Assembly (NCBI RefSeq): GCF_001652265.1
Contig: NZ_LWBS01000427.1
Span: 1-41,789 of the forward strand
Reading direction: 5' to 3'
Length of the DNA: 41,789 nt
Source: Rhizobium leguminosarum
Lineage (GTDB): Bacteria > Pseudomonadota > Alphaproteobacteria > Rhizobiales > Rhizobiaceae
Below, piece by piece: positions 1 to 41,789 of this stretch (positions are counted from its first letter, which is position 1; each line of letters begins with the position of its first letter). The notes under the pieces were generated by a model. It ran no database searches. It had not been told where the DNA came from and was given only the letters and a program-made list of their open reading frames with translations. The position numbers were made by a program, and so were the translations under genes.

Positions 1-197
1 CGATGTTTTGGGCCCGGTTTCAATCGTGAGCCCGTTTTTCCATCTTATCGGGGGCAACCACCCCTGCCAGCCATCACTCTTGAAAATGGTCTGGGGTGAT
101 CGCGCCGCGATTACCCCATGTTTTGCGTTAACGACATGCGGAAAAACAAAGACCTAAAGCGCGAGGAGCGAATCTGAAAGATCGCGACGCGCTTTAG
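1..197. repeat. Left terminal copy of a dispersed composite repeat (inverted relative to the right end)
   Basis: Positions 2-127 are identical to the reverse complement of 41664-41789. Positions 128-197 continue the match with only five differences (128, 129, 141, 150, 152). Two parts can be told apart. Positions 1-119 look like the end of a mobile element and hold a near-perfect palindrome at 93-117 (GGGGTGATCGCG / CGCGATTACCCC). Positions 120-197 belong to a rhizobial intergenic palindrome family, with arms CCTAAAGCGCG-type at 153-163 and 187-197. The window edge cuts the repeat, so its full length and any transposase are unseen. No reading frame in it resembles a known protein. Confidence 0.93.
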
Positions 198-424
198 ACG
201 CTGGGCAGGTTGGGTCAATCGAATAAACGGAAGATTTTGTTCCAGTCCGAAAGTTCTCGAAACGATAATCGACATTCTTGATCGTCTTGCTTGACCACAA
301 TCTTTTGATTGCCGCACGTCGTCGGCTTGGGTCGAAAGTATGCGACCAGCCTCCGTCGCGAAAATCCCAATCAAAGTTGGGCCTTTGCGACAGATTGTTG
401 CAACAGCTTTTCGGTTCCATCGGT
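198..424. other. Stretch without a recognised gene
   Basis: Between the terminal repeat and the transposase remnant I see no gene I can support. Overlapping minus-strand frames of about 100 codons are open here, but their translations resemble no family I know and they run into the repeat. It may be leftover 3-prime flank of the Tn3-type element whose transposase end lies just to the right; I could not find its terminal inverted repeat. Confidence 0.4.
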
Positions 425-670
425 TCACGCTGCCAGCCGCCCAAAATCGATCCGGCTATTCAGGTCGAGGTCGAAACGGCCATAAGGATTGACGTGACTG
501 TAGATCAGCGGCGTGAGGCTGCGATAATCCTCCAGCGTCATCCGGCCCGCCCATTTCGGCTCCACCAGCACGGTCTGAAGCATGCGGGTGTCCACATAGA
601 CGAGCGACACCTGCAGCAAATGCAGCGCAAGGGCGGAGACCTCCTGCTCATCGCCGCTACCGGGTTTTAC
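425..670 (-). pseudogene. tnpA: Remnant of a Tn3-family transposase (C-terminal end only)
   Basis: The minus-strand frame ends at a stop at 425-427 and reads back through about 80 residues containing DEQEVSALALHLLQ, VYVDTRMLQ, LTPLIYSHVNPYGRFDLDL and a final RIDFGRLAA. I recognise this as the extreme C-terminus of Tn3-type TnpA transposases, which are normally about 1000 residues. There is no start codon or RBS in the right place. The match fades around 670, just before the folD stop codon in another frame. It is therefore a 5-prime-truncated fossil. The family call is from memory of the conserved tail and has not been searched. Confidence 0.6.
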
Positions 671-698
671 CTCCGGAATTGCGGAAGCATTGCGGGGC

Positions 699-1598
699 TC
701 AAAACTGCGGCGGCGTCTGCCCTGCAGTGCGGTGGGCGGCGATGACCGTGTTGGCCATCAGCATGGCGATGGTCATTGGTCCGACGCCGCCGGGAACCGG
801 GGTGATGGTGCTGGCGACCGCCGAGACCTCCTCGAAGGCGACATCGCCGACGAGCCGGGTCTTGCCCTCGCCTCTTTCGGGGGCTGCCACCCGATTGATG
901 CCGACGTCGATGACCGTCGCACCGGGCTTGACCCAATCGGCCCTGACCATCTCCGGCCGGCCGACAGCGGCCACCAAGATATCGGCGTTGCGGCAGACCT
1001 CGGCGAGATTCCTGGTCCTGGAATGCGCGATCGTCACCGTCGCATTGGCGTTGAGCAGCAATTGCGCCATCGGCTTGCCGAACAGGTTGGAGCGGCCGAT
1101 GACGACGGCGTTGAGGCCGGAGAGATCCTCGCCATGGGTACGGCGGACGAACACCATGGCGCCGGCCGGGGTGCAGGAGACCAGTCCGGTCTTCAGGTCG
1201 CCGGTGGCGAGCTTGCCGGCATTGACGACGCTCAGGCCGTCGACATCCTTTTCCGGCAGGATCGACTGGATGATCGCCTCGCTGTCGAGCGGCTTCGGCA
1301 GGGGCAGCTGCACCAGGATGCCGTGGATCGACGGATCGGCGTTGAGGGTGGCGACAAGGGCTGCCAGCTCCTCCTGCCTCGTCTCAGCCGGCAGCGTGTG
1401 CTGGACGGACTTGAATCCGCATTCCTTGGCCATGCGGCCCTTGGAACCGACATAGGCGTGGCTTGCCGGATCGTCGCCGACGATGACGACAGCAAGGCCG
1501 GTGGTGACGCCGGTACTTTTTTCCAACGCCGCCGTCGCACTCTTGACCGTCTGAATGACCGATGCAGCTACGTTCTTGCCGTCGATTACTGTCGTCAC
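699..1598 (-). CDS. folD: Bifunctional methylenetetrahydrofolate dehydrogenase / methenyltetrahydrofolate cyclohydrolase FolD
   Basis: FolD interconverts 5,10-methylene-THF, 5,10-methenyl-THF and 10-formyl-THF in the cytosol, using NADP. The protein has the usual length (299 aa). Visible signatures are the catalytic Tyr/Lys segment [12 protein letters not shown] (Y49, K53), the substrate motif [10 protein letters not shown], the NADP-binding loop [11 protein letters not shown] and the C-terminal [15 protein letters not shown] chose the GTG start at 1596-1598 because GGAGAG lies 4 nt upstream and the product then begins [11 protein letters not shown] like its relatives; the frame stays open to 1625. 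It is a housekeeping gene outside the flagellar set. Its 3-prime end lies right beside the transposase remnant, so an old rearrangement point is immediately downstream. Confidence 0.96.
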
Positions 1599-1718
1599 GC
1601 GTCTCTCCGCCCTGTTTCGCGTCAATCTATGGATAGTTGACGAGCTTCAAATGCTCGCTAACGCCCTATCCTGTCGGAAAGCAGCAATGCAATATCAAAA
1701 ATGCAAGGAAATGTTCCT

Positions 1719-3488
1719 TCAACGCAGCGGTCGTCGCGCTTCGAGCGCATGAACACGAAGCCGGTCGCGCAGGCCGGAGATCTCGGAGCGCAGCACCTCC
1801 ATTTCGTCGATTGGCGCGGGGTCCGGCGCGGGCATCGACGGCAGTGGAACCTGTGGCCGGGGCGCCGGCATTTTCTCCCTTCCGGGATCGGCGACGGGCC
1901 TGCGCAGGCGCAGCAGGAAAGCCGCAGCAAGGCCTATCGCAAGGCCCGCCGCGGCACCAGCCAGCGAGCGGCCGGTTAGGCCATCGGTGCCCAAGACTGC
2001 GGTTGCCAATGCCGGCTTCAGGAGAACGATACGACCGTCGGTGGCGGTTTCAGCCGCTGCTGACGTCGCCTCTTCGAGGCGCGAGCGCGCGGCATTCGCT
2101 TTTTCGCTGAGCTCGGTCAGGCGTGACAAATCGACGCCGGTGTCCCGGCTCTGGGCGATCAGCGTATTGCGGCGGTCGTTCAGGCCCTTGCGGGCATCGA
2201 CGGCGGCTTTGACAGCGAGGTTGGCAGTCTGAGCAAGACGGGTCAGCTCCTTGCCCATATTGTCCTTCAGACCGTCGGTTTCAGCCTGCTGCTGCAAGAG
2301 GCGCGGATGGCGCGGGCCGAGCTCGGCCGAAAGCTGCGCAAGCGCTGTCCTGGCGACGGCATACTTGTCGCGCCAGCCCTGCAGCGCCGGCGAAAGCATA
2401 TCGGAGGGAAGCGAACCGTCGAGCACTTCGGCAAGTTTTGCCGCCTTGAGCCGGTCGGTCTGCGCCTTGGCGGCAAGAATATTCTGGTCGGCGGCTTTCA
2501 GATCGGCATCGAGCTGGTCGATCTGGCGGCGAAGATCGATCGCCACCTTGACGTTGCCCTCGCCGCTCTTTGCCGTGAAGGCGGCAAGCTCCGCCTTCGC
2601 CTCGTCATAGGTTTTGCGCAAGGCGGCATCGGTTTCGACGTTGCGGGGTCCGCCTGCTGTAGAAACCGCTTCGGCAAGCCTTGCGGCGATGCGCATGGAT
2701 TTGCCGCTATCGCCGGTCGTCACCCTCGCGAGGATCGTGCCGGCAGCGGCATCGGGCAGTATCTCGACCGCATGCTTCAGCGTGACCTCGGCTCGCGAGG
2801 CCGGATCGGCAGCAGCACCGGTCGCCGAAAGGAGATCGAGCGCGACGCCGAGCGCATTGGCGCTGGCGCCAGCAAATTCGGGATCATGATCGAGTTTCAG
2901 GGCGGCCACCGTCGAAGCAACCACCCGCGCCGACAGCAATCCTTTCGCAGCAGCCTGGGTGAAGGCAGCGCGGCTTACAGCATCGCTCTTCACCGCAAGT
3001 GTCGCCTCGGCACGATAGAGGGTCGGCGAAGCCGGCATCAGCGCCGGCAAGCCCGCGCCGATGATCGTCGCAGCGGCGACCATCATCGCAAGACCAATGC
3101 CGCCGACGCGGCGGCGCGGCGCGGCCGGCCGGGGCTCGGCGGGTTCTTCACGAACCGCGGCCAGCGGTTCGGGTGAAATCACAGGCTCGTCGGCCAGAAC
3201 ACTCAGCTCTTCATCGCCCGCCGGCTCCTGAAGAAGCGGATGGCCGACGTCATTGGCGGCCCGGAGGCGGTTGCCGAGGATGGTTTCGATGCGGTCGACC
3301 AGCGGTGCGGTGCGCGCCGCCCTGGCGCGCTGCTCCTCCAGCACCCGGCCGATGGCGCGCACCAATTCGGCCTCGGGCGGCGCGATATCAGGCCGGCTCG
3401 ACCGGGGCGCCGCATAGGAATCGTCATGGGGGCGCGGCCCTGCGGCTGCGCGATCCTGGAAGTTGTTTCTGGCCCTGATATCGTACAT
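1719..3488 (-). CDS. Wzz/GumC-like polysaccharide chain-length or transport protein without kinase domain
   Basis: This is a 589-aa inner-membrane protein of the PCP (Wzz/GumC/ExoP) type. It has a cytoplasmic, proline-rich N-terminus; a first membrane segment near residues 140-160 (GLAMMVAAATIIGAGLPALM); the Wzz-like sequence LYRAEATLAVKSDAV; and a long periplasmic helical or coiled-coil region. A second membrane segment lies near 525-545 (LAGAAAGLAIGLAAAFLL), followed by a short cytoplasmic tail. No Walker A or tyrosine-rich BY-kinase domain follows, unlike full-length ExoP. The family controls length or export of surface polysaccharide. The adjacent glycosyltransferase fits that role. The start is uncertain: ATG at 3486-3488 or GTG at 3495-3497, neither with a strong RBS. 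Confidence 0.7.
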   Translation of the reverse strand: MYDIRARNNFQDRAAAGPRPHDDSYAAPRSSRPDIAPPEAELVRAIGRVLEEQRARAARTAPLVDRIETILGNRLRAANDVGHPLLQEPAGDEELSVLADEPVISPEPLAAVREEPAEPRPAAPRRRVGGIGLAMMVAAATIIGAGLPALMPASPTLYRAEATLAVKSDAVSRAAFTQAAAKGLLSARVVASTVAALKLDHDPEFAGASANALGVALDLLSATGAAADPASRAEVTLKHAVEILPDAAAGTILARVTTGDSGKSMRIAARLAEAVSTAGGPRNVETDAALRKTYDEAKAELAAFTAKSGEGNVKVAIDLRRQIDQLDADLKAADQNILAAKAQTDRLKAAKLAEVLDGSLPSDMLSPALQGWRDKYAVARTALAQLSAELGPRHPRLLQQQAETDGLKDNMGKELTRLAQTANLAVKAAVDARKGLNDRRNTLIAQSRDTGVDLSRLTELSEKANAARSRLEEATSAAAETATDGRIVLLKPALATAVLGTDGLTGRSLAGAAAGLAIGLAAAFLLRLRRPVADPGREKMPAPRPQVPLPSMPAPDPAPIDEMEVLRSEISGLRDRLRVHALEARRPLR

Positions 3489-3609
3489 TTGCGCCACATC
3501 TCATGCACATGATGGCCGAGTTCGCTCATCCGCACGGATGCAGATGATTAATCCACTCTAAATATTCATGGCAAAGAAATGGTTAACCGCAGCGGGCAAG
3601 AATTGCTAA

Positions 3610-3635
3610 GTCGCGCGTCTTGTTAGACGCGCGAC
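3610..3635 (-). terminator. Hairpin downstream of the WecG-type glycosyltransferase
   Basis: There is a perfect 11-bp inverted repeat, GTCGCGCGTCT / AGACGCGCGAC, with a TGTT loop. It lies just after the glycosyltransferase stop codon on the minus strand. The run after it is only moderately T-rich, so factor-independent termination is plausible rather than certain. Confidence 0.6.
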
Positions 3636-3645
3636 GCTATAAAGG

Positions 3646-4485
3646 TCAGCTCGCCTTCTTATGGTCCGACCGCGGCTGCAGCGCGCTTCCGTGCTCTTCC
3701 GGATGGCTGAGGATCCTTTCACGCCGGCGAAAGCGGTAGCGCAGGACATGGAAGAGAAACACCGGGATGCCGATGATGTAGCGGCGCCAGAGGCGCGTCG
3801 GCTCCTGCAGCAGGCGATAGGCCCATTCCAGGCGCATCATCCGCACCGTACTCGGCGCACGCGGAACAGCGCCGGAGACGAAGTCGAAGAGCGCCCCCAC
3901 CGTCAGCACCAGGCGCGCATGATCGGCGCGAATATGATCGTGAACCCATTTTTCCTGCAGCGGCGTGCCCATGCCGACGATCAGGATATCGAGCTTCTGG
4001 CGCTCGAGCTCTTCGATGACAGGCGAGGGATCGACCTTGTCGAAGTAACCGTCGGAAACGACGACGAATTCGTGCCAGGGCGTGTGCCTGTGGAAATTTT
4101 CCGCCGCCGCCTCGACGACCGAACGCTCGCCGCCGATGAGGCCGATGCGACGCGGCGCCTCCATGAAGGTCAGGAAGGCCGGCACGAAATCGGTGCCGTT
4201 CAGATTGGCGGGAAACGGCGAACCATGGGCGATCTGCGACGCGATATTGAGGCCGATGCCGTCCGGCAGCACCAGATTGTGCGACATGATCCGGTAATAT
4301 TCGTCGTCGCGCAGTGCCGTCAGCATGTTGTGGGCGTTGACGAAGCAAACCACGGTCTGGCCGACGGGAATGGAGGCCAGCTCGTTGATGAAAACGAGGG
4401 CGTCGTCCCAGCCGAGATCGCAGACCGGCAGATCGAAGATCGTCCGCCGCGATGCGAGCACCGCGAAGTTTGCAATCAGATTCAT
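3646..4485 (-). CDS. WecG/TagA/CpsF-family glycosyltransferase
   Basis: This 279-aa protein belongs to the GT26 family, which transfers N-acetylmannosaminuronic acid, ManNAc or related sugars to lipid-linked intermediates. Family signatures are VCFVNAHNMLTAL near the N-terminus, LPDGIGLN, and LDILIVGMGTPLQEKWVHDH. The ATG at 4483-4485 was chosen because a strong GGAGG lies 6 nt before it and the protein then has family length. The frame is open to 4659, but the extra N-terminus looks non-coding. With the GumC-like gene it forms a small surface-polysaccharide locus beside the flagellar cluster. The exact sugar cannot be told from sequence. Confidence 0.85.
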   Translation of the reverse strand: MNLIANFAVLASRRTIFDLPVCDLGWDDALVFINELASIPVGQTVVCFVNAHNMLTALRDDEYYRIMSHNLVLPDGIGLNIASQIAHGSPFPANLNGTDFVPAFLTFMEAPRRIGLIGGERSVVEAAAENFHRHTPWHEFVVVSDGYFDKVDPSPVIEELERQKLDILIVGMGTPLQEKWVHDHIRADHARLVLTVGALFDFVSGAVPRAPSTVRMMRLEWAYRLLQEPTRLWRRYIIGIPVFLFHVLRYRFRRRERILSHPEEHGSALQPRSDHKKAS

Positions 4486-4726
4486 TCCTACCTCCTGCCG
4501 AGGGTGCTGCATGCGCCCGACATCCCGGAAAACAAGCCCATATTTCCGCACCGGAGGTCTCGCAAGGACCGGTCGCGTCCCGCCGGGATGGCGTCGCTCC
4601 GATCCCGGATAAGCGGCGCATGCCAAGCTGTGACACCTGATATAACAGGACGGTTTCAAACAACCCTTAGGAAAATTCCTTGAATTTCCATGCTCGTATA
4701 AGTGGATAATTAACCACGTGCGCCAA

Positions 4727-4758
4727 CGACAAACGGCGCCCCCGGGCGCCGTTTGTCG
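4727..4758 (-). terminator. Perfect 14-bp hairpin downstream of the 179-aa gene
   Basis: The arms CGACAAACGGCGCC and GGCGCCGTTTGTCG pair perfectly around a CCCG loop, 19 bases after the stop codon of the gene at 4777-5316 (minus strand). There is no long T tract, but position and stability point to a terminator ending the two-gene unit. The rest of 4486-4726 shows no gene and presumably holds the glycosyltransferase promoter. Confidence 0.65.
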
Positions 4759-4776
4759 TCGATGAGCAAATGATGT

Positions 4777-5316
4777 TTAGTGGGCCGCTGGCGCCGGTGC
4801 TTCGGCGGCCGGCGCGGTCTCGACGATCTTGACGGGTGCACTCACCTTCTTCGGCTGGCCGGCGGAGCTTTCCTTGACCTCTTCCTTGGAGAGATAGTCG
4901 AGTTGCTCCAGCATCACGTCGGCGACGTATTCGCCGCCGAGGCGCTCGTTCATGCCCTTCTTGATTTCCTCGCGGAAGGCCTTCGGATCGAAGGACTTGA
5001 TGTGGGCGATATCGACCATCTTGTTGCCGACGAGCAGGCTGAAAAGCTCGTCCGTCGTCATCTCGCTCAACGGCAGCGTCACGCCTTTCAGCATGTCCTT
5101 GTTCATCATGAACGAAACGCGGCCGAGGAAGTAACCGGTGATCGCACCGTTCCCGATGATCGGCACCGTGATCGTTTCGCCCTTCACCAGTTCAAGAGCG
5201 CTCTGCTTGGAATCCGTTGCTGCGGGCGCCGGCGCCGTCGCCAGGTACACCGAGAAATAGACCGAAGCCAAGGTGATGGCGCAAACCCAGACGCCGGTGA
5301 GGACGAGCTTGATCAT
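4777..5316 (-). CDS. Membrane-anchored protein of unknown function in the flagellar region
   Basis: The 179-aa protein has one N-terminal membrane segment (residues about 4-25, LVLTGVWVCAITLASVYFSV) and a predicted periplasmic remainder. It contains GETITVPIIGNGAITGYFLGR and ends in an alanine/proline-rich tail. The topology recalls FliL or other single-span flagellar accessory proteins, but I see no defining motif and do not assign a function. Its ATG overlaps the upstream gene's stop as ATGA (5314-5318), so the two are translationally coupled. A strong hairpin follows it. Confidence 0.75.
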   Translation of the reverse strand: MIKLVLTGVWVCAITLASVYFSVYLATAPAPAATDSKQSALELVKGETITVPIIGNGAITGYFLGRVSFMMNKDMLKGVTLPLSEMTTDELFSLLVGNKMVDIAHIKSFDPKAFREEIKKGMNERLGGEYVADVMLEQLDYLSKEEVKESSAGQPKKVSAPVKIVETAPAAEAPAPAAH

Positions 5317-5681
5317 CAGTTTCCACGCGCGGCGAATTGTTCCTGGGAATAGGTGCCGTCGGCATCGGCGTCCTGAACCGCGTTCTTCAGGAGGTCGGCG
5401 ACGGCGCGAACCGCTTCGAGATGCGCCTCGACGCGACGGGCATTGAGAACCAGTTTCTTCTTCAGTCCGTGCAGCTGATCGAGATGGGCAGCGGCAAGCT
5501 CGGCCGGATCGGTGTCGCGGAAAAGCATCGACAGCTCGTAGAGGCAGCGGCTCTTATGCGCGTTGGAGACCTTGAGATCGAACTGCGGATCGTTGCCGAT
5601 CCGGGTGTTCTCATTGTCGATGATCATTTCGAGGCGTCCGAGAACGGATTTGATCCTGTATTCGTTCGAAACTATTTCCAT
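5316..5681 (-). CDS. Small helical protein of unknown function, possibly an export-chaperone type (FlgN-like)
   Basis: The 121-aa product is acidic and almost wholly helical by eye, with no signal or membrane segment. It opens MEIVSNEYRIKSVLGRLEMI and contains LHGLKKKLVLNARRVEAHLEAV. Size, helical heptads and place at the end of a flagellar locus would fit a FlgN-like chaperone for FlgK/FlgL, which has not otherwise been seen in the window. That is a guess from form and context only. It is the first gene of a two-gene unit that begins after the terminator at 5767-5815. Confidence 0.7.
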   Translation of the reverse strand: MEIVSNEYRIKSVLGRLEMIIDNENTRIGNDPQFDLKVSNAHKSRCLYELSMLFRDTDPAELAAAHLDQLHGLKKKLVLNARRVEAHLEAVRAVADLLKNAVQDADADGTYSQEQFAARGN

Positions 5682-5705
5682 TGTAACCCCGGTTATGCGT
5701 CGTTT

Positions 5706-5754
5706 GGAGCATGATGCCGCAAAGTGCGCGGTTTTCGGACGACGTCATGCTCTA
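5706..5754. repeat. RIME-like intergenic palindromic repeat
   Basis: An imperfect palindrome with arms GAGCATGA (5707-5714) and TCATGCTC (5745-5752) encloses CCGCAAAGTGCGCGGTTTTC. I recognise this as the type of short intergenic palindrome dispersed in Rhizobium genomes (RIME-like). It lies just upstream of the gene that starts at 5681. Confidence 0.7.
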
Positions 5755-5766
5755 ACTATTTAATTG

Positions 5767-5815
5767 AGAACAGGATTCAGATTTTAGGCCAACGGGCCTA
5801 AAATCATCTTGTTCT
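5767..5815 (-). terminator. Terminator of the flgE-to-rod-binding-gene transcription unit
   Basis: A perfect core stem GATTTTAGGCC (5780-5790) / GGCCTAAAATC (5795-5805) is extended by the outer arms AGAACA / TGTTCT. The stem overlaps the stop codon of the rod-binding gene at 5804-5806. It is the first strong hairpin on the minus strand after flgE, so it probably ends the long flagellar operon. Confidence 0.75.
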
Positions 5816-6367
5816 GTCGGTCTTGGCTTCGGCGGTCGGCGTGCCAAAGGTCTTGCGCTGGAAGTCGTCGATCATGCTGAGCGCAGCGTTGCGATCATCG
5901 TCGTTGGTGGAGGCATTGACGACCTTGCCTTCCTGCCGGCGCAGTTGCTCGCTGTACATCTGCTTGGCGATACCGATGCCGTCTCCCTTGGCCATGGTGT
6001 TGCCGAGCTGTTCGGCCATCATGCCCTTCCAGATATCGCCGGTCGCGCCCTTGCCGTATACGTCTTCGCTTTCGCTCGGCAGCATGGACTTGACGAAATT
6101 CTGCAGGACCATGGCCTCGAACTTCCGGTAGCTTTCCGGAACGTCCTCGGCCTTGGTGCGGTTCTGGATGTTTGCGAGGCCGCTCTTCTGGCCGATATGA
6201 TCGAGAACGTCGACCGTATTGGAGAAGCCCTTGCCATTCTCGGCGAGGCTCGTTGCGGCAAAGGCCGCACGATTTGCCTTCAACTTTTCCTGGGCTGCCT
6301 GAACCTCCATGGGGTCGGCAGCTTTGACAACGTCCAGGACCAGATCACTAGGGGGCGAAATAGCCAC
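5804..6367 (-). CDS. Rod-binding protein, FlgJ N-terminal-domain type, without muramidase domain
   Basis: The 187-aa protein carries the rod-binding domain found at the N-terminus of enterobacterial FlgJ. Signatures are YRKFEAMVLQNFVKSMLPSE, a GATGDIWKGMMAEQLGNTMA stretch and GIGIAKQMY. FlgJ caps the growing rod in the periplasm. The enterobacterial peptidoglycan hydrolase half is missing here; that job may fall to the separate transglycosylase at 16327-16905. It starts 32 bp after the FliJ-like gene and ends at a strong terminator, as the last gene of the flgE operon. Confidence 0.82.
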   Translation of the reverse strand: MAISPPSDLVLDVVKAADPMEVQAAQEKLKANRAAFAATSLAENGKGFSNTVDVLDHIGQKSGLANIQNRTKAEDVPESYRKFEAMVLQNFVKSMLPSESEDVYGKGATGDIWKGMMAEQLGNTMAKGDGIGIAKQMYSEQLRRQEGKVVNASTNDDDRNAALSMIDDFQRKTFGTPTAEAKTDRTR

Positions 6368-6399
6368 GTTACAATCCTCTGAATTTAAGATCGTAGCGA

Positions 6400-6813
6400 C
6401 TATGGTTTTTGAAGCTTGCTGGAGGCTGGCGTTGCGAATTGCTGATCGATGACATCGTAGACGGCGTTGTCATCTGCCTCGCGGCGCTCGGCTTCGAGAG
6501 CTTCTTTCATGCCGTCTTCGAGGCGGTCGCCCTTGGCGCGCTCGCGCGTCAGCCGCATCTCGTGGATCTGCTGCATGCCGGTCAGCTGCTGGTCCTTGAT
6601 GGTGAGCCTACCGAACCGGTCGGCGTAATTCTGCGAGAACGCGTGGTGGACGGGGTCCATCGAGCCGAGCGCCAGGATGACGTCGTCCATCGCCACATTG
6701 ACCTCGACACGCTGACGGCTGGTTTCGGCCAGGTCGTTCTCGGCCATTCTTTCGATATGCCGCTGCACCGAGAGTAGCCGCTTGAGCTTCTGGGAGCGCT
6801 TCTTTTCGATCAT
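6400..6813 (-). CDS. FliJ-like coiled-coil protein
   Basis: The 137-aa cytoplasmic protein is highly charged and predicted coiled coil along its length. It opens MIEKKRSQKLKRLLSVQRHIERMAENDLAE. Length, composition and the two-helix look fit FliJ, the stalk of the FliH-FliI export ATPase and a chaperone escort. No other FliJ candidate is in the window. FliJ is poorly conserved, so this rests on form and context. It begins 4 bp after the fliR stop and is clearly in the same operon. Confidence 0.6.
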   Translation of the reverse strand: MIEKKRSQKLKRLLSVQRHIERMAENDLAETSRQRVEVNVAMDDVILALGSMDPVHHAFSQNYADRFGRLTIKDQQLTGMQQIHEMRLTRERAKGDRLEDGMKEALEAERREADDNAVYDVIDQQFATPASSKLQKP

Positions 6814-6817
6814 CGCC

Positions 6818-7570
6818 TCATCGCCCGATATAGATCGAGCCGAAGGACTGGCCGAACTGGCTGACCAACGCCGCGATCGAGAAATAGATCAGGAAGAGCC
6901 CGCCCATCAGCAGATAGGGCGTGGAAATGAAGTAGACCGGGATCTGCGGCGCCAGCTTGTTGATGAAACCGATCGAGACGTTGAAGATCATGCCGTAGAT
7001 CAAAAACGGGCTCGACAGCCGCAGCATGATGTAGGTGGTCTGCTCCAGCGTGTCGGTAAAGGAGATCAGCGTCGCGCGCATCTGCATCAGGCCGCCGAAG
7101 GGCATGGTCGTGTAGGAATCGATCAGCGCGCGGAAGACGATATGATGGAAATCCATGATGAAGAGAATCATTATGCCGGCAAAGGTAATGAAGCCGGAAA
7201 GGCTGGTCTCCGGCGTGTCTTCGAGGATGTCGGCGGAACCCGGCTGGGTGTAACCGACCATCATCGCGATGATCGTCGCGGCGAACTGCATGCCGATCGT
7301 GTAGATCCTCGCCAGCATCCCGTACATCACGCCGATCAGCGATTCGCTGAAGATCAGGCCGATATAGGTTCCCGAACTTGTGTGAACGGCCGGGTAGACG
7401 GTGTCCCAGAGCAACGGCATGACGGCGATCGAGAGCGCGCCGGCGATGAAGACGCGCAGCTGGTCGGGCACGCGCGCTGAGGAAAAACCCGGAAGAGCCA
7501 GCACACAGCCACCTATCCGGCAGAAAACCAGAAACAGCGCGAGAACGGTCCCTTGCGGGTCTGTTATCAT
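6818..7570 (-). CDS. fliR: Flagellar export gate protein FliR
   Basis: FliR forms the inner-membrane export gate together with FliP and FliQ. The 250-aa length is normal, and the protein is mostly membrane-spanning. The conserved opening [20 protein letters not shown] and the typical [20 protein letters not shown] follow the family, as does the [11 protein letters not shown] region. Its ATG overlaps the flhA stop as ATGA (7567-7570), so it is translationally coupled to flhA. Confidence 0.95.
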
Positions 7571-9654
7571 GAAATAGAGCCCAAAATCTTTATCTCGATG
7601 CCCTTGGCCAGTTCGACATGCGACAGGACCGGGAGCGTGGCGAACAGCCGTTCGATGATCATGCGCACATAGGAGCGTGTTTCCGGCGACGTGACAAGGG
7701 CGAATGGCAGGCCGCGATCCATGAACTCACGGATAACTTTGGTGGCCTGCTCGCTGAACTCCTCCAGGCTGCGCGGATCGATGTCGAATTCGATCACTTC
7801 GCCCTTGGCGTCGCGCTTCAGCGCCTGGTGGAAAGCCAGATCCCACTTGCTGCCCAGCCGCAGCACACGCAGCACGCCGTTGTCGGCGAGGTCGCCGCAG
7901 AGTTGCTGCGCCATGCGGATGCGGACGTGCTCGACAATCTGCTCGGTCTTCCTGACATGCGGGGCGAGCTCGGCCACCGCTTCGAGAATGAGGTGCAGGT
8001 TGCGGATCGAGACGCGTTCGGCAAGCAGCAGCTTGAGCACCGCCTGCAGACCCGAATAGGACATGTGCGACGAGCAGATCTCGTCGGCAAGCTTCTTGTA
8101 TTCTGGATCGAGCCGATCGATCAGCACCTTCACGTCCTTGTAGGACAGAAGCTGCGGTAGGTTGTTGCGGATGACCTCGCTCATATGGGTCAGCACGACG
8201 GAGACGTTGTCGATCGGCTGGAAGCCCTCGCGTTTCAGATCGTCGGCGAAGTTTTCGAGGATCGAGACGGCAGGCATACCGAAAGCGGGTTCACGGATTT
8301 CGTCGCCGGGAATGCTCGGCCGGCGGCCGGCGCCGGTCACGACGAGAACTTCGCCGACGCGCAGCAGGTTGGAGGCGACCGTCGTGCCGTGGATGCGGAT
8401 CTGATAGGACTTCTCGGCAATGGCGATATCGTCGGTCACCTTGATTTCGGGCACGACGAAACCGTATTGCGTGGCGAACTTCTTGCGCATCTTCCCGACA
8501 CGGAAGGCTAGCTCCTGGTGGGCGCCAAGCAGGCGCGTCGAGACCATCTTGCCGAGTGCGAGCTCAATCTCCGAGGTGCGCAGCACCGACTTGACCGAAT
8601 CCTTTTCCAGCTCCTTGCTCTGGACGACCTTCTTTTCTTCCTGCTCGCGGCGAAGCTTGTTTTCAGCTTCGACCTGACGCGGGATGAACCAGGCGCCGAA
8701 AGCGAGAAGACCGCCGAGGACCACGAAGGGGACAAACGGCAGGCCCGGCATCAGGGCCAGCACGAACATCAGCACGGCCGAGACGGAAAGCGCGCGGGGA
8801 TACCCGCTCAACTGGTTGACGACCGCCTGGTCGGTGGAGCCGACGGTGCCGCCGCGAGAGACGAGAAGGCCGGCGGCGAGCGAAACGATGAGGGCCGGCA
8901 TCTGCGAGACGAGGCCGTCGCCGACGGAGAGCTTGACGAAGACGTCGGCCGCTTCGCCGATCGGCATGCCGTGTCGGAAGTAGCCGATGATGATGCCGCC
9001 GAAGACGTTGATGCAGGTGATGATGAGGCCGGCGACGGCATCGCCGCGCACGAACTTCGACGCACCGTCCATCGCACCGAAGAAGGAGCTTTCTTCTTCG
9101 AGTTCCTTGCGCCGGCGCTGGGCTTCCTTTTCGTCGATGATGCCGGCCGAGAGGTCGGCGTCGATCGACATCTGCTTGCCGGGGATGGCATCCAGGGTGA
9201 AACGCGCGCCGACTTCGGCGATACGCGTGGCGCCCTTGGTGATGACGATGAAGTTGATGGTGATGAGGATCAGGAAGACGATCAGACCGATGACGAAGTC
9301 GCCGGACATCACCAGGCTTGCGAAACCGGCGATGACGCCGCCCGCTGCTTCATGGCCTTCATTGCCGTGGGACAGGATGACGCGTGTCGTCGCGATGTTC
9401 AGCGCCAGCCGGGTCATCGTCGCGATCAGCAGAATGGTCGGGAAAGACGAGAAATCGAGTGGTTTCTGGATCCAAAGCGAGACCATCAGAATCAGCACCG
9501 AAAAGGCGATCGAGAAGGCCAGTCCCATATCGATCAGGAACGGCGGGATCGGCAGGAAGAGAATGCAGATGATGCCGATGATGCCAAGGGCAAAGCCGAC
9601 ATCGCGCAGGCTCGGGGCGACTTTTGGAAGGGGGAGTGCAGGTGGTTGCGCCAT
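7567..9654 (-). CDS. flhA: Flagellar export apparatus protein FlhA
   Basis: FlhA is the major export-gate subunit; its membrane part conducts protons and its cytoplasmic ring docks substrates and chaperones. The 695 aa comprise about eight N-terminal membrane segments, the FHIPEP signature region ([19 protein letters not shown]), an acidic [19 protein letters not shown] linker, and a large cytoplasmic domain from about residue 350 to the end. Length and motifs are normal. It starts 121 bp after the fliQ frame ends and is coupled to fliR. Confidence 0.97.
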
Positions 9655-9775
9655 GACGATTCCGTCTCTTCATGAGAGGAGGCGGACATGCGGCCCGCCC
9701 AATTCGGATCGAGAGTTAAATGGCGAAGCTTGCGCGAAGGTGGCCCGACCGCTGCGCACTTTTGGTGGAATTGCT

Positions 9776-10042
9776 CTAGAAGCCGGACTGGATGCGCGAA
9801 AAGACCAGATTGGTGAAAATGGAGATCTGCGAGCCGGCGAAAGGTGCGGTGACGCCGACCGTGATCAGCACCGCGACGATCTTCGGCACGAAGGTCAGCG
9901 TCGCTTCCTGCACCTGGGTCAGCGCCTGGATCAAGGCAATGATGAGACCAACTGCCATCGCGACGATGACGGCGGGACCCGCGGCAATCAGGACGGTCCA
10001 GATCGCCGCCTGGAACAGATCCAATGCATCAGCTTCATTCAT
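9776..10042 (-). CDS. fliQ: Flagellar export gate protein FliQ
   Basis: The 88-aa protein has two hydrophobic segments (AAGPAVIVAMAVGLIIALIQ and a second near residues 50-75). The VGLIIALIQALTQVQEATL signature and the FVPKI turn are typical of FliQ, which packs in multiple copies around FliP/FliR. It lies between flgD and flhA, the same order as in other rhizobia. The 99-bp gap to flgD contains a small GC-rich hairpin (10119-10136) that could modulate expression. Confidence 0.96.
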   Translation of the reverse strand: MNEADALDLFQAAIWTVLIAAGPAVIVAMAVGLIIALIQALTQVQEATLTFVPKIVAVLITVGVTAPFAGSQISIFTNLVFSRIQSGF

Positions 10043-10141
10043 CTGAAGGCAACCTCATATCGCCTTGAAGTGGCCCCGCCGTGGCCGGACCGCCATTGAT
10101 TGGTATCAACCGAGCCATACGGCGCACCGGCGCCGTGGGTA

Positions 10142-10570
10142 TCAGGTATCGCTGGTCGGTGCCTTGTCGGCAACAGTGATTCCCGCCTGCACGAGTATAT
10201 TACCGCCAGCCGTGGTTGTCGCAATGATTCCGTCGGAATAAACCTTGACGGATTCGATGGTGCCTTTGACGGTGCCGTCGGCGCTTTCCATGTATTTGCC
10301 GACGTAGCTGCTGGCCTGGGTGAGGCTCGAGCTGGCGAGCAGCGTGTCCAGCTTGGTATTGGTCTGGATCGTCTGTTCGACCTGCGAGAAGCTCGCCAGC
10401 TGCGACATCTGCTCGCTGGCGTCGACCGGATCGGTCGGATCCTGGTTCTTCATCTGCGCGATGAGCAGCTGCAGGAAATTGTCGTAGTTCAACGTCGCCT
10501 TCTGCTGGGCCGTGTTCGTCGTACTCGTCGAACTCGTTTTGGCCACGCTTGATGTTGCATCTACCGCCAT
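10142..10570 (-). CDS. flgD: Hook-cap / hook-assembly scaffold protein FlgD (short form)
   Basis: FlgD caps the growing hook and allows FlgE polymerisation. The conserved N-terminal domain is clear: [20 protein letters not shown] followed by [20 protein letters not shown]. At 142 aa the protein is much shorter than the enterobacterial form (about 230 aa); it ends after the strand-rich [20 protein letters not shown] region and seems to lack the FnIII/Tudor-like inserted domains. The start codon lies inside the flbT reading frame (10-bp overlap), which implies coupled translation. Confidence 0.95.
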
Positions 10571-11010
10571 GGTGCAATCTCCCTGCGAATCTGCTCGACC
10601 ATCGTCGGCGGCATTTCGTGGTTATTGAGGATATTGTCTTCGATCGCGTAGAGGCCGCGGATCGCCTTAAGCGCGTCGAAAGCGCGGCCCGTCGAGACGA
10701 GTGCATCGATGCGCTTCAGTTCGGCGAGGATCTCCTCGTTCTTGAAGCAGGAGAGCAGCATGGTGATCGACTTGCGGAACAACGCCGTCGAGTGGTCCTT
10801 GCCCTCAGGGTTGATGAGGATCATCTGCGCAATGAAATAGAGCTGACGCAGCGGCGTCGTGGCGCCCTCCGGCTGAAGGACGTGGTTTTCGAGAAGGAAC
10901 GTCACATCATTCAGGAATTCCAGCGCGACCTTGCGGTCGACGCGCAGGACGGCGCCGTTGATGAAGATTCTTTCTCCGGCTTTCAGAGAAATGCGAAGTG
11001 TACTTTTCAT
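10561..11010 (-). CDS. flbT: Flagellin regulator FlbT
   Basis: FlbT in alphaproteobacteria binds flagellin mRNA 5-prime leaders and tunes flagellin translation and mRNA decay, together with FlaF. The 149-aa protein begins [20 protein letters not shown] and continues [19 protein letters not shown], with [15 protein letters not shown] further on; all are family signatures. The four-base ATGA overlap with flaF (11007-11010) and the overlap with flgD place it inside one tightly packed operon. Its likely targets, the four flagellin mRNAs, are in this window. Confidence 0.94.
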
Positions 11011-11354
11011 TTAAGTCCATCCCTGATGATGGTGGTAACGTCGATGATGCCCTGGTAGTTATCAGACTGACGTTTTCTGATCCTGTCGCATTCCTTCAAT
11101 ATCCAGATTGCGATCGAGATGAGGTTGGCCCTGAGCCCGATCTCCAGCTGGTTGTCGGGATGTTTGAGATCCTCGATGAAACTGATCCACACCCGGCGGG
11201 TATAAAACAGGGCTTCAATGGCTTCCCGGCCGTATTTTTCCTTTTCGCGCGCCAACGACAGCAGGTCTATGGACCGGTCGAGAACCTGCCATTCCCGCTC
11301 TTTCGCGTCGGCCACCGAGTCCTGCATGACTTCGGCATATGAGAACTGATACAT
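11007..11354 (-). CDS. flaF: Flagellar biosynthesis regulator FlaF
   Basis: The 115-aa protein [13 protein letters not shown]... contains the FlaF hallmarks [35 protein letters not shown] and a C-terminal helix. FlaF is required for flagellin synthesis or secretion in Caulobacter and rhizobia, and acts with or against FlbT. It sits 34 bp downstream of flgL and overlaps flbT by four bases. Confidence 0.94.
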
Positions 11355-11388
11355 TCATGCATCCTTCTTTATTGCGCGCCTTTGCTCA

Positions 11389-12435
11389 TCAAAGGTAGTT
11401 TACTAGACTCAACTGCTGGATCTTCGAGACGATCGTGTAAGCGGTTTCAAGCTGCGTTTCCAAAGTCTTGACGAGGGTCGAGGCTTCGTAAGGATCGACG
11501 CCCTGGAGATCGACGAGCTTGTTCTTGATGATATTCGACTGGGCGTCGAGGGCGTCGTTGGACTTCTTGACGCGCTCCTGCGAAAGGCCGAGCTGGCTTG
11601 CCTGCGTCACGAGGCCGCTGGTTGCCTTCGTCGTATAGCTGATCGCCTGCTTGGACACCGTGCTCATCGCATCGCTGCTGAGGCCCTGGCCCAACAGCGC
11701 CGAGGTCATCACCGAGGCAAGCGCGAAGTAACGCATGCCCTCGGAATTGGCATTCGTCGACGATTCGATTACTTCCGAGTTGCTGATGCGGCTCGTCATA
11801 TTTTGGCTCGATGCCTGCGACCACCCGGTCGTCGGGTCGGTCCAAGCAGTCTCGGTGAACATCGGCTCTACCGTCGTGGTGATGAAGGTGCTCATTTCGG
11901 CGCCAGTCAGATCTTTGACCGCCTTCGGGAGTCCTGCCGCATAAGCGTTCAGGGCCGTGACGATCGCGGCACTCGTCGCGGTCGTCTTGTCGGTCAGCGG
12001 CTGCACATCGGTGTTGATGCCGGAGAACAGATATTCGCCGTTCACCATGGTATTGGCTGTATCCATCATCGTGGACAAGGCGCTGGTCGCCGACTGGATG
12101 GCGACGGTGATGCTGCCGGGATCGTGACTGCCCTGGAGCGCCGTCAGCTTCGACACGAGGCCATCGCCGACGTCCTTCATCTTGGAAAGGCCGAGCTGCG
12201 AGGATTCCATACGTGCGGTAACGAGCGAGTTACTTGATTTGATCGAGTCTATCCTGTCGACTTCGCGGCTGAAGTCGACGCTCCTGGCGGCGTTGCCGCC
12301 GAGCGAGATACCGATATCCGCATAGACTCCCGTCGTCGCTTCCATCGTCGCCTTGGTCATCTGGTTCTGCGCCTGACGGATCGTCAACCGCATCGCATTC
12401 TGAATGGCCGAACTTGAAATAAATGAGCTCTTCAT
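11389..12435 (-). CDS. flgL: Hook-filament junction protein FlgL
   Basis: FlgL (HAP3) joins the hook-associated protein FlgK to the filament outside the cell. The 348-aa product begins MKSSFISSSAIQNAMRLTIR, a flagellin-like D0/D1 helix, and ends in the matching C-terminal helix (LVKTLETQLETAYTIVSKIQ). The central part is Ser/Thr/Ala rich. It begins 3 bp after flgK. It has no signal peptide, as expected for a substrate of the flagellar exporter. Confidence 0.94.
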   Translation of the reverse strand: MKSSFISSSAIQNAMRLTIRQAQNQMTKATMEATTGVYADIGISLGGNAARSVDFSREVDRIDSIKSSNSLVTARMESSQLGLSKMKDVGDGLVSKLTALQGSHDPGSITVAIQSATSALSTMMDTANTMVNGEYLFSGINTDVQPLTDKTTATSAAIVTALNAYAAGLPKAVKDLTGAEMSTFITTTVEPMFTETAWTDPTTGWSQASSQNMTSRISNSEVIESSTNANSEGMRYFALASVMTSALLGQGLSSDAMSTVSKQAISYTTKATSGLVTQASQLGLSQERVKKSNDALDAQSNIIKNKLVDLQGVDPYEASTLVKTLETQLETAYTIVSKIQQLSLVNYL

Positions 12436-12438
12436 GGC

Positions 12439-13923
12439 TTAACTCGCAATATCCAGCAATGACTTCAACATTTCGTCAACGGCGTTCAGGATCTTGGTCG
12501 CCGCCTTGTAGGACTGCTCTATGTCGAGGAGCAGCGTCAGCTCCTCGTCGAGGTTGACGCCGGTCTCGTTGGAATAGGCTTCGTCGGAGCGCGACAGCGC
12601 CGCCGAGGTGTTTTCCGCCGCCGTCGTGGCGTTGCTGCGGTACTGCTCGAGCCAGCCGAGGGAATTCGTGGCGAATTCCATGATGCTGACGTTCGAATCG
12701 ATGCCCGTCGTGGCGTCGAAACCGACCGTCGGCGCTGCCGGATCGAAATCGATGTCGGCGCCCAATGCGGTATAGAGACGATCGAGTTCAGTCGTATAGC
12801 CGCTAAGGCCGGTCGTATTGAGGACGAGGCCGGTGGCATTGATGCCACCATCGCGTAGGCGCATCGGATCGCCGCCTTGCGAGGTGATGACGCGGCTGCT
12901 GACCGTGATGGTCGCCGCCATGCCCGCAACCGCGGTGGCGCCGGTATCGACCGTGCCGCCGCTCCAGGTGAAGAGACCGGGCACATAGGTCGGGCCGGCC
13001 GCCGTGTTCTGCTCCTTGAAGAGCGAGACCAGGCCGCGGGCGATTTCATCGAGCTGCTTCTGAAAGTTCGGGGCGATTTCGTCGCGGACCTGGAGGAGAG
13101 ACTGAAGGCTCCCCTGCCCTGTCGTCGTCGATCCGCTGCCGCGCGGAAGGGCCACACCGTCGACATAAACCAAATTGCCGACAGTGGTGGCGGTATAGAT
13201 ATCCTGAGATTTGAACGTCACGGTGCGCGGGACCGTCTCGAAGAGGATCGTCCCGTCAGACGTGCTCAGCACCATGTCGTTATTGTCGCGCGTCGTCGCG
13301 TTGACGCCGACGATCTGCGAAATCTGTTTGAGAGCCTTCTCACGCTCATCGAGAGCGCCGGATGCATCCGCACCCGAGGACGTGGCGGACTTCACCGCGT
13401 TGTTGGCCTTCTCGAAGTCGCTGAGAAGCGTGTTCAGCTTATCGACGTCGGTGGCGATCTGCTTGTCGGCGGTGGCGCGGACGTCCTGCACGGATTGCGA
13501 GGCATTGTTCAGCGAGTTGGCGACGTCCTGGGCGGCGGTGATGGCGCCCTGGGCGGCGACGGTGCTGCCCGGCGTCGTGCGGAAGGCCTGAAGCTTCTGT
13601 TGGAAAACGCCGAGATAGGTGGATGGCGACGTTTCGTAGTCGTTGCCACCCACGATCGACTTCAGGTCCTCGAGACCGCTCAGCAAAGCCTGCTGGGCGC
13701 TGTCCTGAGAGGATGTCTTCAGGTACTGGCGCAGCAGCGCATCTTCCTGCGCCCGGTCGATCTTGACGACCTGGGCACCGTTCAAGGACGTGGTGAGCAT
13801 CGCCTGCCGGCGCACGTAATCTTTGTTGCCCGCATTCGAGATATTGTTCGATACGACACTGCTTTGCGTGCCGGTATTGTTGAATATGCTCTGTGCGGTA
13901 TTAAGTGCGGATGTGAGCGACAT
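12439..13923 (-). CDS. flgK: Hook-associated protein FlgK
   Basis: FlgK (HAP1) is the first junction protein on the hook tip. The 494-aa protein starts MSLTSALNTAQSIFNNTGTQ and carries the axial-protein motif SSVVSNNISNAGNKDYVRR. Its C-terminus (EELTLLLDIEQSYKAATKIL) is the typical rod/hook/HAP tail with ITxLLDxQ-like spacing. It begins 19 bp after flgE and runs straight into flgL. Confidence 0.95.
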   Translation of the reverse strand: MSLTSALNTAQSIFNNTGTQSSVVSNNISNAGNKDYVRRQAMLTTSLNGAQVVKIDRAQEDALLRQYLKTSSQDSAQQALLSGLEDLKSIVGGNDYETSPSTYLGVFQQKLQAFRTTPGSTVAAQGAITAAQDVANSLNNASQSVQDVRATADKQIATDVDKLNTLLSDFEKANNAVKSATSSGADASGALDEREKALKQISQIVGVNATTRDNNDMVLSTSDGTILFETVPRTVTFKSQDIYTATTVGNLVYVDGVALPRGSGSTTTGQGSLQSLLQVRDEIAPNFQKQLDEIARGLVSLFKEQNTAAGPTYVPGLFTWSGGTVDTGATAVAGMAATITVSSRVITSQGGDPMRLRDGGINATGLVLNTTGLSGYTTELDRLYTALGADIDFDPAAPTVGFDATTGIDSNVSIMEFATNSLGWLEQYRSNATTAAENTSAALSRSDEAYSNETGVNLDEELTLLLDIEQSYKAATKILNAVDEMLKSLLDIAS

Positions 13924-13942
13924 GGCTTACCCGGTACCTTGC

Positions 13943-15247
13943 TTATCTCTTGAGGTTGACGAGGACGTCCATAATGTCGGACCCCGTCTGGAACACCTTG
14001 GAATTGGCGGTATAGCTGCGCTGCGATTCGATCATCTCGGTCAGTTCGCCGGCAAGGTCGACGTTCGAGCCTTCGAGGGCGCCTGACTTGATGGTGCCGA
14101 GACCGTTGGTCTGCGGGAAGCCGGTAACGGTGACGCCGGACTGACCGTTGGCGCTGTAGACGTTGCCGCTCTGGAGCGTCAGCTTGTCCGGGCTGGCGAC
14201 GTTGGCGAGTGGGATACGGTAGAGGGGCTTGTTGGTGCCATCTTCGTACTTGGCGTAGACGATGCCGTCGCCATCGATCGTGACGTCCTTGACCGGGCTT
14301 GCAGCCTGGCCGTTCGGCGTACCGGTGCCGGCAAAATCGGCGCCGAGTTGGGTGAAGCCGGTGAGATCCATGTTGATCGTCTGGCCAGTCACCGGATCGA
14401 TGATGTTGACGGCGCCGCCCGAGACCATCTTGCCGTTGGCGTCGAAGTTGAGCGTTCCCAAGCCGACATCGCCGCCGGCGGTTGTGTAGGGGAAGGAAGT
14501 CGTGCCGCCTACCGCCGCATCGGCGTTGCGGTAGATCGAAACCTCCCAGCTGCTGTTAACGGCGGGAGATGCCGGCGGCGGCGCTGCCGCGACCGATGTC
14601 TTGGTGAAGTAGAAGTCGTACATCACCTTGTTGCCGAGAGTGTCGTAGGCGACCATCGAGAACTTCTTGGTGTCGGGTGTCGGCGTGGCGGGGTTGGCGC
14701 TCGGCCGCGTCGCAGCGGCCGCAACGACATTGGCGCCGGAATCGAGATTGCCCTTGAAGACCCCGGATGTCGAGGCGATGGCGGTCAGCCCTTCCTGGTT
14801 GACATTGACGGGAACGAGGCCATCGAAACCGTTGACGACAACAGCAGGAGAGCCGGAGTCGTAGGAGTAGCCCATCAGCATGAAGCCGGCGGCGTTGACG
14901 AGGTTACCTTCGTCGTCTTTCTGGAAGTCGCCGGCGCGGGTCAGAACCGGCGTGCCATCCGCTCCCTGGACGATGAAGAAGCCGTCGCCCGAGATCGCAA
15001 GGTCGGTGCTCGAGGTGGTGTAGGAAATATCGCCCTGGTCGGAGACAGACTGGCGGACCGAGGACTGAACGCCGCCGGAATTGTAATTGCCGCCCGAGGA
15101 AGGCAGAACCAGCGACGAGAAGCTCGTCGACACGGACTTGTAACCGGTGGTGTTAACGTTGGCGATGTTGTCGGCGACGGTGCTGAGGCGGTTGGCCTGC
15201 GCGTTCATCCCCGATACTGCCGTCTTCATGCTGCCGAAAATGCTCAT
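13943..15247 (-). CDS. flgE: Flagellar hook protein FlgE
   Basis: This is the 434-aa hook subunit. The N-terminus MSIFGSMKTAVSGMNAQANR and the axial motif LSTVADNIANVNTTGYKSVS are diagnostic. The C-terminus has the partner motif EGSNVDLAGELTEMIESQRS and TANSKVFQTGSDIMDVLVNL. It opens the long late operon that runs to the terminator at 5767-5815. The 127 bp between it and rem contain the rem terminator and must hold its promoter, which in related rhizobia is activated by the neighbouring Rem protein. Confidence 0.96.
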   Translation of the reverse strand: MSIFGSMKTAVSGMNAQANRLSTVADNIANVNTTGYKSVSTSFSSLVLPSSGGNYNSGGVQSSVRQSVSDQGDISYTTSSTDLAISGDGFFIVQGADGTPVLTRAGDFQKDDEGNLVNAAGFMLMGYSYDSGSPAVVVNGFDGLVPVNVNQEGLTAIASTSGVFKGNLDSGANVVAAAATRPSANPATPTPDTKKFSMVAYDTLGNKVMYDFYFTKTSVAAAPPPASPAVNSSWEVSIYRNADAAVGGTTSFPYTTAGGDVGLGTLNFDANGKMVSGGAVNIIDPVTGQTINMDLTGFTQLGADFAGTGTPNGQAASPVKDVTIDGDGIVYAKYEDGTNKPLYRIPLANVASPDKLTLQSGNVYSANGQSGVTVTGFPQTNGLGTIKSGALEGSNVDLAGELTEMIESQRSYTANSKVFQTGSDIMDVLVNLKR

Positions 15248-15343
15248 CTGAAAACCTCGTTTTCCCTGTTATGCACGAGAGTATTTGTCGGGCCTTGCGT
15301 GAAGCTGTCTGTCATGGCGAGCTGCGAGGCCAGATATTGAGGT

Positions 15344-15369
15344 TCAGCCGGGTATCTCCACCCGGCTGA
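15344..15369 (-). terminator. Terminator downstream of the flagellar regulator gene
   Basis: The stem TCAGCCGGGT (15344-15353) / ACCCGGCTGA (15360-15369) has a 6-nt loop and lies a few bases after the regulator stop codon on the minus strand. The following bases (ACCTCAATAT) are AT-rich but not a clean T tract. It separates the regulator from flgE. Confidence 0.65.
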
Positions 15370-15374
15370 GAAAA

Positions 15375-16046
15375 TCAGGCCCAATCAATGCAGTAGCCAA
15401 GGAAGCGCTTGGAATCGACCGGGTCGACACCGAGCTTTTTGCGCAGCTTCTTGCGCAGCTTGGAGATGTGGCTTTCGACGACGTTCTCCTCGACCTCTTC
15501 ATCGAAGATGCCGTAGATGGCGTTGAAGATCTGGGTCTTGGTGACCCGGCGACCGCGATTGGCGATCAAATATTCGAGGATGCGGCGCTCGCGCCGGGGA
15601 AGTGCAAAGACTTCACCGTTGATCTCGGGGTCACGACCATCCGAGTAGACGCGGATCCCGCCGATCTCGGTGTAATTGGTGATCGCCTTCAGCCGCCGCC
15701 GGATCGCAGCCGCCCTTGCGAGGATCTCGCGGGGGTGCACCGGTTTGCGCACTACGTCGTCGACGCCGCAGTCGAACAACGCAAGGGTGTTTTCGAGCGA
15801 GTGCTGGTCGCTGACCGCAATCACCGGCGCCATCGACCGATCTCGGATCGCCCGGGGCAGTTCGAAATTGCGCTGGCCCTGACCGATCAGGAAGGCCTCG
15901 ACTGCAGCTATATCGGAATCGGCGGCGGTCTGTACCCACTCGCCGAATTCCGCTGGATCAAAGCCGGTTGAGGGAATGCCCTCACGACCGAACAGAGATG
16001 TGTACCCATCTTTCACGAGCTCACGCTCATCAACCACTACGATCAT
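15375..16046 (-). CDS. rem: OmpR-type orphan response regulator of flagellar genes (Rem/FtcR)
   Basis: The 223-aa protein has an N-terminal receiver-like domain (about 1-115) and a C-terminal winged-helix DNA-binding domain (about 125-223: [37 protein letters not shown]). Known relatives are Rem of Sinorhizobium and FtcR of Brucella, transcription activators of mid-class flagellar genes, always next to flgE. In the receiver domain the strand that should end in the phospho-acceptor Asp reads DIAAVE, placing Glu50 there; the conserved Lys101 (RKPVHP) is kept. No histidine kinase is nearby. The gene is monocistronic, bounded by a terminator and a 280-bp upstream region. Confidence 0.92.
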
Positions 16047-16275
16047 TCGTCCGCCTCCGAATCAGTGTGGCACTTCGATGATCTATGGGTACGAATCGCA
16101 CGAATCGGCGACAACTCGTTAAAGTTAATGGCAGAAACTAATAATTGATTAAGATCTGGATAGCGATTTGATCTATATCTAGTGGGTATGCCAGATTATG
16201 CACACCAAAATTTCGTGGAAAAGTTAACGGTCGGTTAAATATGGCTTGCGCACGGGAATCGTGCCGGATTCCTGC

Positions 16276-16305
16276 CATATTGTGACACAGTTTCGTCACA
16301 ATATG
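16276..16305. promoter_or_regulatory. AT-rich perfect palindrome between the transglycosylase and the regulator gene
   Basis: The 11-bp arms CATATTGTGAC and GTCACAATATG flank an 8-bp spacer. It starts 21 bp beyond the transglycosylase stop codon (minus strand) and ends about 230 bp upstream of the regulator start. It could terminate the mot operon, though it has no T tract, or be a dyad operator. The rest of 16047-16326 contains no gene and should hold the regulator promoter. Confidence 0.5.
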
Positions 16306-16326
16306 CCTCTTCCATCTTTGGTTGAA

Positions 16327-16905
16327 TCAATTTTGACAAAAGTTACTCGCATTGGGAGTCCACTTGCCATAGCCCGTGGCGACGAGATTGGCGATGACGC
16401 GGCAGACATATTGCTTCTGTGCCGGATTGTTGTTGGGCCCGGCATGGTATCTGGCTACCGCCATCGTCCATGTCTCATGACGGTCATGCAGGTTGCGGAG
16501 GAATTTTGCAGCGTACTCCACGTTGCGATGCGGGTCGAACATCTCCTCGGCGGAGCGGAAATTTTCGCCGTGAAAGTAATGGTTGATCTGCATGCAGCCG
16601 ATGTCGATGAGCTTCGCACCGCTGTTGCGGGCGACATCGAACTGCTTCATCGCGTCCTGCTCCGAGGGAGGAAAGATCGCTTTGCCTTCGACGTTCATGG
16701 CATAGGGATAGAGCGAGCCCTTGCGGCCGGTTTCCGTCAGACCGACCGAATAGAGGATGCCTTCCGGGATACCGTATTTGGCCGCTGCCGACTGGATCTC
16801 GCGCTCGCAGGCGCCGGTAGAGGCGGCCGCCTCAGAGGTAAACGCCCCCAGTGCCGCTGCTGCTGCCAGCACGAGCGTCTTCAATACCCGTCTCGCCTGC
16901 GCCAT
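16327..16905 (-). CDS. Periplasmic lytic transglycosylase (SLT domain) of the motility operon
   Basis: The 192-aa protein has a signal peptide (MAQARRVLKTLVLAAAAALG, cleavage near residue 28) and an SLT goose-lysozyme-like domain. The catalytic Glu is E58 in YSVGLTETGRKG; LIDIGCMQINHYFHGENF and AVARYHAGPNNNP are the second and third SLT signatures. It likely opens peptidoglycan for rod passage, the role played elsewhere by the FlgJ muramidase half or SltF. The ATG at 16903-16905 has GGAGG 7 nt upstream; the frame is open to 17061, but the extension looks non-coding. Its first 74 bases overlap the end of motD/fliK. Confidence 0.86.
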   Translation of the reverse strand: MAQARRVLKTLVLAAAAALGAFTSEAAASTGACEREIQSAAAKYGIPEGILYSVGLTETGRKGSLYPYAMNVEGKAIFPPSEQDAMKQFDVARNSGAKLIDIGCMQINHYFHGENFRSAEEMFDPHRNVEYAAKFLRNLHDRHETWTMAVARYHAGPNNNPAQKQYVCRVIANLVATGYGKWTPNASNFCQN

Positions 16906-18265
16906 TGAAGCCTCCGTCCGTCCGCTGTGCCGTCTGATTGTAGCGCTCGCGCGCCTCGCCGCCCCGCCCCTGCTGGGGGAGCGATTGCTGCTGGGAGGCC
17001 TGGCTACCCGCCTGGTTGCCGGCGTCGGGACGCTCGACCGGCGCCATGCTGATGGTGACATTTTCGACCGCGTAGCCCTGGCTGCGCAGAGCTTCGAGAA
17101 TCTTGCCGTGATCTTCCTTCATTTGACGGTAAGCCGCCCCGGTTTCGACCTTGAGGTCGACGTTCAGGGCGTCCCCGGACAGGCGCATGGTCGCCGTCAC
17201 CAGGCCGAGATCGAGCGGGTTCATCTGGATCTTCAGCGTATTGACCACCTTGCCGGTGCTCGTCCATTCCGCTGCGTTGGAGAGCGCCGAGCTCGGCTCC
17301 ATGGCGCGCGCCCATTCGGAATCGCCCGAGAGAGCAGCGGTCACGGCGGCGGAATTCGAATTCTGCATCAGGCCGATATAGCGCCGCGATTCGAGCACCG
17401 TAACGTTTTCGACATCGGCTTTCTTCGAGCCATCCTTCGGTCCGGCCTGATCGGTGCCGATGTGGACATCCATCGACACGCCGCGGCCATCGGCGCGCCT
17501 GATCCTGAATGTCTTGCCATCGGCGGCTTCGGCATTCTCCGATCCGGGAACCTTGATGTCATCTGCCGTGCCGCTCTCGATGTTGCTGCTGACCGCCGCC
17601 AGGGCGTCGGACGCATGGCCGCCCGCCTTGGCGTCGAGTTTCTTGTCGGCCGTTCCAGCCTCATCGACCTTGGCGGAGACGTGATGCGCGGCTGCCGCCA
17701 TCGGCAAGGTCACGGTCCCGTCGGCAGGTTCCTGCTTCAGCAGGCCGAGAACATCCGAAATGCCGCCGTCATCATCGTCGCTGGCCTTGTCCGTATCGGT
17801 TTCCAGCGCGTCGGCCTTGGTGTGTTTGCCGCCCTTGGCTGCCGGAGCGACCTCGTCTGCGGGACTGTCCTTCGGATCGAGCTTGCCGAAGGCGAGATCG
17901 GCCGGCATTTTGATGTCAGCCTTCGCGGGTTTTTTCGCGACCTTTTCAACATTGAGGATCGTTTCCGGCTGAACATCAGCCTGCGCCCTCAGAGCGGCGT
18001 CGCTGAGATCGATCAACGGCTTTGCGCCGTTGCGGCCGCGGATCGTCTGCGCCGCTTTCTCGGCGCTGCCATCGGCAACCACGCCCTGATCCGGCTGCGC
18101 ATCGTCGGCATCGTCATTGGCAGCACTGCTGCTTGCCTTGGCCAGCGCGTCGGAGAAGCCGTTCTTTTGGGCGGCGGCATCGTCTTTTCCGGCCAGTCGC
18201 GCAGATTTCGCAGTCGCGGCGGACTCCGCACCGGGGGCTCCGCCCGAGACGCTCATATCCATCAT
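16832..18265 (-). CDS. fliK: Hook-length control protein FliK (rhizobial MotD)
   Basis: The 477-aa protein is low in complexity and rich in Ala, Asp, Lys and Ser over its first ~330 residues. It then has the FliK C-terminal hook-length domain with QMNPLDLGLVTATMRLSGDA, NVDLKVETGAAYRQMKEDH and LRSQGYAVENVTISM, and a Gln/Gly-rich tail. The gene was called motD in Sinorhizobium and later recognised as FliK, which measures the hook and switches export specificity. Its ATG overlaps the motC stop by four bases. The transglycosylase gene begins inside its 3-prime end. Confidence 0.9.
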   Translation of the reverse strand: MMDMSVSGGAPGAESAATAKSARLAGKDDAAAQKNGFSDALAKASSSAANDDADDAQPDQGVVADGSAEKAAQTIRGRNGAKPLIDLSDAALRAQADVQPETILNVEKVAKKPAKADIKMPADLAFGKLDPKDSPADEVAPAAKGGKHTKADALETDTDKASDDDDGGISDVLGLLKQEPADGTVTLPMAAAAHHVSAKVDEAGTADKKLDAKAGGHASDALAAVSSNIESGTADDIKVPGSENAEAADGKTFRIRRADGRGVSMDVHIGTDQAGPKDGSKKADVENVTVLESRRYIGLMQNSNSAAVTAALSGDSEWARAMEPSSALSNAAEWTSTGKVVNTLKIQMNPLDLGLVTATMRLSGDALNVDLKVETGAAYRQMKEDHGKILEALRSQGYAVENVTISMAPVERPDAGNQAGSQASQQQSLPQQGRGGEARERYNQTAQRTDGGFNGAGETGIEDARAGSSSGTGGVYL

Positions 18266-19557
18266 TGTTGGTTGCCTTCCTGCGCCAGAAGACCGTCGAT
18301 CTTGTCGAGCTTGGATCGATTGGTCGTCACAAATGCGTTGAATGAGGGGTCGGTATCCTGGCTTTGGCCAGTCGATGCCACACCTCCCGGAACAGGCTCG
18401 GGAAGCGCGCCTGGCGCTCCCGGTTGCGTCGCTATAGCCGCAGCCTTTTCAGAAGTGATTTCTTGATGGTCAGTATTAGGATCCGAGGCTTGCGTCAGGC
18501 TTGCCGGGTCGGGAGCGCGCAGGATCTGCTCGGCAACGGAGCGCGCCGCCTCCTGCAGCGCCTGATCCCGCGGCGAAAGCGCGTTGCCGTCGATGCCGCT
18601 GACATTCTTCGCCGCCCGGTCGATATCCTCTGTCGGAAGGCCGGCCATGCCGCCATAGAAATCCGCGAGGGGACCGAAGGCATTGTCGGTGCCGGCACCC
18701 AGCGACTGCACACGTCCGACCGCCATGCGCGCCAGCTCCGGCTTGCCTGATATCGCGGCCGCGCGGGCGATGCGCAGATAGACCTCGCGCTGGCGCGGCG
18801 CGTCCATGAAGGACAGGATGTCGATGACGTCCTGCGGCTTCACGTCGTGATCGTGACCGACGACGAGCGTGACGAAAAGATCGGCGAACTGGCTGGCATA
18901 GGGCGAATGCAGGAAGCGTCTGACATAACGCTGCGAATAGGCCATTCCCTTATCAAGCATTCCCTTGTCGACGCAGATGGCCACAGAGCGGCGCAACGCC
19001 GCCTCCTCGACGATCGTACCGGGGGCTGCAAGACGCGCCTGGTCGTAGAGATCCAGCGCATCTGTCGGTTTCGTCGCGATCAGCACGTTGCCGCCGATCA
19101 GCGCAAGGTAGGGGCCGATCTTCTTGTCGCGATATTCCCTGGCCGTCTCCTGCAGCGTCTTGGCGACGAGGAGCCCCTTGCCGCTCAGATATTTGCGCAG
19201 CACGTCGGTGACGCGATTGTCGAAATAACCGTTGACGTCATGGGCGATCAGATATTCGAGCGTCTGGGGATTGCCGCCGCTCATCGCGTAAATCAGCGCG
19301 GCATCGACATTGCGGTCGTCGTCGAAGATCGAAGGATCGACGGTGCGCAGCCGCTCGTCGATCGTGCCCAGCATGAAGCGCTGCATCTCGCCGGCCGAAT
19401 GATCGCCGCTGACGACGGAATCCTGCACGAATTGCAGCGACCGCAGCATTTTGTAGGGCGCGAGATCATCCGGATCCTGTGCATTGCCTGCGGCCGGCGA
19501 AAGCATCGCCAGGCCAAGGGCCACAAATCCGACGTAGCGATGCTGCCGACGCGCCAT
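18262..19557 (-). CDS. motC: Periplasmic motility protein MotC
   Basis: MotC is a rhizobial periplasmic protein that binds MotB and is needed for stator function. The 431-aa product has a signal peptide (YVGFVALGLAMLSPAAGNAQ), then a helical repeat-like body (LVAKTLQETAREYRDKKIGP, ALDLYDQARLAAPGTIVEEA). The C-terminal third is Pro/Ser/Gln rich. It starts 4 bp after the motB stop and is coupled to motD/fliK. Identification rests on position and on the match to the Sinorhizobium motB-motC-motD order. Confidence 0.9.
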   Translation of the reverse strand: MARRQHRYVGFVALGLAMLSPAAGNAQDPDDLAPYKMLRSLQFVQDSVVSGDHSAGEMQRFMLGTIDERLRTVDPSIFDDDRNVDAALIYAMSGGNPQTLEYLIAHDVNGYFDNRVTDVLRKYLSGKGLLVAKTLQETAREYRDKKIGPYLALIGGNVLIATKPTDALDLYDQARLAAPGTIVEEAALRRSVAICVDKGMLDKGMAYSQRYVRRFLHSPYASQFADLFVTLVVGHDHDVKPQDVIDILSFMDAPRQREVYLRIARAAAISGKPELARMAVGRVQSLGAGTDNAFGPLADFYGGMAGLPTEDIDRAAKNVSGIDGNALSPRDQALQEAARSVAEQILRAPDPASLTQASDPNTDHQEITSEKAAAIATQPGAPGALPEPVPGGVASTGQSQDTDPSFNAFVTTNRSKLDKIDGLLAQEGNQQ

Positions 19558-19561
19558 TCGA

Positions 19562-20890
19562 CTATCCTTGATCCGCCTGCACCAGAATCTCGATCCGGCG
19601 GTTGGTGGCGTTGAACGGGTCGGACGGCAGCTTCAGCCGACGGTCGGCGAAGCCGGAGACCTGCGAGATGCGTTTCTCGTCGAGCCCGCCGCGCACAAGC
19701 ATGTAGTAGGCGCTCTGGGCGCGATCCATCGAAAGCCGCCAGTTCTCGTTCTGCGTGCCCTTATACTGGCGCCCGTCCGTGTGGCCGCGGATGGCAACGG
19801 CACCACCCCTCGCCTTCAGGATCGCGCCGATCTTTTCCATGGCGAGCACCATCTCCTGACGCGGAACTGCAGAACCGATATTAAACATCGAATCGTCGGT
19901 CTGGTCGGAGATGCTGACCAGCAATCCGCCCTCGGACGCCGTCACGCTCAGACCTTCGGCGAGCTTGCCGGCAACGCCGCCGATCTGCTGGGCGATCTGT
20001 GCCTGCAGTTGCTCGGCTTCCTTCTGCTGCTGCTCGGTCTCGGCGGCGCTCTTGTCCACATCCTTCTGGTGATCGGCGCCTTTCTGAGCTTCGGCCTTCT
20101 TGTCGTCGGGCGACTTGCCGGCCGGCGCCTTGCCGTCCTTGGCTTCGACCGCGCCTTTGGTTTCCTTAGTTTCTTTGGTTTCCTTGGCGGCCTTCTGATC
20201 GGTGGTCAGCGGTATAGGCTTCATATCCTCGACCTTGGCGATCTCGCTTGTCTCGCTCTCGACCGCCTGCTCGTCGCTCTTGCCGGGCGGCAACGTCTTG
20301 CCGGCCGTCGTGACCTCGACCTGCTTCGTCCAGAAATCCGGATCGAAGGGATCACGATAGGCCTCGCCGCCATCGGCGCCAGTGGCCGGGCCGGAATCGG
20401 CGGCACCGCCGTCGCCCTTGGCGCTGACATTGGCCTGCTGGCCAACCTCCTGCGCGATCTCGGCAAGAACCGAATAAGGATTTTCGAAGAAATCGGCCTC
20501 GGAATAATTGGTTTGGTCGCCTGATGTCGATGTCTGGTCGTCACCATCGGCCGCAGCCTTGCCGTCGTTCGGATCTTCTTCCTTCTGTTTCGACTTCTCC
20601 TGCTTCTCCTCGCCCTCGGCGTTGTCGACGGGCTTCTTCAGGCCCTTCTCGGTCGGCTTTTCGTCGGAGAGTTTGATCGGATTGAAATAGGTCGCGACCG
20701 AGGCTTTGGTCTCCTCGTTGGCGGCATTGACCAGCCACATGACCAGGAAGAACGCCATCATCGCCGTCATGAAGTCGGCATAGGCAATTTTCCACGCACC
20801 GCCATGGGCGCCATCGTGATCACCGCCGCCATGTCTCTTGACGATGATGATCTCGTTCTTGCCGTGGTGGTGGTTTTCGCCTTCGCTCAT
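19562..20890 (-). CDS. motB: Flagellar stator protein MotB
   Basis: MotB anchors the proton-driven stator to peptidoglycan. The 442-aa protein has one membrane span carrying the proton-binding Asp ([21 protein letters not shown]39). A long charged periplasmic linker follows (Lys/Glu/Asp-rich, about residues 75-280), then a C-terminal OmpA-like domain ([20 protein letters not shown] and [20 protein letters not shown]). I chose the ATG at 20888-20890, which overlaps the upstream gene's stop as ATGA. The cytoplasmic N-terminus is histidine- and glycine-rich. Its partner MotA is encoded 17 kb away at 38052. Confidence 0.94.
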
Positions 20891-21516
20891 TCGAGAACTT
20901 TCTTCAAGCTGGCTGCCCAAGCGGACATACGGGTGACGATGACGGAATCACCGATTTCGACGGCAAGGTCGATATCGTCGGTCTCAATGTGGCGAACCGC
21001 CCCGGCATGTTCACCGAGCTCGGCCTTCAATATGTCGAAAAGCCGGGTCGGCCCCCTGACGACGACCGCTCCAGCCGCGCCTTCGAGGATCGCGTCACGC
21101 ACAAGAGAGGCGAGGCTTTCGGCAGCCTTGGCGGCAAGCGCTTCGGTCATCACAGGCGCGATGGCAACGGCGGCGCCGGCGCTGACCAGCTGCGCGACCT
21201 CTTCGGCGATATCGCGGATGCGGGATGCAATGACCGCCGCCGCCTCGACTTCGTAACGCAGCTTCAGCTCTTCGAGTTCGCGCGCATGGACCTCCGCCAG
21301 CATCCGCGCCTCGCGTTCGTATTTCTCAGTCAATTCCACGGTCGCTGCGGCATGACCTTCCGCATAGGCTTCACGGCGCTCCGCCTCGACGTCGATCGCC
21401 GGTTCGCTCGGCATTTCGGGGAAAGAGTCGCCGCCGAAATCGTCCATGTCGAGGATCGGCGCTGACGATTCCGGTTCACCGAAATCCTTCAAATACCGGG
21501 AAAGCGTAATGCTCAT
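20887..21516 (-). CDS. Probable FliH-like export ATPase regulator
   Basis: The 209-aa cytoplasmic protein starts [20 protein letters not shown]. It has an acidic N-terminus; a long heptad-like helix ([40 protein letters not shown]); and a C-terminal domain with [20 protein letters not shown] and [19 protein letters not shown]. This is the architecture of FliH/YscL, the negative regulator and stator of the FliI ATPase. No other fliH candidate is in the window. The call is from architecture, not a search. The ATG at 21514-21516 was preferred to the open frame reaching 21606. It is the first gene of the motB operon. Confidence 0.6.
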
Positions 21517-21720
21517 AAAAAACCATCCAGCATTCGGGAGGCATGCAGCATGCCCGCCCCCGCTCAAAGTGACCTTGCGCGCCGGCATCCCCTTCGAAAC
21601 GGGCAAGGGCCTGACCCTGCGCCGGCACGGATTCGGACGATGCCTTCATGCCGGAAACTAGGAAGTCAAACTTGCGCGAGGATGAATGGCGCCGCCGCCG
21701 CCCGTGATCGCGCCCACCCC

Positions 21721-22683
21721 CTACTCCAGCAGGATCAGGATCTTGCTTGCGGCGGTGTTGAGGATCGAGATCGCTTCGACGGCCATCTGCTTCTGTGTTT
21801 CGATCGCCTTCTGCCGGATCGAAGCCTCATCCATGTCGGTATCGACGAGCGCACCGACGCTCTTATCGATCGAGTCGGACAAATCGGCGGTATAGTCGAT
21901 CTGATCGTCGATGCGCGTCTTCATCACGCCGATGGACGCCGCCGTCGTCGTCAGCGAGGAGAGCAGCGCGTCGGTCACGTCAAGCATGTCGGTAAGTTGC
22001 GCATCGGTCGTGCTCTTGCCAATCGCAATTTCCGTACCTGTCGCCGGCGTGGTGGAATTGGCGTTCAGCAGATAATAATTCCGCGACGTCGTGCCGCTGT
22101 TATTGATGGCGTTGGCATCGACCGGCTTGGTCAGCAGGCCGCCGCTCGCATTGTTCTTATCGACGAGAATGGTCTGCGAGGATGGGAAATCGATGGTCTG
22201 GGCCTGATATTCGCCGGTCGGAGCGCGCACGAAACCAGAGATGACCTGCCATGTCGGCGGCGCGGCGGTATCGCCGTTCAACAGCCAGTTTTCACCCGCA
22301 AACGACGTCGATTCGACGACAGTCTGCAGTTGCTCCTTGTATTCGCTGATCTCGGCGTTGATCTTGTCCTTGTCGGCGCCCGGCTCTCTTGCCGAAACCA
22401 ACTTGGCGCGAATGTCGCCTATGAGATCGATCGCCGAGTTCATCGCCGTGTAGGTCGCATCCACCTTGGCAGCGCCGAGACCGAGCGCATCTCCGATCGT
22501 TCCGAGATTGGTGCTGTCCGAGCGCATGACGGTCGCGACCGACCAGTAGGACGCATCGTCGGCGGCCGTCTCGATACGATATCCCGAGGACACCTGCTGT
22601 TGGGTCTGGTTGGCTTCTTTGTTGATGCTGCGCAGCACCGCAAGCGCATTCACCGCGGCCGCGCTGGTAATCTTAACGGTCAT
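21721..22683 (-). CDS. flaD: Flagellin, divergent member of the tandem set
   Basis: The 320-aa flagellin has conserved N- and C-terminal D0/D1 domains (LRSINKEANQTQQQVSSGYR, ASYWSVATVMRSDSTNLG; C-terminal IRQKAIETQKQMAVEAISIL). The variable middle differs from the other three, with RAPTGEYQAQTIDFPSSQ and an Asn/Thr-rich region. The other three flagellins are 301-303 aa and close to each other. The ATG at 22681-22683 is supported by the family N-terminus; an open frame extends to 22866. Names flaA to flaD follow gene order from fliP and are provisional. Confidence 0.9.
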   Translation of the reverse strand: MTVKITSAAAVNALAVLRSINKEANQTQQQVSSGYRIETAADDASYWSVATVMRSDSTNLGTIGDALGLGAAKVDATYTAMNSAIDLIGDIRAKLVSAREPGADKDKINAEISEYKEQLQTVVESTSFAGENWLLNGDTAAPPTWQVISGFVRAPTGEYQAQTIDFPSSQTILVDKNNASGGLLTKPVDANAINNSGTTSRNYYLLNANSTTPATGTEIAIGKSTTDAQLTDMLDVTDALLSSLTTTAASIGVMKTRIDDQIDYTADLSDSIDKSVGALVDTDMDEASIRQKAIETQKQMAVEAISILNTAASKILILLE

Positions 22684-22714
22684 CGACAGGTCTCGGAATC
22701 GGGGTGAAAGGGCA

Positions 22715-22752
22715 GGCCGGATTGCCGGCGGCGACTGAAGTGGCGTCATGCC
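22715..22752 (-). promoter_or_regulatory. Candidate promoter element of the divergent flagellin gene
   Basis: On the minus strand, GGCATGACGCCA is followed about 20 bases later by GCAATCCGGCC. This is a weaker version of the two-block motif upstream of the other three flagellins (GCATGANGCTG ... TCCGGNATGTCC). It ends 31 bp before the start codon. Confidence 0.4.
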
Positions 22753-22890
22753 TCCGGCAGAGTTTCTACCGGCGTGTCGCAAAAGCAAATCAACTCGAGG
22801 CGAAGTTAACTCGATAACAACCTGTTGGGCAAGAGCGCAGCACTGAGCCTGGCGCAGCGATCGCAATGCCGACCAAGGCTTTGATATAAA

Positions 22891-22919
22891 AGAATAAACC
22901 GCGCCGTTTCGGGCGCGGT
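22891..22919 (-). terminator. Intrinsic terminator of the third flagellin gene
   Basis: The stem ACCGCGCC / GGCGCGGT (22898-22919) has a GTTTCG loop and is followed on the minus strand by TTTATTCTTTT. It lies 65 bases after the flaC stop codon. It makes flaC a separate transcript from flaD. Confidence 0.8.
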
Positions 22920-22983
22920 CCGGGAGGCTTTTCGATTGCTGCCAGACGATGGCGCAAGATTCGGTCCAGCTTCAGCGTCTGAT

Positions 22984-23895
22984 TTAGCTGCGGAACAGCG
23001 TGAGGATGTTCTGAGCGCTGGAGTTGGCGATCGACAGCGACTGGATGGCCAGCTGCTGCTGCGTTTGCAGCGCCGTCAGCTTGCTCGATTCCTCTTCCAT
23101 GTCGGCATCGACGAGGCGGCCGACGCCCGAATCGATCGAGTCGCTGAGCGCACCGACGAAATTTTCCTGCAGCTCGATGCGAGTGGAAATCGAGCCGAGC
23201 TGCGACGCAGCTTTGGTCATCGCTTCGAGGCCGGCCTCAATTGACGTCAGGGCCATGGCGATCTCAGGTGAGCCGAACGTGCTGATATCCATCGAGTAGA
23301 TCGAGCCGATTGTACCGGATGATGTGCCGAGAATGCCGGAGCTCGTCTCGATCGTGCCAGTCGAGGTCATGCCGAAGAGGACGTTGCCCGCGGAGCCCGA
23401 GTTCAGAATGTAGTCCGTTGTCTTGACCGAGACATTGCCGTTGCCATCGCGCACGAAGGTGGAAACGACGCTCTTGGTGCCGTCAGCGCCGGCAACCCAG
23501 TTTTCACCGGAGAAGGAAGCCGATTGCGCGATGCTCAGGAGCTGCTGCTGCAGCTGGCTGATTTCTTCCTGGATCTTGGTCTTGTCGACGCCCTTTTCGG
23601 TCGCGGCAACGATCTTCGCCTTGATTTCGCTGATGATGTCGATGGCACTGTCCATGGCAGAGTAAGCGGTGTCGACCTTGGCGGCGCCGAGGCCGAGAGC
23701 GTCGGAAACGGCGGAAAGTGCCTTGTTGTCCGAACGCATGGTCGTTGCGATCGACCAATAGGCGGCGTTATCGGCGGCCTTTTCGACGCGGTAACCCGAC
23801 GATACGTGGTTCTGCGTCGTCTCAAGGCTGTCGTTGATGCCGCGGAGTGTCTGAAGAGCGGCCATCGCCGCGACGTTCGTCAAAATGCTGGTCAT
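22984..23895 (-). CDS. flaC: Flagellin
   Basis: The 303-aa flagellin starts MTSILTNVAAMAALQTLRGI and contains VSSGYRVEKAADNAAYWSIA. It ends with the D0 helix LAIQSLSIANSSAQNILTLF. The central variable part is Ser/Thr/Gly rich (TSTGTIETSSGILGTSSGTI) and may be surface-exposed and modified. It has its own upstream motif (23930-23982) and its own terminator. It is more diverged from flaA and flaB at silent sites than those two are from each other. Confidence 0.95.
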   Translation of the reverse strand: MTSILTNVAAMAALQTLRGINDSLETTQNHVSSGYRVEKAADNAAYWSIATTMRSDNKALSAVSDALGLGAAKVDTAYSAMDSAIDIISEIKAKIVAATEKGVDKTKIQEEISQLQQQLLSIAQSASFSGENWVAGADGTKSVVSTFVRDGNGNVSVKTTDYILNSGSAGNVLFGMTSTGTIETSSGILGTSSGTIGSIYSMDISTFGSPEIAMALTSIEAGLEAMTKAASQLGSISTRIELQENFVGALSDSIDSGVGRLVDADMEEESSKLTALQTQQQLAIQSLSIANSSAQNILTLFRS

Positions 23896-23929
23896 AAAAT
23901 GATTGCCCCTTGTTGGCAGATGGAAAAAA

Positions 23930-23982
23930 GGGACATTCCGGAAAGCTACCGGGAACGGGGACCAGCCTCATGCCTGTTAACC
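23930..23982 (-). promoter_or_regulatory. Conserved upstream element of flagellin flaC
   Basis: The minus strand reads GGTTAACAGGCATGAGGCTG, GTC, 17 bases, then TCCGGAATGTCCC. The two blocks recur upstream of flaB and, with changes, flaA and flaD, at a similar distance (35-45 bp) from the start codon. Spacing between the blocks varies (17-20 bp). This is probably the promoter with an activator site. Confidence 0.55.
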
Positions 23983-24056
23983 GGTTCTTAAATTTGGTTA
24001 ACCCGCCGTCTCGTTGACCGCAGAAGACAGCATTATGGTTAATCAACAGTTAACGG

Positions 24057-24091
24057 AAACTAAAAAAGCCGCGCTCCATGGAAGCGCGGCT
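24057..24091 (-). terminator. Intrinsic terminator of flagellin flaB
   Basis: The stem AGCCGCGCT / AGCGCGGCT (24067-24091) has loop CCATGGA and is followed on the minus strand by TTTTTTAGTTT. This is a textbook factor-independent terminator 51 bases after the flaB stop. Confidence 0.88.
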
Positions 24092-24142
24092 CGATTCCTG
24101 GATGCCCGCCGGAGACCGGCGGGCCGATGTTTCGGCGGGTTA

Positions 24143-25051
24143 TTAGCCGCGGAACAGCGTGAGGATGGTCTGCGAAGAGGAGTTCGCGATCGACAGCGAC
24201 TGGACCGCCAGCTGCTGCTGGGTCTGCAGGGCGCTGAGCTTGGAGGACTCTTCTTCCATGTTGGCATCGACGAGACGGCCGACACCGGAGTCGATCGAGT
24301 CGCTGAGGGCGGATACGAAGTTTTCCTGCAGTTCGATGCGCTTGGAGATCGAGCCGAGCTGAGCGCCGGCGCTGGTCATGGCCTTCAGAGCCGATTCAAC
24401 GTTGGTCAGAGCCGACTGGATCTGGCCGAGGGTGAAGTTGGTGATGTCCATTGCATAGACAGAACCGGTCGCACCATTCGAAGTACCGAGGATACCCGTG
24501 GAGGTTTCGACCGAGCCGTTGCTCATGCCGAACAGAACGTTGCCCGTGGAGCTGTCGTCGAGAATATAGTCGGTCATCACGACCGAAACGGCGTTGGAGC
24601 CGTCGCGGACGAACGAGGAGACGACGTTCTTGGTGCCGTCAGCGCCGGCAACCCAGTTTTCACCGGAGAAGGAAGCCGACTGAGCGACGCTCAGGAGCTG
24701 CTGCTGCAGCTGGCTGATTTCTTCCTGGACCTTGGCCTTGTCGACGCCGTTTTCAGTGGCGGCAACCAGCTTCGCCTTGATGTCGCCGACGACGTCGATG
24801 GCGCTGTCCATGGCGGAGTAAGCGGTGTCGACCTTTGCAGCGCCGAGGCCGAGAGCGTCGGAAACGGCGGAAAGTGCCTTGTTGTCAGAACGCATGGTCG
24901 TTGCGATCGACCAGTAAGCAGCGTTGTCGGAAGCCTTGCCGACGCGATAGCCGGACGAAACGTGGGCCTGGGTTTCCTGGAGACCCTGGTTGATGCCACG
25001 GAGAGTCTGGAGGGCTGCCATTGCAGCGTTATTGGTGTTGATGCTCGTCAT
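24143..25051 (-). CDS. flaB: Flagellin
   Basis: The 302-aa flagellin begins MTSINTNNAAMAALQTLRGI and ends LAVQSLSIANSSSQTILTLF. The D0/D1 terminal domains are nearly identical to FlaA. Two blocks of the gene are identical to flaA at the nucleotide level (24206-24307 and 24431-24546), while segments between differ. It is monocistronic, between its own upstream element and intrinsic terminator. It has no signal peptide, being exported through the flagellum. Confidence 0.95.
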   Translation of the reverse strand: MTSINTNNAAMAALQTLRGINQGLQETQAHVSSGYRVGKASDNAAYWSIATTMRSDNKALSAVSDALGLGAAKVDTAYSAMDSAIDVVGDIKAKLVAATENGVDKAKVQEEISQLQQQLLSVAQSASFSGENWVAGADGTKNVVSSFVRDGSNAVSVVMTDYILDDSSTGNVLFGMSNGSVETSTGILGTSNGATGSVYAMDITNFTLGQIQSALTNVESALKAMTSAGAQLGSISKRIELQENFVSALSDSIDSGVGRLVDANMEEESSKLSALQTQQQLAVQSLSIANSSSQTILTLFRG

Positions 25052-25085
25052 AGTTTGCTTGCCCCTTGTTGGCAGATTTTAAGAA

Positions 25086-25140
25086 GGGACATTCCGGATT
25101 TTCGGCCGGCCCACAGCGATCAGCATCATGCCTGTTAACC
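25086..25140 (-). promoter_or_regulatory. Conserved upstream element of flagellin flaB
   Basis: The minus strand reads GGTTAACAGGCATGATGCTG, ATC, 19 bases, then TCCGGAATGTCCC, nearly the same as upstream of flaC. The shared leader CTGCCAACAAGGGGC between this element and the start codon is also the same in flaC, which would suit common control by FlbT at the mRNA leader. Confidence 0.55.
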
Positions 25141-25267
25141 ATCTCTGTTAGGGTTAACTCGCCGTTTCGATGGGCCTAGAAAACAGCAAGATGGTTAAGG
25201 AAAGCTAAATCATTATCGGAAATTAATCAAAAATATCTGAGACTTAGAAGGTTTTTCATTAACCTTA

Positions 25268-25308
25268 TATTAAAACATTTCGCGGCCGGGGATGACCCGG
25301 CCGCGAAA
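25268..25308 (-). terminator. Intrinsic terminator of flagellin flaA
   Basis: The 13-bp perfect stem TTTCGCGGCCGGG (25278-25290) / CCCGGCCGCGAAA (25296-25308) is followed on the minus strand by TGTTTTAATATA. It lies just after the flaA stop codon. Confidence 0.88.
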
Positions 25309-25332
25309 CTTGAAACCTTGTGCCGACCGGTC

Positions 25333-26238
25333 TTAGCGGAAGAGCGACAGGATGTTCTGCGAAGAGGAGTTCGCGATCGACAGCGACTGGATCGCCAGCT
25401 GCTGCTGGGTCTGCAGGGCGCTGAGCTTGGAGGACTCTTCTTCCATGTTGGCATCGACGAGACGGCCGACACCGGAGTCGATCGAGTCGCTGAGAGCGGA
25501 CACGAAGTTGTCCTGGGCGTCGATGCGGCTGGAGAGCGAACCGAGAGCAGCGCCGGCGCTGGTCATGGCCTTCAGAGCCGCTTCAACGTTGGTCAGAGCC
25601 GACGCGATCTGGCCGGAGGTGAAGTTGGTGATGTCCATTGCATAGACAGAACCGGTCGCACCATTCGAAGTACCGAGGATACCCGTGGAGGTTTCGACCG
25701 AGCCGTTGCTCATGCCGAACAGAACGTTGCCCGCAGAGCCGCTGTTGAGAACGTAGTCGGTCGTCTTGATCGAAACGGCGTTGGAGCCGTCGCGGACGAA
25801 CGAGGAGACGACGCTCTTGGTGCCGCTAGCGCCGGCAACCCAGTTTTCGCCGTTGAAGGAAGCCGACTGAGAGATGCTCAGCAGCTGCTGCTGCAGCTGG
25901 CCGATTTCTTCCTGGACCTTGGCCTTGTCGACGCCGTTTTCAGTGGCGGCAACCAGCTTCGCCTTGATGTCGCCGACGACGTCGATGGCGCTGTCCATGG
26001 CGGTGTAAGCGGTATCAACCTTGGCAGCGCCTACGCCGAGAGCGTCGGAAACGGCGGAAAGTGCCTTGTTGTCAGAACGCATGGTCGTTGCGATCGACCA
26101 GTAAGCGGCGTTGTCGGAAGCCTTTTCGACGCGATAGCCCGACGAAACGTGGTTCTGCGTCTGGTTGAGGCCCTGGTTGACGCTACGCAGCGTCTGGAGA
26201 GCGGCCTGTGCGGAAGTGTTCGTGTTAATGCTTGTCAT
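25333..26238 (-). CDS. flaA: Flagellin, first of the tandem set
   Basis: The 301-aa flagellin begins MTSINTNTSAQAALQTLRSV and ends LAIQSLSIANSSSQNILSLF. Conserved D1 motifs are VSSGYRVEKASDNAAYWSIA and RSDNKALSAVSDALGVGAAK. The central part (GMSNGSVETSTGILGTSNGA) is Ser/Thr rich. In related rhizobia FlaA is the principal filament protein. The gene is monocistronic and divergent from the glycosyltransferase gene, with a 444-bp shared upstream region. Confidence 0.95.
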   Translation of the reverse strand: MTSINTNTSAQAALQTLRSVNQGLNQTQNHVSSGYRVEKASDNAAYWSIATTMRSDNKALSAVSDALGVGAAKVDTAYTAMDSAIDVVGDIKAKLVAATENGVDKAKVQEEIGQLQQQLLSISQSASFNGENWVAGASGTKSVVSSFVRDGSNAVSIKTTDYVLNSGSAGNVLFGMSNGSVETSTGILGTSNGATGSVYAMDITNFTSGQIASALTNVEAALKAMTSAGAALGSLSSRIDAQDNFVSALSDSIDSGVGRLVDANMEEESSKLSALQTQQQLAIQSLSIANSSSQNILSLFR

Positions 26239-26271
26239 AAGTCTGTCCCCTGGAAAACTAGATACAAAAAG

Positions 26272-26319
26272 GAGGACATACCGGACTATAGTACCGGCGA
26301 TGACGGACCAGCTTCATGC
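26272..26319 (-). promoter_or_regulatory. Upstream element of flagellin flaA
   Basis: The minus strand reads GCATGAAGCTGGTC, 20 bases, then TCCGGTATGTCCTC, 34 bp before the flaA start. It matches the flaB and flaC elements except for the GTTAACAG part, which is replaced. A GGAGGACAT-like purine run nearer the start could serve the ribosome on this strand only weakly. Confidence 0.5.
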
Positions 26320-26682
26320 TACTCGGCGCCTTTTTTGTTTGGCCCAAACCCGTCATGTCCAGGGCAATTTCGCAGCCAATGCTTGCCAACTCCTTAAAAA
26401 TACAGGGCCTAAGCCGGCTCCTCGCAGGGCATAGTTAATGCTTGCTGAATATATTCCTTTGCATTCTAATTCTCTTGAAAACCAAGCGTTTCCCCTAGGC
26501 AAAAGTCGGCATTTCCCCGCGAAAACAGAGGTCATCAGGCGCACCGGTTTCAAGCAAGCTTCGAATGCCAATGTGGCAGGCGCCGGGATAGCACCATCGG
26601 ACCGATCCGCCCGTTTTGCGGAGGACGGCCTGTCCGTGCCTCGGCGGTCGACGCCAGAACATTTCCTTCACGGAGTTGGGTT
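26320..26682 (+). promoter_or_regulatory. Intergenic region with possible promoter of the GT41 gene
   Basis: I see no supportable gene here; an 82-codon plus-strand frame (26438-26686) has no family look and overlaps the next gene. A possible sigma-70-type promoter is TTGCTG (26442-26447), a 17-bp spacer, then TCTAAT (26465-26470). That would leave a leader of about 200 nt before the TTG start. GGAG at 26672-26675 is the probable ribosome-binding site. Confidence 0.3.
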
Positions 26683-28599
26683 TTGAACAGCAAAGTTTCG
26701 TTCTCTGCGGCATCCAAGGACTACCAGATGGGCCGCTACACACAGTCCTTGGCGACGCTCAATCAGCTGATGGATATTCAGCAAGACGCCAAGACCTATG
26801 CGCTGCTGGCCAAGAACCTCGTGCAGCTCGGCTTCAAGGCCGATGCCGCGAAAGCCTATGGCCTGGCCGGCAGCTGTGAAGGACCGAATTCCTACGAATA
26901 CCAGAAGCAGGCGGCCAAGCTGCACTACGAGACCGGCAGCGAGGACGATGCTCTGCTGATCGCCATGCGAAACCTTAGCAAGGCGCAGGAAGACCCGGAA
27001 CTCGCCTTCATCATCACCGCGATCTATTTGAAGCGCCAGCAGCGCGATATCATCCGCCCGTTCAAGACGGTGCTGTCGCAGAGTGCCAATCCCGATCATA
27101 TGCGCCTGGCGGCCCTGCTTCTGAGCGACGATCTGAACGACGCAACCAACCAGAGCCTGTCGCGCAACCTCTTCAAGCGGTTTCCAGGCAATCTCGCATT
27201 CCGCTTCCTGCATCTGGTTTTCGCCCGCGAATTCAATGAGTTCGAAGAGGCAAGCAAACATCAGGCGGTGATCGATGCCTCACTCGCAAAGGGCGATGTC
27301 GAGATCCTGCGCAAGGATAACCCGTTCTATCATCTGCACTGGTGCGGCAACGAGGATTTCAACCGATATGCGACGATCGGCACCACCCCCCTCAACCCGG
27401 AACGGGTGGCCTTCCGCAGAAACCAGCCGCACAGCTGGTCGGACAAGATCCGGATCGGCTACATGTCATCGGACTTCTGGGATCGCCACGCGACGATGAA
27501 GCTCTTGCAGCGCATCCTCGAACTGCACGACAAGGACCGGTTCGAGGTGACGCTCTTCTGCCATACAGGCCCTGAGTACCTCAAGCATAACAATACCGAC
27601 CGCAGCCGCTGGGGCCGGGTCGTCACCGTTCACGGCTTCTCCGACCAGGGGATGCTCGCAGCGGTACGCGAGCATAATATCGACATCATGGTCGACCTGA
27701 AGGGCCATACTTCGGGCAGCCGCGCGTCGGCCTTCAATTTGCCGCTCGCGCCGGTGCATGTCGGCTGGCTCGGTTTCCCCGGCAGCACGGTCAATATCGA
27801 TCTCGACTACGTCATTGGCGACCATTCGGTATTGCCCGAGGTGGCCAAGCCCTTCTACCATGAGAAATTCTGCCGGCTGCCGGAGAGCTATCAGCCGAAC
27901 GACCCGATGCATCGCCCGAAGCCGCGCCCTGTCACCCGCGAGCAGCTCGGCCTGCCGGAAGACGCCTTCATCTTCGCGTCCTTCAACGGCAACCGCAAAA
28001 TCACACCGGAGACGATCGACAGCTGGTGCCGCATTCTCAAGCGCGCGCCGAACAGCGTGCTCTGGCTGATGGCGAACACGCCGCGCAACCAGGCGAACCT
28101 CTTGAAGCAATTCCAGGCGGCAGGGATCTCCGGCAAGCGGATCATCTTCTGCCCGCGCGCGCCCTATGAAGAGCACATCGATCGTCAGCAGGCGGCCGAC
28201 ATCGGCATCGACACCTTCCCCGTCAACGGCCATACGACCACCTCGGAGCAACTCTGGGGCGGCCTGCCGGTCCTGACCGTCAAGGGCACCAACTTCGCCT
28301 CACGCGTCAGCGAGAGCCTGCTCAGGGCCATCGACCTGCCCGAACTCGTTGCAGCCGACCTGCAGGCCTATGAGGATCTTGCCGTCGAACTGGCGCAAAA
28401 CCCCGCGCGGATCGCGCAATACAAGGCGCATCTCAAGGAGAAGCGCTATATCGCGCCGCTCTTCGATGCCGAACGGTTCTGCGACCATCTGGAGCAGGCC
28501 TATGAAGTCATGGCCGACCGTGCCAAGCAGGGTCTTGCACCCGATCACATGGACATTCCGGCGCTGCCGCCGCGCACGGCGCCGTTCGCGGCCGAGTGA
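26683..28599 (+). CDS. TPR / GT41 O-GlcNAc-transferase-like (SPINDLY-type) protein glycosyltransferase
   Basis: The 638-aa cytoplasmic protein has TPR-like helices (about 8-200) and a GT41 catalytic domain (about 250-600). Hallmarks are IRIGYMSSDFWDRHATMKL (H269, at the site of human OGT H498), MVDLKGHTSGSR, VGWLGFPGST..DYVIGD, FNGNRKITPETIDSWCRILK (K439, at the site of human OGT K842) and NGHTTTSEQLWGGLP. The family moves a sugar from a nucleotide donor to Ser/Thr. It is the only plus-strand gene among the flagellins and fliP, so flagellin is the likely substrate. I chose the TTG start because GGAG lies 7 nt upstream and the first TPR helix is then complete; ATG at 26728 is the alternative. 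Confidence 0.85.
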   Translation: MNSKVSFSAASKDYQMGRYTQSLATLNQLMDIQQDAKTYALLAKNLVQLGFKADAAKAYGLAGSCEGPNSYEYQKQAAKLHYETGSEDDALLIAMRNLSKAQEDPELAFIITAIYLKRQQRDIIRPFKTVLSQSANPDHMRLAALLLSDDLNDATNQSLSRNLFKRFPGNLAFRFLHLVFAREFNEFEEASKHQAVIDASLAKGDVEILRKDNPFYHLHWCGNEDFNRYATIGTTPLNPERVAFRRNQPHSWSDKIRIGYMSSDFWDRHATMKLLQRILELHDKDRFEVTLFCHTGPEYLKHNNTDRSRWGRVVTVHGFSDQGMLAAVREHNIDIMVDLKGHTSGSRASAFNLPLAPVHVGWLGFPGSTVNIDLDYVIGDHSVLPEVAKPFYHEKFCRLPESYQPNDPMHRPKPRPVTREQLGLPEDAFIFASFNGNRKITPETIDSWCRILKRAPNSVLWLMANTPRNQANLLKQFQAAGISGKRIIFCPRAPYEEHIDRQQAADIGIDTFPVNGHTTTSEQLWGGLPVLTVKGTNFASRVSESLLRAIDLPELVAADLQAYEDLAVELAQNPARIAQYKAHLKEKRYIAPLFDAERFCDHLEQAYEVMADRAKQGLAPDHMDIPALPPRTAPFAAE

Positions 28600-28684
28600 G
28601 GGCTTTTCGACCACTACACAGCGCCGCGCGTCTTTCAGACGCTTAAAGGACGTTTTAGCATCTCGAATTGCGGCACAATTAAAG

Positions 28685-28710
28685 AACCCGCCGGAGCGAT
28701 CCGGCGGGTT
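28685..28710. terminator. Bidirectional terminator between the GT41 gene and fliP
   Basis: The 11-bp perfect stem AACCCGCCGGA / TCCGGCGGGTT has a GCGA loop. It lies between the convergent 3-prime ends. TTCTCATT follows on the plus strand and CTTTAATT on the minus strand, so it could stop transcripts from both sides. Confidence 0.82.
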
Positions 28711-28742
28711 TCTCATTGACCAATTCAAGCGGCGGCAGCCGG

Positions 28743-29480
28743 TCAGTTGAACGAGCGCACCAGGCTGCCGACCAGCAGGTTCCAGCCGTCGATCAGCACG
28801 AAGAAGAGGATCTTGAAAGGCAGCGAGATCGAGGTCGGCGGCAGCATCATCATGCCCATCGCCATGGTGATGGTCGCGACGATCAGGTCGATGACGAGGA
28901 ACGGAAGCACGACGAGGAAGCCGATCTCGAAGCCGCGGCGAATTTCCGAAATCATGAAGGCCGGGATCAGCACGCGGTAGTCGATCGGATTGGTCGTCTG
29001 GATATTCTGTCCGCGTTCGCGCGCCAGATCGACGAAGAGCGCCAAATCCTTGTCGCGGGTATTGGCCGCCATGAAAGTGCGGAACGGTTCGGCGATACGC
29101 TGGACCGCCTCGGTCTCGTTGATCTGATTAGCCAGCAGCGGCTGCACGCCGTTCTGCCAGGCCTGATCGAAGGTCGGCGACATGACGTAGAAGGTCATGA
29201 ACAGCGACAGTGACAAAAGGATCATGTTGGAAGGCGTCGAGGAGAGGCCCATCCCTGAGCGCAGGATCGAGAAGGCAATGATGAAGCGCGGGAAGCTCGT
29301 CACCATGATCAGGATGCCCGGCGCGACCGAAAGAATGGTCAGCAGGCCGAATGTGCGGATGATCCAGGCGGCGACGGAGCCATCGACCGGGACGTTCAAC
29401 AAGTCAGTCGGCAGCTGCTGTGCCACCGCCAGTTCCGGTACCGCCATCATGGCGGCAAGGAAAACTATGAGACGAATCAT
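28743..29480 (-). CDS. fliP: Flagellar export gate protein FliP
   Basis: FliP is the core of the FliPQR export pore. The 245-aa protein has a cleavable-looking N-terminal segment (MIRLIVFLAAMMAVPELAVA), typical for FliP, and three further membrane segments. Family signatures are PRFIIAFSILRSGMGLSSTP, NMILLSLSLFMTFYVM and LIPAFMISEIRRGFEIGF. It is the last gene of the flgB operon and overlaps fliL as ATGA (29477-29480). Confidence 0.96.
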   Translation of the reverse strand: MIRLIVFLAAMMAVPELAVAQQLPTDLLNVPVDGSVAAWIIRTFGLLTILSVAPGILIMVTSFPRFIIAFSILRSGMGLSSTPSNMILLSLSLFMTFYVMSPTFDQAWQNGVQPLLANQINETEAVQRIAEPFRTFMAANTRDKDLALFVDLARERGQNIQTTNPIDYRVLIPAFMISEIRRGFEIGFLVVLPFLVIDLIVATITMAMGMMMLPPTSISLPFKILFFVLIDGWNLLVGSLVRSFN

Positions 29481-29983
29481 TCGATGACAAATGTCCTGAA
29501 CATGACCTTCGATACCCGCCCTTGCGAGCGAAGGTCAACACGTTCCTGTATGTCATCCTTGAGATATTGAAAGCCGCGCGGCCCCTCGATCTGCTGAAGG
29601 GAAACGGTTCTGATATAGGCGAGGATATCCTGATGAATATCCTCTGAAACCTTGACATCCGGCGGCCCGTTGAACAGCAGCGCGACTTCGAGTCGGACCC
29701 AGTTTTCCGAGGGGTAGGCGAGGTTCGAGGTGATCGGTTCGAGTTGGACGACGTTGTTGGCCTCGGTCGAGATCCGCGCCAGACCTTCCTCGGCCTTCTT
29801 CTTGGCCTCGGCATCCTTGGCCTGCTCGACCTCCTTGGCACCGTTGATGTTGGGTGCGACGATCGTGCCGACCGCCCAGCCGCCGCCGGCGCCGAGCAGG
29901 GTCAGGACGGCGATGCCGATGATCGTCATCAACGAGCCGGATTTCTTGTTCGGTTGACCTGCGCTTACGTCTGGCTCTGCCAT
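29477..29983 (-). CDS. fliL: Flagellar basal-body-associated protein FliL
   Basis: The 168-aa inner-membrane protein has a short cytoplasmic start, one membrane span (residues about 18-40, LMTIIGIAVLTLLGAGGGWA) and a periplasmic domain. That domain includes WVRLEVALLFNGPPDVKVSE, DILAYIRTVSLQQIEGPRGF and a C-terminal RVSKVMFRTFVIE, which is the FliL signature end. FliL associates with stators and supports torque. It starts 12 bp after flgH. Confidence 0.94.
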   Translation of the reverse strand: MAEPDVSAGQPNKKSGSLMTIIGIAVLTLLGAGGGWAVGTIVAPNINGAKEVEQAKDAEAKKKAEEGLARISTEANNVVQLEPITSNLAYPSENWVRLEVALLFNGPPDVKVSEDIHQDILAYIRTVSLQQIEGPRGFQYLKDDIQERVDLRSQGRVSKVMFRTFVIE

Positions 29984-29995
29984 CGTCGTTCAGCC

Positions 29996-30712
29996 TCAAA
30001 GCGGCGAGAAAAGATCGACGGCCTGCTGGCCGCGCGGAGGCTGCTGCACTTCCATCAGGCGGCCGCGGCCACCGTAGGAGATGCGAGCTTCGGCGATCTT
30101 GTCATAGGAAATCTGATTTTCGGCATTGACGTCCTGCGGACGAACGATACCGGCGACGTTCAGGATGCGCAGCTCCTGGTTCAGGCGGACTTCCTGCGAG
30201 CCCGATATGACGAGGTTGCCGTTTTCGAGAATGCCGGTAACGACGGCGGCGACCAGAAGGGTGAGCTTGTCGGTGCGCTCGATCTTGCCTTTGCCGTCGG
30301 TGCTGGTGTCGGACCCATAGGTCAGGTCGGTCTTGGACTCGGGCGTCCAGCCGAAGATCTGGGCGTTGACGTCCCAGTTCATGCCGCTCGAATTCTTGCG
30401 GCTGCGGTTGGTCTCGTTGTCGAAGGAGCCTTTGTCGTTGATCTGGATATCGACGGTCAGGATGTCGCCGACGTTGAGCGCGCGCGCGTCCTTGAAGAGG
30501 GCGGCCTGCGAATCGCTCCATAGCGAATAGCCCTGCGCCACGGCGCGCGGCTGCTTCGGATAAAGCGCCATCTGCGGCGTCTGGCCATAGGCGAGGCCGC
30601 TGCCGATCGGGCTCATGGCAGGCGCGCGGCCGATCTCGCTGACTGCCGTCGGAGACTGGCAACCTGCAAGGAGTGCGAGGGCGGCGATCGCGGCCGGGAA
30701 ACGCATATTCAT
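29996..30712 (-). CDS. flgH: Outer-membrane L-ring lipoprotein FlgH
   Basis: The 238-aa protein has a lipoprotein signal (ALALLAGCQS, lipidated Cys18). The FlgH body includes SLWSDSQAALFKDARALNVG, DILTVDIQINDKGSFDNETN and LTLLVAAVVTGILENGNLVI. It forms the L-ring bushing around the rod in the outer membrane. Its ATG overlaps the motE stop by four bases. Confidence 0.95.
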   Translation of the reverse strand: MNMRFPAAIAALALLAGCQSPTAVSEIGRAPAMSPIGSGLAYGQTPQMALYPKQPRAVAQGYSLWSDSQAALFKDARALNVGDILTVDIQINDKGSFDNETNRSRKNSSGMNWDVNAQIFGWTPESKTDLTYGSDTSTDGKGKIERTDKLTLLVAAVVTGILENGNLVISGSQEVRLNQELRILNVAGIVRPQDVNAENQISYDKIAEARISYGGRGRLMEVQQPPRGQQAVDLFSPL

Positions 30713-31251
30713 GAAGGATCCTTCGACGTATTGGGATCGGACGCACTGGCAATGACGCTGGCGATGACCGCGGCCTTTTGCGGGTCCATCTCGTTGAGGA
30801 TGAGGCTCGACTGCCGCGGGCCGAGCCGCATGATCACGGCAGAGGCCACCTCGATCTTCATGTCCTGCAACTGGAGTGCGGCCGCATCCGGTTTCATCTT
30901 CCTGTAGATCTCGGTGAGGCCGGCTTCCGCCTGCTTCAGGAAATCGTCGCGCCGCTTCAGCCAGTCCTGGTATTCGGCCTTACGCTTGTCCATTTCCGCC
31001 ATGCGGGCGTCGATGTCGGCGCGAAGCTTTTCCAGTTCCTGCTTCTGCAAGAGGTAACGCTGGTCGCGGGCGGGATCGGCAATGTTGGTGCAGAACTGCT
31101 TGACCTCGTCCTGGGAGGTGATGTCGCCAGCCGGCGCATGTTCCTGCGCGAAGGCGCCGGGGATCGACAGAAGGACGAGGCCTGCAGCCGGCAGCGCCAA
31201 CCGGCGCAGCAGTTGCAGAACCGTCATGTCACGGTTGATGATATCAATCAT
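30709..31251 (-). CDS. motE: Periplasmic motility chaperone MotE
   Basis: In Sinorhizobium MotE is a periplasmic chaperone specific for MotC. The 180-aa protein has a signal peptide (LLRRLALPAAGLVLLSIPGA), a coiled coil (KQELEKLRADIDARMAEMDK, RKAEYQDWLKRRDDFLKQAE) and a C-terminal MgtE-N/FliG-like stretch (MRLGPRQSSLILNEMDPQKA). The ATG at 31249-31251 overlaps the flgI stop as ATGA; an internal ATG at 31227 would give a more standard signal peptide but has no RBS. It is set between the ring genes, away from its client motC. Confidence 0.9.
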   Translation of the reverse strand: MIDIINRDMTVLQLLRRLALPAAGLVLLSIPGAFAQEHAPAGDITSQDEVKQFCTNIADPARDQRYLLQKQELEKLRADIDARMAEMDKRKAEYQDWLKRRDDFLKQAEAGLTEIYRKMKPDAAALQLQDMKIEVASAVIMRLGPRQSSLILNEMDPQKAAVIASVIASASDPNTSKDPS

Positions 31252-32369
31252 TGCAGCACAAGCTCCGCCTGCAGGGCGCCCGCCGACTTGATGCCCTGGA
31301 GAATGGCGATGATGCCATCCGGTTTCACGCCGATATTGTTGAGGCCGGCGACGAGGGTCCGGAGATCCGGACCATCGATGATGGCGACGCGCCCGCCGGT
31401 CTGCTCGGCGGCAATATCGGTCTGCGGCTGGACGGCGGTCCGGCCTAGCGAGAAGGGTTCCGGCTGGATGATCTGCGGCGTCTCGGTGACCTGAACCGTC
31501 AGGGTGCCGTAGCTGACGGCGACCGGCGAGACGCGGACGTCCGAGCCGATGACGATCGTTCCGGTGCGTTCGTTGATGACCACCTTGGCCGGCGTGTCGG
31601 TCTCGACGATGAGATTTTCGATATCGGCCATCAGCCGGGTGAGATCGGCCGTGCGCGGCTTCTGGATCACGACTTCCTGCGAATCCTTGGCTTCGGCAAC
31701 CGGGCCGCCGAAGCGCGCCGAGGCATAACCGTTGACGATGTCGGCGATACGGATTGCCGTCGAGAAGTCGGGGTTGCGCAGCTGCAGGACGAGATTGACA
31801 GAGTCCTCGAAGCGGGACGGCAGTTCGCGCTCGATAATCGCACCGCCGGGCACGCGGCCGGCAGTGGTGACGCCTTCGGTCACGGTCGCCGCCTGGCCCT
31901 GCGCCTGAAAACCGGAAACGATGGCGGCACCCTGCGCAACGGCATAGATTTGTCCGTCGGCGCCGGAAAGCGAGGTCATGACGAGCGTGCCGCCGCGCAG
32001 CGACGTCGCATCACCGAGCGAGCTCACCGTCACGTCGATACGGCTGCCGGGGCTTGCGAAAGGGGGCAGGTTGGCGGTGACCATCACGGCCGCAGTGTTC
32101 TTGGCGTTGGACTGGCCGCCCTGCGTCGAGATGCCGAGATTCTGCAGCATCGCGCGCATCGACTGTTCAGTGAAGGGCGAGGACCGGAAGCCGTCGCCGG
32201 TCCCCTGGAGGCCGACAATGAGTCCATAGCCGATCAGCTGGTTATCGCGGCCGGCCTGAAGGGAGGCGATGTCCTTGATGCGGGAGGTCAGCGCCCAGGC
32301 GGGCGCGACATCAGCCAAACTCATGGCGAGAACCGCGACAAGAGTGACGAAACGGAAGAACAATTTCAT
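31248..32369 (-). CDS. flgI: Periplasmic P-ring protein FlgI
   Basis: The 373-aa product has a Sec signal peptide (LFFRFVTLVAVLAMSLADVA, then PAWA). The FlgI signatures are SRIKDIASLQAGRDNQLIGY, GLVVGLQGTGDG-type sequence, VVINERTGTIVIGSDVRVSP and a C-terminal LVAGLNNIGVKPDGIIAILQ. It forms the ring in the peptidoglycan layer. It overlaps flgA and motE by four bases each. Confidence 0.97.
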   Translation of the reverse strand: MKLFFRFVTLVAVLAMSLADVAPAWALTSRIKDIASLQAGRDNQLIGYGLIVGLQGTGDGFRSSPFTEQSMRAMLQNLGISTQGGQSNAKNTAAVMVTANLPPFASPGSRIDVTVSSLGDATSLRGGTLVMTSLSGADGQIYAVAQGAAIVSGFQAQGQAATVTEGVTTAGRVPGGAIIERELPSRFEDSVNLVLQLRNPDFSTAIRIADIVNGYASARFGGPVAEAKDSQEVVIQKPRTADLTRLMADIENLIVETDTPAKVVINERTGTIVIGSDVRVSPVAVSYGTLTVQVTETPQIIQPEPFSLGRTAVQPQTDIAAEQTGGRVAIIDGPDLRTLVAGLNNIGVKPDGIIAILQGIKSAGALQAELVLQ

Positions 32370-32848
32370 TTTGCCCTCACATGGACCGTGCCGTCCGCAA
32401 GCACCGTGCCGCTGACGATGACGCCGGAATCCATATTGCGGGCGCGGACGACCTGCCCGGTCGCGCCGTCTTCAAGCGGTGTGCCAGCGGCGGAAATCGT
32501 CATCGCACCGAGCGTGAAGACCAGGCGAATCGAAGAGCCACGGGTCACCGTATAGGCCTCGCGCAGGGCCGAGACCGAGATCGTGCGGCCCGGTAACAGC
32601 GTGCGTTTGGAAACCATGCCTTCGACCTGCGAAACGGATTTGGCATAATCGCCGGCAAGGTTGGGGTTGGTGACCTCGACCTCCTGGAGCTGGCTGGCCG
32701 ACAATGTGTCGCCGGGGTAGATGATCGTCGTCGGGACGACGGCATAACCCATGCCGGCATCCGCCGACGCGGGCAAGATAATGCCCGCGACTGCGATCGT
32801 GGCTGCTGCCACCCATCCTGAGATGTGTCCTGCCCGGCAAAACATCAT
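32366..32848 (-). CDS. flgA: P-ring assembly chaperone FlgA
   Basis: The 160-aa periplasmic protein has an N-terminal signal (GWVAAATIAVAGIILPASAD) and an SAF domain: TIIYPGDTLSASQLQEVEV, SQVEGMVSKRTLLPGRTISV and GTPLEDGATGQVVRARNMDS, with the final GTVLADGTVHVRAK typical of FlgA. At 160 aa it is the short form, consistent with the SAF part mainly. It helps FlgI assemble into the P ring and is coupled to flgI. Confidence 0.93.
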   Translation of the reverse strand: MMFCRAGHISGWVAAATIAVAGIILPASADAGMGYAVVPTTIIYPGDTLSASQLQEVEVTNPNLAGDYAKSVSQVEGMVSKRTLLPGRTISVSALREAYTVTRGSSIRLVFTLGAMTISAAGTPLEDGATGQVVRARNMDSGVIVSGTVLADGTVHVRAK

Positions 32849-32863
32849 GTTTCGGCCCTTCCC

Positions 32864-33652
32864 TTACTTCAGGTTCTTGCTGACGATGGAGGCCATTTCA
32901 TCAGCGGTGGTGATCACCTTGGAATTCATTTCGTAAGCGCGCTGGGCCGAAATCAACTCGGTGATTTCCTTCACCGGGTCGACGTTCGAGGATTCCAGAT
33001 AACCCTGTTTCATGTAGGCGAAACCTTCCTCATCGGGATTGCCGATGACCGCTTCGCCGGAGGCCGGCGTTTCCTGGAAGAGATTGTCGCCGAGCGGCTG
33101 GAGACCCGCCTCGTTGACGAAGTCGGCAAGGGTCAGCTGCCCGAGCACGGTCGCCGCCGCCGCGCCCGGCAGCTTGGCCGAGACTTCGCCCGAGCGGCTG
33201 ATCGTCAGCTCGGTCGAGCCCGTCGGAATAGTGATGCCGGGAAGGACCTCGTAGCCATCGATGGTGACGAGCTGGCCCTGGTCGTTCTTGTTGAAGGCGC
33301 CGGCGCGGCTATAAAGCGTCGTACCGTCGGTCGACTGGATCTGGAAGAAGCCCTTGCCGATCAGCGCCACGTCGAGATCGTTGCCGGTCTGGGTCAGTTC
33401 GCCCTGGAGATGCAGGTTGCGGACCGCCGAGGTCTGGACGCCGAGGCCGATATTGGCACCTTCCGGAACGACGGCCTGGTTGGCGCGGTTGGCGACACCC
33501 TTGGCACGTTCAGTCTGGTAGAGAAGATCCGAGAATTCGGCGCGGGCGCGCTTGAAACCCGTCGTATTGATGTTCGCGATGTTGTTCGCGATGACTTCCA
33601 GATTGGTCTGCTGGGCATCCATGCCCGTTGCTGCGATGGCGAGCGCTCTCAT
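32864..33652 (-). CDS. flgG: Distal rod protein FlgG
   Basis: The 262-aa protein opens [20 protein letters not shown] with the axial motif [20 protein letters not shown]. The FlgG-type end is [20 protein letters not shown] and [20 protein letters not shown]. It forms the distal rod. It lies 19 bp after fliE and 15 bp before flgA. Confidence 0.97.
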
Positions 33653-33671
33653 GTGTTCGTCCTCAAATCAG

Positions 33672-34013
33672 TTACATCTGCATCTTGGTGACTTCGAGAA
33701 AGGCCGAGACGACCTTGTCGCGGATGGCAATCGCGGTCTGCAGCGTCTGCTCGGCCTGGAGCATGGAATCGACGACTTCACGTGTCGTCGCCGTTCCCTT
33801 AATACCGGCAAAGGACATGCTTTCCGCACCCTTCAGGCTGTTGACCGCATCGCTCGCCATGTTGCCCATGATAGAGGCGAAGCTCATGCCGTTGGCGGCA
33901 CCCGCGGTGCCCGGCATGGCGGCGGCAGACGAGGAGGCGGAATTTTCGGTGTCGACGGCGCCGAGTGCGCGGGTCATCGACAGGTTGCTGACATTCTGGA
34001 CGCTGCTGATCAT
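33672..34013 (-). CDS. fliE: Rod/MS-ring adapter protein FliE
   Basis: The 113-aa protein has the FliE C-terminal pattern FAGIKGTATTREVVDSMLQA, QTLQTAIAIRDKVVSAFLEV and a final TKMQM. The N-terminal half is Ala/Ser-rich. FliE joins the MS ring to the proximal rod. It starts 2 bp after flgC. Confidence 0.94.
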   Translation of the reverse strand: MISSVQNVSNLSMTRALGAVDTENSASSSAAAMPGTAGAANGMSFASIMGNMASDAVNSLKGAESMSFAGIKGTATTREVVDSMLQAEQTLQTAIAIRDKVVSAFLEVTKMQM

Positions 34014-34015
34014 TA

Positions 34016-34432
34016 TTATTGGCTCTTCAGGAGGTCGATCGTGGAGGAGATGAGATCGCGGGTCTGTTTGATGGTCTGCAGATTGGCGTCATACGAGCGG
34101 TTGGCTTCGCGCATGTCGGCCATCTCGACCAGGATGTTGACGTTCGGCAGCTTGACGACGCCCTTCTTGTCCGCAGCCGGATTGCTGGGATCGAATTCGG
34201 TGCTGAAGTCGCCTTCGTCGACGCCGACCTTCTTGACGCCGACCGTCTCGACGCCGCTGGTGCGATCCATCTGCTGGCCGAAGGTGATCGTCTTGCGCCG
34301 ATAGGGCTCGGCGCCGGGTGTGTCGCCGGTCGAACGGGCATTGGCGATGTTTTCCGAGACGATGCGTAACCGCGTCGACTGCGCCTCGAGCCCGGAACCG
34401 GCGATTTTCATTGCTGCTGAAAGCGGATCCAT
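34016..34432 (-). CDS. flgC: Proximal rod protein FlgC
   Basis: The 138-aa protein [20 protein letters not shown] carries the axial motif [20 protein letters not shown], followed by PYRRKTITF. Its C-terminal half has [20 protein letters not shown] and the closing [15 protein letters not shown] helix, all standard for FlgC. It begins 5 bp after flgB. Confidence 0.96.
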
Positions 34433-34437
34433 GACTT

Positions 34438-34830
34438 TTACTTCCTGACGGTCATCAACATCATGCGGTTGAAGGAACTGACCAGCGAGGTGTTCAGATC
34501 GTACTGGCGCTTGATATCGCCCGACTTGGAAAGCTCCTCGGCCAAACCGACCGTATTGCCGGATTCCTGGACGCCGATTTCCTGGTCGAGTGCGGCCTCC
34601 TTGACGTCGATATCGCCGCTGTTGCTGAAATCGTTACCGCTGAGATGCGCCGGATTGGTGCGCGCCATGGCGATGTCGGACTTGTCGAGCACCGCGTCAA
34701 AGGGCGTGACGTCCTTGGCGTGGAACTTCGGGGTATTGGCATTCGCGATGTTGCCGGCAACAACCTGCTGACGGATCGTCAGCCATTCCGCCTGTCGCGA
34801 AGCCAAGTCGAAAAGTTGGATCGGTTGCAT
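34438..34830 (-). CDS. flgB: Proximal rod protein FlgB
   Basis: The 130-aa protein [20 protein letters not shown] carries [20 protein letters not shown] and a C-terminal [16 protein letters not shown] helix, as in FlgB. It is the first gene of the ten-gene operon ending with fliP. A terminator for the preceding unit lies about 110 bp upstream, so a separate promoter must lie in 34831-34943. Confidence 0.95.
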
Positions 34831-34936
34831 GAGAACTCTCCGTTTTTACTGTCCCGAACCTAGTGCGGTAATCTTGCGTGGGACTTACGGGAATTCAGGC
34901 TTGGGGGGCCTTTTCTGCGAACGCCGCCGCTATCAA

Positions 34937-34973
34937 AAGAACGGGGGCTCCGGCCGGTTCGCGGCGGAGCCCC
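34937..34973 (-). terminator. Terminator of the fliI unit
   Basis: The stem GGGGCTCCG (34944-34952) / CGGAGCCCC (34965-34973) is followed on the minus strand by CGTTCTTTTGATAG. It lies about 25 bases beyond the stop codon of the gene at 34998-35540 and separates it from flgB. Confidence 0.82.
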
Positions 34974-34997
34974 TGTTGCCTGGGTTTGCGGAGAAAT

Positions 34998-35540
34998 TCA
35001 GTTGTTCTGATAGGTCTCGCCCTTGGAGGTGACGATTACCCATTTGCCGTCGCGCTGCTCGAGTGTCGCGAGGCGGCTCTCGTCGGGCAGGATCGAACCG
35101 ACGCGCACCACATACATGCCGGAGGGATCCTCGATCAGCGCCCGGCCGTTGGAGACGTGCAGCAGGCGAAAAGAAGACTTCCCGGGGAAGGGCTGATCCT
35201 CCAATATGGGGCCGCCATCGCGCTCTTTGCCGAGATCAGACACCGTTGCGGTCGTCAGCGGATCGATCGGCGGGGCCTTCTTGTCCGCCTCGTTCTTGTT
35301 GACCATGGCAAGCGGCGAGACGCTGAAGACATTGCGGGCCGGCCAATCCGGCAGTTCGCGCGAATTGCTGCTGGTGGCAACGTTGATGCCGAACTTGTCC
35401 GCGTTGAAGAACACGTACCAGGGGAAAAACGCGGAGGCGCCGGCAAGCGCCAGGCCGCTGAAGGTCAGCAGCCGATCCAGGATGACGGTTTTCCTGCGCT
35501 GCTTCAGGGAAGCGATGCGTTCGTCGTCGAATTCAGCCAC
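34998..35540 (-). CDS. Single-span membrane protein of unknown function between fliI and flgB
   Basis: The 180-aa protein has a basic cytoplasmic start (DDERIASLKQRRKTVILDRL) and one membrane span (about residues 22-46, LLTFSGLALAGASAFFPWYV). A periplasmic part contains GRALIEDPSGMYVVRVGSIL and KWVIVTSKGETY. A gene of this form follows fliI in other rhizobia, so a flagellar role is likely, but I know of no assigned function. It starts 2 bp after the fliI stop and is followed by a strong terminator. Confidence 0.82.
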   Translation of the reverse strand: MAEFDDERIASLKQRRKTVILDRLLTFSGLALAGASAFFPWYVFFNADKFGINVATSSNSRELPDWPARNVFSVSPLAMVNKNEADKKAPPIDPLTTATVSDLGKERDGGPILEDQPFPGKSSFRLLHVSNGRALIEDPSGMYVVRVGSILPDESRLATLEQRDGKWVIVTSKGETYQNN

Positions 35541-35542
35541 GT

Positions 35543-36943
35543 CTAGCCTCTCCTCTGAATGGGTGCGCCCTGATTGCCCATGCCGGCTGCAGCCTTGAGT
35601 GCGCCGGCGAGATCGGCGAAAGCATCAGGCGAGTCGCGATCGCCCGGAGACTGTTTCAGAACGTCGTAAATGATCGGCACCTGCTTGATCGCCATGTCGA
35701 GATCGGGGTCGGCCCCCTGGCGGTAACCGCCGATCATGCGCAGGTCGCGCGTCTCTTCGAAACGATGGATCAGTACCTTCAGCCGCGACACCAGCTTTTC
35801 CTGATCCGGCGTCCAGGCCTTGCGGGCAAGACGCGAGATCGAGGCGAGCGGATCGATCGGAGGATAACGCCCTTCTTCGGCGAGACTGCGCTGCAGGACG
35901 ATATGACCGTCGAGGATGCCGCGCGTCGAATCGGCAATCGGGTCGTTGTGATTGTCGCCGTCGACAAGGATCGAGATGATCGCCGTGATGGTGCCGGCGC
36001 CCTCGGGGCCGGGGCCGGCGCGTTCCAACAGGCGCGGCAGCTCGGTGAAGACGGAAGCGGGATAGCCGCGCGCGATCGGCGGCTCGCCGGAGGCGGTCGC
36101 CACCTCGCGGATCGCGTGGGCGAAACGCGTGACGCTGTCGACGATGAAGAGAACGTTCTCGCCCTTGTCGCGGAAATGTTCGGCGATGGTGACGGCCGTC
36201 AGCGGCGCCATCTTGCGCAGCATCGGGCTCTCATCGCTGGTTGCGACGACGGCGATCGCCTTTCTCATATTGCTGCCGAGCGTATCCTCGATGAATTCGC
36301 GCACCTCGCGGCCGCGCTCGCCGACGAGCGCAATGACAACCTTGTCGAAAGCATCGGCGCGGGCGAGCATGGACAGAAGCGTCGACTTGCCAACACCGGA
36401 GCCTGCGAAGATGCCGAGGCGCTGCCCGAGGCAGAGCGGCGAGAAGATGTCGATTGCGCGCACGCCGGTCTTGAAGCCGGTCTCGACACGCTTGCGGGTC
36501 ATCGAGGGCGGCGCGGTATTGGAGATCGAGCGGCGATCGAGCCCCTCGGTGATCGGACCCAGCCCATCGATCGGCTCGCCGAGCGAGTTGACGGTGCGCC
36601 CACACCAGCTGTCCGACGGCGAAATGCGGAAGGCGCCTTTGCGGATCACGGTATCGTGGATGCCGATCGGCTCGCCGGGTTCGATCGGGCAGACATAGAT
36701 CAGCTCCGGTTCGACGCGCACGACTTCGCCGAGATGGATGCCGGTCGCGGATTTATGGGCCACGAACTCGCCGAGACGAACATGGCGGGAGAGACCGTGA
36801 ACCGTGTAGTGGCCGGCGGCGATGGTCTGCACGCGACCGCCATGGGCAATCGCAAACTCCGGCGATGCGTATCGGTCGACGAGGCCCGCCAGATGCGCCA
36901 GCTTCGGGGAAAGGCCGTCCTCAGACAGTAGCGTGGTGCTCAT
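35543..36943 (-). CDS. fliI: Flagellar export ATPase FliI
   Basis: FliI is the F1-beta-like ATPase that unloads substrates at the export gate. The 466-aa protein shows the Walker A loop GIFAGSGVGKSTLLSMLA near residues 175-190, VIALVGERGREVREFIEDTL, the Walker B region NVLFIVDSVTRFAHAIREV and the family stretch GEPPIARGYPASVFTELPRL. Length is normal. A palindromic repeat sits directly upstream, between flgF and fliI, so it may have its own promoter or be weakly read through from flgF. Confidence 0.97.
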   Translation of the reverse strand: MSTTLLSEDGLSPKLAHLAGLVDRYASPEFAIAHGGRVQTIAAGHYTVHGLSRHVRLGEFVAHKSATGIHLGEVVRVEPELIYVCPIEPGEPIGIHDTVIRKGAFRISPSDSWCGRTVNSLGEPIDGLGPITEGLDRRSISNTAPPSMTRKRVETGFKTGVRAIDIFSPLCLGQRLGIFAGSGVGKSTLLSMLARADAFDKVVIALVGERGREVREFIEDTLGSNMRKAIAVVATSDESPMLRKMAPLTAVTIAEHFRDKGENVLFIVDSVTRFAHAIREVATASGEPPIARGYPASVFTELPRLLERAGPGPEGAGTITAIISILVDGDNHNDPIADSTRGILDGHIVLQRSLAEEGRYPPIDPLASISRLARKAWTPDQEKLVSRLKVLIHRFEETRDLRMIGGYRQGADPDLDMAIKQVPIIYDVLKQSPGDRDSPDAFADLAGALKAAAGMGNQGAPIQRRG

Positions 36944-36956
36944 GCTTTAACTCTCG

Positions 36957-37062
36957 CCCTAAAATACGTCGCGTACAGCTTGCTGCATGCGACGTATTTT
37001 TGGTCTTTGTTCTTGTGCATGTCGTCCTTCCAAAACCGCCGGGCACTCTTGGGCGACATGCA
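36957..37062. repeat. Intact rhizobial intergenic palindromic repeat (relative of the window-end repeats)
   Basis: There are two palindromes in series. The first is AAAATACGTCGC (36961-36972) / GCGACGTATTTT (36989-37000), a strong terminator-like hairpin. The second is GCATGTCG (37017-37024) / CGACATGC (37054-37061). Between them lies GGTCTTTGTTCTTGT, matching the same place in both terminal repeats. In the terminal copies the second palindrome is interrupted after CAAAAC; here it is complete. It separates flgF from fliI. Confidence 0.8.
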
Positions 37063-37797
37063 TTAGCGGCTGCCCCCAAGTGTCTGGACGGCTTCCTTGA
37101 AGGAATCTTCGCTGTCGCGCATCAGCGACGAGACGCTTTCGAAGGCGCGGTTGACTTCGATCAGCTGGGTGATCTCACGCATGGCGTTGACGTTGGAGTT
37201 TTCGAGATAACCCTGCTCGACACCGACATTGAAGCGGTCGACGACGGCGCGCGGCTGGTCGGTGGTCATGACGCCGCTGTTTTCGTAGCGCAGGTAACCC
37301 TTGCTGATATCGGCCTCGAATAGGCCGAGGGAGCCGACCTGGCGGCCGCCCTGATAGATGATGCCGTCGGTGCCGACGGCGGGCTCGCCCCCTTTGGTGT
37401 TAAGCTGGATCGGGGCACCGCCGGCGTCGAGAACCGGGTATCCCCGGATCGAAACAAGTTCGCCGGTTTCCTTGATCGTGAAGCGGCCATCTCTCGTCAG
37501 CACACGGCCGGCCGGCGTATCGAGCGAAAACCAGGCATCACCCTTGATGGCGAAATCGAGCATGTTGCCGGTGTGCTGCAGTTCGCCGTTTCCCTCGTTC
37601 AGGTAGTCGTTGCCTTGGGAAACGAAGGCGACCTTGGTGTTCAGCTTGTTCTTGGTATTCGCCACCATTTCGTCGAACTTCACCTCAGTGGCGCGAAAAC
37701 CGGTCGTATTCACGTTCGCCATGTTGTCTGCGATGGTGTTCAGACGCTTTTCGAGGGCCATCTGCGACGACAGAGAAACATAAAGACCGGATTGCAT
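37063..37797 (-). CDS. flgF: Proximal rod protein FlgF
   Basis: The 244-aa protein begins MQSGLYVSLSSQMALEKRLN with the axial motif TIADNMANVNTTGFRATEVK. The FlgF/FlgG-type end is VEQGYLENSNVNAMREITQL and NRAFESVSSLMRDSEDS. I chose the ATG at 37795-37797 because the product then matches family N-termini and GGAG lies 9 nt upstream; the frame is open to 37854. It is divergent from motA. Confidence 0.94.
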   Translation of the reverse strand: MQSGLYVSLSSQMALEKRLNTIADNMANVNTTGFRATEVKFDEMVANTKNKLNTKVAFVSQGNDYLNEGNGELQHTGNMLDFAIKGDAWFSLDTPAGRVLTRDGRFTIKETGELVSIRGYPVLDAGGAPIQLNTKGGEPAVGTDGIIYQGGRQVGSLGLFEADISKGYLRYENSGVMTTDQPRAVVDRFNVGVEQGYLENSNVNAMREITQLIEVNRAFESVSSLMRDSEDSFKEAVQTLGGSR

Positions 37798-38051
37798 GTC
37801 GGTAAGCTCCAAGCATTGGCGATGAACGGGACGAAAAGCCGGGCGTCGTCTCATGTGGTTCGGCCGGGATTTCGCTGAGGCGGCATCTCAGAAACGGGTG
37901 CGGGCACCCATTCGTCTCCTTTAGACTGACGGCAGATGCTTGCGCGAAGCTGGCACGCGGAAATGCTTGGCGATCGGGCCTTTCATCAGCCTCACGCAAG
38001 GCAGAAACCCTATCCGTCTCAAAGAAAAGCAACGTTCAGATTGGGCTGACG
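37798..38051. promoter_or_regulatory. Divergent promoter region between flgF and motA
   Basis: The 254 bp separate the two outward-facing early flagellar genes. No supportable gene lies in it, although minus-strand frames are open. Both promoters must lie here. I do not see clear -35/-10 boxes and do not propose specific sites. Confidence 0.5.
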
Positions 38052-38924
38052 ATGAATATCATTATCGGATTTATAGTGACTTGCGGCTGTATCGTCGGCA
38101 GCTTCATGGCGATGGGCGGCGAAGTGGATGCGCTGCTCCAGCCCTTCGAATTCCTCATCATCGGTGGCGCCGGCCTCGGCAGCTTCATCATGGCGAACCC
38201 GATGAAGGTGGTGAAGGATTCCGGCAAGGCGCTCAGCGAAGCCTTCAGGCACGCCGTGCCGAAGGAACGCAACTATCTCGATACGCTCGGCGTGCTCTAT
38301 TCGCTGATGCGCGACCTGCGCACCAAGTCGCGAAACGAGATCGAAGCCCATATCGACAATCCGGCCGAATCGACGATTTTTCAGTCGGCTCCGACGGTTC
38401 TGAAGAACAAGGAGTTGACGGCGTTCATCTGCGACTACGTCCGCCTGATCATCATCGGCAACGCCCGCAGCCACGAGATCGAGGCGCTGATGGACGAAGA
38501 GCTCAACACCATCATGCACGACAAGATGAAGCCCTACCACTCGATCCAGATTATGAGCGATTCCTTCCCGGCGATCGGCATCGTTGCGGCCGTTCTCGGC
38601 GTCATCAAGGCGATGGCGCACATCAACGATTCGCCTGAGGTGCTCGGCCACCTGATCGGCTCGGCGCTCGTCGGCACCTTCCTCGGCATTCTCTTGTCCT
38701 ACTGCGTCTGCTCGCCGCTGGTCTCCCAGATCAAGGTCGTGCGCAACAAGCAGCACCGTCTCTACGTCATCGTCAAGCAGACGCTGCTTGCCTATATGAA
38801 CGGCTCGGTGCCGCAGGTCGCGCTCGAATACGGCCGCAAGACGATCTCGGCTTACGAGCGTCCGTCCATCGATGCGGTCGAGCAGGAAATGATGAACCCA
38901 GGTGGCGAGAACAAGGCGGCTTAA
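38052..38924 (+). CDS. motA: Flagellar stator protein MotA
   Basis: MotA and MotB form the proton channel and torque unit. The 290-aa protein has four membrane segments ([39 protein letters not shown]; and two near residues 170-215). It has the conserved [20 protein letters not shown] segment with the functional proline, and a cytoplasmic loop between spans 2 and 3. It heads the motA-fliM-fliN-fliG operon. The fliM ATG directly follows its stop. Confidence 0.96.
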
Positions 38925-39875
38925 ATGACTATGAGCAATGCTTCGCACGACAAACCGGCAATGGATCCTGCCCTCCTTGCCAAGCTGACAGGCGGGCTTG
39001 GCGACAGAGGCAGGGTCGCCAAGATCTGCAGTTCCTTCGGGGAAATCTACAGCGAATTCTTTCCCGACGTCATCAAAAGCGAGACCGGCCTCGACGTGAC
39101 GGTCAACTATCTCGGCTGCGAGATCGGCTACAAGAACCACCTCATCGAAGACCTGAGCGCGAACGTCACACTCGTCGACGCGACGCTGCGCAACTGGTCG
39201 CAGAACATTACGCTTGCCTGCGGCAACGGCTTCGTCATCACGCTGATGGAGCATCTGCTCGGCGCCACAGCCGATACGATCGAGGAACCGGCCGATCGGC
39301 TGCTTTCGATCATCGAGCTCGATCTGGCAGTCATGGTCTTCGACAAGATCGCCAAGGTGCTGCGCTCGGCCGTCAGTGCGCCGGGTGGTTTCGAACCGAG
39401 CCTTTCGGCCCCGCACGCCCATGACATGCACGCCCGGCCGCAGGAGGATCGTCCGGATGAATTCGCGGCCGCCATCAACATGTCGATCACGCTTGCCGGC
39501 ATCGTTTCGGAATTTTCGTTGATCGTTCCGCAGACGGCACTGCTGAAGACCAAGGTGACGCCGCCGAAGCCGAAACGCCAGGCCAGCAGCAACTCAGCGG
39601 AATGGACCGAACAGCTCGGCGATCAGGTCCGCCGCTCACATGTCACGCTCGAGGCCAAGATCAGGCTGCAGGACTTGACGCTGCGGACAATATCGAAGCT
39701 GATGGTCGGCGACGTCATTCCGTTCCGCGATCACGGCGATGTGCGCGTCGAGGTCAGTGCCAACACCAAGGAATTGTATGTGTGCGAGTTCGGGCGTTCA
39801 GGCGAAAATTACATGGTCCGCGTCAAGGATACGATGAACTCGGATGATGAACTCATCCGTCATTTAATGAATTAA
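38925..39875 (+). CDS. fliM: Flagellar motor switch protein FliM
   Basis: The 316-aa C-ring protein has a CheC-like middle domain ([36 protein letters not shown]) and a C-terminal SpoA domain ([39 protein letters not shown]). The usual N-terminal CheY-binding motif (E-I-D-x-L) is not obvious; the start is [20 protein letters not shown]. Two ATGs lie close together (38925 and 38931). It begins immediately after motA. Confidence 0.93.
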
Positions 39876-39940
39876 TCGGTTCTCTGGCTTTTGGGCTGCA
39901 AAGGCAGTTTGAGGCAAGTTTCAACTGGAATAGTGATTTC

Positions 39941-40528
39941 ATGGCTACGAAGAAAACACAGCAGAACAGCGACCTCTCCCTGGATCTTCCGGGCAGCGAA
40001 GCAGATCTCGACCAGGCGATCGACGATCTGCGCGGCGTGCTGAAGCAGGATGCCGATGGCGACCTGTCGCAGTTTGGCGACGACCTGCAGAGCGACCCCT
40101 TCGCAGCAGGAACGGACCTGGCGGCCTTTGGCGGCGAGACTTCGGAAACCCCCTTTGGCAGCGACGATTTCGCCGGCGACTTCGGCGGCGGCGATGCCAG
40201 CCCGGCTGCCGGCATGGATTTCGGCAGCAGCTCCTCCTTCGAGGCGTCGCCGGCCCCACTCGGCAGTGCTTTGAATTCCAACTTCGACCTGATCATGGAC
40301 ATCCCGATCGACGTCCAGATCATGCTCGGCACCAGCCGGATGCAGGTCTCCGGCCTGATGAACCTCAATGAAGGGGCGACGATCGCCCTCGACAAGAAGA
40401 TCGGCGAACCGGTCGAGATCATGGTGAATGGCCGCAGGATTGCCCGCGGCGAGATTACGGTGCTTGATAACGACGACACACGATTCGGTGTGAAACTGAT
40501 AGAAGTTTTGAGTACGAAAAAAGCCTGA
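39941..40528 (+). CDS. fliN: Flagellar motor switch protein FliN
   Basis: The C-terminal ~85 residues form the SpoA domain ([60 protein letters not shown]). The first ~110 residues are a low-complexity, acidic, Gly/Phe/Asp-rich extension ([31 protein letters not shown]) that makes the protein 195 aa, longer than the enterobacterial 137. It lies 65 bp after fliM. Confidence 0.93.
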
Positions 40529-40556
40529 TCCCTGTGTGGGACGGAGAGGTTAGACC

Positions 40557-41597
40557 ATGATGGACTTTGACGATTTCGGCGGCGCGCTAGCCGGGAAACC
40601 GTTGACCCAGGCTGAAAAGGCAGCGGCTGTTCTTCTCGCTATGGGAAAAGGAGTCGCCGGCCGGCTGTTGAAATATTTCACCCAGGCCGAACTGCAGACC
40701 ATTATCTCTTCCGCCCAGTCGCTGCGCGCCATTCCGCCGGACGAGCTGCTGTTGCTCGTCTCCGAGTTCGAAGACCTCTTCACCGAGGGCGCCGGACTGA
40801 TGGACAATGCCAAGGCGATCGAGGCCATTCTGGAAGAAGGCCTGACGCCCGACGAGGTCGACAGCCTGCTCGGCCGCCGCACCGCATTCCAGGCCTACGA
40901 AACCTCGATCTGGGATCGCCTCAGCGAGGCGGAGCCGACATTCGTCGCACAGTTCCTGCTGCGCGAACATCCGCAGACCGTCGCCTATATTCTTTCGATG
41001 ATGCCCTCCTCCTTCGGCGCCAAGGTGCTGCTGCAGCTTCCCGACAACCGCCGCGCCGACATCATGAACAGAACGGTCAACATGAAGGCGGTCAGCCCGA
41101 AGGCTGCGCAGATCATCGAAAACCAGGTCATGACGCTGCTTGCCGAGGTCGAGGCAGAGCGTAATGCAGCCGGCTCGACGAAGGTCGCCGATCTGATGAA
41201 CGAACTCGACAAGCCGCAGGTCGACACGCTGCTCACCTCGCTCGAATCGATCAGCCGCGAGTCGGTCAACAAGGTTCGACCGAAGATTTTCCTGTTCGAA
41301 GACCTCATGTACATGCCGCAGCGCAGCCGCGTCATGCTGCTCAACGACATCTCGACGGATGTGCTCACCGTCGCGCTGCGCGGGTCGCCGCCCGAGATCC
41401 GCGAATCGGTTCTCTCCGCCATCAGCCCACGCCAGCGCCGCATGATCGAATCGGATCTGCAGAGCGGCATGGGCGGCGTCAATCCGCGCGAGATCGCGAT
41501 TGCCCGTCGCGCCGTGGCACAGGAAGCGATTCGCCTGGCCAATTCCGGCCAGATCGAACTCAAGGAAAAGGAAGGCGACGCTTCGGCCGCCGCCTAA
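40557..41597 (+). CDS. fliG: Flagellar motor switch protein FliG
   Basis: The 346-aa protein joins the MS ring to the C ring and meets MotA. Visible are KAAAVLLAMGKGVAGRLLKY (N domain), the middle-domain FLLREHPQTVAYILSMMPSS with the EHPQ motif, and the C-terminal torque helix region (PKIFLFEDLMYMPQRSRVML, VALRGSPPEIRESVLSAISP). An ATG at 40557 or the adjacent one at 40560 are both possible. Its stop codon (41595-41597) lies inside the palindrome that begins the right terminal repeat, so whatever normally follows (flhB in related rhizobia) is cut off from view. Confidence 0.96.
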   Translation: MMDFDDFGGALAGKPLTQAEKAAAVLLAMGKGVAGRLLKYFTQAELQTIISSAQSLRAIPPDELLLLVSEFEDLFTEGAGLMDNAKAIEAILEEGLTPDEVDSLLGRRTAFQAYETSIWDRLSEAEPTFVAQFLLREHPQTVAYILSMMPSSFGAKVLLQLPDNRRADIMNRTVNMKAVSPKAAQIIENQVMTLLAEVEAERNAAGSTKVADLMNELDKPQVDTLLTSLESISRESVNKVRPKIFLFEDLMYMPQRSRVMLLNDISTDVLTVALRGSPPEIRESVLSAISPRQRRMIESDLQSGMGGVNPREIAIARRAVAQEAIRLANSGQIELKEKEGDASAAA

Positions 41598-41789
41598 AGC
41601 GCGTCGCGATCTTTCAGATTCGCTCCTCGCGCTTTAGGCCATTGTTTTTACGCATGTCGTTGTCGCAAAACATGGGGTAATCGCGGCGCGATCACCCCAG
41701 ACCATTTTCAAGAGTGATGGCTGGCAGGGGTGGTTGCCCCCGATAAGATGGAAAAACGGGCTCACGATTGAAACCGGGCCCAAAACATC
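41593..41789. repeat. Right terminal copy of the dispersed composite repeat (inverted relative to the left end)
   Basis: This is the reverse complement of 2-198, identical over 41664-41789. The inner part (41593-41671) is a rhizobial intergenic palindrome, with arms CCTAAAGCGCG (41593-41603) and CGCGCTTTAGG (41628-41638), then GCATGTCG (41652-41659). After CGCAAAAC the sequence changes at 41672 to the presumed mobile-element end, with the GGGGTAATCGCG palindrome. The inner palindrome overlaps the fliG stop and could act as its terminator. The window edge cuts the element. Confidence 0.93.

Follow-up and report, generated by a model that had tools for sequence, protein, structure and literature searches.

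A GT41 Glycosyltransferase Encoded Beside the Flagellins of Rhizobium leguminosarum as a Candidate Flagellin O-Glycosyltransferase

The GT41 Gene, Its Protein and Its Neighbors

The window analyzed here, a 41,789-nucleotide stretch of Rhizobium leguminosarum DNA (contig NZ_LWBS01000427.1 of assembly GCF_001652265.1), carries on its plus strand an open reading frame at 26683..28599 without internal stop codons that encodes a 638-residue glycosyltransferase of the GT41 (OGT/SPINDLY-like) family. The protein matches PF13844 with 247.2 bits (E 3.4e-73) against a cut-off of 25, and Pfam finds no other domain in it, including no fused methyltransferase domain. Translation begins at a TTG codon preceded by a GGAG ribosome-binding site on the same strand (26672..26675). 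Among the 52 orthologs from flagellin loci of named genomes, 50 start with TTG and two with ATG, and 50 have a GGAG no more than 18 nucleotides 5′ of the start; because both features recur, the TTG start holds. The earlier note on this DNA described a full TPR plus GT41 protein. Its GT41 half stands, with a GT-B catalytic domain at approximately residues 255–615 (27445..28527, plus strand) in Pfam, alignments and structure comparison. The repeat half is borne out as helices but not as a Pfam domain: residues 1–245 (26683..27417, plus strand) are TPR-like in the AF2 model, which has a run of helices spanning residues 7–247, and the top Pfam TPR match reaches 19.7 bits, under the cut-off of 25.

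The folds nearest to the predicted structure are those of XcOGT, human OGT and SPINDLY, and the catalytic part has a GT-B fold like that of solved OGTs. In alignments His269 corresponds to the His of “NHPT” in human OGT and of “AHPT” in XcOGT, and Lys439 to the Lys of human “NQLYK”; neither residue varies across the 19 aligned sequences, the window’s among them, in agreement with the catalytic equivalents named in the earlier note. The matching human residues are numbered H498 and K842. The other key residues of the catalytic domain are His498, Arg501, His517-Thr518-Thr519 and Glu522. The members of the UDP-contact set (His498, Arg501 and His517-Thr518-Thr519) are each conserved in 18 or all 19 of the flagellin-clade rows, a count that includes locus L201 and leaves aside the window’s own sequence. 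Glu522, which follows the HTT motif, is a marker of the clade (19/19 rows), whereas Asp occupies this position in human OGT, in 26 of 28 close-paralog rows and in all five rows of a second paralog; Glu also occurs in eight of nine rows of two divergent groups that are linked to flagella but belong to other families. Like human OGT and Arabidopsis SPINDLY, the Rhizobium protein is a GT41 member with the catalytic His and Lys and with a helical N-terminal part joined to a GT-B fold, but the stretch of approximately 120 residues between the catalytic halves of human OGT is absent here, and identity to XcOGT (XCC0866, PDB 2JLB and relatives) is only ~26% over the structural alignment.

The gene lies among flagellar genes of the minus strand. 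Divergent from it is flaA (25333..26238, 301 residues), beyond which are flaB (24143..25051, 302 residues) and flaC (22984..23895, 303 residues), all flagellins by Pfam and the probable acceptors, as well as a fourth, FlaD-like flagellin (21721..22866). The listed reading frame of the latter, 381 residues, probably begins too early, as its flagellin domain runs from residue 67 and a Met stands at residue 62; relatives are mostly 319–342 residues long counted from the first ATG. The convergent neighbor is fliP, assigned by profile matches to the flagellar export gate protein (28743..29480), and fliL, flgH and flgI also flank the gene, with flgA, fliE and three rod-type genes, named flgG, flgC and flgB by position, further along up to 34830. 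FlaF and FlbT are encoded within the window as well. The insertion of a GT41 reading frame on the opposite strand between flaA and fliP, with all other genes from 34830 down to 21721 running the other way, is therefore as the earlier note had it, by both open reading frame and Pfam calls.

Between the divergent starts of flaA and the GT41 gene lie 444 bp (26239..26682) with a conserved block toward flaA and a shorter one toward the GT41 gene. Co-regulation with the flagellins through a shared promoter motif was considered and rejected: by a crude method, no upstream motif common to the GT41 gene and flaA, flaB or flaC rose above shuffled controls, and no sigma-70-type site was found in 26100–28900. 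The converging ends of the GT41 gene and fliP enclose an inverted repeat (28685..28710) that scores as terminator-like on the minus strand alone, and such repeats are no more frequent than in shuffled sequences.

Linkage to Flagellin Genes Across Genomes

An ortholog of at least 55% identity is present in 98 of 100 genomes of the genus, the window’s own included, and FliP in all 100. The two genomes without it (G035 and G065) keep flagellin and fliP genes, and in a poor assembly (G003) the ortholog covers residues 37–637 only. Five copies flagged for one TGA (in G015, G032, G043, G064 and G068) were considered as broken genes and dismissed, the TGA being the last codon of the match and the natural stop in all five. 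In 97 genomes the GT41 gene shares a contig with fliP, and in every one of them the two genes converge. The distance separating them has a median of approximately 0.1 kb and does not exceed 400 bp in 89 of these genomes; it is approximately 1.24 kb in G034, G047, G055, G056 and G071 and reaches 10.8 kb in G075 and 12.5 kb in G025.

We examined 57 loci (L003–L059) for a divergent flagellin. At the 41 with at least 47.5% identity, a flagellin starts 245–490 bp upstream in all but one, and two loci at 40–41% identity also have a divergent flagellin upstream; the other 14 (43–47% identity) have none in the 1.5 kb examined. Similarly, a contig scan of named genomes gave 60 loci, of which 52 (L228–L279) have an opposite-strand flagellin 267–486 bp upstream and eight (L280–L287, 43–48% identity) have no flagellin in up to 6 kb. 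FliP lies in the stretch at 50 named loci, and two from Agrobacterium (L275 and L278) lack a neighboring fliP despite having the flagellin. At these two, and at the other loci where the gene is parted from fliP (L062, L063 and L067–L070), flagellins still adjoin it. The earlier note gives fliP and flaA as direct neighbors in the Sinorhizobium cluster. Where no GT41 gene lies between fliP and flagellin, fliP reaches a flagellin within 216–563 bp at 21 of 23 chosen loci, the distances at L210 and L216 being 1.5 and 1.8 kb. Because flagellin stays adjacent where fliP is elsewhere, and fliP meets flagellin where the gene is missing, the gene is tied to the flagellins rather than to the export genes. 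Given its presence in 98 of 100 genus genomes and the divergent flagellin at 40 of 41 loci, its adjacency to flagellins is no chance neighborhood. The single exception among the 41 loci, G110 (L034/L201), is the sole clade member whose gene was not found beside flagellins; that genome has its flagellins (L095), up to 405 residues long, directly after fliP.

Rhizobium johnstonii 3841 (formerly R. leguminosarum bv. viciae; NC_008380; genome G039, locus L233) carries the gene. Since RL0716 is FliP and RL0718 a flagellin in this strain (PMC2275737), the GT41 gene should by position be RL0717, a name that we found in no paper of the open-license PMC literature. In the window’s own genome, two plasmid replication regions have Rhizobium plasmids as their best matches.

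Beyond the genus the picture differs. The flagellin-clade gene occurs in 16 of 199 family genomes, 13 placed by tree and three (G017, G074 and G237) by identity and locus; all 16 have FliP, as do 158 of the 199, so most fliP-bearing relatives lack the gene. A tree of 91 GT41 sequences groups the proteins from Rhizobiaceae flagellin loci in a single 20-row clade (SH-aLRT 99); 19 of the rows are labeled flagellar, and the closest kin of the clade are non-flagellar paralogs. Flagellar linkage requires five changes on this tree against approximately 30 with shuffled labels, a difference inflated by near copies. Among 240 genomes of the class, 92 have a GT41 protein and 81 have FlbT. In 23 class genomes, picked mostly for apparent closeness of GT41 to FlbT, FlbT, FlaF or a flagellin lies in the GT41 stretch at 17 (15 family codes) among the matches listed, and none of the three lies there in the other six (G316, G342, G425, G467, G497 and G512); these counts give no rate. 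The Caulobacter vibrioides control genome has a PF13844 match.

Flagellins as Probable Acceptor, and Other GT41 Paralogs

The flagellins of strains 3841 and VF39SM stain with Pro-Q Emerald, those of 3841 migrate above their predicted mass, and the authors describe them as possibly glycosylated (PMC2936354), so that the glycosylation of R. leguminosarum flagellins cited as reported in the earlier note is upheld in the terms of that paper. In its text “transferase” appears a single time, among the references, and “enzyme” never.

The earlier note also pointed to Ser/Thr-rich flagellin centers. These exist in the window, where the centers of the four flagellins are 25–29% Ser+Thr compared to 17–21% elsewhere in the protein, but they do not serve as acceptor evidence, as loci with and without the GT41 gene are alike (0.270 at 17 loci and 0.265 at 21, p 0.54, not counting another two loci close to the second paralog). 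Likewise, no flagellin position is Ser/Thr in at least 80% of sequences with the GT41 gene and at most 40% of those without (41 vs. 73 sequences, leaving out FlaD-like ones and those of L079, L090, L212 and L213). Flagellin centers are shorter where the gene is present (mean 119 vs. 140 residues, p 0.0009, from loci that are not independent). FlaA, FlaB and FlaC of the measured carriers in the genus have approximately 285–330 residues; the three flagellins of GT41-less G065 (L060) and the two of GT41-less G035 (L061) all have 397–434, with centers that resemble those of other genera and not the ~300-residue type. These two Rhizobium genomes are natural comparisons. Length as a correlate was nevertheless rejected and is not used as evidence because the rule fails both ways outside the genus: L079 and L090 combine a GT41 gene with flagellins of 391–437 residues, and many GT41-less loci have flagellins of 304–345.

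Because the divergent pairing is conserved and persists without fliP, the predicted fold and donor pocket are OGT-like, and the gene is present in the stain-positive strain 3841, the best reading is that of a flagellin transferase. We consider the protein, a member of the OGT-like GT41 family, likely to be a dedicated O-glycosyltransferase of flagellins, which was also the simplest reading offered in the earlier note; it would act in the cytoplasm, and it could be the enzyme behind the flagellin glycosylation reported in one Rhizobium strain. We infer the flagellin substrate, the O-linkage, a UDP-GlcNAc donor and modification before export. The helical N-terminus would hold newly made FlaA, FlaB or FlaC, and the GT-B domain would bind a UDP-sugar, with UDP-GlcNAc as first guess. 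The sugar would be transferred to Ser/Thr of the exposed flagellin center before export, and the glycosylated flagellin would then be secreted by way of FliP and the secretion gate of the flagellum. The question of flagellin glycosylation becomes directly testable with a single gene, which by position is RL0717 in 3841. If the reading is true, it explains how a legume symbiont changes the surface polymer met by plants and flagellotropic phages, and yields a bacterial relative of OGT that is small and has an abundant, defined acceptor.

The wider GT41 family is not flagellin-specific, because close paralogs adjoin znuA and not flagellins: in other Rhizobiaceae genera GT41 genes lie at or near zinc-uptake genes for ZnuA and an ABC transporter (L072, L075, L076, L081–L086 and L088), with ZnuA confirmed by Pfam in the three loci tested (L072, L083 and L088). 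A second GT41 protein of approximately 690 residues, whose catalytic part is 33–37% identical, was found in 35 of 100 genus genomes, and giant ALTTAQ-repeat proteins (PF20080, E ≤ 1e-8) in 38. The second GT41 is found in 35 of the 38 genomes with ALTTAQ proteins and in none of the 62 without (Fisher p 7.7e-24, uncorrected for kinship). Among the matches listed, the ALTTAQ gene lies within 7 kb of it on the same contig in 25 of 32 genomes and on another contig only in the other seven. A GT41 gene beside an ALTTAQ protein was read at L185, L186, L187, L189, L212 (Pfam) and L213 (by reading), but not at L188. GT41 paralogs in these genomes thus tend to adjoin one particular large or polymer-forming protein.

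A gene for UDP-galactopyranose mutase (GLF) adjoins the second GT41 at L188 (5521–6678) and L212 (6298–7455) by Pfam, and at L186, L187 and L213 by reading. The sugar of the second paralog may therefore differ, the mutase being a possible hint of a galactofuranose donor. More speculatively, and in our view doubtfully, Rhizobiaceae GT41 proteins might be acceptor-paired O-glycosyltransferases, each encoded beside one repetitive or polymer-forming target, in which case flagella would receive a simple UDP-sugar, plausibly as O-GlcNAc, and the second paralog would decorate the ALTTAQ protein, perhaps with another sugar. Such pairing would make this a bacterial O-GlcNAc-like system for large assemblies and not for nucleocytoplasmic signaling.

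The variety of partners suggested by the paralogs beside znuA and the ALTTAQ protein, together with the presence of FlaF and FlbT in the same window, also fits an enzyme that acts on another protein, be it an export substrate, a chaperone or a regulator, and merely shares the flagellar locus. We regard this as unlikely, since the immediate divergent partner is a flagellin at 40 of 41 loci and is kept where fliP is not.

Donor Sugar and Related Systems

Within the reading as a flagellin O-glycosyltransferase, the donor can be considered from the genomes that carry the gene. Matches to NeuB occur in 30 of the 100 genus genomes, each of which carries the gene, leaving 68 of 98 carriers without a match, among them 3841. 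G000 has no match either, though this assembly is 93% complete and split into 472 contigs, and the closely similar G067 does have NeuB. The Maf-type, MptE-like domain PF01973 exceeds its cut-off in none of the 100 genomes (four weak matches). With NeuB unmatched in most carriers and PF01973 below its cut-off throughout, a nonulosonic-acid donor cannot be general for this enzyme; with NeuB mostly absent and the UDP-pocket residues intact, the donor is probably a UDP-sugar. That it is UDP-GlcNAc we put at about even, as a guess within the same reading.

The closest described layout is that of FlmG of Caulobacter crescentus, a TPR plus GT-B flagellin transferase that uses pseudaminic acid, binds flagellin through its TPR part and modifies several flagellin paralogs in the cytoplasm (PMC7591256). 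The likeness, drawn from the descriptions in that paper, lies in a helical, TPR-like N-terminus joined to a C-terminal GT-B domain and in the flagellin locus. An FlmG-type enzyme transferring pseudaminic or legionaminic acid from a CMP-sugar onto flagellin would account for this layout and for the carriers with NeuB, but it is improbable, given that FlmG needs pseudaminic acid and that most Rhizobium carriers, 3841 included, have no NeuB match and retain the UDP pocket: of the features that would mark such an enzyme, a helical N-terminus with a C-terminal GT-B domain beside flagellin genes is present, and NeuB is matched in 30 of the 100 genus genomes. The UDP-contact residues intact here are mostly lost in a five-row group of divergent GT41-like proteins (L175–L179), whose alignment is unsure at such divergence. 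Three of these (L175, L178 and L179) lie with NeuB-like and Maf-like genes as well as with flagellins or FlbT, and may be of the FlmG type. The five proteins, near FlbT, were aligned as FlmG candidates and cannot be called FlmG. Nor is the split by NeuB clean, as the flagellin locus L138, whose GT41 genes are of a different type, has a NeuB-like match at 35% identity.

N-glucosyltransferases (NGTs) belong to GT41 as well. An HMW1C/NGT-type enzyme acting on N-X-S/T sites, of which the R. leguminosarum flagellins hold two to four (PMC2936354), would agree with this membership and with a weak match to the NGT model, yet that match reaches 28.8 bits against a cut-off of 1000 (NCBIfam NF049992), and we think such an enzyme very unlikely. 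Just as hard to credit is a protein that acts mostly by regulating the expression or export of flagellin, using its repeats to bind flagellin or a partner and having only a lesser enzymatic function, since the conserved catalytic and donor residues would be superfluous for a pure regulator. GmaR of Listeria combines both roles.

For a flagellin O-glycosyltransferase of the GT41 family, precedents exist in enterobacterial flagellin glycosylation islands, where 198 strains yielded 11 distinct GT41 enzymes with a SPINDLY-family O-GlcNAc transferase domain and a GlcNAc-type donor was proposed (PMC4875605). As described there, these enzymes are mostly fused to methyltransferases and lie within an island, unlike the lone Rhizobium gene with its GT41 domain only. 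Maf flagellin glycosyltransferases have the role proposed here but belong to another family, the Rhizobium protein having no match to PF01973. Because FlmG and the enterobacterial island enzymes are in print, the kind of enzyme is already known, and this gene, put forward in the earlier note as the window’s best candidate for a new function, is less novel than that note implied, given the GT41 flagellin-island enzymes (PMC4875605) and the FlmG layout (PMC7591256). As far as the open-license papers searched reach, the new parts are the Rhizobium enzyme with its NeuB independence and its single-gene locus, which is nearly universal in the genus, and no paper on a GT41 enzyme of Rhizobium flagellin was found in the open-license PMC literature. 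At L137 and L138 (G488), seven flagellin-like stretches, at least four GT41-like genes and a NeuB-like match share one locus.
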